Source of the DNA: Candidatus Aminicenantota bacterium
Lineage (GTDB): Bacteria > Acidobacteriota > Aminicenantia > UBA2199
Assembly (NCBI GenBank): GCA_011772425.1
Contig: WVZO01000761.1
Span: 1-40,934 of the forward strand
Length of the DNA stretch: 40,934 bases
Reading direction: 5' to 3'
Shown: positions 1 through 40,934 of the stretch, one piece after another
Layout: the number at the start of each line of letters is the position of its first letter
Position numbering within the stretch: position 1 is the stretch's first letter
Position numbers and translations under genes: made by a program
The notes under the pieces: generated by a model
Databases searched by the model: none
What the model saw: the letters and a program-made list of their open reading frames with translations, nothing else
What the model was told of the DNA's origin: nothing

Positions 1-839
1 TCCCAGGCCTTATTTTTTTCAGTCAGGCATTTAGGGGGTTCGGAACCATCCACTGGAGCCAGGAACAGGTCGAAGTTGGTGGACCATGCTTCTTCCCTTC
101 CGCTGTTGGCAGTGGTGAAAACGATTCCTTTACTATCCGGCGTAAAAGTGAACTCCTCGGAACCGCCAAAAGGTTTTAATGGGCAGTCAGCATCCATTTC
201 TTTCATTACATCCACAGGAGTGCCGCCGCCGATGGGCATGACAAAAATATGAGATCGCCGGCCATCCATCCAGGTATCCCAATGGCGAATAAATATGCGG
301 GTGTAAACCTTGCCTGAAAATTTCCGGTTTTCGATTTTTTCTAATTTCTTTTTGGTTTCTTCCACGCTGGTGTTGGGGAATACTTCCATGGTAAAAGCCA
401 TCTTTGTTCCATCAGGTGAGATCATGAGGTTCCCCACATCCAGGGGTTGTTTAGTGACCTGGAATGCTTCTCCGCCTTCCACGGCAATCTTCCACACCTG
501 GGAAGATTTGGAGCGGCTGGAGAGGAAGTAGATGGTTTTACCGTCTTTGGACCAGCAGGGGTTGTAATCTGCTGCCGGGTCAGAGGTTAAGCGTCTCAGG
601 CCTTTGCCGTTGGTGCCTACCAACCACAAGTCGGTACGACCTTTATTGGCTTCCAGGTCGGTTTTGCGCAGTACAAAAGCGATCCATTGGCCGTCCGGTG
701 ACACTTGCACACCGGAGATACGATCCATTGCCAGCAAATCGTGTACTGAAAACGGATGGGGCGTTTCAGCAGTTTCGGCATAGACGCTCGATCCGCTCAA
801 TATTAAAAAACAAATAATACCGATCATCAAATAACGCAT
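1..839 (-). CDS. S9-family (prolyl oligopeptidase/acylaminoacyl peptidase-like) protein, N-terminal part, truncated by window edge
   Basis: Reverse-strand frame from ATG at 839 reads MRYLMIGIICFLILSGSSVYAETAETPHPFSVHDLLAMDRISGVQVSPDGQWIAFVLRKTDLEANKGRTDLWLVGTNGKGLRRLT..., a signal peptide plus beta-propeller repeats typical of S9 peptidases. Open to position 1; absent from the ORF track because it has no stop in the window. Confidence 0.75.
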   Translation of the reverse strand, partial: MRYLMIGIICFLILSGSSVYAETAETPHPFSVHDLLAMDRISGVQVSPDGQWIAFVLRKTDLEANKGRTDLWLVGTNGKGLRRLTSDPAADYNPCWSKDGKTIYFLSSRSKSSQVWKIAVEGGEAFQVTKQPLDVGNLMISPDGTKMAFTMEVFPNTSVEETKKKLEKIENRKFSGKVYTRIFIRHWDTWMDGRRSHIFVMPIGGGTPVDVMKEMDADCPLKPFGGSEEFTFTPDSKGIVFTTANSGREEAWSTNFDLFLAPVDGSEPPKCLTEKNKAW

Positions 840-1065
840 TTCAATCCTCCTTAAATTTGTAAGTTTTAGTATTTAGAAGACATAGTACCTCAAAGCATTT
901 TTTATGTCAAATTTTTAGCCCTGAAGGCATTTATAATGGGGTAAAATACACGAAGAAACACGAATATGACACACCCCACCCCTTCGGTGGGTCCTATGGA
1001 GCACCCCTCTCAAGAGGGGATTGCTTGGACTGAATGGGGCACGATGTTGGAAACCCCGTAACACA

Positions 1066-1149
1066 GACTGACCATGTATGAAAAGCTTTTGCGGGGGGTC
1101 CAGGGGGGCAGTTTTCTCGAAAAGAGCCCCCTTGGCCGTCGGAGACATA
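1066..1149 (+). repeat. Dispersed hairpin element, copy 1
   Basis: gactgaccatgtatgaaaagcttttgcggggggtccaggggggcag...tcgaaaagagcccccttggccgtcggagaca; shares core with 8432-8602 and 24164-24260. Confidence 0.75.
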
Positions 1150-1259
1150 GATTAATGGTGAATTTAGGCAAAATTGTTTGATTGCATTATCCGTTAATTT
1201 TGTATAAAATATGCTTTGGATAGCTTGCTAAATAAACTGAATTGATTAAGGAGAAAGAA

Positions 1260-2027
1260 ATGTTCAAATTCAAAAATGCAATTGTTCGAAGACCGGGGCG
1301 TTCATTGGTAGGGGGAATCACTTCTGCCAATTTGGGAAAACCCGATTATGAACTGGCACTTCAACAGCATGGTAAGTATATAGATGCTCTTAAACGCTGC
1401 GGTGTCGAGGTGACGATATTGGAAGCTGACGAGCGGTATCCTGATTCTGTATTTGTGGAAGATACCGCGGTATTAACTGAGAAATGCGCGGTCATCACCT
1501 ATCCGGGGGCAGCATCCCGGCAAGGAGAAGAAGTTTCTATAAAGGAAGCCTTAACAAAATTCTATACGACTATCGAGTGCATCGAGGCCCCAGGCACTCT
1601 TGACGGCGGTGATGTGATGATGGTGGGGGAACATTTTTATGTGGGGCTTTCGGAACGCACCAATGAAGAAGGTGCCCGGCAGTTTGCTGAAATTTTAGAT
1701 AAGTACGGATATACGGTTTCTAATGTTTTCATGGAAAAATTCCTCCATCTTAAATCCGGTTTGGCGTACCTGGAAAACAACAATCTTCTGGTGGCGGGTG
1801 AGTTTATCAATCACCCGGAGTTTGAGAAATTCAATCGCATTATTATTGATGAATCGGAGAGTTATGCGGGCAATTGTATTTGGGTGAATGATGTGGTGCT
1901 GGTGCCCCTGCGATACCCGAAGACAAAGATAGCCATTGAACAAGCAGGTTATAAAGTAATAGAAGTGGATGTGTCGGAGTTCCGGAAATTGGATGGTGGT
2001 TTAAGTTGTTTATCTTTGCGATTTTAG
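1260..2027 (+). CDS. Dimethylarginine dimethylaminohydrolase (DDAH)-like amidinotransferase-fold hydrolase
   Basis: RBS aaggag before ATG 1260. Motifs ERYPDSVFVEDTAVL, GTLDGGDVM, HLKSGLAYL and C-terminal LDGGLSCLSLRF are characteristic of DDAH. Confidence 0.85.
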   Translation: MFKFKNAIVRRPGRSLVGGITSANLGKPDYELALQQHGKYIDALKRCGVEVTILEADERYPDSVFVEDTAVLTEKCAVITYPGAASRQGEEVSIKEALTKFYTTIECIEAPGTLDGGDVMMVGEHFYVGLSERTNEEGARQFAEILDKYGYTVSNVFMEKFLHLKSGLAYLENNNLLVAGEFINHPEFEKFNRIIIDESESYAGNCIWVNDVVLVPLRYPKTKIAIEQAGYKVIEVDVSEFRKLDGGLSCLSLRF

Positions 2028-2034
2028 AATTTTA

Positions 2035-2133
2035 GCCACAGAGGCGGGTAGCACCTGCAGCTAAAAAACAGAGGACACAGAGTTAAAAAAAAATCTTTTC
2101 TCTGTGATCTCGTTGGTACGTGCTCTCTGTGGC
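2035..2133. repeat. Nested inverted repeat (CACAGAG-type element)
   Basis: Outer arms GCCACAGAG (2035-2043)/CTCTGTGGC (2125-2133); inner arms CACAGAG (2076-2082)/CTCTGTG (2100-2106). Confidence 0.75.
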
Positions 2134-2317
2134 AAAGAATATTCTGCCGGAAGATGGCAAGCTTTTTGTTAGGTAACCTTTTTCACAAAGAAATAGAGAA
2201 CGTGATGTTACAAAAACTCACCCTTGATGTTTACCGATTAAAATTGAAATTATTTATAATTTTCATATTGACAGCCTGTTCCAAATATATTATTATAAAT
2301 TTCAATAAATAAAGGAG

Positions 2318-3208
2318 ATGAAAATGAAATTATCCGAGAAAGAAGCAAATTTGTTTTATAAATTAAACCCCGCTTTGCTATTTTATGTAAATACCAGGTT
2401 GAAAATAGTTAAAAATATCGCGGAACCCCAGGATTTCGTGGATTGCCCTTTAGAAGAAAAGGTCAGAGTCAGGAATGCGTTGTATGAAAACATCGGATTA
2501 ATCGACTCATTTGTGCAGGATAATCCCTCGGGTTTTTCCAGCGAAGAGCTGGAAATCGTTAAAAGCTGGAAACACTTTGTTTCCGGCACCTTCTACCTGG
2601 TTCGTTTTCTTACCAATTACGCGGTATTTCTTGATACCGGTGATCCGCCTTGTGTCTATGGGGTATTGGGGATTATCAATTCAATTGATGAAAAGTGTGG
2701 GGATTCTGTTCCTATAATGGTGAATACGTTCCTTCTGCCCTTTAAGGGGAAAATCATATACGATGGATTCTTAGGCTTTCACAATATCTATTTTGGCAGC
2801 GGGATCCGTAAAAACCTTAACCGTTCTTACCAGGAATCTAAGGCCCGGTTCGGCATTATAACATCCCTGCCCTATTCGCCGAAAGAAGCAGCGCAAAATG
2901 ATGAGGAAATGTTGAAGTTTTACTTGAAAAATGAACGCAACCGCGAATACTATTGGAAAGATATCCGGGAGCTGGCACTTAAGAGCCCGGAGAATCTGAC
3001 CCTGTACCACCAGGAAATGGGAAAAGTCCACGCCCGGAGATTCAAAAATGAGCTTCGGGAAATGGGTTTCAAAAATACCTGGTTTGCAGTACTTCAGGGC
3101 CTCATCATTGCCAGTGGCTCCAGCAAAGACCACCTGCAGAAAAACCTGGACGCTGTCCTGCCTCCTGGAAAAGCCCCTCACGTCTACACCTTCCAACTCA
3201 AAAAATAG
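2318..3208 (+). CDS. Conserved hypothetical protein (about 296 aa)
   Basis: ORF with RBS aaaggag. Internal LPFKGKIIYDGFL...GIRKNLNRSYQESKARFGIITSLP looks like a conserved family without a function I can assign. Confidence 0.65.
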   Translation: MKMKLSEKEANLFYKLNPALLFYVNTRLKIVKNIAEPQDFVDCPLEEKVRVRNALYENIGLIDSFVQDNPSGFSSEELEIVKSWKHFVSGTFYLVRFLTNYAVFLDTGDPPCVYGVLGIINSIDEKCGDSVPIMVNTFLLPFKGKIIYDGFLGFHNIYFGSGIRKNLNRSYQESKARFGIITSLPYSPKEAAQNDEEMLKFYLKNERNREYYWKDIRELALKSPENLTLYHQEMGKVHARRFKNELREMGFKNTWFAVLQGLIIASGSSKDHLQKNLDAVLPPGKAPHVYTFQLKK

Positions 3209-3241
3209 AATTTTATTGATTTTTTCGCCTGTCCCCTTTCT

Positions 3242-4570
3242 CTATGTTTTCTTCAACAGTTCTTCTTCAATTTTTTTGATCCATGCGGTATCTTCATTCC
3301 GCTTTTCCCTGGTTTCCCGGATTAAACGAAGATTGCGGGCTGTGGTTTCCGGTTCCCAGGGCTCACGAATCGAGGCAAGCGAGTTCTCTAAATATTCTAT
3401 GGCTTGCGCCTGATCGTTGGCTAAGACCGACAATTCCAGGAGCGTGGCATAATCCCAGTAATCCGGTTCTCCTCTGGCAATTTTCTGTTTTACCGCATAC
3501 ATGACCACCGGCAACAATTCTTTTTGCCTGGGATCATCCGGGTTAAGGAGTTCCAGGAGGGTGACCGCATTCACCCCAGGAAAAAAATCCCGCCAATCCG
3601 CTTCAAACCCTTTAATATAGGTTTCAACAGCTTTTTTCAGGAATCCTTTGGCGATGAATTCATCGCCTTCGTTTTTCGCCTCTTCCCAGCGGTCCTTGTA
3701 GACTCGGCCAAGAAGGCCGTAGGTCTCGCTGCTGGGACCACTTTTTTTTATGATCTCCAGCAAGGTGTCTTCAGCTTTATCTCTCTGTTTGTTTCGATTC
3801 AAAGCAAAGGCGAGCTGCTCTTGAATCATTACCCGGTCAGATAGCGGCCTGGGCATCTCGCTCACCAATTCGATCATTTCATCCCAGGCTTTTGTGGCCC
3901 TGTACGATAGAAAAAGATCGATGAGAATGCCGGATTCTACATCGCTGATTTCACCAAGTTCTTTTTCCACTTCTTTGACAGCTTCTTTATTTTTTTTGCG
4001 TGCCTCTTTTAACTTTTCTTTGATTTGCTGCGAATATAAGACTTGTTCACGGAATATGTCGGTCGCTTCATGGGCCAGGGACTGGGGTTTTAACTCCTTA
4101 AACAATTGAAATAAAGGACTGTCCACGTAAGTTTCAGCCTTTATTTGTTCCAGTTTCATTTTTAGGTTGGCAAGGCCTGTGTCTTTATCCGTTAATCTCC
4201 CATTATTATCCAGTTTGTAAGGTAGTGCGCGCAGCATGTTTAGATCAAAGGGGAGTTGCATTCTTTCATTAAAAATAAGAACGGTTTTAAAAGGGCGTAC
4301 CGCGTGACGAACCCCAAGCTCATAAAAAACATTAGCATTAGCGGTTGTCAGATCGGCAACGGCGTACTCACAAAGAATCAATCGCTCAAACATGGCTTTG
4401 TGAATCATCCCTCCTGCTTTTTCTTCATCCGCCCGGATGGGTTCAAGACCGGCATGTTCAATGGCCGGATGAATCATTTCATCGTAAATGGCATCAAAAT
4501 TGATTTTGATGCCTGAAGGGTCTGTCTTAATTCCAAAAGGCATTAATACAAAACACAACGGTTTAGCCAT
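3242..4570 (-). CDS. NDT/TIR-like nucleotide-binding domain + TPR (DUF4071-like) protein
   Basis: N-terminus FVLMPFG...IYDEMIHPAIEHAGLEPIRADE...AMFERLILCEYAVADLTTANANVFYELGVRHA matches the nucleoside-deoxyribosyltransferase/TIR-like pattern; C-terminal half is helical/TPR-like. Overlaps the stop of the upstream gene by 8 bp. Confidence 0.7.
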   Translation of the reverse strand: MAKPLCFVLMPFGIKTDPSGIKINFDAIYDEMIHPAIEHAGLEPIRADEEKAGGMIHKAMFERLILCEYAVADLTTANANVFYELGVRHAVRPFKTVLIFNERMQLPFDLNMLRALPYKLDNNGRLTDKDTGLANLKMKLEQIKAETYVDSPLFQLFKELKPQSLAHEATDIFREQVLYSQQIKEKLKEARKKNKEAVKEVEKELGEISDVESGILIDLFLSYRATKAWDEMIELVSEMPRPLSDRVMIQEQLAFALNRNKQRDKAEDTLLEIIKKSGPSSETYGLLGRVYKDRWEEAKNEGDEFIAKGFLKKAVETYIKGFEADWRDFFPGVNAVTLLELLNPDDPRQKELLPVVMYAVKQKIARGEPDYWDYATLLELSVLANDQAQAIEYLENSLASIREPWEPETTARNLRLIRETREKRNEDTAWIKKIEEELLKKT

Positions 4571-5585
4571 TTTTTACCTCCTTTTGCTTTGCCCAGAGAT
4601 CCTCTAACGCTTTTTGCATATTCTGTACCCAGCGGCTCAACTCGGACTGGAGGACTTTCTCCGTGCTGTCAACCATTTGCCGGATATTCCCGGGGTCTTT
4701 TTTCTGCACATCGGGCAGGTCGGACCACCAGCCTTTAATATGGATCAGGGAGTATTTGGCCTGGTTGTAGATCATTAAATTGTTATCCACCTGGCGGTAC
4801 TCCAGGAAAGTGGTAAAAATTCCTACCAGGGTGACGGTTAAAGCTACCCACAATTGCAGGCCAATGGCTGCCAGGAACGTCCCGATACCGCCAAAGATGA
4901 CAATAAGCCACTGGCACAATTTCAATTGCCGTTCCATTTTTTTGGTTCTTTTCGTATAATAATTGACCTGGTCACCGAGTCTCACTTCCAGGTATCGATC
5001 CGGCGTCAACGGGGAGAAGCCGTCATCTTTATCTGCTTCGGGTGATTCATCCATATACGGCGGAAGACTACCTTTATATTCTCCCAGGGCCATCTTGCTC
5101 ACATCGGTTTCCATTAACCAACTGCCAACCTGGGAAAGCTTTTCCCTTAATATATCTTTCCTCTGAACTCCTGAATTTGAATCCTCCGTTCCTTCTTCTT
5201 TACTGGGAGGAAGATTAGAGAGTGTTCGGTAACGGTAAATTCCGCTTTTTATCTCTTCCGCGGCCCTGCGCAGCGGTAACCACTTATTACCGGGTTTAAA
5301 AAGGTTGGTAATGGTCATCAAAATGGAAACAGTAACGGGTGCAACAATCACCGTGTAACGCAAAATAATTTCCACCCAGTGGCTTGCCGGAAAGATCGAT
5401 GAAATTTTAACCAATTGTGTATGAACCAATGCCAGAACCGTTGCAAGACCGCCTAATAGAAGTATCCAGAACTGGAGACGGTTGAAACTCTTTTGCTGTT
5501 TTATTGAATTCAGGTCATAGTCTGCAAACTTCTGCCAGGCATCTGTTAAAACTGAATCATGTTTAGGAGATTGTTCCGCACTCAC
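4563..5585 (-). CDS. DUF4231/SLATT-like membrane protein (two 2TM modules)
   Basis: TM pairs LQFWILLLGGLATVLALV / YTVIVAPVTVSILMTI and LCQWLIVIFGGIGTFLAAIG / LWVALTVTLVGIFTTFLEYRQ with flanking helices; co-oriented and overlapping with 3242-4570. Confidence 0.65.
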   Translation of the reverse strand: MSAEQSPKHDSVLTDAWQKFADYDLNSIKQQKSFNRLQFWILLLGGLATVLALVHTQLVKISSIFPASHWVEIILRYTVIVAPVTVSILMTITNLFKPGNKWLPLRRAAEEIKSGIYRYRTLSNLPPSKEEGTEDSNSGVQRKDILREKLSQVGSWLMETDVSKMALGEYKGSLPPYMDESPEADKDDGFSPLTPDRYLEVRLGDQVNYYTKRTKKMERQLKLCQWLIVIFGGIGTFLAAIGLQLWVALTVTLVGIFTTFLEYRQVDNNLMIYNQAKYSLIHIKGWWSDLPDVQKKDPGNIRQMVDSTEKVLQSELSRWVQNMQKALEDLWAKQKEVKNG

Positions 5586-5744
5586 GTTTCACCTCCATCT
5601 AACTCTGAAAAAATAATTAAATCACAATGGAAAAGGAATGTCAAATGAAATTATTTTTTAGGCAGCAATTCTCCTGTCTGCTGCACGGCGAAATCTTTTT
5701 TGCCCCTGGGGTTTAAGAAAATCCCCGGCGGGATTTAAATTTAT

Positions 5745-5870
5745 TTCAGAGATATTTTTAAAAAATTCTGAGAAAATTTCAAAAAACTCTGAAAAAAAAA
5801 ATTTTTTTTTTGAGATTTATTTTTTTATCTTTAAAACTTTTGAGAAAAATAATGAGAAATTGGTTTTATG
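5745..5870. repeat. Degenerate 21-bp-period array (array D)
   Basis: Consecutive 21-mers: ttcagagatatttttaaaaaa / ttctgagaaaatttcaaaaaa / ctctgaaaaaaaaaatttttt / ttttgagatttatttttttat / ctttaaaacttttgagaaaaa / taatgagaaattggttttatg. A/T-rich, so partly low complexity. Confidence 0.4.
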
Positions 5871-5986
5871 CCATGTATTATCGGGTATAATTGGTGCTGG
5901 TTCTATCGAGAAGCCCGGCGCTTTTTACTTTTTGCCGGTTTTGTCCAAAATGAGTGCTTATTTGCTTATAAAAAGCAAAAATTCTT

Positions 5987-8179
5987 TTACGTGCTTTCTG
6001 CTTTTTTAGGGGCCAGGAATTTGTTGTACAGCAGGAGGCAAAGGATGGTTACCACGCCGATGCTGGCAAACACAAGCCACAGGGTCCGCGGCTGGTTCAG
6101 GTTTTTCACAAAGTGCACGTAAAGTTTGGCCCCAACGATACCACCCACTGAACTTCCAAATACTCCGTAAAGGAAAATATAACCCATGTACATGGCCTTT
6201 TTATCCGACGGCGCTGTCAAACCCACGTAGCTGATGAATTTGGGGTGGGCGGTCATTTCACCGACGGAGAATATGATGATGCCCGCCATAAATACCCAGA
6301 TATGGGTGGATACGGCCAGCATGGCTATACCGATGGTGCCGAGGATAATACCGGTTATCATGGTGGGCATGGCTTTTTTATTCTTGACAATGGCTGAAAT
6401 AGCCAATTGCAATATAATAATGGTACCGGCATTGATTACGGTTACATGTTCCACATCAAAAAACCAGTTGCTTTTAATGCCGAAGAATCCCAGGAAACTA
6501 TTGATGGCATTGTTCAACGCAGTGGCATCCACATAAGCCTGGACATACCATAACACGGAATCGAACATCTGGAAATAGAGTACCCAGAACCCGGAGTAAA
6601 GAACGATCATTAACAGGAATTTTGCATGGTCCATAAATTTATGGGTGTCGGTTTTATCGATGATAAACAAGGACATGATGGAAAAGTAGATAACGGAACA
6701 AAGGATTCGCGCCAGTGTATCAAGACCCGGTATTAACCAGATAACCAATATAACTAACGGTACAACAAATTTGGGAATTTGCATGCCGGAAGATTTAATT
6801 CCAGGATTTACCGGCTGTTTTTGCTTTTTATTATTGATGGAAACCGCAGCAATGAACAGCCCGATCAATATCAACGATATCACGAATAATAGGAAAAACG
6901 AACGGCCTCCCAACTGGTTATAAACCTTGTTGCAGTTTGCCTGGGTAATGCCTCGCAGGGCCGGGATTTTATGTATTTCTTTCAGCAGGTCTTGTTTTTG
7001 AGTTTTATATTTCTTCGGTTCTTTGAGAAAAACCTTATATTGGGCCTCAGTGATTTTTTTAACGCTGAAGGGAGTGGTTTCAGCGGGATTGGCTTCAAAG
7101 ATCAGTTCGATTTTATTATCCGACTGTTTGATGTAATTTCTAATATCATTCTCAGTGATGGATTGCAGCGCTGGATTTTCGCTGAGATCTTTCAGCAAAT
7201 CCCCGATGAAATCGTCGATATATACAGGTTTATAGATGGTCAGATCGATAATGTCAGGTGTTTCTTCCCGTGGTTCTAATAGGTAAGGTTTTTCCTCTTG
7301 CATGTTGCGTTCCACGGTAAATATGAGTGTTTTTTCTCCTTTTTCAATACCAACGGCTGCAAATTTTTCGGAGGCGGGCTGCACACTAAGATAACTCATG
7401 ACAGAATATCCCAGTAAGAGAACCAGTACAAGAGTGATAATAATTTTCCAGGCGCCGGATTTTTTCATGAGGTTGTACAACAGTACGATTGGGGAGTAGA
7501 TGATTTCAAACGCATTGGCAAGGGTCTGGATTAAATTGGCTTTTTCTCTCTCTTTTGCCTTTTCTTCCACTTCTTGCTGTTTGGTAGGCTCTTTAAAGAA
7601 AAAAGCGGTGGGAATAAGCATGGCAGCCGTACAGATGCCAGAGGCAATAATCACATAGGTGGGGTTGATGCTTTTTAATATAGGCACCAGGAACAGGGGA
7701 AATAAGAACGCGCCCATGTTAATGGACCAGTAATAAATACCGAAGGCCTGGGTGCTGTTGGATTCGTCGGTAATCTTGGCAATGGTCCCGGAGATCATGG
7801 GTTTGAATGTCCCGGCACCGAATCCCATAATGACCAGGGCAACAAAAACTGCTGTATAGGAGGTCATTTGACTGGTGAGGAAATAACCGCCGCCTAACAG
7901 CGTAAACGCCACCATCAGTACTTTGCGGTACCCGAAACGATCGGCAATCGCACCCGCCAGAATGGGTAAAAAGTAAAGCAAAGGCTGGATGACACCTTTA
8001 ATGATACCGACGTTCTCTTCGGGAAACCCCAACGAGTATACGAAATACTGGGATAGAAAACTCATCATCCCATAATACGCGCCGCGTTCAAAAAACTCGA
8101 ACATCACCACCAGCCAGAACTGGCCGGAGAATTTTGTAAAGAATCCTTTTTTGGCTTGTTTTGGTTGTTCATTTGTCAT
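5987..8179 (-). CDS. POT/PTR2-family (MFS) peptide transporter with about 170-190 aa extramembrane insertion
   Basis: N-terminal FWLVVMFEFFERGAYYGMMSFLSQYFV, GAIADRFGYRKVL, GFGAGTFKPMISGTIAKI typical of POT transporters; hydrophilic stretch between TM halves. Confidence 0.8.
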   Translation of the reverse strand: MTNEQPKQAKKGFFTKFSGQFWLVVMFEFFERGAYYGMMSFLSQYFVYSLGFPEENVGIIKGVIQPLLYFLPILAGAIADRFGYRKVLMVAFTLLGGGYFLTSQMTSYTAVFVALVIMGFGAGTFKPMISGTIAKITDESNSTQAFGIYYWSINMGAFLFPLFLVPILKSINPTYVIIASGICTAAMLIPTAFFFKEPTKQQEVEEKAKEREKANLIQTLANAFEIIYSPIVLLYNLMKKSGAWKIIITLVLVLLLGYSVMSYLSVQPASEKFAAVGIEKGEKTLIFTVERNMQEEKPYLLEPREETPDIIDLTIYKPVYIDDFIGDLLKDLSENPALQSITENDIRNYIKQSDNKIELIFEANPAETTPFSVKKITEAQYKVFLKEPKKYKTQKQDLLKEIHKIPALRGITQANCNKVYNQLGGRSFFLLFVISLILIGLFIAAVSINNKKQKQPVNPGIKSSGMQIPKFVVPLVILVIWLIPGLDTLARILCSVIYFSIMSLFIIDKTDTHKFMDHAKFLLMIVLYSGFWVLYFQMFDSVLWYVQAYVDATALNNAINSFLGFFGIKSNWFFDVEHVTVINAGTIIILQLAISAIVKNKKAMPTMITGIILGTIGIAMLAVSTHIWVFMAGIIIFSVGEMTAHPKFISYVGLTAPSDKKAMYMGYIFLYGVFGSSVGGIVGAKLYVHFVKNLNQPRTLWLVFASIGVVTILCLLLYNKFLAPKKAEST

Positions 8180-8431
8180 GATATTACCTCATTTGCTCTT
8201 TTGTATGTTAATATTTAATTTTTTTTACTTGAATCTGGAAATGATAATACCAGGGTTAATGGTATGAAGTAGAATAATATCAATTAATCGAGAAAAAAGC
8301 AAGGAAAAAAATAGCCCTTCAGCATTTCTAATTTTAGCCACGAAGTTACACGAAGGTACACGAACATAAGAGAAGAAGATAAGAAAAAAAATGGTACCAA
8401 TGGGAAATACCATTATGAAGCATGGTACGAT

Positions 8432-8602
8432 GACTGACCGTGTATGAAAAGTTTTGCGGGGTCCAGGGCACTTACAGTGCGGTATTAAGGAATGCCCATG
8501 GAGACGATATGTCGTTTGAAGCGTCGTACGCCGTCCTGGCACTGCAAGTGCTCCCCCACGCAGTGGGGTTTTTCAAAAGAGCCCCTGGCCGCCGGAGGCA
8601 CA
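8432..8602 (+). repeat. Dispersed hairpin element, copy 2 (with internal extra sequence)
   Basis: gactgaccgtgtatgaaaagttttgcggggtccagggca...ttttcaaaagagcccctggccgccggaggcac. Confidence 0.75.
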
Positions 8603-8603
8603 G

Positions 8604-10088
8604 CTACTGAATTATTTTGATCAATTGATTGGGGGACAATTGCTGGTCCAGTTCCATGTTGTTTATGAGTGCGATCTTATTCCAAACCTGGTTGTGGATT
8701 CGTAATGCGGACAGGAAATTTCTCAGGGTTTGACGGCTGCTCACCCGCTTGACAAACACCCGCTGCGGCCTGCGGTTTAAATGCCTGCGACTGGTTAACG
8801 GGTTGAACGAGTTAATCGTACCATTAATGGTATACTCATACGCAGAAAAATCCGAAAGAGAAGCCGCTGAAAAAAACGTATAAACAATATCTCCTTTTCG
8901 GATGCAGGAGATACCTACCTTTACCTCTTCCTTTTGCTGCTCCTGGCTGCTGTCTTCATCACTGATTAATGACTGCATAAGGGTATGGTATGCATTCATT
9001 CCATTGACATACCGGTATCCTTCCTGGATGATCTGGGGATTGGAAAGCTTTTTTTTCAGCTTATTGGCGTAACTGTCCAGGGATTCTGTGGTGCCTTCAG
9101 CCATAAAGATAACAACGGCTTTTCCATCGCCGGAGGCCAGTGTAACCTGGCGCGGGGTATTGCTGTATTTCCAGCCGCGGGGGATATTGAAATAGAATCT
9201 CATGTCCGGGTGATAAAAGGTATTTCCTTCTACATAGCCCTGCCTGGGATTGTCCCCGTATACCAGACCGTCAAGCCTTGTTAAATAGCCATCTCTTTCT
9301 ACTTTTAATCGAGGTAAATCCCCGGTTCGGCTGTACTCCTCAGCTTGCAGTAGCTCTTTTACTTTTTCAATCCGCCTGGGGGTTAAGGGGTGGGTAGAGA
9401 GAAAATTGGGTAGGCGTACACCGCCTTTGGTTTCTGTCAGACGCTGCAAGGAGTTAAAAAAAGTGACCATTTCGCCAGCAGAATACCCGATTTTTAACGA
9501 GTATTCCACTCCCAGGGCATCGGCCTGGTATTCGTTGCTGCGACTGTATTTCAGGAATAAAAGCTGGGTGGCCAGCATGGAAATGGGAGCAATTTTTCTA
9601 AAGTCTTTACTCAACTCACTGGCGATAACAATACCCAGGGTAAAGAGGATAGAGCGTGTCATCTGCCGGGCAGAGTGCCGGGCATTCACATGCCCCAGTT
9701 CATGACCCAATACAGTCGCCAGTTCCGCTTCACTGTTCATTAATGCCAAAAGACCGCGAGTGACGTAAATATAACCACCAGGTGCGGCAAAGGCATTCTC
9801 TACCGGCGTGTCCAATATAGCAAAATGATATTCCAGGTGAGGCCGATGGGTATTGGGAGCCATCTCCTGGCCGATTTGCTCTATATAAGCAGTGAATTGG
9901 GGGTCCTCATAAAAACCGTATTCCCTGCGCAAACCCTGGTCAATTTCCTTGCCCATTCCAATCTCCATACTCTCAGAGATCAGCATAATCTCTTTCTTAC
10001 CGGTCACCGGGTTAACCGCACATTGTACCTGGATAATGGCAATCAAAACAACCAAAATAAAAGGCGTAATTCTAAAAATTCGTTTCAT
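8604..10088 (-). CDS. M48-family metalloprotease, predicted lipoprotein
   Basis: HELGHVNARH zinc motif, downstream NEYQADALG, lipobox-like IIQVQCAVNP, C-terminal segment compatible with a LysM/peptidoglycan-binding region. Confidence 0.87.
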   Translation of the reverse strand: MKRIFRITPFILVVLIAIIQVQCAVNPVTGKKEIMLISESMEIGMGKEIDQGLRREYGFYEDPQFTAYIEQIGQEMAPNTHRPHLEYHFAILDTPVENAFAAPGGYIYVTRGLLALMNSEAELATVLGHELGHVNARHSARQMTRSILFTLGIVIASELSKDFRKIAPISMLATQLLFLKYSRSNEYQADALGVEYSLKIGYSAGEMVTFFNSLQRLTETKGGVRLPNFLSTHPLTPRRIEKVKELLQAEEYSRTGDLPRLKVERDGYLTRLDGLVYGDNPRQGYVEGNTFYHPDMRFYFNIPRGWKYSNTPRQVTLASGDGKAVVIFMAEGTTESLDSYANKLKKKLSNPQIIQEGYRYVNGMNAYHTLMQSLISDEDSSQEQQKEEVKVGISCIRKGDIVYTFFSAASLSDFSAYEYTINGTINSFNPLTSRRHLNRRPQRVFVKRVSSRQTLRNFLSALRIHNQVWNKIALINNMELDQQLSPNQLIKIIQ

Positions 10089-10217
10089 TTATCCTTCTCC
10101 TTGCCATTAATTATACAACAAAATAGAAAAAAATGTAAATTGACAATGTCAGGGAAATCTCTTATAATTCCATATCCTTATATTGCTGATTTTCTTAGAA
10201 TGAAAAGGCCTTAAAGA

Positions 10218-10982
10218 ATGTTAGAATTAAAAGAAATAACCAGGAAATTTAACAACATCCCGGTAGTCAAGAACGTCAACTTCTGTGTAAAACCCGGTGA
10301 AATCCTGGGATACCTGGGGCCCAATGGAGCAGGAAAAACCACCACGGTGAAAATGCTGGCCGGTCTCCTGGAACCTACGGAAGGATATATTTATTTTAAT
10401 GGCAAGAAAATAACCGATGACCTGGTGGCATATAAAGAAAAAATCGGTTATGTACCTGAACAGAGTGAGCTTTACCCTCATTTAAGCGGGTTGGAGTATC
10501 TTCAATTGGTGGGACGGCTGCGTCAGATGCCGGAGGATAGCCTGAATCAAAAGATTGAAGGATTAATGGAGCAATTGGGTCTTTCTGTGGATATGCATCT
10601 TCCCATCTCCAATTATTCGCGGGGCATGCGTCAAAAGGTTCTAATTTCAGGGGCATTACTCCATAACCCCGATATCCTACTGCTGGACGAGCCCCTCTCC
10701 GGCCTGGATGTTGCCACCACGTTAGTATTTAAGGATATACTGGGTCAACTGGCGGCGATGGGAAAGATCATTCTCTATTCGTCTCATGTCCTGGAAGTGG
10801 TGGAAAAGCTTTGCTACCGGGTAATCATCATTAATAAAGGAGCGATCGTGGCGGATGACTCGGTGCAGCAATTGAGTTCCCTGATGAAACTCCCTTCGTT
10901 GGAGTCCATATTCAAAGAATTGGTTCAGCAGGAAGATACGGAAAAAAGCGCCAAAGAAATAATTTCAATCATTCAATCCTAG
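10218..10982 (+). CDS. ABC transporter ATP-binding protein
   Basis: Walker A GPNGAGKTTT, signature NYSRGMRQKV, Walker B DILLLDEPLSGLD. Confidence 0.92.
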   Translation: MLELKEITRKFNNIPVVKNVNFCVKPGEILGYLGPNGAGKTTTVKMLAGLLEPTEGYIYFNGKKITDDLVAYKEKIGYVPEQSELYPHLSGLEYLQLVGRLRQMPEDSLNQKIEGLMEQLGLSVDMHLPISNYSRGMRQKVLISGALLHNPDILLLDEPLSGLDVATTLVFKDILGQLAAMGKIILYSSHVLEVVEKLCYRVIIINKGAIVADDSVQQLSSLMKLPSLESIFKELVQQEDTEKSAKEIISIIQS

Positions 10983-10983
10983 T

Positions 10984-13900
10984 TTATGTTTCCTGTGTTT
11001 GTATTGGGGTATCGGCTTCCACCGCGGGTTGTGCTCTGGTTCCCAGGAGAAATTTCTGGAGTTTGTAGAAGAGGTAGTAAAAGATGGGCAGCACAAAGGG
11101 GATAAGGAGAGCGGAAGTAGTAAGGCCACCCACCGTACAGAGGGCCAGGGATGACCATATATCTGATTGACTGGCGGAAGTGCCTTCCCTGAAAATCACC
11201 AGGGGCAGCATGCCCAGGATCGTGGTCATGGAAGTCATAAATATCGGTCGAATCCGTTCCTTGGTGCCGATAACAATGGATTCGATGAGCTTGTTGGTTT
11301 GTCGCAGGTGGCGGTTGATATTATCGATCAAGATAATGGAATTATTGACGACAATCCCCATTAGCAGGATGATACCAATGTGTGCCGTGGAATCAAAGGA
11401 ATAATCCATCACCACAAAAGCAATCCATACACCGATTAACGCCAATGGGATGGAGACCGCAATTATAAAGGGCTGGAAAAAACTCTCGTAAAGCATGCCC
11501 AGGAGCAGTATAATCAGTAAGAATGAGAGTCCCATGGCATAATATAATTGGCCTTCCTCTTCTTCAGTCATCCTGAAGCGGAATTGTTCCAGGCTTTTTT
11601 TGAAGCCTGGAGGTACCTGGAGGCGCTCGTATAAGGTATCATGGAATCGCTGCGCAATTTTAGCAGAACCCAGGTAATCCCACTGCACCATGGCTTTGTA
11701 TTCCTGGTTCTCCCGCGTAATGCCGCCTTTCTGAACGGAGAACTCTACATCCACCACATCCAGCAGCCGAAAGGGAGTACCGTCGAGAGTGTAATGATAT
11801 TTACTTAAAATATCTGCCAGTTCTAGATCTTCCACGTCAGAGGCTTTGATTTCCACGGACATCTCTTTATCTTCATATTTTAATCGTGCCTGCCCGGAAC
11901 CTTCTCGTAACATCGTTTGGATGATATAGTTAAGATACGCGGGGCTTAATTGGTATCGTTTTAATTTGTCACGATTCACTCGAAACGCATAGTATTTGGT
12001 TTTTCCAGCCCAATACCATTTAAAATCCGTTTGAATTTCCGCCTCTTTAATGCGTTTGTGTCGTAAGAGGGTGCGTTTCACTTCATTGGAATATTCCATA
12101 AGTTTTTCCAGGTTATAGCTGGACAGCCGGACGTCATAGGGCAGGTGAGAACCGGTATCGGGATTGTAATAGTAAGGTTCCTGGTCAAATCCAGCCACAC
12201 CCACACCCACCCCGGCCAGGTTGGTGGCCAGACCCACCAGTTCCTGTTTTAATTGGAGTGGGTAGGCGGAAGCTTCTATTTTCGGTGGGAACGTGATTAC
12301 CATATAAGCCCATCTCGGACCAATGGAAGTATTGACCTCTTTGGGATAGGGTTTGTCCACGGCTACTTTTTCAAATTTGATAATGGCTTGTTTGATATCT
12401 TCAAATTCGGCGCCTGAAGGGAACCTGAGCCAGACAGTGACTTGCTGCTGGTTGAACCAGCCGAAAAAGCGGCCAAAAGAAACCTCTTCCTTAAAGGTGG
12501 TATGGGATGAAATGAGCAGCACAATAATGGGAAGGATGATCACGATGGGGTATCTCAGGAGAAAGGGGAAGAATCGTCCTTTTTTGAACAACTCTTTGTT
12601 TTTCCTATTTTTCAATTTTAATTTTATCCTGGCGCTGAGGGAGGGGATCAATACGAAAGAGACCGCAATAGAAGAAACCAGGGAAATGGCAATAATATAT
12701 GCCAGGGGGAGGTAGTATACGCGGAGGCGATCTTTAAATAAAAGGGCAAAGGAGAAAAACACGATAATCGTGGTAAAGGTGGAGGCCAGAACCGGGAGGA
12801 TCACGGCTTTTGCCCCTTCAACAGCAGACTCCTTATTTCCATGCCCCCGTTCCCGGAAACGCAAAATACTGTCAAATACTACCACGGCATTATCCACAAA
12901 TAATCCAAATCCCAATGCCAACCCGGATAACGTGAGCAAATTTAAAGAGATATCAAACAGGTAGATGGCGGTAAGGGTGGCGAATACAGAAAAAAACACC
13001 GAGGAAAATATGAGCAGGGATGACTTGATGTCCCGGATAATCACCAGTAAGATCACGAATATGATGATTAAGATTAAAAAGGCAATCTTACCTAATTTGA
13101 AGAGCTGGCGTTCCAACCGTCTGCTGTCATCGCTTTGAATCACAAATTCAATGGGGTCGTGAAGTTTATTGCTCAGGTATTGGAGTTTGGCTTTGACTTT
13201 ATTGGCCAATTCCAGGTGGCTGTAAGCAGGCTCTTTAAACATTTCGACCTGCACATAGGGTTCACCCTGGTAGCGTCTCTCATTGGTTAAGCGTTCGTAC
13301 CCCAGGAATACATCCGCCACTTCTTTCAGGTAAACTTTTTTCTCCCCCAGACTGTGGATAACAATATTCTGGATATCTTCGATTTTGTCAGGGTTTTCCG
13401 TCAGTGACAATGTAATTTCGCCGGAATTCCTGGTAAAGGAAAGGGAATGTTTGGTGTAAAAATGTTGAGACAGCCTGAGCTGGATTTCCTGGAGATTCAC
13501 CAGGAATTTTTTCAACCGGTTCATATTGGTTTGAATTTTAATTTCAGGGTCAACTCCACCCCAGGTATCAACGGTTTCAATGCCGGGGATGGCTTTCAGG
13601 TGAGGCACAATTTCCTTTTCTGCGATCTTGCGGATGGCATGTATGGAATAATCTTTGGCATACACACCGATCTTAAGCAGGGGCTCCTGCTTGAATTCCT
13701 CGGGAATATGTGGTCTAACATCGGGGTTGGGGACCTGGCGTGGGAGTTCCTTTTGCAGTCGGTTTAAACGTTCCCTCAGTTCCACTTCAGCGAAATTCAT
13801 CCGCGTGTCCCGGCTAAATTCTACATCAATGGTACCATAATTCTGCTGGGCATTGCTTTCTATTTTTTCAATGCCTTTGATTTGGGTGAGTTGTTCTTCC

Positions 13901-14106
13901 GCAGGGATGAGGACTCTTCGCAGCATCATATCCGGGGATGCCCCGGGCCAGGTGTAAACGACGGATAAAGAAGGGACCCCCCCCTCAGGGTCGGGGACGG
14001 TTTCGATAGGCAAATTTTTAAAGGAATAAATACCGAATACAATGATAATGACAAAAAATATAATGGCCAGGACTGGCCGTTCAATTATGGTTTTCATGAT
14101 ATTCAC
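10984..14106 (-). CDS. RND-family efflux transporter permease (AcrB/CusA-like superfamily)
   Basis: MNIMKTIIERPVLAIIFFVIIIVFGIYSFKNLPIETVPD; ALGFGLFVDNAVVVFDSI; MGIVVNNSIILID; about 1040 aa. Confidence 0.92.
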   Translation of the reverse strand: MNIMKTIIERPVLAIIFFVIIIVFGIYSFKNLPIETVPDPEGGVPSLSVVYTWPGASPDMMLRRVLIPAEEQLTQIKGIEKIESNAQQNYGTIDVEFSRDTRMNFAEVELRERLNRLQKELPRQVPNPDVRPHIPEEFKQEPLLKIGVYAKDYSIHAIRKIAEKEIVPHLKAIPGIETVDTWGGVDPEIKIQTNMNRLKKFLVNLQEIQLRLSQHFYTKHSLSFTRNSGEITLSLTENPDKIEDIQNIVIHSLGEKKVYLKEVADVFLGYERLTNERRYQGEPYVQVEMFKEPAYSHLELANKVKAKLQYLSNKLHDPIEFVIQSDDSRRLERQLFKLGKIAFLILIIIFVILLVIIRDIKSSLLIFSSVFFSVFATLTAIYLFDISLNLLTLSGLALGFGLFVDNAVVVFDSILRFRERGHGNKESAVEGAKAVILPVLASTFTTIIVFFSFALLFKDRLRVYYLPLAYIIAISLVSSIAVSFVLIPSLSARIKLKLKNRKNKELFKKGRFFPFLLRYPIVIILPIIVLLISSHTTFKEEVSFGRFFGWFNQQQVTVWLRFPSGAEFEDIKQAIIKFEKVAVDKPYPKEVNTSIGPRWAYMVITFPPKIEASAYPLQLKQELVGLATNLAGVGVGVAGFDQEPYYYNPDTGSHLPYDVRLSSYNLEKLMEYSNEVKRTLLRHKRIKEAEIQTDFKWYWAGKTKYYAFRVNRDKLKRYQLSPAYLNYIIQTMLREGSGQARLKYEDKEMSVEIKASDVEDLELADILSKYHYTLDGTPFRLLDVVDVEFSVQKGGITRENQEYKAMVQWDYLGSAKIAQRFHDTLYERLQVPPGFKKSLEQFRFRMTEEEEGQLYYAMGLSFLLIILLLGMLYESFFQPFIIAVSIPLALIGVWIAFVVMDYSFDSTAHIGIILLMGIVVNNSIILIDNINRHLRQTNKLIESIVIGTKERIRPIFMTSMTTILGMLPLVIFREGTSASQSDIWSSLALCTVGGLTTSALLIPFVLPIFYYLFYKLQKFLLGTRAQPAVEADTPIQTQET

Positions 14107-14162
14107 CTTTTATTTGCGCATAATGTTATATCATATTGTTAAGATTTCGTCAAAGGTTCCTG

Positions 14163-17100
14163 TTATTCCTCTTGTTCTCGTTTTAGTTTTCGTTTTTCTT
14201 TGATATTTTCCAGTATTTCATAGCCCACCGGTATCAGGATGAGGGTCAGGAAGGTGGTAAAGAATAAGCCTCCGATGATCACCAGTGCCAGGGGGCGCTG
14301 CAATTCCGAACCTGTCTGGAACATCAGCCCCATTGGCAATACACCGAAAATAGTGGTAAAGGTGGTCATCAATATCGGACGCAAACGCACGCGGGATGCA
14401 GTCATCACTGCTTCCCTGACGCCCATGCCCTGCTTTCTCAACTGGTTGGAATATTCCACCTTGACAATGGCATCATTGACCCCGATGCCGATCAACACCA
14501 GAATACCGATGCCGGAAATGATATTCAACGAATTGCCGGAGAGTAACAAGAACAAAAAGGCACCGATCAATCCCATTGGCACGGTAAACATAATGATAAA
14601 GGGCTGGAAAATGTTTTCGAATTTCGCAGCCATAATCATATAAACCAACAGGATCGCCAGCCAGATGGCTTCATTCAGTGAACTAAATGCCCGTCTGCGT
14701 TCTTCTTCTTCTCCTGAAAATACATACCGCGTATTTGCCGGTAAATCAATCGTGTCCAACCTGGTCTCTGCCTTTTTGATCAATTCATCTAAGCGCACGT
14801 TCCTGGCATCTGCCGATATTAAGAAATACCGCTCTTGAGATTCCCGGGATATCTTTTTGATGGATGGCTTCTCCGCCAGTTCCACCAGGTCCTTTAAGAA
14901 AAATGTGTGGTTGCTAATGAAGATGGGTAAGTCCAGCAGACGTTTCATGGCCATGATGCCATCCACCGGTACCCGGACAAAAATGTCATAGTTCTTCTGG
15001 ATTTGTTTGAGTGTGCCTGCCTGTTCACCGCGCACTGCCTGGTTGATGAAATCGGCAATCGTATCTTTGCGAATGTTGTACTTATCTAAGACGCCTTGCT
15101 TGAAATCAACGGCAAATAGAGGTTTGCCCGGGGTAGTGGTGGTTTTAATGTCGTACAGCCCTTTCATATCTTTGATTTCATTCAACAGACGTTTGACCGC
15201 TTCTTTTCCATCTTCAATATTATCGTAAAAGACCTTGACCTGGAAATTTTCACCACTGGTGGCCAGGTATTGGGAAAGGGTATTTTTCTCAAGATACGTG
15301 GTGTAGTCCACCAGTTCATACTCAACCTGTTTCAGGGTCTCTCGGGCTTTGGCCATTACCTGGGCACGGACTTCTGGGTTTTTGCACTCCACGATAAAAT
15401 GAATCGTATTAACAGAGATATCTTCGGTGGAGGCGGCAATGGTAGAAACCGCACCGGATTCAGTGAATACAAAATTTACCCCCTCAAGAGCCAGGAGTTT
15501 TTTCTCCAGGTCTGTGGCAATGACATCGGTCTGTTCAAAGCCATAGGACGGTATGGTATTGGCCTTAATTTCAAATTTTCGAGTGTTGGGCGAGGGTAAC
15601 AACTCTTTCTTCAATATGATAAATCCGGCGGCCATGAGGGCCACGATGACAAGGCTCAAATACAGGGCAATAATCTTGCGGTTCAGTATCTTCTCCAGCA
15701 CCCGGTGATAAAAATCGTCAAAGTTCTTGTACAGGATATTAAAATATTTATAAGCGGGTTTTAACGCCACATTGAAGACCTTTCCCAAACCAACAATTAA
15801 ATATCTAAGACCAAGGATAATACCGGCCAGGATAAAGTACAAAACATACCCCAACAATTTGAAAGGAACCAGTAAAATGTTGTTGATTCCTTTTAAGGGA
15901 AAATGGTACCATTTCTTTTTCTCCCCGGGTTTTTGCATATCATGGATGAAATCGGCCCTGAACACCGCCCGGAAAGCAGAGAGTGCCGGGAGCAGGGTGA
16001 GTGCTACCACCAGCGAGGACACCAATGAAAAGGAGACAGTTAACGCCTGATCCCTGAATAATCGACCGGTAATGCCATAGAGGTAGATGACCGGGAGAAA
16101 GATGGATATTGTTGTAAAGGTAGAGGCGGTAATGGCGCCGCCTACCTCTTTGGCACCGTTGATAACCGAAGGAATTAGTTTTTCTTTGTCCCGGTGCCGG
16201 AAAATAGACTCCAGCACAACAATGGAGTTGTCTACGAACATACCGACCCCCAGCACCAGTCCCCCCAGAGACATGATATTGACGTTTACTTTAAAGGCGT
16301 ACATTAAAACAAAGGTGGCAATCACCGAAATGGGGATGACAACCGCCACCATTGAGGGGTCCCGGTAATTCTGCAAAAACATAAGCAGGATGAGAAATGC
16401 CAGCATAGCACCAAAGATAAGGGAACTGCTTAAGGAGTTGATGGAAGAGACAATGAGTTCCGCTTCCATGGCTACCACTTGAAAGCGGATGTCATTATTA
16501 AACTCCTTGGTGAGGTTTTCAAAGGTTTTTTGCGCTTCTAATGTGGCGTTTACGGTATTTCCACCGGCTTCTCTGTATAACAGCAGCGCAATGGCAGAGT
16601 CCTTATTAAACCGGATATTTCCTTGTTTTACCTTGTTTTTAAAGAAGGCGCGGCCAATATCTTTGACCTGCACGGTCCTGCCCCCCAGGTTTTGTATAGC
16701 GATTTCTTCAATCTCTTCAGGTTTTTTGATTTCCCCTTCTATTTTTAATATATACCTGAGTTTATCTTTTTTAACGGTTCCGCTGCTGCGGATGACGTTA
16801 TCGCTTTCAATGGCGCGGGCCACATCGGATAAGGAGATACCCAGGTTTTTAACTTTGTCCGGTTCGATCTCTACTGAAACTTCCTGTTCGTCGCCTCCCC
16901 GGATTTCCACCCGTGAAATCCCTTCCAATTGCTCCAGTCGGGGTTTAATGATAAATTCAGCGGTCTCTTTCTGGGTCTTCAGGTCCATGCGCTCGCTTTT
17001 CATGGTGGCCGTTAAGATAGGGGAGGAGGAGGGGTCCCATTCCATGATTATGGGGGCTTCGCAGTCATCCGGGAGGCGCCGCCTCGACTCTTCGCTCTTC

Positions 17101-17429
17101 TCCTTGGTATGAAGCAGGGCAAAATCCATGTCTGTTCCCCAATGAAATTCCAGCGTAATGACTGACAGCCCTTCTTTGGAAACCGATTCGATCTTTTTCA
17201 CCCCGGGGATGGCAGAGAGGGGACCTTCCATTTCATTGGTGATGAACCGTTCGATCTCTTCGGGTCCTGCACCGGGATAATCGGTGATAACGGTTAGCTT
17301 GGGGTAACTCAGGTCCGGCAGCAGGTTGATGGCCAATTTTGACAAGGAAATAAATCCCAACAGCAAGATACCGATGTAGAACATAATCGTTCCCACCGGT
17401 CGTTTGACGGATAAGTTTATTATACTCAT
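14163..17429 (-). CDS. RND-family efflux transporter permease
   Basis: MSIINLSVKRPVGTIMFYIGILLLGFISLSKLAINLLPDLSYP; GMFVDNSIVVLESIFRH; IGIGVNDAIVKVEYSNQLR; about 1088 aa. Confidence 0.93.
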   Translation of the reverse strand: MSIINLSVKRPVGTIMFYIGILLLGFISLSKLAINLLPDLSYPKLTVITDYPGAGPEEIERFITNEMEGPLSAIPGVKKIESVSKEGLSVITLEFHWGTDMDFALLHTKEKSEESRRRLPDDCEAPIIMEWDPSSSPILTATMKSERMDLKTQKETAEFIIKPRLEQLEGISRVEIRGGDEQEVSVEIEPDKVKNLGISLSDVARAIESDNVIRSSGTVKKDKLRYILKIEGEIKKPEEIEEIAIQNLGGRTVQVKDIGRAFFKNKVKQGNIRFNKDSAIALLLYREAGGNTVNATLEAQKTFENLTKEFNNDIRFQVVAMEAELIVSSINSLSSSLIFGAMLAFLILLMFLQNYRDPSMVAVVIPISVIATFVLMYAFKVNVNIMSLGGLVLGVGMFVDNSIVVLESIFRHRDKEKLIPSVINGAKEVGGAITASTFTTISIFLPVIYLYGITGRLFRDQALTVSFSLVSSLVVALTLLPALSAFRAVFRADFIHDMQKPGEKKKWYHFPLKGINNILLVPFKLLGYVLYFILAGIILGLRYLIVGLGKVFNVALKPAYKYFNILYKNFDDFYHRVLEKILNRKIIALYLSLVIVALMAAGFIILKKELLPSPNTRKFEIKANTIPSYGFEQTDVIATDLEKKLLALEGVNFVFTESGAVSTIAASTEDISVNTIHFIVECKNPEVRAQVMAKARETLKQVEYELVDYTTYLEKNTLSQYLATSGENFQVKVFYDNIEDGKEAVKRLLNEIKDMKGLYDIKTTTTPGKPLFAVDFKQGVLDKYNIRKDTIADFINQAVRGEQAGTLKQIQKNYDIFVRVPVDGIMAMKRLLDLPIFISNHTFFLKDLVELAEKPSIKKISRESQERYFLISADARNVRLDELIKKAETRLDTIDLPANTRYVFSGEEEERRRAFSSLNEAIWLAILLVYMIMAAKFENIFQPFIIMFTVPMGLIGAFLFLLLSGNSLNIISGIGILVLIGIGVNDAIVKVEYSNQLRKQGMGVREAVMTASRVRLRPILMTTFTTIFGVLPMGLMFQTGSELQRPLALVIIGGLFFTTFLTLILIPVGYEILENIKEKRKLKREQEE

Positions 17430-17447
17430 TGTACTATCTTCACTTTA

Positions 17448-18725
17448 TTATTGAATGACTCTCACCCGGGACTGATGGGCCAGGGTGCCATGGCCTTCAA
17501 CCAGGACCAGGTCGCCTTCTTGAACACCGCTTAAAATTTCGATTTCATCGTCGTTCTGGTGGCCGATGGTCACGTATTCCCAATTGGCTGTACCGATATT
17601 TCGTTTGATATCCCTGACCACAAACACCAGGTAGCGTTCCTGTCTGAATATTACGGCATTCCTGGGCACTTTGATGACATTTTCAAACACCTGGTACTCC
17701 ACGTCGATCTCCGCATGCATGCCCGGCAGAAATAGTCGATCTTTGTTATCCACTTTTACATACACGGTAATAGTTTTGCGCTCAGGATCGATCTCCGGGC
17801 TCACCGCCTGGATTTCACCATAAAAATATTGCTCTTGAAATGCATCGAATTTAATCCGCACCCGGGTGCCTTCTTTGATATTAGATAACTCGGATTCCAG
17901 GGCATATCCCTTCAGGTAGAGGCTCTCCAAATTGACCACCTTCACTACATCCTGCCCCTGGCTGATTTTTTCTCCTTTGCTGATTTTAAGCTCGGCAACT
18001 ACACCCGAAAACGGACTTCTAATGGCGGTCCGTTTTAGATTGAGCTCCGCCTGCTTCAATTGAATGATGGCAGTAGAAAGACCTTCCTGGGCTTTCCTCA
18101 CCTCTTCACGCAGATCACCTGAAAAGATCAACAATTTCTGGTATTCGTCACTGATTTTCTCAAACGCTTCCGGGGAAATTTTACCCCTATCAATTTCCTT
18201 CAACGCCTTTTGATACTGAATCTTCATCGCTTCCAGTTCTTCTCGCTGCTCCTTTGTTAATTCTTTCGTCTCAGTGGTTTCCGTACTTTCCTTTACCAGG
18301 TATTTGGAATAACTTATCAGTCTCTCTGCTTCTCGTTGTTTCACCTCAAGCTTTCTCTCTTCATCATCCAGTTTGACCAGCAGTTGGCCTTTTTTCACCC
18401 AGTCTCCCACGGAAACCTTAATATTTTCAACGGTTCCGCTGAGTTCTGTGCGTATGACTGCTTTTTCCCATACATCCGCCGTGGCAGAAATGTTTAACCG
18501 CAGCGGTAAGTTGCCCCGTTCGATTTTCATTGCTTTGACCGGAAGTGCGGCTTCTTTTTTCTGACCTGTCTGCCCCGTTTTGTTTTCCTCCGCCTTAATG
18601 ATCTCGGTTTGCTCTTCGGGTTTCTTTTCAAAAAACATCTTGTATCCGGCAAAAGCAAGGGCCGCAATAACAACAAAAACAGCTAAAACTTTTAGTACCT
18701 GTTTCATTTTTATTCCTCTCTTCAA
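17448..18725 (-). CDS. RND efflux periplasmic adaptor (HlyD/MFP family)
   Basis: N-terminal TM, VSVGDWVKKGQLLVKLDD lipoyl/biotinyl-like motif, coiled coil, RSPFSGVVAELKISKGEKISQGQDVVKVVNL, immediately upstream of the RND genes. Confidence 0.88.
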   Translation of the reverse strand: MKRGIKMKQVLKVLAVFVVIAALAFAGYKMFFEKKPEEQTEIIKAEENKTGQTGQKKEAALPVKAMKIERGNLPLRLNISATADVWEKAVIRTELSGTVENIKVSVGDWVKKGQLLVKLDDEERKLEVKQREAERLISYSKYLVKESTETTETKELTKEQREELEAMKIQYQKALKEIDRGKISPEAFEKISDEYQKLLIFSGDLREEVRKAQEGLSTAIIQLKQAELNLKRTAIRSPFSGVVAELKISKGEKISQGQDVVKVVNLESLYLKGYALESELSNIKEGTRVRIKFDAFQEQYFYGEIQAVSPEIDPERKTITVYVKVDNKDRLFLPGMHAEIDVEYQVFENVIKVPRNAVIFRQERYLVFVVRDIKRNIGTANWEYVTIGHQNDDEIEILSGVQEGDLVLVEGHGTLAHQSRVRVIQ

Positions 18726-18973
18726 AAGTTTATATTGTATTTGCCTCTTTTCATTTCGCTAACCTCTTAAAAACTATTATACGAAAAAAAATTAAAATAG
18801 TTTTCTTTTTTTACTTGTTTTTATTTTTTTTTGTAAAGTAGAATTATTAACCCTTCTATTGGCGATTTTGATGTTCCCTGTACTCCTTGTTTTTTTATCA
18901 GCGTTCGCTTATGCCTTGAACGATAAGAAACAGGTTAAGGTTTAGGTTAAGGAGAAAGCCCATTGACCTCTCT

Positions 18974-19009
18974 TCAACCTCAACCTCAACCTCAACCTCA
19001 ACCTCAACC
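18974..19009. repeat. Hexanucleotide tandem repeat (TCAACC)x6
   Basis: Six consecutive TCAACC units; partly complementary to aggttaaggtttaggttaagg at about 18932-18952. Confidence 0.9.
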
Positions 19010-19019
19010 TTGTTTATTA

Positions 19020-20213
19020 TTACATTCCCAGGCGTTTTTTTACTTTTGCCAGGAGGTCATTCAATTCTTTTTTGATGCGTTTCCGTTCTTCTTCTAGTTT
19101 TGCGCCTTCATCTGTGGCTTCGGCAGGGACACCGGATTCCAGTGCGGCAATTTTCTTCTCTAAATCTTTGGTTTTCTGGATTTCAAAGTCCGGCGGATCG
19201 ATATCTTGATACTCCCTGCGTAAACGCCGGTTATGGGCTCGCAGTTCCCGTTTCAATTTCAAGATTGCTGCTTTATTTTTATCGGAAGAACTCTGCTGCT
19301 TTTTCAGCTTTTCATTGTATTTTTTGATTTTGGCATTGAAACCGTATTTCTCGAATAAATAATACTCCGCTTTGCTGAGGGCCACTTTGGCGTTAGTGGA
19401 ACTGCCTTCTTTCTTGTAAAACAAATGAGATTCAAGATAGTAGTTAACAGCAGAATCCAGGAGTATTTTACTTCGTTTTGCCTTATTGGCATAAATTTCT
19501 CCTATCTTAAAGGCAAACGACCCTTTTTTATCTTTTCCATAGAGGGCTTTAAATTCTTTTAATGCGGAATCGAAGCGGTTGGCTTTGAACAGGGCATTGG
19601 CATAGGTCTTATGGATTTCCGGGTTGCTTTTATCAGCGGCCCCTAATTTTTGGTAGTAGGAGATCGCTGCGCTGTAATCCATGTCAGAATAATGCATCTT
19701 AATTTGTTGTTCGGGACTAATCTTTTTGGGGGGTGGGCCGCTCAGTTGCCGTTTCAATTTTTGGGCTTCGGCAAGAACATCGTTGAGTTTATTGTCCTGG
19801 GCAAAAGAGATGGCTTTATTAGCCATTTGCAGTGCTTTGTCTTTATCAAAAATAGACGCGCTTTTAACCCCGTAAGAATTGGCAATAACCAGGTAAAGCC
19901 TTCCTTCTTCCCCTTCTGACAGCGAACCCAACTTTAACGTTTTATTCGCATACTCAACGGCTTGAGAATATTTCCGGGTCTGGAAATATTCCACCGCCAG
20001 GTGATAGTAAGCCAGTCGTGTCCACCGGGAGGTGGTTTCAGGAAACTTCTTGATATAGGCATTTAATGCACTGATTTTCGCTGCCCCGCTTTTCTGTGTG
20101 GCCGAAATGAATTCCTGGGTGCGGGCCAATTCTCTTTCCGTATCGGCCTGTTTGGAAAAACAGGGGATTGCGATTAACAATGTAATCAATATTACAGGCA
20201 TTAGTTTTTTCAT
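19020..20213 (-). CDS. TPR-containing secreted/periplasmic protein
   Basis: Start at 20213 (MKKLMPVILITLLIAIPCFSKQ signal peptide, RBS-like aaggag); helical repeats; the longer ORF-track start is unlikely. Confidence 0.65.
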   Translation of the reverse strand: MKKLMPVILITLLIAIPCFSKQADTERELARTQEFISATQKSGAAKISALNAYIKKFPETTSRWTRLAYYHLAVEYFQTRKYSQAVEYANKTLKLGSLSEGEEGRLYLVIANSYGVKSASIFDKDKALQMANKAISFAQDNKLNDVLAEAQKLKRQLSGPPPKKISPEQQIKMHYSDMDYSAAISYYQKLGAADKSNPEIHKTYANALFKANRFDSALKEFKALYGKDKKGSFAFKIGEIYANKAKRSKILLDSAVNYYLESHLFYKKEGSSTNAKVALSKAEYYLFEKYGFNAKIKKYNEKLKKQQSSSDKNKAAILKLKRELRAHNRRLRREYQDIDPPDFEIQKTKDLEKKIAALESGVPAEATDEGAKLEEERKRIKKELNDLLAKVKKRLGM

Positions 20214-20474
20214 TTGTTTTCTCCTTTTTAGGTTTGTAATCGCTTGAAGGTTAATTCTACAAAAAATAGGAGTAGTTTTCAAGTCCCATTGGCGGTTAGA
20301 CTCCATTTTTTCTGACATTACCTTCATATCATAGTTATATAGTAGATATCCAGGTAATATCTCACGATTAATGAGGAAGCAAACAAACATAGAGAGGAAT
20401 GGGAACGTGCTCATGCCAAAAAAAAGCAGTCAGAAATAGTGCGGTTTTAAAGTTCTTCTCGGCTATCCCCTTTT

Positions 20475-20621
20475 TTTTGGAACCATCCAAAACGATTTTG
20501 GGTTCATCAAGAAATTTACTTCAACCATCCAAAAATTTTTTGGAATCATTCAAAACTGTTTTGGATTGATCTAAAAATTTTTTAGAATCATTCAAAACGC
20601 TCTTGCATTCATCAAGAAAAA
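20475..20621. repeat. 21-bp-period array A (7 units)
   Basis: Seven back-to-back 21-mers: ttttggaaccatccaaaacga, ttttgggttcatcaagaaatt, tacttcaaccatccaaaaatt, ttttggaatcattcaaaactg, ttttggattgatctaaaaatt, ttttagaatcattcaaaacgc, tcttgcattcatcaagaaaaa. Confidence 0.85.
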
Positions 20622-20651
20622 AAGGACGTTCAAGTAGTATTCTTTTCAGTT

Positions 20652-20679
20652 TTGAAAAATTTAGATTTTTTGTTATAAT
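20652..20679 (+). promoter_or_regulatory. Candidate sigma70-type promoter for TA pair 1
   Basis: TTGAAA (20652-20657) - 16 bp - TATAAT (20674-20679), upstream of the 20738/20744 start. Confidence 0.55.
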
Positions 20680-20737
20680 ATATACATGAACCTGGAATAT
20701 AAAAAATTTACAAGGCTTTCACCAGAAAAAAGGAGGC

Positions 20738-20977
20738 TTGCCAATGATACAAAGCAGTGAAGAAGTCACAGCGCAAGCAATGGCTCTTCCGCCCGATGCA
20801 AGAGCATTGCTGGCAGATAGATTGCTCAATAGTCTCGATTCTCCTGGCAGGGAAGAGATCGATCGACTATGGGCAGAAGAAGCGGAACGTCGGGTCCAAC
20901 AGATAAAAAATGGGGAAGTAGAACTTCTCCCTGGAGAAGAGGTGTTTGAAGAAATTCGTAAATCACTTATCTCATGA
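20738..20977 (+). CDS. Addiction-module antitoxin component (PF09720/TIGR02574-like)
   Basis: MALPPDARALLADRLLNSLD...EEIDRLWAEEAERRVQQIKNGEVELLPGEEVFEEIRKSL pattern; stop overlaps the toxin start. ATG 20744 is an alternative start. Confidence 0.85.
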   Translation: MPMIQSSEEVTAQAMALPPDARALLADRLLNSLDSPGREEIDRLWAEEAERRVQQIKNGEVELLPGEEVFEEIRKSLIS

Positions 20978-21285
20978 AGTACTTCTTTCATCCGGAAGCC
21001 AAAAAAGAACTCGTTGAAGCAATCAACTATTATAACAAATGTGGTACTGGGCTTGGATATATTTTTATGGATGAAGTTCAGGCCACTATAGATCGAATCC
21101 TTCAATTCCCTAAAGCATGGTCAAAGCTAACAAAGAATACCAGGCGCTGTATTACTCGCCGTTTCCCCTATGGAGTAATTTACCAGGAAAGGGAAGATGA
21201 TATACTTATCATTTCCATAATGCATATGAACCGAAAACCCGGCTATTGGGAAGATAGGGTAGAGCCGTTTACAAAAAACGAATAA
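20974..21285 (+). CDS. RelE/ParE-superfamily toxin
   Basis: YFFHPEAKKELVEAINYYNKCGTGLGYIFMDEVQATIDRILQFPKAW...RRCITRRFPYGVIYQEREDDILIISIMHMNRKPGYWEDR; overlaps antitoxin by 4 bp. Confidence 0.87.
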   Translation: MKYFFHPEAKKELVEAINYYNKCGTGLGYIFMDEVQATIDRILQFPKAWSKLTKNTRRCITRRFPYGVIYQEREDDILIISIMHMNRKPGYWEDRVEPFTKNE

Positions 21286-21301
21286 GAAGTACTTTTTCTT
21301 T

Positions 21302-23047
21302 TCATTTTCTCTCCTTTTCGTTATCAGCGGGGAGTTTTTTCAGTATTTCCTTTACCTTATCTATCTTCTGCTTGATGTCTTGTGCCATGTTTAAATATTT
21401 TGTTGCCCGGGGAACTTCGGGATATTTTTTTAGCCGGTTGATGGCGCTGGTCATGAGAGAATCGGCTTTTTCCAGGTGGGTGAGGTCTTCGGTTTTTACC
21501 AGGAGTCGGAGGTGGACAAATCCTCCTAATGCGATCATTCTTCCGCAGAGGTCTATTTCAAACGCCCGGGGATTCTTTGCTGTTAATTGTTCCTGGGTTG
21601 TCACCGCCTGGATAAGTATTTCCCGGGCTTCCTCCAGGCGGTTTTGGGAGAGGTAAAGAAGGCCCAGGTTGTTCTGGGTCATTGCCACATCTGGCAAAAA
21701 TGCGTCGGGATTTTTTTCGGCTAATTGTTTATATAGATTCAGAGCTTCCGAGTATGCCTGCAAGGCCTCGGTCGATTGGTTGTTGGCTTGATATAGAAGG
21801 CCCAGGTTGTTCTGGGTTGTTGCCACATATTGCAAAAACGCGTCAGGATTTTTTTTGGCTAATTGTTTATATATTTTCAGAACTTCCGAGTATGCCTCAA
21901 AGGCCTCGGTAAATTGGTTGTTGACCCGATATAATTGTCCCAGGTTGTTCAGGGTTATTGCCACATATTGCAAAAATGCGTCGGGATTTTTTTCGGCTAA
22001 TTTTTTAGATATTTTTAAGGCTTCCGAGTAGGCTTGCAAGGACTTTTGGAATTGATTGCTTTTTTGATATAGATTGCCCAGATCATTAAATGCAACCACT
22101 CGATTTGCTTCGGTATCGGCCAGGGAAGGTAGTTTCTTATAATAAGGACGGGCTTCGATAAATTGATTCTGGTCATAAAGAAAATCGGCTAATTCCCAGG
22201 TAGCATCGAAATTGTCCGGGTCTTTTTTTACCGCCTCCTCATAGCATTTTTTGGCCAGATCGAACTGGAAATCCAGGCGGCAAAACCGGGCCTTATCCAG
22301 TAGGCCCTCTATTCCCTGCAGCCTCTGCTCTTTCGCTTTTTCCTGCCGCTTCTGGCCCTCTTTCTCTAATTTTTTACCCCGGGAAAACTCCTCTTCAGCC
22401 TTATCGATATTTTCTACCATTGTTTCAAAATCCAGGGCTTCGATGGCTTTTTTGATATCCCCGGCCCTGAAATATTCGAACGCCTCCCGGCGCAGCGCGG
22501 AAATATCGTCGAAATTGACACGCGCGAACCTGTCCGCCAACTCCCTGGCTTGTTCCAGCAATCCCTGCTTATCCCGTTCCAACCGGGCAATGGCTTCCCG
22601 GGAAAGCTTGTTTTCCTTGCGCAAGCGCTCCGACTCTTCCCGGAAACGCCTGGTTATATTGGCGATGGAAATATCGTAATACGTTGCTCGAAGTTCGTCC
22701 AATTCGGACTTTTCGCACATGAAGAGCTTGATTTCTTTTTCCTCATCCTTTTTCAGCGTGACAGACAACTCCTTTTCATTAACCACCACCAGCTTGCCCA
22801 ACGTCACCTGCAAACGGACATCCACGCCCGCTTCTTTGCGGTGGAAAACCAGTGTAAACTCGCCCTGATTATTTGTCTGATCTGCATTGGCGCCTTGTTC
22901 CGCTGTTACCTGTGCCCCAACCACAGGCTTAAAGCCGCTGTTCAGGTAGGTAATGCGTCCTTTCAGTTTATGAGTATAATGGACCTGCGCCGTTCCTCCG
23001 CAGGTGGCCCAGAGGATAAGCAAGACCGCGGCAATTTGTTTTTTCAT
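21302..23047 (-). CDS. TPR protein with N-terminal carboxypeptidase-regulatory-like domain
   Basis: Signal peptide MKKQIAAVLLILWATCGGTAQ; HKLKGRITYLNSGFKPVVGAQVTAEQG; TPRs, including a 46-aa (138-bp) tandem repeat EAYSEVLKIYKQLAKKNPDAFLQYVATTQNNLGLLYQANNQSTEA. Confidence 0.8.
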   Translation of the reverse strand: MKKQIAAVLLILWATCGGTAQVHYTHKLKGRITYLNSGFKPVVGAQVTAEQGANADQTNNQGEFTLVFHRKEAGVDVRLQVTLGKLVVVNEKELSVTLKKDEEKEIKLFMCEKSELDELRATYYDISIANITRRFREESERLRKENKLSREAIARLERDKQGLLEQARELADRFARVNFDDISALRREAFEYFRAGDIKKAIEALDFETMVENIDKAEEEFSRGKKLEKEGQKRQEKAKEQRLQGIEGLLDKARFCRLDFQFDLAKKCYEEAVKKDPDNFDATWELADFLYDQNQFIEARPYYKKLPSLADTEANRVVAFNDLGNLYQKSNQFQKSLQAYSEALKISKKLAEKNPDAFLQYVAITLNNLGQLYRVNNQFTEAFEAYSEVLKIYKQLAKKNPDAFLQYVATTQNNLGLLYQANNQSTEALQAYSEALNLYKQLAEKNPDAFLPDVAMTQNNLGLLYLSQNRLEEAREILIQAVTTQEQLTAKNPRAFEIDLCGRMIALGGFVHLRLLVKTEDLTHLEKADSLMTSAINRLKKYPEVPRATKYLNMAQDIKQKIDKVKEILKKLPADNEKERK

Positions 23048-23420
23048 TTTTCCATTTTCTCCAGTACAGCCTTTATTACCGCACCCGCGGCCGGGTAGCC
23101 TTTACCTTCCCATATCTTAAACCCTTGTTTGTGAATGGACACGGAAACCTCGGGTTTTTGCAATGTTTTCTCCAATTTCGCCGTGAGCATGCCGTAGGCA
23201 TCGGTTTTACCCACCTCCCGGCCTTCCACCAGCACCGCGGCACCCGGCACTGCCTGCCGGTTCCCGTCGGTTACTGAGAAAGGCAGCGTGGATAAATAGG
23301 TTCCAGGTAAATAATCCCCAAATGAATTTTCTGTTTTGAAAAACGATTGGGAGGTGCTCCCAATGATATTTTTGCCTCGAAAAACGACTGGGAGGTGCTC
23401 CCAATGATTCTTTTACTTCG
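23044..23420 (-). pseudogene. Likely C-terminal remnant of an upstream gene
   Basis: Frame reads ...GDYLPGTYLSTLPFSVTDGNRQAVPGAAVLVEGREVGKTDAYGMLTAKLEKTLQKPEVSVSIHKQGFKIWEGKGYPAAGAVIKAVLEKMEK, protein-like with no ATG start. It overlaps the next start by 4 bp, and its 5' side runs into tandem repeats and a stop. Confidence 0.5.
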
Positions 23421-23443
23421 AAAAACAATTGGGAATATGACAG
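23321..23443. repeat. 41-bp tandem repeat with GGGAGGTGCTCCC palindrome (about 3 units)
   Basis: aatgaattttctgttttgaaaaacgattgggaggtgctccc (23321-23361), aatgatatttttgcctcgaaaaacgactgggaggtgctccc (23362-23402), aatgattcttttacttcgaaaaacaattgggaatatgacag (23403-23443). Confidence 0.85.
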
Positions 23444-23550
23444 ATTCTTATAAAGTTGAATTTACTCAATGTGTAGAGATCATTGCTTGCTCCACAACAA
23501 TGTTGCAAAGCAAGACTTGATCCTGCTTTTTGTCAGTTTGTATGACTCCA

Positions 23551-23886
23551 GAGTCAAATGCCTCAGCCTTTGAGACAATTGCCCCGGCTTTTGAGTCAAA
23601 TGTCTCAACCTTTGGGACATTTGTCCCGGCACTTGAGTCAAATGTCTGAACCTTTGAGACAATTGCCCCGGTTCTTGAGTCAAATGCCTCAACCTTTGGG
23701 TCATTTGTGCCGGCACTTGAGTCAAATGTCTCAGTCTTTGAGACAATTGCCCCGGCTCTTGAGTCAAATATCTCAACCTTTAAGGCAATTGTCCCGGCTT
23801 TTGATGGAATTTTCTCAGCCGTTGAGATAACTGCCCCGGCTCCTGGTGGAAATGTCGCAGTCTTTGCGTTAAGTGCCGCAACTTCT
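23551..23886. repeat. 21-bp-period array B (16 units, 42-bp alternating superperiod)
   Basis: Alternating gagtcaaatgtctcaaccttt / gagacaattgccccggctctt 21-mers with no indels, degenerating toward the 3' end. Confidence 0.92.
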
Positions 23887-24013
23887 TATCTGAATACGCA
23901 TAACCGTGTGATGGAATGGAAAAGTTCTTCTCGGCTGTTCCTTTCTTTTCTGATTTTCTGACCTTTCGCCGCAGGCGATTTAAACTTGCCCGAAGGGCAC
24001 CTTATCTCTCCTA

Positions 24014-24053
24014 CCGCACGGGCACTCTGAAAAAACTGATGCCCTCCGTGCGG
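24014..24053. repeat. Inverted repeat (hairpin)
   Basis: CCGCACGG (24014-24021) / CCGTGCGG (24046-24053). Confidence 0.6.
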
Positions 24054-24079
24054 ATCTACTGCCCGATATTTTTTATCTC

Positions 24080-24132
24080 CAGGATGGACATGAAAACTAA
24101 AAAAAATAAAAAATTTTAGTATGTCCATCCTG
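24080..24132. repeat. Perfect 12-bp inverted repeat hairpin
   Basis: CAGGATGGACAT (24080-24091) ... ATGTCCATCCTG (24121-24132), with inner ACTAAAA/TTTTAGT. Confidence 0.85.
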
Positions 24133-24163
24133 AACTCCTATAAAACTCTATCAGAACTTTTCT

Positions 24164-24260
24164 GTGCCTTCGGCGACCAGGGGGTTCTTTTGAAAAACCA
24201 CCCCCTGGACCCCCGCAAAACTTTTTATTAAAGAACCCCGCGCAAAAGCTTTTCATAAAA
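24164..24260 (-). repeat. Dispersed hairpin element, copy 3 (reverse orientation)
   Basis: Reverse complement reads tatgaaaagcttttgcgcggggttctttaataaaaagttttgcgggggtccagggggtggtttttcaaaagaaccccctggtcgccgaaggcac. Confidence 0.75.
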
Positions 24261-24454
24261 AAAGTAAGTTGAAGGTTTCCCCAAACGTTTGAAGCAACAG
24301 CCCTCTTTTCGATTCATATCAATTGCAAAAGAGTTTTCCCGGCTAGTTGGTTCAGGTAAGGAAACCTTTAGATGGCGCGTATGCGCCTTCTATGGCTCCC
24401 CTCGCCGAGGGGCGGGGTGGAAATGATCGCAGCCTTATGATATCATAGTAAACC

Positions 24455-26947
24455 ATGCAAGATATTGAAATTATTGGCGCAAAAAAACACAACCTCAAAA
24501 GTATCAGCCTGAAAATACCCAAAAGACACCTGGTCTGTATCACCGGCGTTTCCGGCTCCGGGAAATCCACCCTGGCCTACGATACCATATTCCAGGAAGG
24601 CCAGAGAAAATACCTGGAATCCCTTTCCATTTACGCCCGCCAGTTTATCAAATCCCTGGAAAAACCGGACGTCCAGGCCATTCGAGGTATTTCTCCCACG
24701 ATTTCCATCGACCAAAAACATTCATCCTTTTACTATAACTCCACCGTGGGCACCATCTCCGAAGTGAGCCACTATTTGCGGCTGCTGTACGCCAGGGTAG
24801 GAGAAGCCCAATGCCCAGGATGTGGGAAAAAAATCAGGAGCTACTCCACCCAACGGGTGACGGATTATATCTTCCAGCAATTTTCACAGCAACTGGTATA
24901 TATCTTCGCTCCCGTGGTAAAAAACAGGAAAGGGATTTATAAAGCGTTATTTGAAAAATATCTTAAACGGGGATTTTTAAAAGCATTGATCGATGGCGAG
25001 GTTCATTACCTGGATAACGTGCCCTCTTTAAGTCGAAATCTGCCCCACAATATTGCCATTTTAATCGATGCGGTGAAAATCACAAAGGGAAACAGGAAGC
25101 AAGTAGAAGAAAGCACGGCGCTGGCATCTTTTGAGAGTCACGGCGAGATTATTGTAATCCACCATAACCGGGAATATTTTTTCTCCAATAAACTCTACTG
25201 CCCGGACTGCAATATTTCCATCAAAGAACCTCAACCCGCGACGTTTTCGTTTAACTCACCCGTGGCGGTATGCCCGGCTTGCAGCGGCAGGGGCGTTGAT
25301 TCATATGATGACGATATCTGCCGCCAGTGCGGGGGCAGCGGTTTTAATGAATGGGCGCTCTCCTTTTATTTCAAAGGAAAAAATATCTTTGAATTGGGGG
25401 AGATAGAGATAGTAGATCTCCTGGAATTTTTTAAAAGCGTGAAATTAACCGAGGATGAAACCACCATATTGGCACCAATCCTGCCGCAAATTGTCCAGCG
25501 ATTAGAATCGTTTATTAAGCTCAACCTGGGGTATATAACCCTGAACCGCAAAATCAACACCCTGTCCGGCGGCGAACTGCAGCGAGCCCGGCTGGTTTCC
25601 CAGATCGGCTTCAGCCTCAGCGGTATTATCTATATCCTGGATGAACCCTCCATTGGCATGCATATGTCGGAACAGCAAAATTTGATCGGAATTTTAAAGG
25701 AGCTGAAAAAAAAGGATAATACCGTCATCGTGGTGGAACACGATGAATTGACCATTAAATCCTCTGATTACATCGTGGACCTCGGACCCGGTGCCGGAGA
25801 AAAGGGAGGAAACCTCACCTACTGCGGCTGGTACAGGGATTTTAAGCAGGCCGCAGGTTCCTTAACCGCGGATTATATGTTTAAAAGGAAAACGGTAACG
25901 ATTGAAAAAGCTTACACTTACAGAGAGCAAACATTTGTGGAGATTGCCGGCCTTTCTATCAATAACATAATAAATGCCGATGTACGAATACCTTTAAGAT
26001 CATTGATTGTGGTAACCGGGGTTTCCGGTTCCGGTAAGAGTTCGCTGATTATCGATGCGCTTTATCCCATTGTAAAGGGCAAAATTGCCGGTGGTGACCA
26101 TGACTTCGGGAGGAAGCAGAAGCGGCTGACATACAAGACGATCAAAGGAACTGAGGGTGTTGGTCGCATCATGATGGTGACGCAGACAGCCATTGGGAAA
26201 AATGCCCGTTCCTGTCCCGCCACATATATTAATATTATGCCCTTGATCCGGGAATTATTTGCCGGGCTGACAGAGTCCAAAATCCGGGGGTACGGTCCCG
26301 GGCGGTTTAGTTACAATGTCAGCGGCGGCAGGTGTGAAGCCTGCAGCGGATTGGGATATAAAAAATTGGAGATGAGTTTTTTACCGGAATTGGAAGTCCC
26401 CTGCCCGGTGTGTGAAGGCAGACGGTACAATTCCGAAACCCTGCGGGTCAGGTACAATGGATTATCCATTGCCGATGTATTGGAACTGACTGCCACTGAA
26501 GCATATAATCTTTTTCGCAATATTCCCTTATTGGCAAAGAAGATAAAGATTCTCATCGAAGTAGGGTTGGGATATTTGAAGTTGGGGCAATCGTCGGTCA
26601 CGCTTTCGGGCGGTGAGTCCCAGCGCATCAAATTAACCAAAGAGCTTTCCCGCATTTCTGCAAAGCCCACTATTTACCTGATGGATGAACCCACTATCGG
26701 GCTTCATTTCGATGATATCCAGAAACTTATTTATGTGTTCCAGGGATTGATCGCCAGGGGCAGCACCGTGGTGGTGATTGAGCATAACATGGAAATCATC
26801 AAAGCAGCGGATTATATTATTGACCTGGGGCCCGGCGGCGGCAAGGACGGTGGAAAAATCCTTTACCAGGGAAAACCTACGGCTCTCACAGCAGTAAAAG
26901 AATCACTCACAGGGAAATTCCTGAGTAAAGTCCACTCTATTGGGTAG
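24455..26947 (+). CDS. uvrA: UvrA-family excinuclease ABC subunit A-like protein, internally shortened
   Basis: Two Walker A motifs (GVSGSGKSTL, GVSGSGKSSL), two signatures (LSGGELQRARL, LSGGESQRIKL), Zn-type CxxC pairs, LDEPSIGMH and MDEPTIGLH; 830 aa. Confidence 0.88.
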   Translation: MQDIEIIGAKKHNLKSISLKIPKRHLVCITGVSGSGKSTLAYDTIFQEGQRKYLESLSIYARQFIKSLEKPDVQAIRGISPTISIDQKHSSFYYNSTVGTISEVSHYLRLLYARVGEAQCPGCGKKIRSYSTQRVTDYIFQQFSQQLVYIFAPVVKNRKGIYKALFEKYLKRGFLKALIDGEVHYLDNVPSLSRNLPHNIAILIDAVKITKGNRKQVEESTALASFESHGEIIVIHHNREYFFSNKLYCPDCNISIKEPQPATFSFNSPVAVCPACSGRGVDSYDDDICRQCGGSGFNEWALSFYFKGKNIFELGEIEIVDLLEFFKSVKLTEDETTILAPILPQIVQRLESFIKLNLGYITLNRKINTLSGGELQRARLVSQIGFSLSGIIYILDEPSIGMHMSEQQNLIGILKELKKKDNTVIVVEHDELTIKSSDYIVDLGPGAGEKGGNLTYCGWYRDFKQAAGSLTADYMFKRKTVTIEKAYTYREQTFVEIAGLSINNIINADVRIPLRSLIVVTGVSGSGKSSLIIDALYPIVKGKIAGGDHDFGRKQKRLTYKTIKGTEGVGRIMMVTQTAIGKNARSCPATYINIMPLIRELFAGLTESKIRGYGPGRFSYNVSGGRCEACSGLGYKKLEMSFLPELEVPCPVCEGRRYNSETLRVRYNGLSIADVLELTATEAYNLFRNIPLLAKKIKILIEVGLGYLKLGQSSVTLSGGESQRIKLTKELSRISAKPTIYLMDEPTIGLHFDDIQKLIYVFQGLIARGSTVVVIEHNMEIIKAADYIIDLGPGGGKDGGKILYQGKPTALTAVKESLTGKFLSKVHSIG

Positions 26948-26988
26948 TGATGAATTTAATTAAAATTGCTGAAAACCTGGTTTTTCTA

Positions 26989-27016
26989 TTGCAATTTTTT
27001 TCTAATCATATATAAT
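26989..27016 (+). promoter_or_regulatory. Candidate promoter upstream of the pseudokinase gene
   Basis: TTGCAA (26989-26994) - 16 bp - TATAAT (27011-27016); CDS start 27056. Confidence 0.5.
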
Positions 27017-27055
27017 CTAATATGTTGTACATTTCACCAATAAAAGAGGTCTACA

Positions 27056-28915
27056 ATGAGTGAGAATCAACAAGAATACAAAATCGTTGATAATTTTTTA
27101 ATTTTCAAAGAATTGGGGACCGATGCCCTGGGCGTGAACTACAGGGCAGGTGAGATTAATAGGGAAAAGCGGAAAGCTGAACAACACTACCTGGTCACAG
27201 AAGTGCACCCGTTTCTTTACAGCAATCCTACTATCTGGAAGCGAGTCAGCATCTTGCTGGAGGGTGTAAAAAAATCCAATATTCCTAAGTTGTTTTCCCC
27301 CGATAAAATACTCCGGGTAGAGGATAAGTATTACCTGGCATACCCGTTACTGAAGTCCAAAACCTTTGAGCAAGTGCTTGAAGATTCAATCAAGAAGGAT
27401 ATTCCCATTAATTTTGACCTGGCCTTTTCAATTGCCTTTGCCGTAGCGGATTTAATCGACATCGGCTCATCTATAGTGGTTAGCGGGGAAAAATCCTTTC
27501 ATGGATTCTTAACCCCGGATAACATTATCATTGATTACGATGGCAAAGTGTTATTGAAGAATTATGGGATATTCCCCTACCTGAGTCGGGAAGAAGAGGT
27601 GGTTACGGAAATGGAAAAAAAGTACGGTGCCTGGATCGCACCGGAATTCTTAAGAAGAGAAAAACTGGTATCTCAAACCGATATTTATCACCTGGGTTAT
27701 ATTACTTATCGCATATTGACCGGGAAATATTTCTCCTTCACACCTGGCGAAGACTTTGATTCCAAATTTGCCAACATCAGTTTCACTCAACATATTCCCT
27801 CATCGGACAAAGAGTATTTAACAAATATCCTCACCTTTTTCAAAAAGAGTCTTAATCCGGTTCCTTCCCAGAGATTCGCCAATATCAAGGAATTTAAAGA
27901 TTTTATCTCCAATAAATTCAGCATTGAGGAGTTATCATCCGTTACCTTTAACCTGGCGTATTTCATGAATTCCCTATACCTGGAATCCCTGGAAGAAGAA
28001 AACGAAGAGTTGGCGCAAGAATTGGCTTATACACTCCCGGAAGAGAAAAAGAAGAAAGAAGGGGAAGAAGCCCCGAAAACAGATGATCACCTGGTGGAGG
28101 AGATATTAACCGGCCTGGACGAGCAAAAAAAATCCAGGGCAAAATTTTATATCCCCTTGGTCATACTCCTGGTTGTTGTTTTGGCAGTCAGTGGCTATAT
28201 CATTATTACCCAGCAGAAACAGGTGAAAAAGCAGGAAGAGCAGCAGATAAAAACAGCCCAGGACATGAGACGCAGTATGGAAAAGTTCAAGCAAGACCTG
28301 GAAGCCGAGTACCAGCGGCGATTAAAAACCATCGAGGAAAAAGCCGCCACCACCGAAGATGAAAAAAAATCCCAGGAAGATGAAATCAAGAAATTAAGAG
28401 AATGGCAGAAGGAAGAAACACGTAAAGCCCTGGAAAAACAAAGAATGGAAGAGGAACGATTGAAAAAATTGAAAGAGGCGGAAGAAGAACGAAAGAGGAA
28501 AGAAGCAGAACTGGAAAAACAAAAGAAGATGGAAGAACAGAAACGGCTGGAACAAGAAATAAAGAAAAAACAGGAAGAGCAGCGAAAGGAATTAGTAGAA
28601 GAGCAGAAAGTAATGGAAGGCCAGCTTGTCTCCTTGCTTGAGATCACTGAAAGACCCAAAAAAGTAAAAGGAAAAAATCCGGTTTTCTCCCCACTCCTGA
28701 GAAAGAAATACAGAGGCACCAAAATGAATCTGCGCACCATTATTTTAATCGACGAAAACGGTGTGGTAACCAATGTAAGAATGTTAGAGAAAACCTCGGA
28801 CGATTTAAAATCAGTCATTACCAGGACATTCAAAAGATGGAAATACTCACCGGCTAAAAAAGACGGTGTTAAAGTTAAAGTGTGGCTCCCGGTGGAAATC
28901 AAGATCTCTTTCTAG
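27056..28915 (+). CDS. Kinase-like (pseudokinase) - TM - coiled coil - TonB C-terminal-like protein
   Basis: HGFLTPDNIIIDYDGKVLLKNYG aligns with kinase HRDxKxxN...DFG but lacks catalytic residues; TM FYIPLVILLVVVLAVSGYIII; K/E-rich coiled coil; C-terminal LRTIILIDENGVVTNVRMLEKTSDDLKSVITRTFKRWKYSPAKKDGVKVKVWLPVEIKI. Confidence 0.72.
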   Translation: MSENQQEYKIVDNFLIFKELGTDALGVNYRAGEINREKRKAEQHYLVTEVHPFLYSNPTIWKRVSILLEGVKKSNIPKLFSPDKILRVEDKYYLAYPLLKSKTFEQVLEDSIKKDIPINFDLAFSIAFAVADLIDIGSSIVVSGEKSFHGFLTPDNIIIDYDGKVLLKNYGIFPYLSREEEVVTEMEKKYGAWIAPEFLRREKLVSQTDIYHLGYITYRILTGKYFSFTPGEDFDSKFANISFTQHIPSSDKEYLTNILTFFKKSLNPVPSQRFANIKEFKDFISNKFSIEELSSVTFNLAYFMNSLYLESLEEENEELAQELAYTLPEEKKKKEGEEAPKTDDHLVEEILTGLDEQKKSRAKFYIPLVILLVVVLAVSGYIIITQQKQVKKQEEQQIKTAQDMRRSMEKFKQDLEAEYQRRLKTIEEKAATTEDEKKSQEDEIKKLREWQKEETRKALEKQRMEEERLKKLKEAEEERKRKEAELEKQKKMEEQKRLEQEIKKKQEEQRKELVEEQKVMEGQLVSLLEITERPKKVKGKNPVFSPLLRKKYRGTKMNLRTIILIDENGVVTNVRMLEKTSDDLKSVITRTFKRWKYSPAKKDGVKVKVWLPVEIKISF

Positions 28916-29744
28916 AAAATTAACAGGTAGAAGTATTAAAAACAACCTGGGAGGCCAAATCAAACTGAAACGTCTAATTATAATATATGCAATCGCGATC
29001 TTCCTTATTTTTCCTATCCCCTATTCCACAGCTGCGGCTGAAATTGAAAAAAAAGAAGCCCCCAAAGACCCGAAAACAAAAGCCGGTAAGGACTGGTCCC
29101 TTTGGTTAAAGGGAGGCATTACCCTTAATGCCGGCAACACCGAGAGTTTGTTGATCAACGGAGGTTTGAAATTTCACCTGAAATCAAAGCTTTTCCAATA
29201 CCTCACTAATTTTGATTCGTTTTATGGAGTTAGTAAGAGCGTACAAACGGTCAATAAAGGAGAGTGGTTAAATACGTTGACCATGAAAATCAGAAAGCGG
29301 TTTAACCTGTACGGGAAAGCGTCGCTGGAATATGATGAATTTTCGGATATAGGGCTGCGAGTCAATACGGGTTTAGGCATCCAGTATATAATCAAAAATA
29401 CCCCTAAAATCACTGTCAAAGTGGCATCAACCATTAACGGTGAATTTACCAATGCCTTTGACATTATGGATAATATAGAATCCCTTCGCTCAAATATCGA
29501 TTTTTCCCTGGAACAGGAAATTACCTCAACTGCAAAATATACCATTGATACGGTATTAACCTCTAATGTGAAGGATTTTTTCCATGATTACCGGGTGGAG
29601 ATTCGTGCCTCCTTATCTGTATCCATGAGCAAAATCCTGGCGTTGAGAATCGAAATGACCGACAAATATACCAATCGCCCTTTAAGAGAAGGTATAAAAA
29701 GGAATGATTTTATCCTGGTCACGTCCCTTGAGGTTTCCCTATAA
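28866..29744 (+). CDS. DUF481-like outer-membrane beta-barrel protein (true start probably about 28950-28970)
   Basis: Signal-like LKRLIIIYAIAIFLIFPIPYSTAAAE, then WSLWLKGGITLNAGNTES...GKASLEYDEFSDIGLRVNTGLGIQYII. Confidence 0.7.
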   Translation: MLKLKCGSRWKSRSLSRKLTGRSIKNNLGGQIKLKRLIIIYAIAIFLIFPIPYSTAAAEIEKKEAPKDPKTKAGKDWSLWLKGGITLNAGNTESLLINGGLKFHLKSKLFQYLTNFDSFYGVSKSVQTVNKGEWLNTLTMKIRKRFNLYGKASLEYDEFSDIGLRVNTGLGIQYIIKNTPKITVKVASTINGEFTNAFDIMDNIESLRSNIDFSLEQEITSTAKYTIDTVLTSNVKDFFHDYRVEIRASLSVSMSKILALRIEMTDKYTNRPLREGIKRNDFILVTSLEVSL

Positions 29745-29877
29745 CTCCATTACTCCAGGGTTAAAATTAAATGTTTGTTTAATGAAATATTTGCTTGAAA
29801 ATTACAAACGAATATGGTATAAATTAGATTTGAAATAGGGCTATTTTTTTTGATTTGCCGTTTGCCAGGAGAGCGAG

Positions 29878-31995
29878 ATGATCATTCCTTACGGGATTGA
29901 AGACAGTAAGCTGCGTAGAATTCCGGTGGTGACGATTGCCATTATCGTAATCTGTATAGTGGTATATTATTTCACCTCCCTTGCTTACAAAAGATGGGAA
30001 GTAAGATATCAAAAGGCCTTTACTAAGTTTATTTCATATTATATGGCTCATCCTTACCTGGAGATAAGCCCTGAATTTAAAAAGCAATTCATGTCCGAAG
30101 AGGACGCCGAAGTAGCAGAGAACCTTCTTAAAGGCTTCGGTAGGTATAAAGAGAGGCCGGATGATTATGTTGTAGAAGAAGAGCAGGAGAAATTTGATGA
30201 ATATGTCAGGGAACTACTGGATCTGAGCAAAACACTTCCGTTTAAGAAGTGGGGATTTATACCCGCCAAAAAGAATTTTGGCGGGCTTTTTTCTTCTATG
30301 TTTGTGCATGCCGGATTTTGGCATTTGTTCTTTAATTTACTCCTATTATTTGTGTGCGGCCCTCTGCTTGAGGACGTTTGGGGGAGGCTCACCTTTGTAC
30401 CCTTTTACTTGTTGTCCGGTATTGTGGCAACATTGATGTACTCACTCCATTATCCCGGTTCTACAGTACCGTTAGTGGGAGCTTCCGGTGCCATTGCCGG
30501 AGTCATGGGAGCGTTCTTAGTCCGGCACTTTAAAACCAATATCAAATTTTTCTACTTTTTCTTTATATTTATTCGTCCCGGGACCTTTTCGGCCCCAGCT
30601 TGGCTGATGCTGCCACTGTGGTTGCTGCGAGAAATTTTTGCCGGATCGTTAATGGATGTCGTAATTAAAGAACATGGCGGCGGTGGAGTCGCCCATTGGG
30701 CACACGTCTGGGGATTTGCTTTCGGTGCAGGGATTGCCTACCTCATTAAACACTTCAAATTAGAAGAAAAGTATGTCAAATCAAAAATAGAAAAGCAAAC
30801 CACGTACGTTAATAAAGGATATACTATTTTTGAAGAAGCCCAGCAGCTTCTCGTCAGCGGAGATAAAGAAAACGCATTCATCAAGCTTAAGGAGGCCGCA
30901 GGTCAAACTCCTTCTGACCAGGACATCGTTGAGACATTATGGAATACCAGCATAGACCTTTACAAAGAACATGAAGCAGCCCCGTACCTGGTAAGGTTAA
31001 TCGAAAAAGATGTGCGGGACAACGAGATGCAATTGGCACTGCTCCATTACAGCCAGTTGAAAACGAGATTCCCGGATGCCGCCATCAATAAGCATGCAAA
31101 GATAAAGCTTTTAAACGCCGTTATCGACGTGTGGGAATTCAAAGATGCAAAACAAATGTACGACGAGCTTGCCCCGGAAATCAATTTGAATGTGCCCCCC
31201 GGGATACTCCTGGAGTTTTCCAGTGTAGCCTTAAAGTTCGATCAGAGGTTTGACCAGTCTGTGGCAGGACGTGTGGTGGAACTGGCACTCCAGCATCCTG
31301 ATATCCCGGAAGATAAGAAAGATGAGTTAAAAACCAGGTTGTATGCACCGCCAAAGCCAAGACCCAGGGGAGATGAACCCATTAAAATCAACGGTTACCT
31401 GGGAGAAGGTGGTGCGGCTGCTGCTGCAGGTGCCGCTGCTGCCACTGTGTCTGCGTTTCAGCCCCAGCCCCCGGTGAGTTCAGGTATGGCTTCTAAGGCA
31501 AACGCAACTATACAACCGCCGCCGCCTCCTCCGGAAGCTTACGAAATCCTTTCCCCCCAGGATTTTTATGTCCCGGAAAGAAAATTGAATATTACCAAAG
31601 CAGTTCCTGTGTGTGTAAAGGGAACAAAAATCGTTCTTAACGCAGAAAATGTTGGGCAAAGAGCGGTTTCATTGGAACGCGTTCAGTTTATTTCCGTGGT
31701 CAAGATAGCACCTCCCTCCGGGCGTCCGTTTTTATTATTGGACTTTTTCCTCTCTAATCCCAACCTCCAGGCAGCGGACATACGTCTCGTACGCTTTTTC
31801 AGTTCACAGTTTAACCCGCAAAAATTTGCTCCCAATGCATCAGGCCCGATGGAAGCCTTTAAAACCTTTGTTTCCGCACTGCTGGAATTAAGCGGAGCGC
31901 AGCCTTACCCTGATTTGGAATCTGTTCAGTTAAACCGGTTAATAACATTTACCTCGATAGAAGAGTATGATAACTCGCTGTTGAAAACCGGCTGA
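29878..31995 (+). CDS. Rhomboid-family intramembrane serine protease with long C-terminal extension
   Basis: FVHAGFWHLFFNLLLLFVCGPLLEDVWG, GASGAIAGVMGAFL (catalytic Ser), VAHWAHVWGFAFGAGIAY (catalytic His). Confidence 0.87.
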   Translation: MIIPYGIEDSKLRRIPVVTIAIIVICIVVYYFTSLAYKRWEVRYQKAFTKFISYYMAHPYLEISPEFKKQFMSEEDAEVAENLLKGFGRYKERPDDYVVEEEQEKFDEYVRELLDLSKTLPFKKWGFIPAKKNFGGLFSSMFVHAGFWHLFFNLLLLFVCGPLLEDVWGRLTFVPFYLLSGIVATLMYSLHYPGSTVPLVGASGAIAGVMGAFLVRHFKTNIKFFYFFFIFIRPGTFSAPAWLMLPLWLLREIFAGSLMDVVIKEHGGGGVAHWAHVWGFAFGAGIAYLIKHFKLEEKYVKSKIEKQTTYVNKGYTIFEEAQQLLVSGDKENAFIKLKEAAGQTPSDQDIVETLWNTSIDLYKEHEAAPYLVRLIEKDVRDNEMQLALLHYSQLKTRFPDAAINKHAKIKLLNAVIDVWEFKDAKQMYDELAPEINLNVPPGILLEFSSVALKFDQRFDQSVAGRVVELALQHPDIPEDKKDELKTRLYAPPKPRPRGDEPIKINGYLGEGGAAAAAGAAAATVSAFQPQPPVSSGMASKANATIQPPPPPPEAYEILSPQDFYVPERKLNITKAVPVCVKGTKIVLNAENVGQRAVSLERVQFISVVKIAPPSGRPFLLLDFFLSNPNLQAADIRLVRFFSSQFNPQKFAPNASGPMEAFKTFVSALLELSGAQPYPDLESVQLNRLITFTSIEEYDNSLLKTG

Positions 31996-32024
31996 AGTTT
32001 AATAAAAAACAAGAAGGAGATAAA

Positions 32025-33050
32025 ATGATGACAAGACGCATTTTTACGTTTTTTTTAGTTTTATTGATGTTTTGGTTTTTCACCTATGGTAAGAAGAGAG
32101 CAGAGCTCCCGGAAATTAAGAAACCTGTGGGAATGGCAGTGGATGACACCCAACTGTACGTCACCGAAATCGCAACTGTGTTTATCTATTCATTAAAGGA
32201 TTTCAAATTCATTAAGAAATTCGGCAGCCAGGGGCAGGGTCCCCAGGAATTCCAGGTCCTTCCCCACGTGCCCATAGGAGTCGATGCAAGTACGGACAAG
32301 CTTATTGTCACCAGTATCAGGAAGATTTCTTATTTTACCAAGCAAGGGGAATTTATAAAAGAAGAAAAAGCCTTAGGTCAGGCTTATAGGCTTCGACGTT
32401 TTGGTGATAAATTTTTGGGATGGTCATTTGCCCGGGATAAAGGGATTTCCCACAGCACAGTCTGTATTTTCGACTCGAAACTGAACAAGCTAAAGGAGGT
32501 ATACCGGGTAAAGGATAGTTACCAGGGGCCGGGAAGGGGATACAGGGTCCTGCCCAAAGTTTTTACCTACCATTCCTATGACAATAAAATCATTGTGCCA
32601 GGAAAAGATGATAACACCATTGATATATTTGACAGTAACCTGAAGAAACTGTTTTCAATACGCATAGACCAGGAAAGAAGAAAGGTAGACCAAAAGTTTA
32701 AGGACCAGTTAACCCATTATTATAAAACCAGTCCCGAGTCTAAAAAAAAATATGAGAGTATGTTAAGACCCCTTATTTGGCCGGATTACTTTCCTGTTAT
32801 TGCTGACTTTTTCGTGGATGAGGCTACGATTTATGTGCTGTTATGGAAAGAAGGGAAAGAAGGCACAGGAGGAAATGAGTTTTTTACTTATGACATGACG
32901 GGCAAATTCAAAAAGCGAGTGAACATTCCCATTCGCTACGAAAGCGAACTAAGACCTTATCCCACGTTGGTACATAAAGGGAAACTTTATCAACTGGTAG
33001 AAGATGAAAACAAATTGGTATGGGAGTTTCATATGTCGCACTTCCAGTGA
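32025..33050 (+). CDS. 6-bladed beta-propeller-like secreted protein
   Basis: Signal peptide; IKKPVGMAVDDTQLYVTE...IYSLKDFKFIKKFGSQGQGPQEF typical of 6-bladed propeller families. Confidence 0.68.
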   Translation: MMTRRIFTFFLVLLMFWFFTYGKKRAELPEIKKPVGMAVDDTQLYVTEIATVFIYSLKDFKFIKKFGSQGQGPQEFQVLPHVPIGVDASTDKLIVTSIRKISYFTKQGEFIKEEKALGQAYRLRRFGDKFLGWSFARDKGISHSTVCIFDSKLNKLKEVYRVKDSYQGPGRGYRVLPKVFTYHSYDNKIIVPGKDDNTIDIFDSNLKKLFSIRIDQERRKVDQKFKDQLTHYYKTSPESKKKYESMLRPLIWPDYFPVIADFFVDEATIYVLLWKEGKEGTGGNEFFTYDMTGKFKKRVNIPIRYESELRPYPTLVHKGKLYQLVEDENKLVWEFHMSHFQ

Positions 33051-33163
33051 GCCTTACTAGTACGTTGTTTCGAAAGTTTTGTGTCCTATTTCGGCAATTT
33101 AACATGATCCATCTAAGGAGAATGAATCAACCATTTAAAATTCGAATAAAAAACCGAGAATAT

Positions 33164-33300
33164 CGAAATTCGAAACAAATCCGAATGACCGAAATTCAAA
33201 TGACCAAAACGAAAGGAACCCGAAAGTATCGTACCAAGCTGCTTTTGTTTTGGATTTTGAACATTTGAATTTTGGATTTGTTTCGGATTTCGAAATTGGA
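33164..33300. repeat. Long imperfect inverted repeat
   Basis: Left arm cgaaattcgaaacaaatccgaatgaccgaaattcaaatgaccaaaac (33164-33210) matches the reverse complement of gttttggattttgaacatttgaattttggatttgtttcggatttcgaaattgga (33247-33300). Confidence 0.75.
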
Positions 33301-33417
33301 CTCTGCGCGATTTCGTGCTTTAATGAAAATGACGTAGTCCTGTGGCTCCCCAACAGTGGGGTTGACAATCTGTTTACTTAATGGTATAAAAGTCTATTAT
33401 ACTATGGGAAGGAAAGA

Positions 33418-36216
33418 ATGGCACTTATTTATAATGTAACCATTGAACCGGCGGGGAAGGAAAGAGAAAACCTATTCCACATCACCTGGCAAAAAAAAGG
33501 CACAAACCAAAAAAATGGTTTTAAGCAAAAAACCGGGGACATTACACAAGAAGAAGTTGAACGGTTGTGGCAGCAGCCAAAGTATCAGACGGTTGTAGGC
33601 AAGAAACTTTTCAATTTCCTGGACGGAGATAAACGCTATCTGCAGCAGGCACTGGACCAGGCTAACAGCAAAGGCGAACCTTTGCAACTGGATTTGTGTA
33701 CCTGTGACCGGACAGCGGATTGGCCTTTTGAGCTGCTGGTGGGGGACGGGGGTTTTTTGCTTTCGGAGCGAATGCACCTGGTCCGCTGCGTTTCAGAGTA
33801 TGCCGCGGAAAAGGAAACGACTCCCCAGGATCGACCCTTAACACTTCTGTTCATGGCCTGTTCCGCCCTGGACGTGGAGCCGGAACTGGATTTTGAAAAA
33901 GAAGAAGAAGCCATATTCCAGGTCACGGAAAAACTGGCCGTGGACATGGAGGTAGAGGATTCTGGTTCCCTCGAAGGACTGCGGCAACAATTGGAGCAGC
34001 AGCCCTACGACGTGGTACACCTCTCCGGTCATGCTGATATCGATAAACAGGGGGTGCCGTATTTTATCATGGAAAATGAAACCGGTTTCCGCCGGGATGT
34101 TTCTCCTTATGAACTGTGGGAAGATGCGCTTATAGATAATCCGCCGCGGTTATTGTTTTTATCCGGCTGCCGCACCGGTGAACCGGCCGAGGAGTTTGCT
34201 TCGGTTTCTTTTGCCCGCAGGTTGGTAGAAAAATATAATGTGCCCGCGGTCCTGGGGTGGGGGCGTTCGGTGAGCGATCAACAGGCCGCGCATGCGGAGA
34301 AAATGATTTATCGTGAATTGAGCCGGGGCAGGACCATTTTGGAAGCGGTGCAGCGCGCCCGGCATGAATTGATCAAAGAATTTCCCCTGACCACTGACCC
34401 GGCCTGGCCGCTGCTGCGGTTGTTCAGCAGCGGTATGACATTGGCCGCCATTGTAAAAGCGCCGAAAAAAGGCCGGCAGCCGCGGCTGACACCCAGGCAA
34501 ATGGTTCATACGTTTTTAAAGGACAGCCAGGTGCAGGTATTGGCAGAAGGGTTTGTGGGCCGGCGGCGCCAGTTGCAGCGCAGCATAGGGGCATTGAAAC
34601 AGGATGTCCACAAAGTGGGTCTGCTGCTCCTGGGCACTGGCGGGCTGGGAAAAAGCTGCCTGGCCGGTAAAATCAGCGAACGGTTCAGATCGCACACCTT
34701 GATCGTGGTGCACGGCAAATTCAATGCCTACACTCTGGAACCGGCATTAAAAGCGGCTTTTATCCAGGCTGAAGATGAAAAAGGCAAGCAAATCCTGGCC
34801 GCGGAAAAAGAAATGTCCGAAAAATTAGCCGAACTCTGCGCCGCCAGTTTTAAAGAGAAAAACTATTTGATTCTCCTGGATGATTTCGAGCAGAACATCG
34901 AGGGGGCGGAAAAAGGCCAACCCGGCTATTTATTGCCTGAAGCTGCGGAGTTGTTGAACGTCCTGCTCCAGTACCTTCATTTCAGTGGTAAAATGACGCA
35001 AATCATGATAACCAGCCGTTACTCGTTTTCGTTGACAGACCAGGACCGTGACCTGGTAAAGGAGCGGCTGGAATGGATTACGCTCACCGGTTTCCCGGAA
35101 TCGGAGCAGAAGAAAAAAGCAAGGGAGTTGGAAAATATTTTTTATTATGCGGACCAATCGCTGGTGCCGCAATTGGTGGCAGCCGGACACGGCAATCCCC
35201 GGTTAATGGAGTGGCTGGACGTATTGGTAGGTGAGATGGAAGCCGCGGAGGTGCCGCAATTGCTGGAAGCCATAAGCGGGAAGCAGGAAGAGTTTATCCG
35301 CGAACATGTGATCCGGGAGCTGCTGCGGCGCGGCGGGGATGAATTGGCACTTTTTCTGCGCTGGTTCAGTATTTATCGCCGGCCCGTATTAAAAGAAGGC
35401 GTGCGGCAGGTGGGGGAGAATGCCGGGCTGGAAACCTGGGAGGAGTTATTACAGGAAGGGACTGGTTTAAGCCTGGTGGAGTATGACCAGGCCCGGCAGA
35501 ACTACCGGGTGACGCCGCTGCTGCGGGAGGAGTTATCCGCCGGGCTTAAAGACCCACAGGCCTGCCACCGGGCAGCCTTTGCCTATTATGAAAAAATATG
35601 CAAAGACATGGAGACTATCGAGCCTGTGCTGGTGGAAGAGTGGATATATCATGCATTGGGCTGTGGGGAAGAAGAGGTGGCGTCTGAGCAGGGAGGCAGG
35701 TTGGTTGGTCATTTACTTGATCGTCTGGCTTTCCGGGAATCGCGGCGGGTGGGGCTGTGGGTCCTGAAAGAGAAGAACAAGGAATTGTCCACGGCCAATG
35801 ATGCTTTTTTATTGAATGAGACTGCATTAACTATAAAAACATTGGGCGAACCCCGCAAAGCCATCGATTATTATGAGCAGGCGCTAAAGATTGATCGCAA
35901 CGTGTATGGCCAGGAGCATCCTGCTGTGGCCATTCGCTTGAATAACCTGGGAGAAGCCTGGAGAGTGTTAGGTGAGCCGAAAAAGGCCATCGAGTATTAT
36001 GAACAGGCGCTGACCATATTTAAAAAAGTGTATGGAGAGAATCATCCGAATGTTGCATCTGCATTGAATAACCTGGGGGTTATTTATCTCCAACAGGGTC
36101 AAAAGGAAAAGGCAAAAGCGTATCTTGAACAGGCGTATAAGATCAAATTAAAATTTTATGGTCCCGATCATCCCAGTTCAAAGACAACCGCCAAATGGCT
36201 GGAAGATTGTAAATGA
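33418..36216 (+). CDS. CHAT protease domain - STAND-like NTPase - TPR protein
   Basis: CHAT His VVHLSGHAD and Cys LLFLSGCRTGEPAEEF; Walker A LLLLGTGGLGKSCL; Walker B YLILLDDFEQN; C-terminal kinesin-light-chain-like TPRs AIDYYEQALKIDRNVYGQEHPAVAIRLNNLGEAW. Confidence 0.9.
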   Translation: MALIYNVTIEPAGKERENLFHITWQKKGTNQKNGFKQKTGDITQEEVERLWQQPKYQTVVGKKLFNFLDGDKRYLQQALDQANSKGEPLQLDLCTCDRTADWPFELLVGDGGFLLSERMHLVRCVSEYAAEKETTPQDRPLTLLFMACSALDVEPELDFEKEEEAIFQVTEKLAVDMEVEDSGSLEGLRQQLEQQPYDVVHLSGHADIDKQGVPYFIMENETGFRRDVSPYELWEDALIDNPPRLLFLSGCRTGEPAEEFASVSFARRLVEKYNVPAVLGWGRSVSDQQAAHAEKMIYRELSRGRTILEAVQRARHELIKEFPLTTDPAWPLLRLFSSGMTLAAIVKAPKKGRQPRLTPRQMVHTFLKDSQVQVLAEGFVGRRRQLQRSIGALKQDVHKVGLLLLGTGGLGKSCLAGKISERFRSHTLIVVHGKFNAYTLEPALKAAFIQAEDEKGKQILAAEKEMSEKLAELCAASFKEKNYLILLDDFEQNIEGAEKGQPGYLLPEAAELLNVLLQYLHFSGKMTQIMITSRYSFSLTDQDRDLVKERLEWITLTGFPESEQKKKARELENIFYYADQSLVPQLVAAGHGNPRLMEWLDVLVGEMEAAEVPQLLEAISGKQEEFIREHVIRELLRRGGDELALFLRWFSIYRRPVLKEGVRQVGENAGLETWEELLQEGTGLSLVEYDQARQNYRVTPLLREELSAGLKDPQACHRAAFAYYEKICKDMETIEPVLVEEWIYHALGCGEEEVASEQGGRLVGHLLDRLAFRESRRVGLWVLKEKNKELSTANDAFLLNETALTIKTLGEPRKAIDYYEQALKIDRNVYGQEHPAVAIRLNNLGEAWRVLGEPKKAIEYYEQALTIFKKVYGENHPNVASALNNLGVIYLQQGQKEKAKAYLEQAYKIKLKFYGPDHPSSKTTAKWLEDCK

Positions 36217-36223
36217 GGAAAAT

Positions 36224-36285
36224 TACAAATTACAAATCACAAATTACAAACAAATTCTAAATTACAAATTCCAAATTACAAACAA
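36224..36285. repeat. A/T-rich direct repeats (AAATTACA family)
   Basis: aaattacaaattacaaatcacaaattacaaacaaattctaaattacaaattccaaattacaaaca. Confidence 0.7.
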
Positions 36286-36515
36286 TGCCCGGGAGCAGTA
36301 TGGAGGGCGCAGTAGGCAGTTGGTAGATTAAGGCAGATTAAGGTGCCAGATAAATTATCCTACTTCCCTTACTCACCTCACTCCCCTTACTCACCTATTT
36401 TCATGTAAAAATTAAGGTAGGGGTTGAATATTTTGGCATATTATGGCATTATAAAGTGTGGAGGTTATCAAATACCTGCTGTCAGTTGTTATAATAGTGA
36501 AAAAGGAGGTTAAGT

Positions 36516-36770
36516 ATGCCGCAAACACAAACAACAACCATGACCATTCAATTGCCTGTGGAGGCCAATAATCGATTGGAAGCCCTGGCAAAATCGATCC
36601 ACACTTCACGGGACGATCTTGCAGTCCGGGCCATCGAAGAATACCTGGATTTGCAGGAATATCAGATCAAAGCCATACAAGAAGCCGTTGAAGAAGCAGA
36701 TTCACCAAATGCTGAATTTTTGGATCATGATGAGGTGGTTGAGCGCATGAAGAAGTTGGGGCAGGGATGA
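36516..36770 (+). CDS. Ribbon-helix-helix (ParD/CopG-like) antitoxin
   Basis: TTMTIQLPVEANNRLEALAKSIHTSRDDLAVRAIEEYLDLQEYQIKAIQEAVEEAD; RBS aaggagg; overlaps toxin start. Confidence 0.87.
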   Translation: MPQTQTTTMTIQLPVEANNRLEALAKSIHTSRDDLAVRAIEEYLDLQEYQIKAIQEAVEEADSPNAEFLDHDEVVERMKKLGQG

Positions 36771-37051
36771 GAGTACGTTGGCTGCTTAAGGCGGTAAATG
36801 ATTTAGAAGACCTTCAAGAATACATAGCCTTCGACAATCCCTATGCGGCATCCAGGCAAGTTGAAATAATATTAGAGGCTGCTGCACGATTGGAGGAAAA
36901 TCCTTACATCGGAAGAGATGGCAGAGTAAAAGGAACGCGTGAACTTGTTATCCCAAAAACTCCTTTCATAGCAGCATATCGGATAAAAGATGACGTGGTG
37001 GAAATTCTTAGAGTTCTTCATGGTGCCAGGAAATGGCCTAAGAGATTTTGA
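36767..37051 (+). CDS. RelE/ParE-family toxin
   Basis: VRWLLKAVNDLEDLQEYIAFDNPYAASRQVEIILEAAARLEENPYIGRDGRVKGTRELVIPKTPFIAAYRIKDDVVEILRVLHGARKWP. Confidence 0.9.
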   Translation: MRVRWLLKAVNDLEDLQEYIAFDNPYAASRQVEIILEAAARLEENPYIGRDGRVKGTRELVIPKTPFIAAYRIKDDVVEILRVLHGARKWPKRF

Positions 37052-37206
37052 ACATTTTTATTTCACGGCAGCGTTTACCCAAAAGGGGTCGGCGACCCCA
37101 GCCGCTTGCACGGCATGGCCATTTTCCCACGTTAAAGACATATTCTCAAATCTTTGTTTTTTTTGCAAGCTTTTCCAGGGTATTAGTAAAAAGGTTTATG
37201 ATATTA

Positions 37207-37228
37207 AGGTGCCAGGTAAATTATATTC
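37207..37228 (+). repeat. 22-bp direct repeat, left flank of array C
   Basis: aggtgccaggtaaattatattc; 21/22 identical to 37706-37727. Confidence 0.85.
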
Positions 37229-37310
37229 ACAACCCGGACGATCCGGAAGCAAATTTGTGTCCTTCGGACATGTTTTTTAACGCCTTCGGCGGAAAGAAAA
37301 AAAGAACTGG

Positions 37311-37688
37311 TCCAGGACCGCCTGGAAATCATCCAGGACCATCTAGAAATGACCCAGGACCGTCTAGAAATCATCCAGGACCATCTAGAAATGACTCGGG
37401 ACCACCTAGAAATCATCTGGGACCACCTAGAAATGGCCCAGGACCACCTAGAAATCATTCGGGACCATCTAGAAATGAAAGGTAACCGCTCCCCAATCAT
37501 TTCTAGACGGTCGACCATCATTTCTGCATCGTCGACTATCATTTCTACATGGTCGATCTCCATTTCTGCGTGGTCGACTATCATTTCTGCGTGGTCGATT
37601 ACCATTTCTATATGGTCGACTACCATTTCTGCACGGTCGACTATCATTTCTGTGTGGTCGGCTATCATTTCTGCATGGTCGGCTACCA
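37311..37688. repeat. 21-bp-period array C: two opposed half-arrays (8 + 9 units) around a 21-bp centre
   Basis: Left units 37311-37478 (tccaggaccatctagaaatga type), centre 37479-37499 (aaggtaaccgctccccaatca), right units 37500-37688 (tttctgcatggtcgactatca type). The right unit's reverse complement GACCATGCAGAAATGATAGTC parallels the left unit GACCATCTAGAAATGATCCAG. Confidence 0.92.
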
Positions 37689-37705
37689 TTTCTGCTTATT
37701 TTTTT

Positions 37706-37727
37706 AGGTGCCAGGTTAATTATATTC
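37706..37727 (+). repeat. 22-bp direct repeat, right flank of array C
   Basis: aggtgccaggttaattatattc; a related partial copy lies at 36341-36360 (aggtgccagataaattatcc). Confidence 0.85.
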
Positions 37728-37778
37728 TTGATTTTAACAGGGAGAAGTATTAAAATCGATTTTTAATAGGAGGCTTCG

Positions 37779-39290
37779 ATGAGAATATTTAAACAAGTCA
37801 TTGTTTTTTTAGTGGTTTCTGTTGTATTTGTGATGCCTTGTATCGCCCAAGACCTGGAGCAGGCCATTCGCAGCGGCGATGCAGCAAAAGTAAAGACACT
37901 GTTGGACAAAAATCCCGGGTTGGTGAAAAACAAAGATGCTGACGGCAGGACCCCGCTGCACCATGCACTATATACCGGAAACAAGGAAATAATCGAACTT
38001 TTGGTTGCCCGTGGAGCAGATGTGAATGCCACAAGTAAACGGGAAGTAACACCGCTGCTGATTGCCGCCTATTTCGGCCGCACACACGCCGTAAAATTAT
38101 TGATTTCAAAGGGTGCCCAGGTGGACAAAATCGGCATCAACCACATGACTCCCTTGTTATTTGCCGTTTCCCGCGGCCACAAGGAAATCGTTGAATTGTT
38201 GATTGCTAAAGGCGCTTCACTAAAAGTTACAGACAAGATAGGCAGCAATGCACTGCTCCTGGCAGTTTTGGGCGGCAATAAAGCCGTTGTCGAAACGCTG
38301 ATTGCCGGGGGCATAGACCTGGATGCGGCTAACTCGCGGGGCAGTACGCCCCTGGTTGTGGCTGCAAGAGAAGGCCGCCAGGATATCGTCGACCTCCTGC
38401 TGGCAAAAGGGGCAGCCAATACCCTAAAAAAAATCCCTGCCCTCAACGGCGAATACCTGGGACAAATCAAACCGGGTTTAACCCCTCTCATTTTCGCACA
38501 AGGATTTGTTTCCACCGAATACCGGCAGTTGAATGCTGTTTTTACACCGGACATGAAAGAATTTTACTTTGCCATACAAAAACCCAATGCTCCCTTTTCC
38601 ATAATGGTTACCAAACAGGTGAACAACCAATGGACAAAACCCGCTGTCGCTTCCTTTTGCGGTAAATACAGCGATGTGGATCTTTCCATTTCCCCGGATG
38701 GCAAGACGCTTTTTTTCTGTTCCAGGAGACCGCTGAAAAAAGGGGAAAAACCCAAACAGGATCATGATTTTTGGATGACAAAAAGAACCGCGGGCGAATG
38801 GACTGAACCCCAGCACCTGGGACCGGAGATTAACTCGGATAGAGAGGATTTTTATCCGGTGGTTACCAAAAAAGGTACGTTATATTTTTCATCACAGCGG
38901 GAAGGGGAAGGAACCAATAATATTTACCGGTCACAATTGAAGAACGGCAAATACAGCAAAGGGGAAAAACTGGGGGATACGGTAAACAGCCGCTTCAGGG
39001 ACTTTGATCCCTTTATCGCACCGGATGAACGTTTTATTATATTCGCATCAGAGCGGCCAGGGGGCTTCGGTGCCTCCGATCTCTATATCAGTTTCCATAA
39101 AAAAGACGGGACCTGGACAAAGGCAAAGAATATGGGAGAGAAAATTAATTCTTCTTCATCAGATTATACGCCCATGCTGTCACCGGACGGGAAGTATCTA
39201 TTCTTTACCAGTGGCAGAAGTGGTGTAAATGATATTTACTGGATCGATGCCAAAATAATTGAACATGTTTTAGAAAAAGGTAACCGTTAA
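37779..39290 (+). CDS. Ankyrin-repeat + PD40/WD40-like beta-propeller secreted protein
   Basis: Signal peptide VIVFLVVSVVFVMPCIAQ; ankyrin DADGRTPLHHALYTGNKEIIELLVARGADVNA; PD40 motifs DVDLSISPDGKTLFFCSRR, SPDGKYLFFTSGRSGVNDIY. Confidence 0.88.
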   Translation: MRIFKQVIVFLVVSVVFVMPCIAQDLEQAIRSGDAAKVKTLLDKNPGLVKNKDADGRTPLHHALYTGNKEIIELLVARGADVNATSKREVTPLLIAAYFGRTHAVKLLISKGAQVDKIGINHMTPLLFAVSRGHKEIVELLIAKGASLKVTDKIGSNALLLAVLGGNKAVVETLIAGGIDLDAANSRGSTPLVVAAREGRQDIVDLLLAKGAANTLKKIPALNGEYLGQIKPGLTPLIFAQGFVSTEYRQLNAVFTPDMKEFYFAIQKPNAPFSIMVTKQVNNQWTKPAVASFCGKYSDVDLSISPDGKTLFFCSRRPLKKGEKPKQDHDFWMTKRTAGEWTEPQHLGPEINSDREDFYPVVTKKGTLYFSSQREGEGTNNIYRSQLKNGKYSKGEKLGDTVNSRFRDFDPFIAPDERFIIFASERPGGFGASDLYISFHKKDGTWTKAKNMGEKINSSSSDYTPMLSPDGKYLFFTSGRSGVNDIYWIDAKIIEHVLEKGNR

Positions 39291-39383
39291 ACAGGGTATT
39301 TTGCCTATACATGGACCTGTGTGACGGTTCCGGACTCCCAAAAACGTTTCGTATGAAAAAATGATTTCGTGTCACTTTTTTTG

Positions 39384-39412
39384 TTGACTTTCTCCAGGAA
39401 TTGTTCTACAAT
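39384..39412 (+). promoter_or_regulatory. Strong sigma70-type promoter upstream of the RiPP locus
   Basis: TTGACT (39384-39389) - 17 bp - TACAAT (39407-39412). Confidence 0.65.
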
Positions 39413-39417
39413 TGAAG

Positions 39418-39432
39418 TGAGCATAATGCTCA
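39418..39432. promoter_or_regulatory. Perfect 15-bp palindrome at predicted transcription start (candidate operator)
   Basis: TGAGCATAATGCTCA (7+1+7), beginning 6 nt after the -10 box. Confidence 0.6.
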
Positions 39433-39603
39433 ACACGTTAACGCCAAATTACCTCAGCGCGGCATGCTAAAATTACAGCAATTTACCATGATAACGAGTT
39501 CTCGCCCGGAGATACATGAGATGAAACCACTACCTGTCACCTGCAACCTATTTTCACCCCAGGTATACAAACAAAAAAAATCAAATAAAAAGGAGAAACC
39601 ATC

Positions 39604-39831
39604 ATGAAACTTAAAAAGAAGTTGGTCATTCGAGCGTTAACCGACCCCAAATTCAGGAAACTCCTGGAAGAGAATCCTGAAGCAGCTTTGACTAAAGAAG
39701 AGCTGGAAGAAATCAAGGGCGGTGTCGATGGAATCATGGAGCAGGCAGACCTGATCGACATTATTTCTAAAACCATTGCTCCCATGATTTTCTGTATTGA
39801 ACCCCCTGGCGGCGGTCCCATTTATGCCTGA
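39604..39831 (+). CDS. RiPP precursor-like peptide with NHLP/Nif11-like leader motif
   Basis: MKLKKKLVIRALTDPKFRKLLEENPEAALTKEELEEIKGGVDGIMEQADLIDIISKTIAPMIFCIEPPGGGPIYA; RBS aaaggag; directly upstream of a radical SAM/SPASM gene. Confidence 0.82.
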   Translation: MKLKKKLVIRALTDPKFRKLLEENPEAALTKEELEEIKGGVDGIMEQADLIDIISKTIAPMIFCIEPPGGGPIYA

Positions 39832-39845
39832 GATGAGGTCTCAAA

Positions 39846-40934
39846 ATGAAGGTCCTCACCGGTGAAGTTCTTGCAGCGAATACGTGGACGTGTAATCTCA
39901 GGTGCTCGTACTGTTTCGTTCGAAAAACCGACAAGATGAAGGAGGACGAATTCATGTCCCCTGAGACGGCCGTGAGAGTCATCGATGCACTGGATGAGGG
40001 CCTCAGCGAGATCAACAGGATTCGTGTTCATCTTTACGGGGGTGAGCCATTCATCAACCTTCCTGCGATTGAGGCAATGGTTAAGCGGGCCGGTGATAAA
40101 AAACCGGGCCGTATCGGTTTTGTTGTGACTACCAACGGGACAATTTTATCTGACGCAGTTATTGATTTGCTGGAAGCGGGTAAATTTGATATTGTTCTCA
40201 GTATCGATGGTCCGGCAGAGGTCCACGATGCGTGTCGCAAAAGGGTGGATGGCTCGCCCACCCACCGTGATGTCATGCGTTTTTTGGAAACTGTACGTTC
40301 ACGGACCTCCTGTTACGTCACCGGGGCTGCGGTGATTCGGTCGGGGTGGAGGCTGCTTTATGCCAGCGAATACCTGCGCACCCTGCCTATCGATAACGTT
40401 AAGGCCCAGGCGGTGCGTTTAGCTGCCGGTACTCCTTATGCACTTACCGAGGAGGATATGAAGCTCTATCAGCAAGACTTGGAAGCCATTGGCCGCCAGG
40501 TCATCAAGGAACTGGAAGCAGAAAAAGTGCCCATGGATAGGCGTTTTGCCGGCCGAGTCATGAAGTTGCTTATCAAAGGGGAAGGGCTGATGCGGTACTG
40601 CGATGCCGGTAAAAGCAACCTGGGCATTACTCCCTCCGGCGTTGTAAAGGCGTGCCTCCTGGTAGATGAAGAGGATGCAGTGCTGGGACACGTTAACGAT
40701 GACGTTGAAGTCTGGAAGCAAGCCGGTCTGAAATGGCAGGAACGGCCGCTGCGCAAAAAGTGTACATCCTGTTCATATCTCCAACTATGCGGCGGCGGCT
40801 GCCCGGCTGTGGTTCCTGTCTGCGGCGACGAGGAGTGCAAGATTGTTCATAAAGAATGTGACGTGGCAAACGTGATATATGAACATTTCAGTGATAAGCA
40901 GGAAAACTTGCTGGGGCTGGTGGGTATTGTTTAG
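39846..40934 (+). CDS. Radical SAM/SPASM-domain peptide-modifying enzyme
   Basis: CNLRCSYCF (CX3CX2C), LYGGEP, TTNGTIL; C-terminal SPASM-like cysteines YCDAGKSNLGITPSGVVKACLL...KKCTSCSYLQLCGGGCPAV...CGDEECKIVHKEC; stop coincides with the window end. Confidence 0.92.
   Translation: MKVLTGEVLAANTWTCNLRCSYCFVRKTDKMKEDEFMSPETAVRVIDALDEGLSEINRIRVHLYGGEPFINLPAIEAMVKRAGDKKPGRIGFVVTTNGTILSDAVIDLLEAGKFDIVLSIDGPAEVHDACRKRVDGSPTHRDVMRFLETVRSRTSCYVTGAAVIRSGWRLLYASEYLRTLPIDNVKAQAVRLAAGTPYALTEEDMKLYQQDLEAIGRQVIKELEAEKVPMDRRFAGRVMKLLIKGEGLMRYCDAGKSNLGITPSGVVKACLLVDEEDAVLGHVNDDVEVWKQAGLKWQERPLRKKCTSCSYLQLCGGGCPAVVPVCGDEECKIVHKECDVANVIYEHFSDKQENLLGLVGIV

Follow-up and report, generated by a model that had tools for sequence, protein, structure and literature searches.

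A SLATT membrane gene overlapping an ASK-like NDT/TPR-S gene: a candidate two-gene conflict module in an Aminicenantes genome

Within a 40,934-nucleotide stretch of DNA from a Candidatus Aminicenantota bacterium (contig WVZO01000761.1; the whole stretch is called the window below), two overlapping genes on the reverse strand encode a predicted membrane protein and a second protein in which an enzyme-like domain precedes helical repeats. The question raised by this locus is whether the two genes constitute a minimal conflict system and, if so, how the second protein might act on its membrane partner.

The overlapping genes and the membrane protein

The upstream gene (4563..5585, reverse strand; GTG start) encodes a SLATT double-module membrane protein of 340 amino acids, and the downstream gene (3242..4570, reverse strand; ATG start) encodes an ASK-like protein of 442 amino acids. 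Their junction reads GGAGGTAAAAAATGGCTAAACC, and the two frames share the 8 nt ATGGCTAA (4563..4570, reverse strand), so that the downstream start does lie inside the upstream stop, as originally predicted. Strong Shine-Dalgarno sequences of the GGAGGT type are present at both starts; that of the SLATT gene is GGAGGTG (5590..5596, reverse strand), and the sequence upstream of its GTG is GGAGGTGAAACGTGAGTGCG. The overlap, together with the Shine-Dalgarno spacing, suggests that the two proteins are made in a fixed ratio, as would be expected for the parts of a complex.

The upstream product had been predicted to carry DUF4231/SLATT-like modules with two transmembrane helices each, and the profile searches agree. 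DUF4231 matched at residues 28-123 (Pfam, 2.1e-10) and SLATT_1 at residues 198-319 (Pfam, 1.2e-23, 83.9 bits against a cut-off of 26.3; NCBIfam, 1.2e-30, 106.2 bits against a cut-off of 41). Hydropathy gave two hydrophobic stretches, at about residues 34-98 and 220-263, each of the length of a helix pair and one per module. The structure model of this protein, built from 3 sequences, was too poor (pLDDT 49.6) for pore geometry or helix confirmation, and a scan of viral sequences with aligned SLATT proteins gave no match. The closest plasmid relatives, at 37-39% identity, are larger and carry a TRPM-type SLOG domain before the same two modules. These fusions set a precedent for coupling a nucleotide sensor to such a membrane module, and the window protein corresponds to the membrane half of the known SLOG-SLATT design, with the sensor placed on a separate protein.

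An ASK1-like partner and its N-terminal domain

The ASK-like protein matched MAP3K_TRAF_bd at 2.1e-56 and TPR-S (Tetratricopeptide Repeats-Sensor; residues 228-339, 3554..3889, reverse strand) at 3.2e-26 in Pfam; these two profiles (PF13281 and PF20308) scored 192 against a cut-off of 24.1 bits and 92.3 against 27.6 bits. The TPR-like helices of the original prediction are thus present; more exactly, they make up the TPR-S sensor already described for the ASK family. Human ASK1 structures were the clearly significant solved relatives by sequence, at 8.9e-11 with the single sequence and 1e-18 with a 14-sequence profile. AlphaFold modelling, which had been proposed as a check, likewise led to ASK1. 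The AlphaFold2 model (pLDDT 81.5, pTM 0.51) consists of an alpha/beta domain at about residues 1-120 followed by a long helical array, and its top PDB match in Foldseek was human ASK1 8qgy (E 5.1e-10, 433 columns), in a comparison that took the whole model as query and is dominated by the long TPR part. The TM-score to 8qgy was only 0.36, so the agreement is one of consecutive segments rather than of a single rigid superposition. The second protein therefore corresponds, in bacteria, to the N-terminal half of ASK1, TPR-S sensor included. TPR-S was reportedly described and linked to ASK by Burroughs and Aravind in 2020, and the same authors are said to have predicted it to be a sensor of NAD+-derived signals.

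The N-terminal domain (residues 1-120; 4211..4570, reverse strand) was compared in an alignment of 23 sequences, drawn from Acidobacteriota, Pseudomonadota, Campylobacterota, Bacillota and viral contigs. The LMPFG...ADLTTANANVFYELGVRHA stretch occurs at residues 9-90, and I33, D48, D73, Y83, E84, G86, R88, H89 and D109 are invariant across the alignment. Glu84 lies in VFYELGVRH (residues 81-89; 4304..4330, reverse strand). When the domain profile was compared with PDB, the Rcl/DNPH1 N-hydrolases came first (5.2e-4), with Glu84 aligned to the glutamate of their YELG motif, which is the catalytic residue in Rcl and NDT. Nuc_deoxyrib_tr (Pfam) was found in 9 of the 23 members (best 2.6e-5), the window protein itself being without a match, and a viral fold library placed a CMP/hydroxymethyl-CMP hydrolase first (1.8e-5) and then an NDT. 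In the printed alignment, the second acid of Rcl, Asp69, is replaced by Met60 of the window protein. Asp69 is the second catalytic Asp of Rcl; its replacement leaves the substrate, and even activity, uncertain, and the window protein is accordingly not classed as a DNPH1 enzyme.

The original prediction had called this domain NDT/TIR-like. Its NDT half stood, with the Glu of FYELG invariant in all 23 sequences, whereas its TIR half proved weak. A PADLOC TIR effector did match the window protein at 2.1e-8, but CAP12-TIR of Pfam reached only 0.045, the weak Pfam TIR links among relatives were at best 0.015 (CAP12-TIR), and hhalign of the domain against neighbouring ThsB-type TIRs gave no match (0.6%). 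A plain TIR reading was dropped because of that last comparison. As judged from these profiles, the domain resembles NDT/DNPH1 N-glycosidases more than TIR, to which its likeness is faint, and we regard it as a putative NDT-type N-glycosidase domain in which the predicted catalytic Glu is kept. Stand-alone genes for NDT-like domains of about 220 amino acids were also seen in the temperate phages SM1 of Streptococcus (L115) and SA13 of Staphylococcus (L116), on the strand opposite to most neighbours; they are possibly morons.

Human ASK1 has FYHLGVRES where the bacterial protein, which keeps the NDT active site, has FYELGVRHA. With Glu changed to His and His to Glu at this stretch, the animal domain seems catalytically inactive, and we infer that the ASK1 thioredoxin-binding domain is derived from such an enzyme.

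Recurrence, alternative partners and neighbourhood

The pairing was found in two further genomes. In a second Aminicenantes (L024), a SLATT gene lies directly upstream of an ASK-like gene (60% identity) with an ATGA overlap, and this locus is also present in the genome G382, which belongs to the same family as the window. In another Acidobacteriota family (L026), the SLATT gene ends in CATGGCTAAACG and precedes an ASK-like gene (52% identity), the two frames overlapping by the very 8 nt seen in the window. The L026 SLATT protein (343 amino acids) is very divergent, with two hydrophobic pairs and a SLATT_1 score of 26.4 bits against the cut-off of 26.3; its gene was found with PF18181 on whole genomes, and absence at other loci was not judged from ORF lists. 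A single-sequence scan of genome contigs returned one relative only. The overlap and the gene order in two other genomes make the pairing more than chance, and the predicted coupled two-gene operon is borne out by these overlapping frames.

Genes of both families also lie together in other phyla. On Agrobacterium and Rhizobium plasmids, an ASK-like gene (54% identity) is followed immediately downstream by a DUF4231 gene, and the one tested carried SLATT_3 and SLATT_1. Plasmids of Vibrio harveyi, Klebsiella, Neorhizobium and E. coli have SLATT within a few genes, together with TIR genes, the E. coli locus (L052) comprising an ASK-like gene, two TIR genes and SLATT; other plasmids have TIR near the ASK-like gene and no SLATT; and one viral contig encodes ASK-like, ThsB_TIR, SLATT and ThsB_TIR in a row. 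Among 72,556 plasmid records, the ASK-like family occurs in 67 and the proteobacterial SLATT type in 85, and both occur in at least 19 records, against 0.08 expected if independent (67 x 85 / 72,556), although many of these records are near copies and not phylogenetically independent.

Neighbourhood conservation, also proposed as a check, gave a divided answer. In the close group of nine loci (the window, L024, L025, L026, L027, L047, L048, L054 and L110), five have a SLATT neighbour and the frames overlap in three genomes, but the other four (L025, L027, L048 and L054, at 52-58% identity) have no neighbouring SLATT. In L025, a TPR-S protein fused to a patatin phospholipase (3681-6308, reverse strand) is divergent from the ASK-like gene; in L054, from Paraburkholderia, a SIR2-TIR fusion and an nSTAND1 NTPase lie downstream of it (7796-11415); and in L048 its neighbour is NDT-like. 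SLATT is thus one interchangeable partner among several, in keeping with a modular conflict system. None of the distant PF13281 loci in the Acidobacteriota phylum sample has SLATT nearby, and SLATT doubles also occur without an adjacent ASK-like partner, in G387 and in G382. The G382 double (L099, contig C435) adjoins a gene for a Ser/Thr kinase carrying PEGA domains, and the same contig encodes an ASK-like/TPR-S protein of 857 amino acids that is extended at its N terminus by a charged segment. In the Rhizobiaceae loci L047, L109 and L110, genes for a TIR protein, a DNA lyase (Ogg-HhH), a deazaguanine-synthase-like protein, a TIR-TGT fusion and a carbohydrate kinase are divergent from the ASK-like gene, and this group looks like a further conflict operon with queuine-like chemistry.

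The window's genome (G000; 10.4 Mb in 768 contigs, completeness 87.65, contamination 6.86) exceeds most of its family's genomes in size by a wide margin. PF13281 was found in 2 of 143 genomes of the class and in 14 of 297 of the phylum sample. The neighbours of the pair are transport and housekeeping genes rather than a defence island, and the M48 peptidase and MFS transporter genes beside it are kept in two genomes of the same genus. One of these (L097) keeps the flanks without the pair, and in the other (L098; G387, contig C968) the pair's place is taken by a lone SLATT double together with a small SLATT and a pentapeptide protein, so the site is variable among close relatives. An argument for horizontal transfer from base composition was set aside, since the pair does not differ from its surroundings in GC or GC3; the support for transfer comes from distribution and synteny only. 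As predicted, SMODS/CD-NTase and SLOG had no match among the window ORFs scanned against Pfam, nor had a separate TIR, and neither ThsB nor ThsA of Thoeris was found in the window. The window also encodes a 932-amino-acid CHAT, AAA/NB-ARC-like and TPR protein (33418-36216, forward strand), another candidate conflict gene. At about 8372-8600 it holds a dispersed element with 83-93% identical copies on many other contigs of the genome, and at about 1077-1152 a repeat of 50-75 bp found at 81-94% on many contigs of same-family genomes.

Proposed function and relation to known systems

We infer a defensive role and consider it an even prospect that the pair is a two-gene conflict module, for defence or programmed death, in which a sensor-enzyme consuming NAD+ or a related nucleotide gates a SLATT effector. 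The TPR scaffold would sense a cue or ligand of infection or stress, and the NDT domain, then released, would cleave NAD+ or a related nucleotide at its N-glycosidic bond. Either the cleavage product or the activated ASK-like protein itself could open the membrane SLATT assembly, and the resulting collapse of ion gradients would stop or kill the cell. The recurring overlapping order, the same partner families in other phyla and the invariant residues of the putative active site argue for such a module, as do its sporadic distribution and the variability of the locus among close relatives. A stronger form of the proposal, that the two proteins are self-sufficient, an ASK1-like sensor and signal maker with a live NDT site gating SLATT directly without TIR, CD-NTase or SLOG, and that the animal ASK1 thioredoxin-binding domain is its catalytically dead descendant, is tentative and on balance doubtful.

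The main rival, which we think rather unlikely, is that the pair receives signals as in Thoeris: TPR-S would bind the NAD+-derived signal of a TIR encoded elsewhere, and the NDT and SLATT parts would both be downstream effectors. In most of the plasmid loci inspected, TIR genes (ThsB_TIR where tested) adjoin the ASK-like gene or lie close to it, ThsB_TIR has 16 matches elsewhere in the window's own genome, the divergent TPR-S-patatin protein of L025 resembles a signal-receiving effector, and the sensor role reportedly predicted for TPR-S would suit this reading; with no TIR gene found in the window, however, the signal would have to be supplied in trans. The order of the profile matches, with Rcl/DNPH1 best in PDB and CMP/hydroxymethyl-CMP hydrolase best among viral folds, would agree with a domain that acts on (deoxy)nucleoside monophosphates and starves phage DNA synthesis, SLATT being a second, separate layer. 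We see little chance of this, as Met60 stands in place of Rcl Asp69, the invariant set R88, H89 and D109 is a different one, and the coupling to a membrane protein is left unexplained.

Signalling of membrane or oxidative stress, as by ASK1 in animals, would account for the colinearity with ASK1, the transport and housekeeping neighbours and the unremarkable GC and GC3, but the sporadic occurrence, the carriage on plasmids and viral contigs and the TIR, SIR2-TIR, STAND and patatin neighbours of relatives make it similarly improbable that the pair serves stress rather than defence. That the genes are chance neighbours is largely refuted and would be very surprising: both do occur apart elsewhere, but the same overlapping order is found in three genomes of two families, in one of them with the identical 8 nt shared, even though the SLATT proteins themselves are now barely recognisable as relatives.

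The conflict module would be a compact bacterial equivalent of the part of ASK1 that senses, its presumed ancestral enzyme site being intact and tied to a membrane effector. Should the signal that opens SLATT come from the Glu84 enzyme, gating without TIR or CD-NTase enzymes would be shown, and the past role of the ASK1 thioredoxin-binding domain would be explained. Because related operons are carried by plasmids of E. coli and Klebsiella, the idea is open to test in ordinary laboratory strains.

SLATT and TIR-SLATT pairs have already been described, as reportedly have TPR-S and its link to ASK. This kind of module has been predicted before, and we know of no test of the two-gene form. We found no paper on a coupled SLATT and NDT-TPR-S operon without TIR, although Burroughs and Aravind 2020 may list it.

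The pair can be set beside several known systems. With the animal ASK signalosome kinases (ASK1/MAP3K5; PDB 8qgy, 5ulm), the bacterial protein has in common the order of the thioredoxin-binding domain and central regulatory region over the 433 alignment columns, but it lacks the kinase part. It belongs with the prokaryotic TPR-S/ASK-like conflict proteins, its TPR-S being above cut-off and its relatives having TIR, SLATT or patatin neighbours; the window differs in its two-gene SLATT and ASK-like operon without a TIR gene. Relatives of the ASK-like gene carry ThsB_TIR neighbours, as in Thoeris (ThsB TIR with ThsA), whereas none was found in the window. The SLOG(LSDAT_prok)-DUF4231-SLATT_1 fusions of Hymenobacter and Chlorohelix (L045, L046) have the same double membrane module but hold the SLOG sensor within one chain, where the window has a separate NDT-TPR-S protein. 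In Firmicutes phages, SLATT is found with TIR and is predicted to be a permeability effector regulated by ADPr derivatives (PMC9503650); the SLATT effector is common to these pairs and the window, but the window's enzyme domain is NDT-like and lies inside the ASK-like protein. In DRT10-SLATT, the SLATT gene is needed for phage defence in E. coli, a pore role being proposed only, and the partner is a reverse transcriptase, unlike the window's ASK-like protein (PMC12632851). Finally, the NDT effector of Retron-Eco1 reportedly forms NAD+-hydrolysing filaments (Carabias 2024, as cited in PMC12548924); an NDT-type domain would serve there in defence as an NAD+ hydrolase, in a system whose reverse transcriptase has no counterpart at the window pair.

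Follow-up and report, generated by a model that had tools for sequence, protein, structure and literature searches.

In freyrasin biosynthesis, PapB joins Cys to the Cβ of Asp or the Cγ of Glu and accepts Cys-Xn-Asp with n = 0-6 in vitro (PMC9413430); an earlier PapB study, as cited in PMC8172795, described a strict CX3D pattern. QhpD, the maturase of quinohemoprotein amine dehydrogenase, links Cys to the methylene carbons of Asp and Glu (PMC8172795). Cobalamin-dependent radical SAM enzymes of RiPP biosynthesis include ApyD, a Tyr Cβ-methylase (PMC11117315), and PoyC, a Val Cβ-methylase (PMC5682303). Here we describe a rare bacterial gene set in which a small peptide is encoded together with three radical SAM enzymes, one of them B12-binding, and whose product is probably a cross-linked, further modified peptide of a kind without prior characterisation. 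It lies at the end of a 40,934-nucleotide stretch of DNA from a Candidatus Aminicenantota bacterium, referred to as the window.

The last two genes of the window are a 75-aa precursor gene, A (39604..39831, plus strand), and the gene of a 362-aa radical SAM/SPASM enzyme, B (39846..40934, plus strand), separated by 14 bases. Both are preceded by motifs that can be read directly as ribosome-binding-like, AAGGAG at 39590..39595 (plus strand) for A and GAGG at 39835-39838 for B. An earlier interpretation of the window's letters, the sequence-only reading, had delimited the two frames exactly so, and homologous pairs occur at two other loci. The window ends at the stop codon of B because two Ns, an NN scaffold join, follow there; the contig (C537) has 44032 bases in total and continues 3.1 kb past that point. 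The continuation encodes a second radical SAM/SPASM enzyme, C (41031-42296, 421 aa), an enzyme with B12-binding and radical SAM domains, D (42331-43644, 437 aa), and, after D, C′, a C paralogue of which the contig, ending at 44032, contains the first part only. It had been supposed that transporter or protease genes might follow B; inspection of the sequence from the window end to 44032 found none, and these radical SAM enzymes instead. The gene order A-B-C-D is repeated on a second contig of the genome, C352 (L004), where a complete set shows identities of 60% for B, 55% for C and 55% for D. A third locus, in an Ignavibacteriae MAG (PNBM01000292.1, L005), comprises a precursor and a 48% identical B only; neither C nor D is encoded in the stretch that begins 6.6 kb before that precursor and runs to the end of the contig, 3.2 kb past B, and C was not found in a search of the whole MAG. 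About 0.8 kb before the Ignavibacteriae precursor there is a separate radical SAM gene (343 aa), and the interval between this gene and the A-B pair holds a 121-aa ORF (5977-6342) whose product contains several Cys residues and a hydrophobic N-terminal segment. The original assignment as a radical SAM RiPP locus has good support: two genomes carry the precursor-enzyme pair at three loci in total, the leader is of the NHLP clan, and the GG site fits the double-glycine consensus.

An Rfam search returned no match, and promoter and terminator counts were close to chance level. PADLOC matches were of a generic radical SAM (viperin-like) kind, and no defence role is claimed. Immediately 5′ of the cluster, the window encodes an ankyrin-repeat protein fused to PD40 beta-propeller repeats (37779-39290). 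Further upstream are two neighbouring arrays of a 21-base repeat (about 8 and 9.5 copies; 37311-37695) where several open frames, on both strands, overlap, a toxin-antitoxin-like pair with a 4-base overlap (36516-37051), in which a small DUF6290 protein is paired with a ParE toxin (PF05016, 5e-20), and a 932-aa protein with a CHAT domain, an NB-ARC/AAA-like region and TPR repeats (33418-36216).

Regarding the precursor, its sequence is MKLKKKLVIRALTDPKFRKLLEENPEAALTKEELEEIKGG / VDGIMEQADLIDIISKTIAPMIFCIEPPGGGPIYA. We regard the small ORF as a real gene because its homologues lie directly 5′ of homologous enzymes at the two other loci and because the differences within the closest precursor pair lean towards third codon positions (29/21/42 at positions 1/2/3). 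The precursor pN/pS of 0.41-0.52 is comparable to that of the enzyme (0.37-0.44), and the C352 precursor gene has an equivalent ribosome-binding-like AGGAGG. The leader (residues 1-40; 39604..39723, plus strand) ends in LTKEELEEIKGG and has residues kept across all three precursors. It matches the Os1348-family NHLP-clan model NF038399 at 1.5e-6, with 28.2 and 26.4 bits under a cut-off of 40, and the NHLP model TIGR03793 at 1.1e-3, with 18.7 bits under a cut-off of 50.9, and no Nif11 leader model matches A at E ≤ 1. Of the NHLP/Nif11-like character first ascribed to the leader, an Os1348/NHLP-like part thus stands, below cut-offs, and the Nif11 part falls away. The GG site fits the double-glycine consensus as read from the sequence (L-12, E-8, L-7, I-4, GG), and the putative core follows it (residues 41-75; 39724..39828, plus strand).

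Alignment of the three precursors revealed that one Cys of the core is invariant and that the residue at +2 from it is always acidic, namely C-I-E, C-V-D and C-N-D. In A, this C-x-[D/E] element is Cys64-Ile65-Glu66 (39793..39801, plus strand), followed by the tail PPGGGPIYA (39802..39828, plus strand). The C352 core is LCVDPPGSCGIC, and that precursor ends in LLCVDPPGSCGIC; the Ignavibacteriae precursor has no GG site and ends AFLCNDT with the stop codon immediately after. The PPG tail is common to the two A-B-C-D sets and missing from the A-B set, so that the PPGGGPIY tail, which the sequence-only reading had offered as the signature to search for, is not general, and the shared element is C-x-[D/E]. 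The chance that all three precursors have an acid at the same fixed offset is about 0.004 before the choice of offset or shared descent is considered, and about 0.03 when seven downstream offsets are allowed for sequences that, through shared descent, are not independent. With no more than three precursors known, C-x-[D/E] is a weak rule.

B contains a CX3CX2C radical SAM cluster motif (Cys16, 20 and 23; 39891..39914, plus strand) and a seven-Cys SPASM pattern (Cys252, 270, 306, 309, 315, 319 and 338; 40599..40859, plus strand), which place it in the radical SAM/SPASM superfamily. These residues are invariant in all three B sequences, as are four further Cys, 130, 156, 326 and 331, the last two within the SPASM region. 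PF04055 is matched at 65 bits (1.3e-17), and PF13186 at 19.0 bits, slightly under its cut-off of 21.5. The PapB model ranks first (143.8 bits, 7.2e-42), followed by QhpD (132.5 bits, 2e-38) and the SCIFF maturase (120.6 bits, 8e-35), with the anaerobic sulfatase maturase TIGR03942 behind (90.5 bits, 1e-25). All of these scores are below cut-off; for the PapB model, 143.8 and 149.4 bits compare with 340. The closest solved structure is CteB (2e-40), with the sulfatase maturase at 4e-23. In a maximum-likelihood tree of 39 proteins, B forms a fully supported clade on the same side as CteB, QhpD and most PapB-like enzymes, and is distant from all characterised enzymes, on a stem of 1.9 changes per column. 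A grouping with anaerobic sulfatase maturases had been named beforehand as an outcome that would speak against a RiPP enzyme. The tree splits B from them at 99/94, but a constrained grouping costs 14.6 log units and gives an AU p of 0.074, formally not rejected. This value and the common SPASM superfamily are what might be said for B as a sulfatase-maturase-like enzyme beside an unrelated small gene. We consider that extremely improbable in view of the tree, the conservation of the A-B pair at three loci, and the 90.5 bits of B against a cut-off of 349, when the genuine sulfatase maturase of the same genome reaches 440 bits. The radical SAM domain of B begins near residue 13, with about 110 residues ahead of the domain in sister maturases of the genus. 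Pfam searches of A-D recognised no RRE, by a method that may overlook such domains, and an AlphaFold model of B built on a three-sequence alignment had a mean pLDDT of 45 and was unusable.

PapB-like maturases in this and a sister genome adjoin precursors with C-X2-3-D repeats (CIIDFG, CIVIDVAC, CYLVDWAC). Together with the precedents of PapB and QhpD, these neighbours make a Cys-to-Asp/Glu thioether the best-supported candidate reaction for B. As a candidate ranthipeptide acceptor motif (Cys-Xn-Asp/Glu), C-X1-[D/E] is present in all three precursors; the natural spacing is X3, X0-6 is accepted in vitro, and the Glu/Asp exchange at +2 is of a kind that PapB tolerates. To our knowledge, the C-X1-D/E spacing is below every known natural ranthipeptide spacing. 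The thioether or C-C crosslink foreseen by the sequence-only reading is suggested by homology only, the PapB, QhpD and SCIFF maturase models leading. B might instead form another bond at or near the same Cys, such as an alpha-carbon thioether of the sactipeptide type, a thioether elsewhere (as CteB at Thr Cγ) or a crosslink of the C-C or C-O type within the tail. All of these bonds are made by SPASM enzymes of one superfamily, and among peptide-maturase models B also scores on makers of cyclophanes (CcpM 5e-32, YhhB 2e-28, DynA 3e-26). However, models of non-alpha-carbon thioether formation top the list for B, Cys and its +2 acid are the core element common to all three precursors, and the Ignavibacteriae tail, CNDT, is too short for a tail crosslink, so that we hold a different bond to be rather unlikely.

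C gives its best matches to the PapB (6.5e-46) and QhpD (1.1e-45) models, and its closest solved structure is CteB (3e-41). D belongs to the cobalamin-dependent radical SAM enzymes, its B12-binding (PF02310; 50.7 and 53.9 bits) and radical SAM (PF04055; 80.4 and 88.8 bits) domains all scoring above cut-off. Since the PPG tail is found only where C and D are, we propose that both enzymes act on it, a link drawn from two clusters of one genome compared with one other. A PPPGFDPEYITAPP stretch at the start of C resembles PPGGGPIYA; substrate mimicry by it was considered and dropped, since proline-rich three-letter matches are expected by chance. The best models for D are BchE and ApyD, and ApyD is the best RiPP model, at up to 5e-36. 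Scores against the ApyD-type C-methylase model NF050148 are 101.5 and 124.3 bits, below the cut-off of 750. Methylation is the likeliest reaction for D, and other cobalamin radical chemistry is possible. With the B link formed as proposed, D could carry out ring or thioether formation or an oxidation in place of methylation: the D of the window scores better against BchE (8e-35) than against ApyD (4e-29), and cobalamin radical SAM enzymes also perform ring formation, ring contraction and thioether formation (PMC13331322). Yet PoyC (PMC5682303) and ApyD (PMC11117315), the two RiPP enzymes of this class named above, act as C-methylases, and we give such a non-methylating D a real though clearly less than even chance.

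In the pathway that we propose, with a probability of roughly 0.45, the locus is a radical-SAM RiPP cluster, A-B-C-D(-C′), in which B would install a thioether and C and D would change the tail. A would be recognised via its Os1348/NHLP-like leader, and B, as a PapB/QhpD/CteB-type SPASM enzyme, would abstract a hydrogen adjacent to the side-chain carboxylate and link the conserved Cys sulfur to the Asp beta carbon or Glu gamma carbon at +2, with a loss of 2 Da, leaving a tight ranthipeptide-like ring within C-x-[D/E]. C and D would next modify the tail rich in proline and glycine, PPGGGPIYA or PPGSCGIC, with carbon methylation as the likeliest role of D, and a cut after GG would free a peptide of about 35 residues. 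Gene content and gene order, the C352 duplicate, the conserved residues and the enzyme families are observations; we infer the chemical steps, the order in which they occur, leader cleavage and export. Elsewhere, the genome encodes one C39-type peptidase domain above cut-off, within an open frame of 730 aa, and cleavage at GG in trans is therefore possible. Instead of being secreted, A could serve as the scaffold on which a small product or cofactor is made and then excised, like PqqA and MftA, its C-terminal residues being reworked and cut off. The short Cys/Tyr-containing C-terminus of A recalls MftA, which we take as a lead only. A multi-enzyme radical set serving one very short tail, the lack of a transporter or protease at both full clusters and beside the Ignavibacteriae pair, and the Ignavibacteriae precursor without a GG site would fit such a role. 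Against it, A matches no mycofactocin (MftA) or PQQ precursor model at E ≤ 1, B reaches just 60.6 bits (1.4e-16) with the MftC model, whose cut-off is 265, and the GG consensus suits export by the lone C39-type peptidase protein elsewhere in the genome; we regard the scaffold role as doubtful.

Returning to the A-B-C-D pathway, we regard the cluster as a rare new variant of the radical-SAM RiPP type that combines three radical enzymes with a minimal C-x-[D/E] core and whose chemistry is predicted. A bolder and, in our estimate, unlikely version is that the single C-x-[D/E]-P-P-G tail is rebuilt step by step by the two SPASM enzymes and the cobalamin radical SAM enzyme, which would define a new RiPP class with a minimal Cys-x-Asp/Glu thioether ring beside a Pro-Pro-Gly segment that is C-methylated or altered in some other way, a product unlike any described one. 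If the main pathway is right, C-X1-D/E would form the shortest natural Cys-to-Asp/Glu radical thioether ring that we know of, and three radical SAM enzymes of two types would act on one short tail, a rare case. The occurrence of a natural A-B pair beside two natural A-B-C-D sets makes the contribution of each enzyme separable by experiment.

The A-B family is rare, with a patchy distribution. Searches for further B genes gave only general SPASM maturases in 60 relatives (best 1e-31) and no additional member in 396 genomes of the phylum at 1e-45 or in 294 genomes of the class of the Ignavibacteriae locus at 1e-40; viral contigs gave distant SPASM proteins only, and plasmids at best QhpD (26%). 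No further D was found at 1e-60 in 35 genomes, and no further A in 142 genomes of the class, except a leader-like stretch (0.003) inside a long frame. This genome has 18 PapB-model matches at E ≤ 1e-35, none above cut-off, and by such matches the genus is unusually rich in putative, uncharacterised SPASM/radical SAM maturases. A probable ranthipeptide cluster of the same genome (L059; G000:C665) consists of a PapB-like SPASM maturase (6343-7857, minus strand) and two Cys-rich precursors (8005-8247 and 8398-8619, minus strand) with the repeated C-X2-3-D elements CIIDFG, CKIDFGC, CGIDFGC and CAAMDFAC. At another locus (L060; G000:C633), a PapB-like maturase (2534-4042, minus strand) stands beside a short ORF (4164-4346, minus strand) with CIVIDVAC and CIALDLAC (CX3D), and two more radical SAM-like genes are on that contig. 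Tandem SPASM-type enzymes with short ORFs ending in EGHCNSWPLIDYDYLPVRTCLI and EGHCNSWPVVDQYLDYSFPELCRP occur at L054 (G001:C203, 5550-11889, minus strand) and L055 (G006:C733, 2-3029), and seem to belong to a distinct RiPP-like family that is conserved within the genus and the taxonomic family.

Several known systems bear comparison with the cluster. The aminopyruvatide cluster contains ApyD, the best RiPP model for D; in contrast, no MNIO, P450 or RRE partner protein is seen in the present stretch, and D is far under the ApyD cut-off. As in the proteusins (polytheonamide; PoyB/PoyC/PoyD), an NHLP-clan leader occurs together with several radical SAM enzymes, one of them of the B12 type, whereas here the leader is under the NHLP cut-off, the SPASM enzymes are of the thioether-maturase kind, and the core tail is short and carries a Cys. 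Among solved structures, CteB of the SCIFF system is the nearest to both B (2e-40) and C (3e-41), but a SCIFF peptide contains six Cys and the core of the window a single one. QhpD makes Cys-to-Asp/Glu methylene thioethers, and its model is second best for the B of the window and about equal to PapB for C, but the substrate of QhpD is a whole enzyme subunit, and dehydrogenase subunits are absent here. PapA/PapB (freyrasin) and the ranthipeptides differ in having six CX3D repeats where a single C-X1-[D/E] is found here, and B, at 144 bits against the 340-bit PapB cut-off, lacks an N-terminal region of RRE size and is accompanied by the extra enzymes C and D. In them as in the present cluster, a SPASM radical enzyme adjoins its precursor and an Asp or Glu lies downstream of the Cys, and PapB is the best curated model for B.
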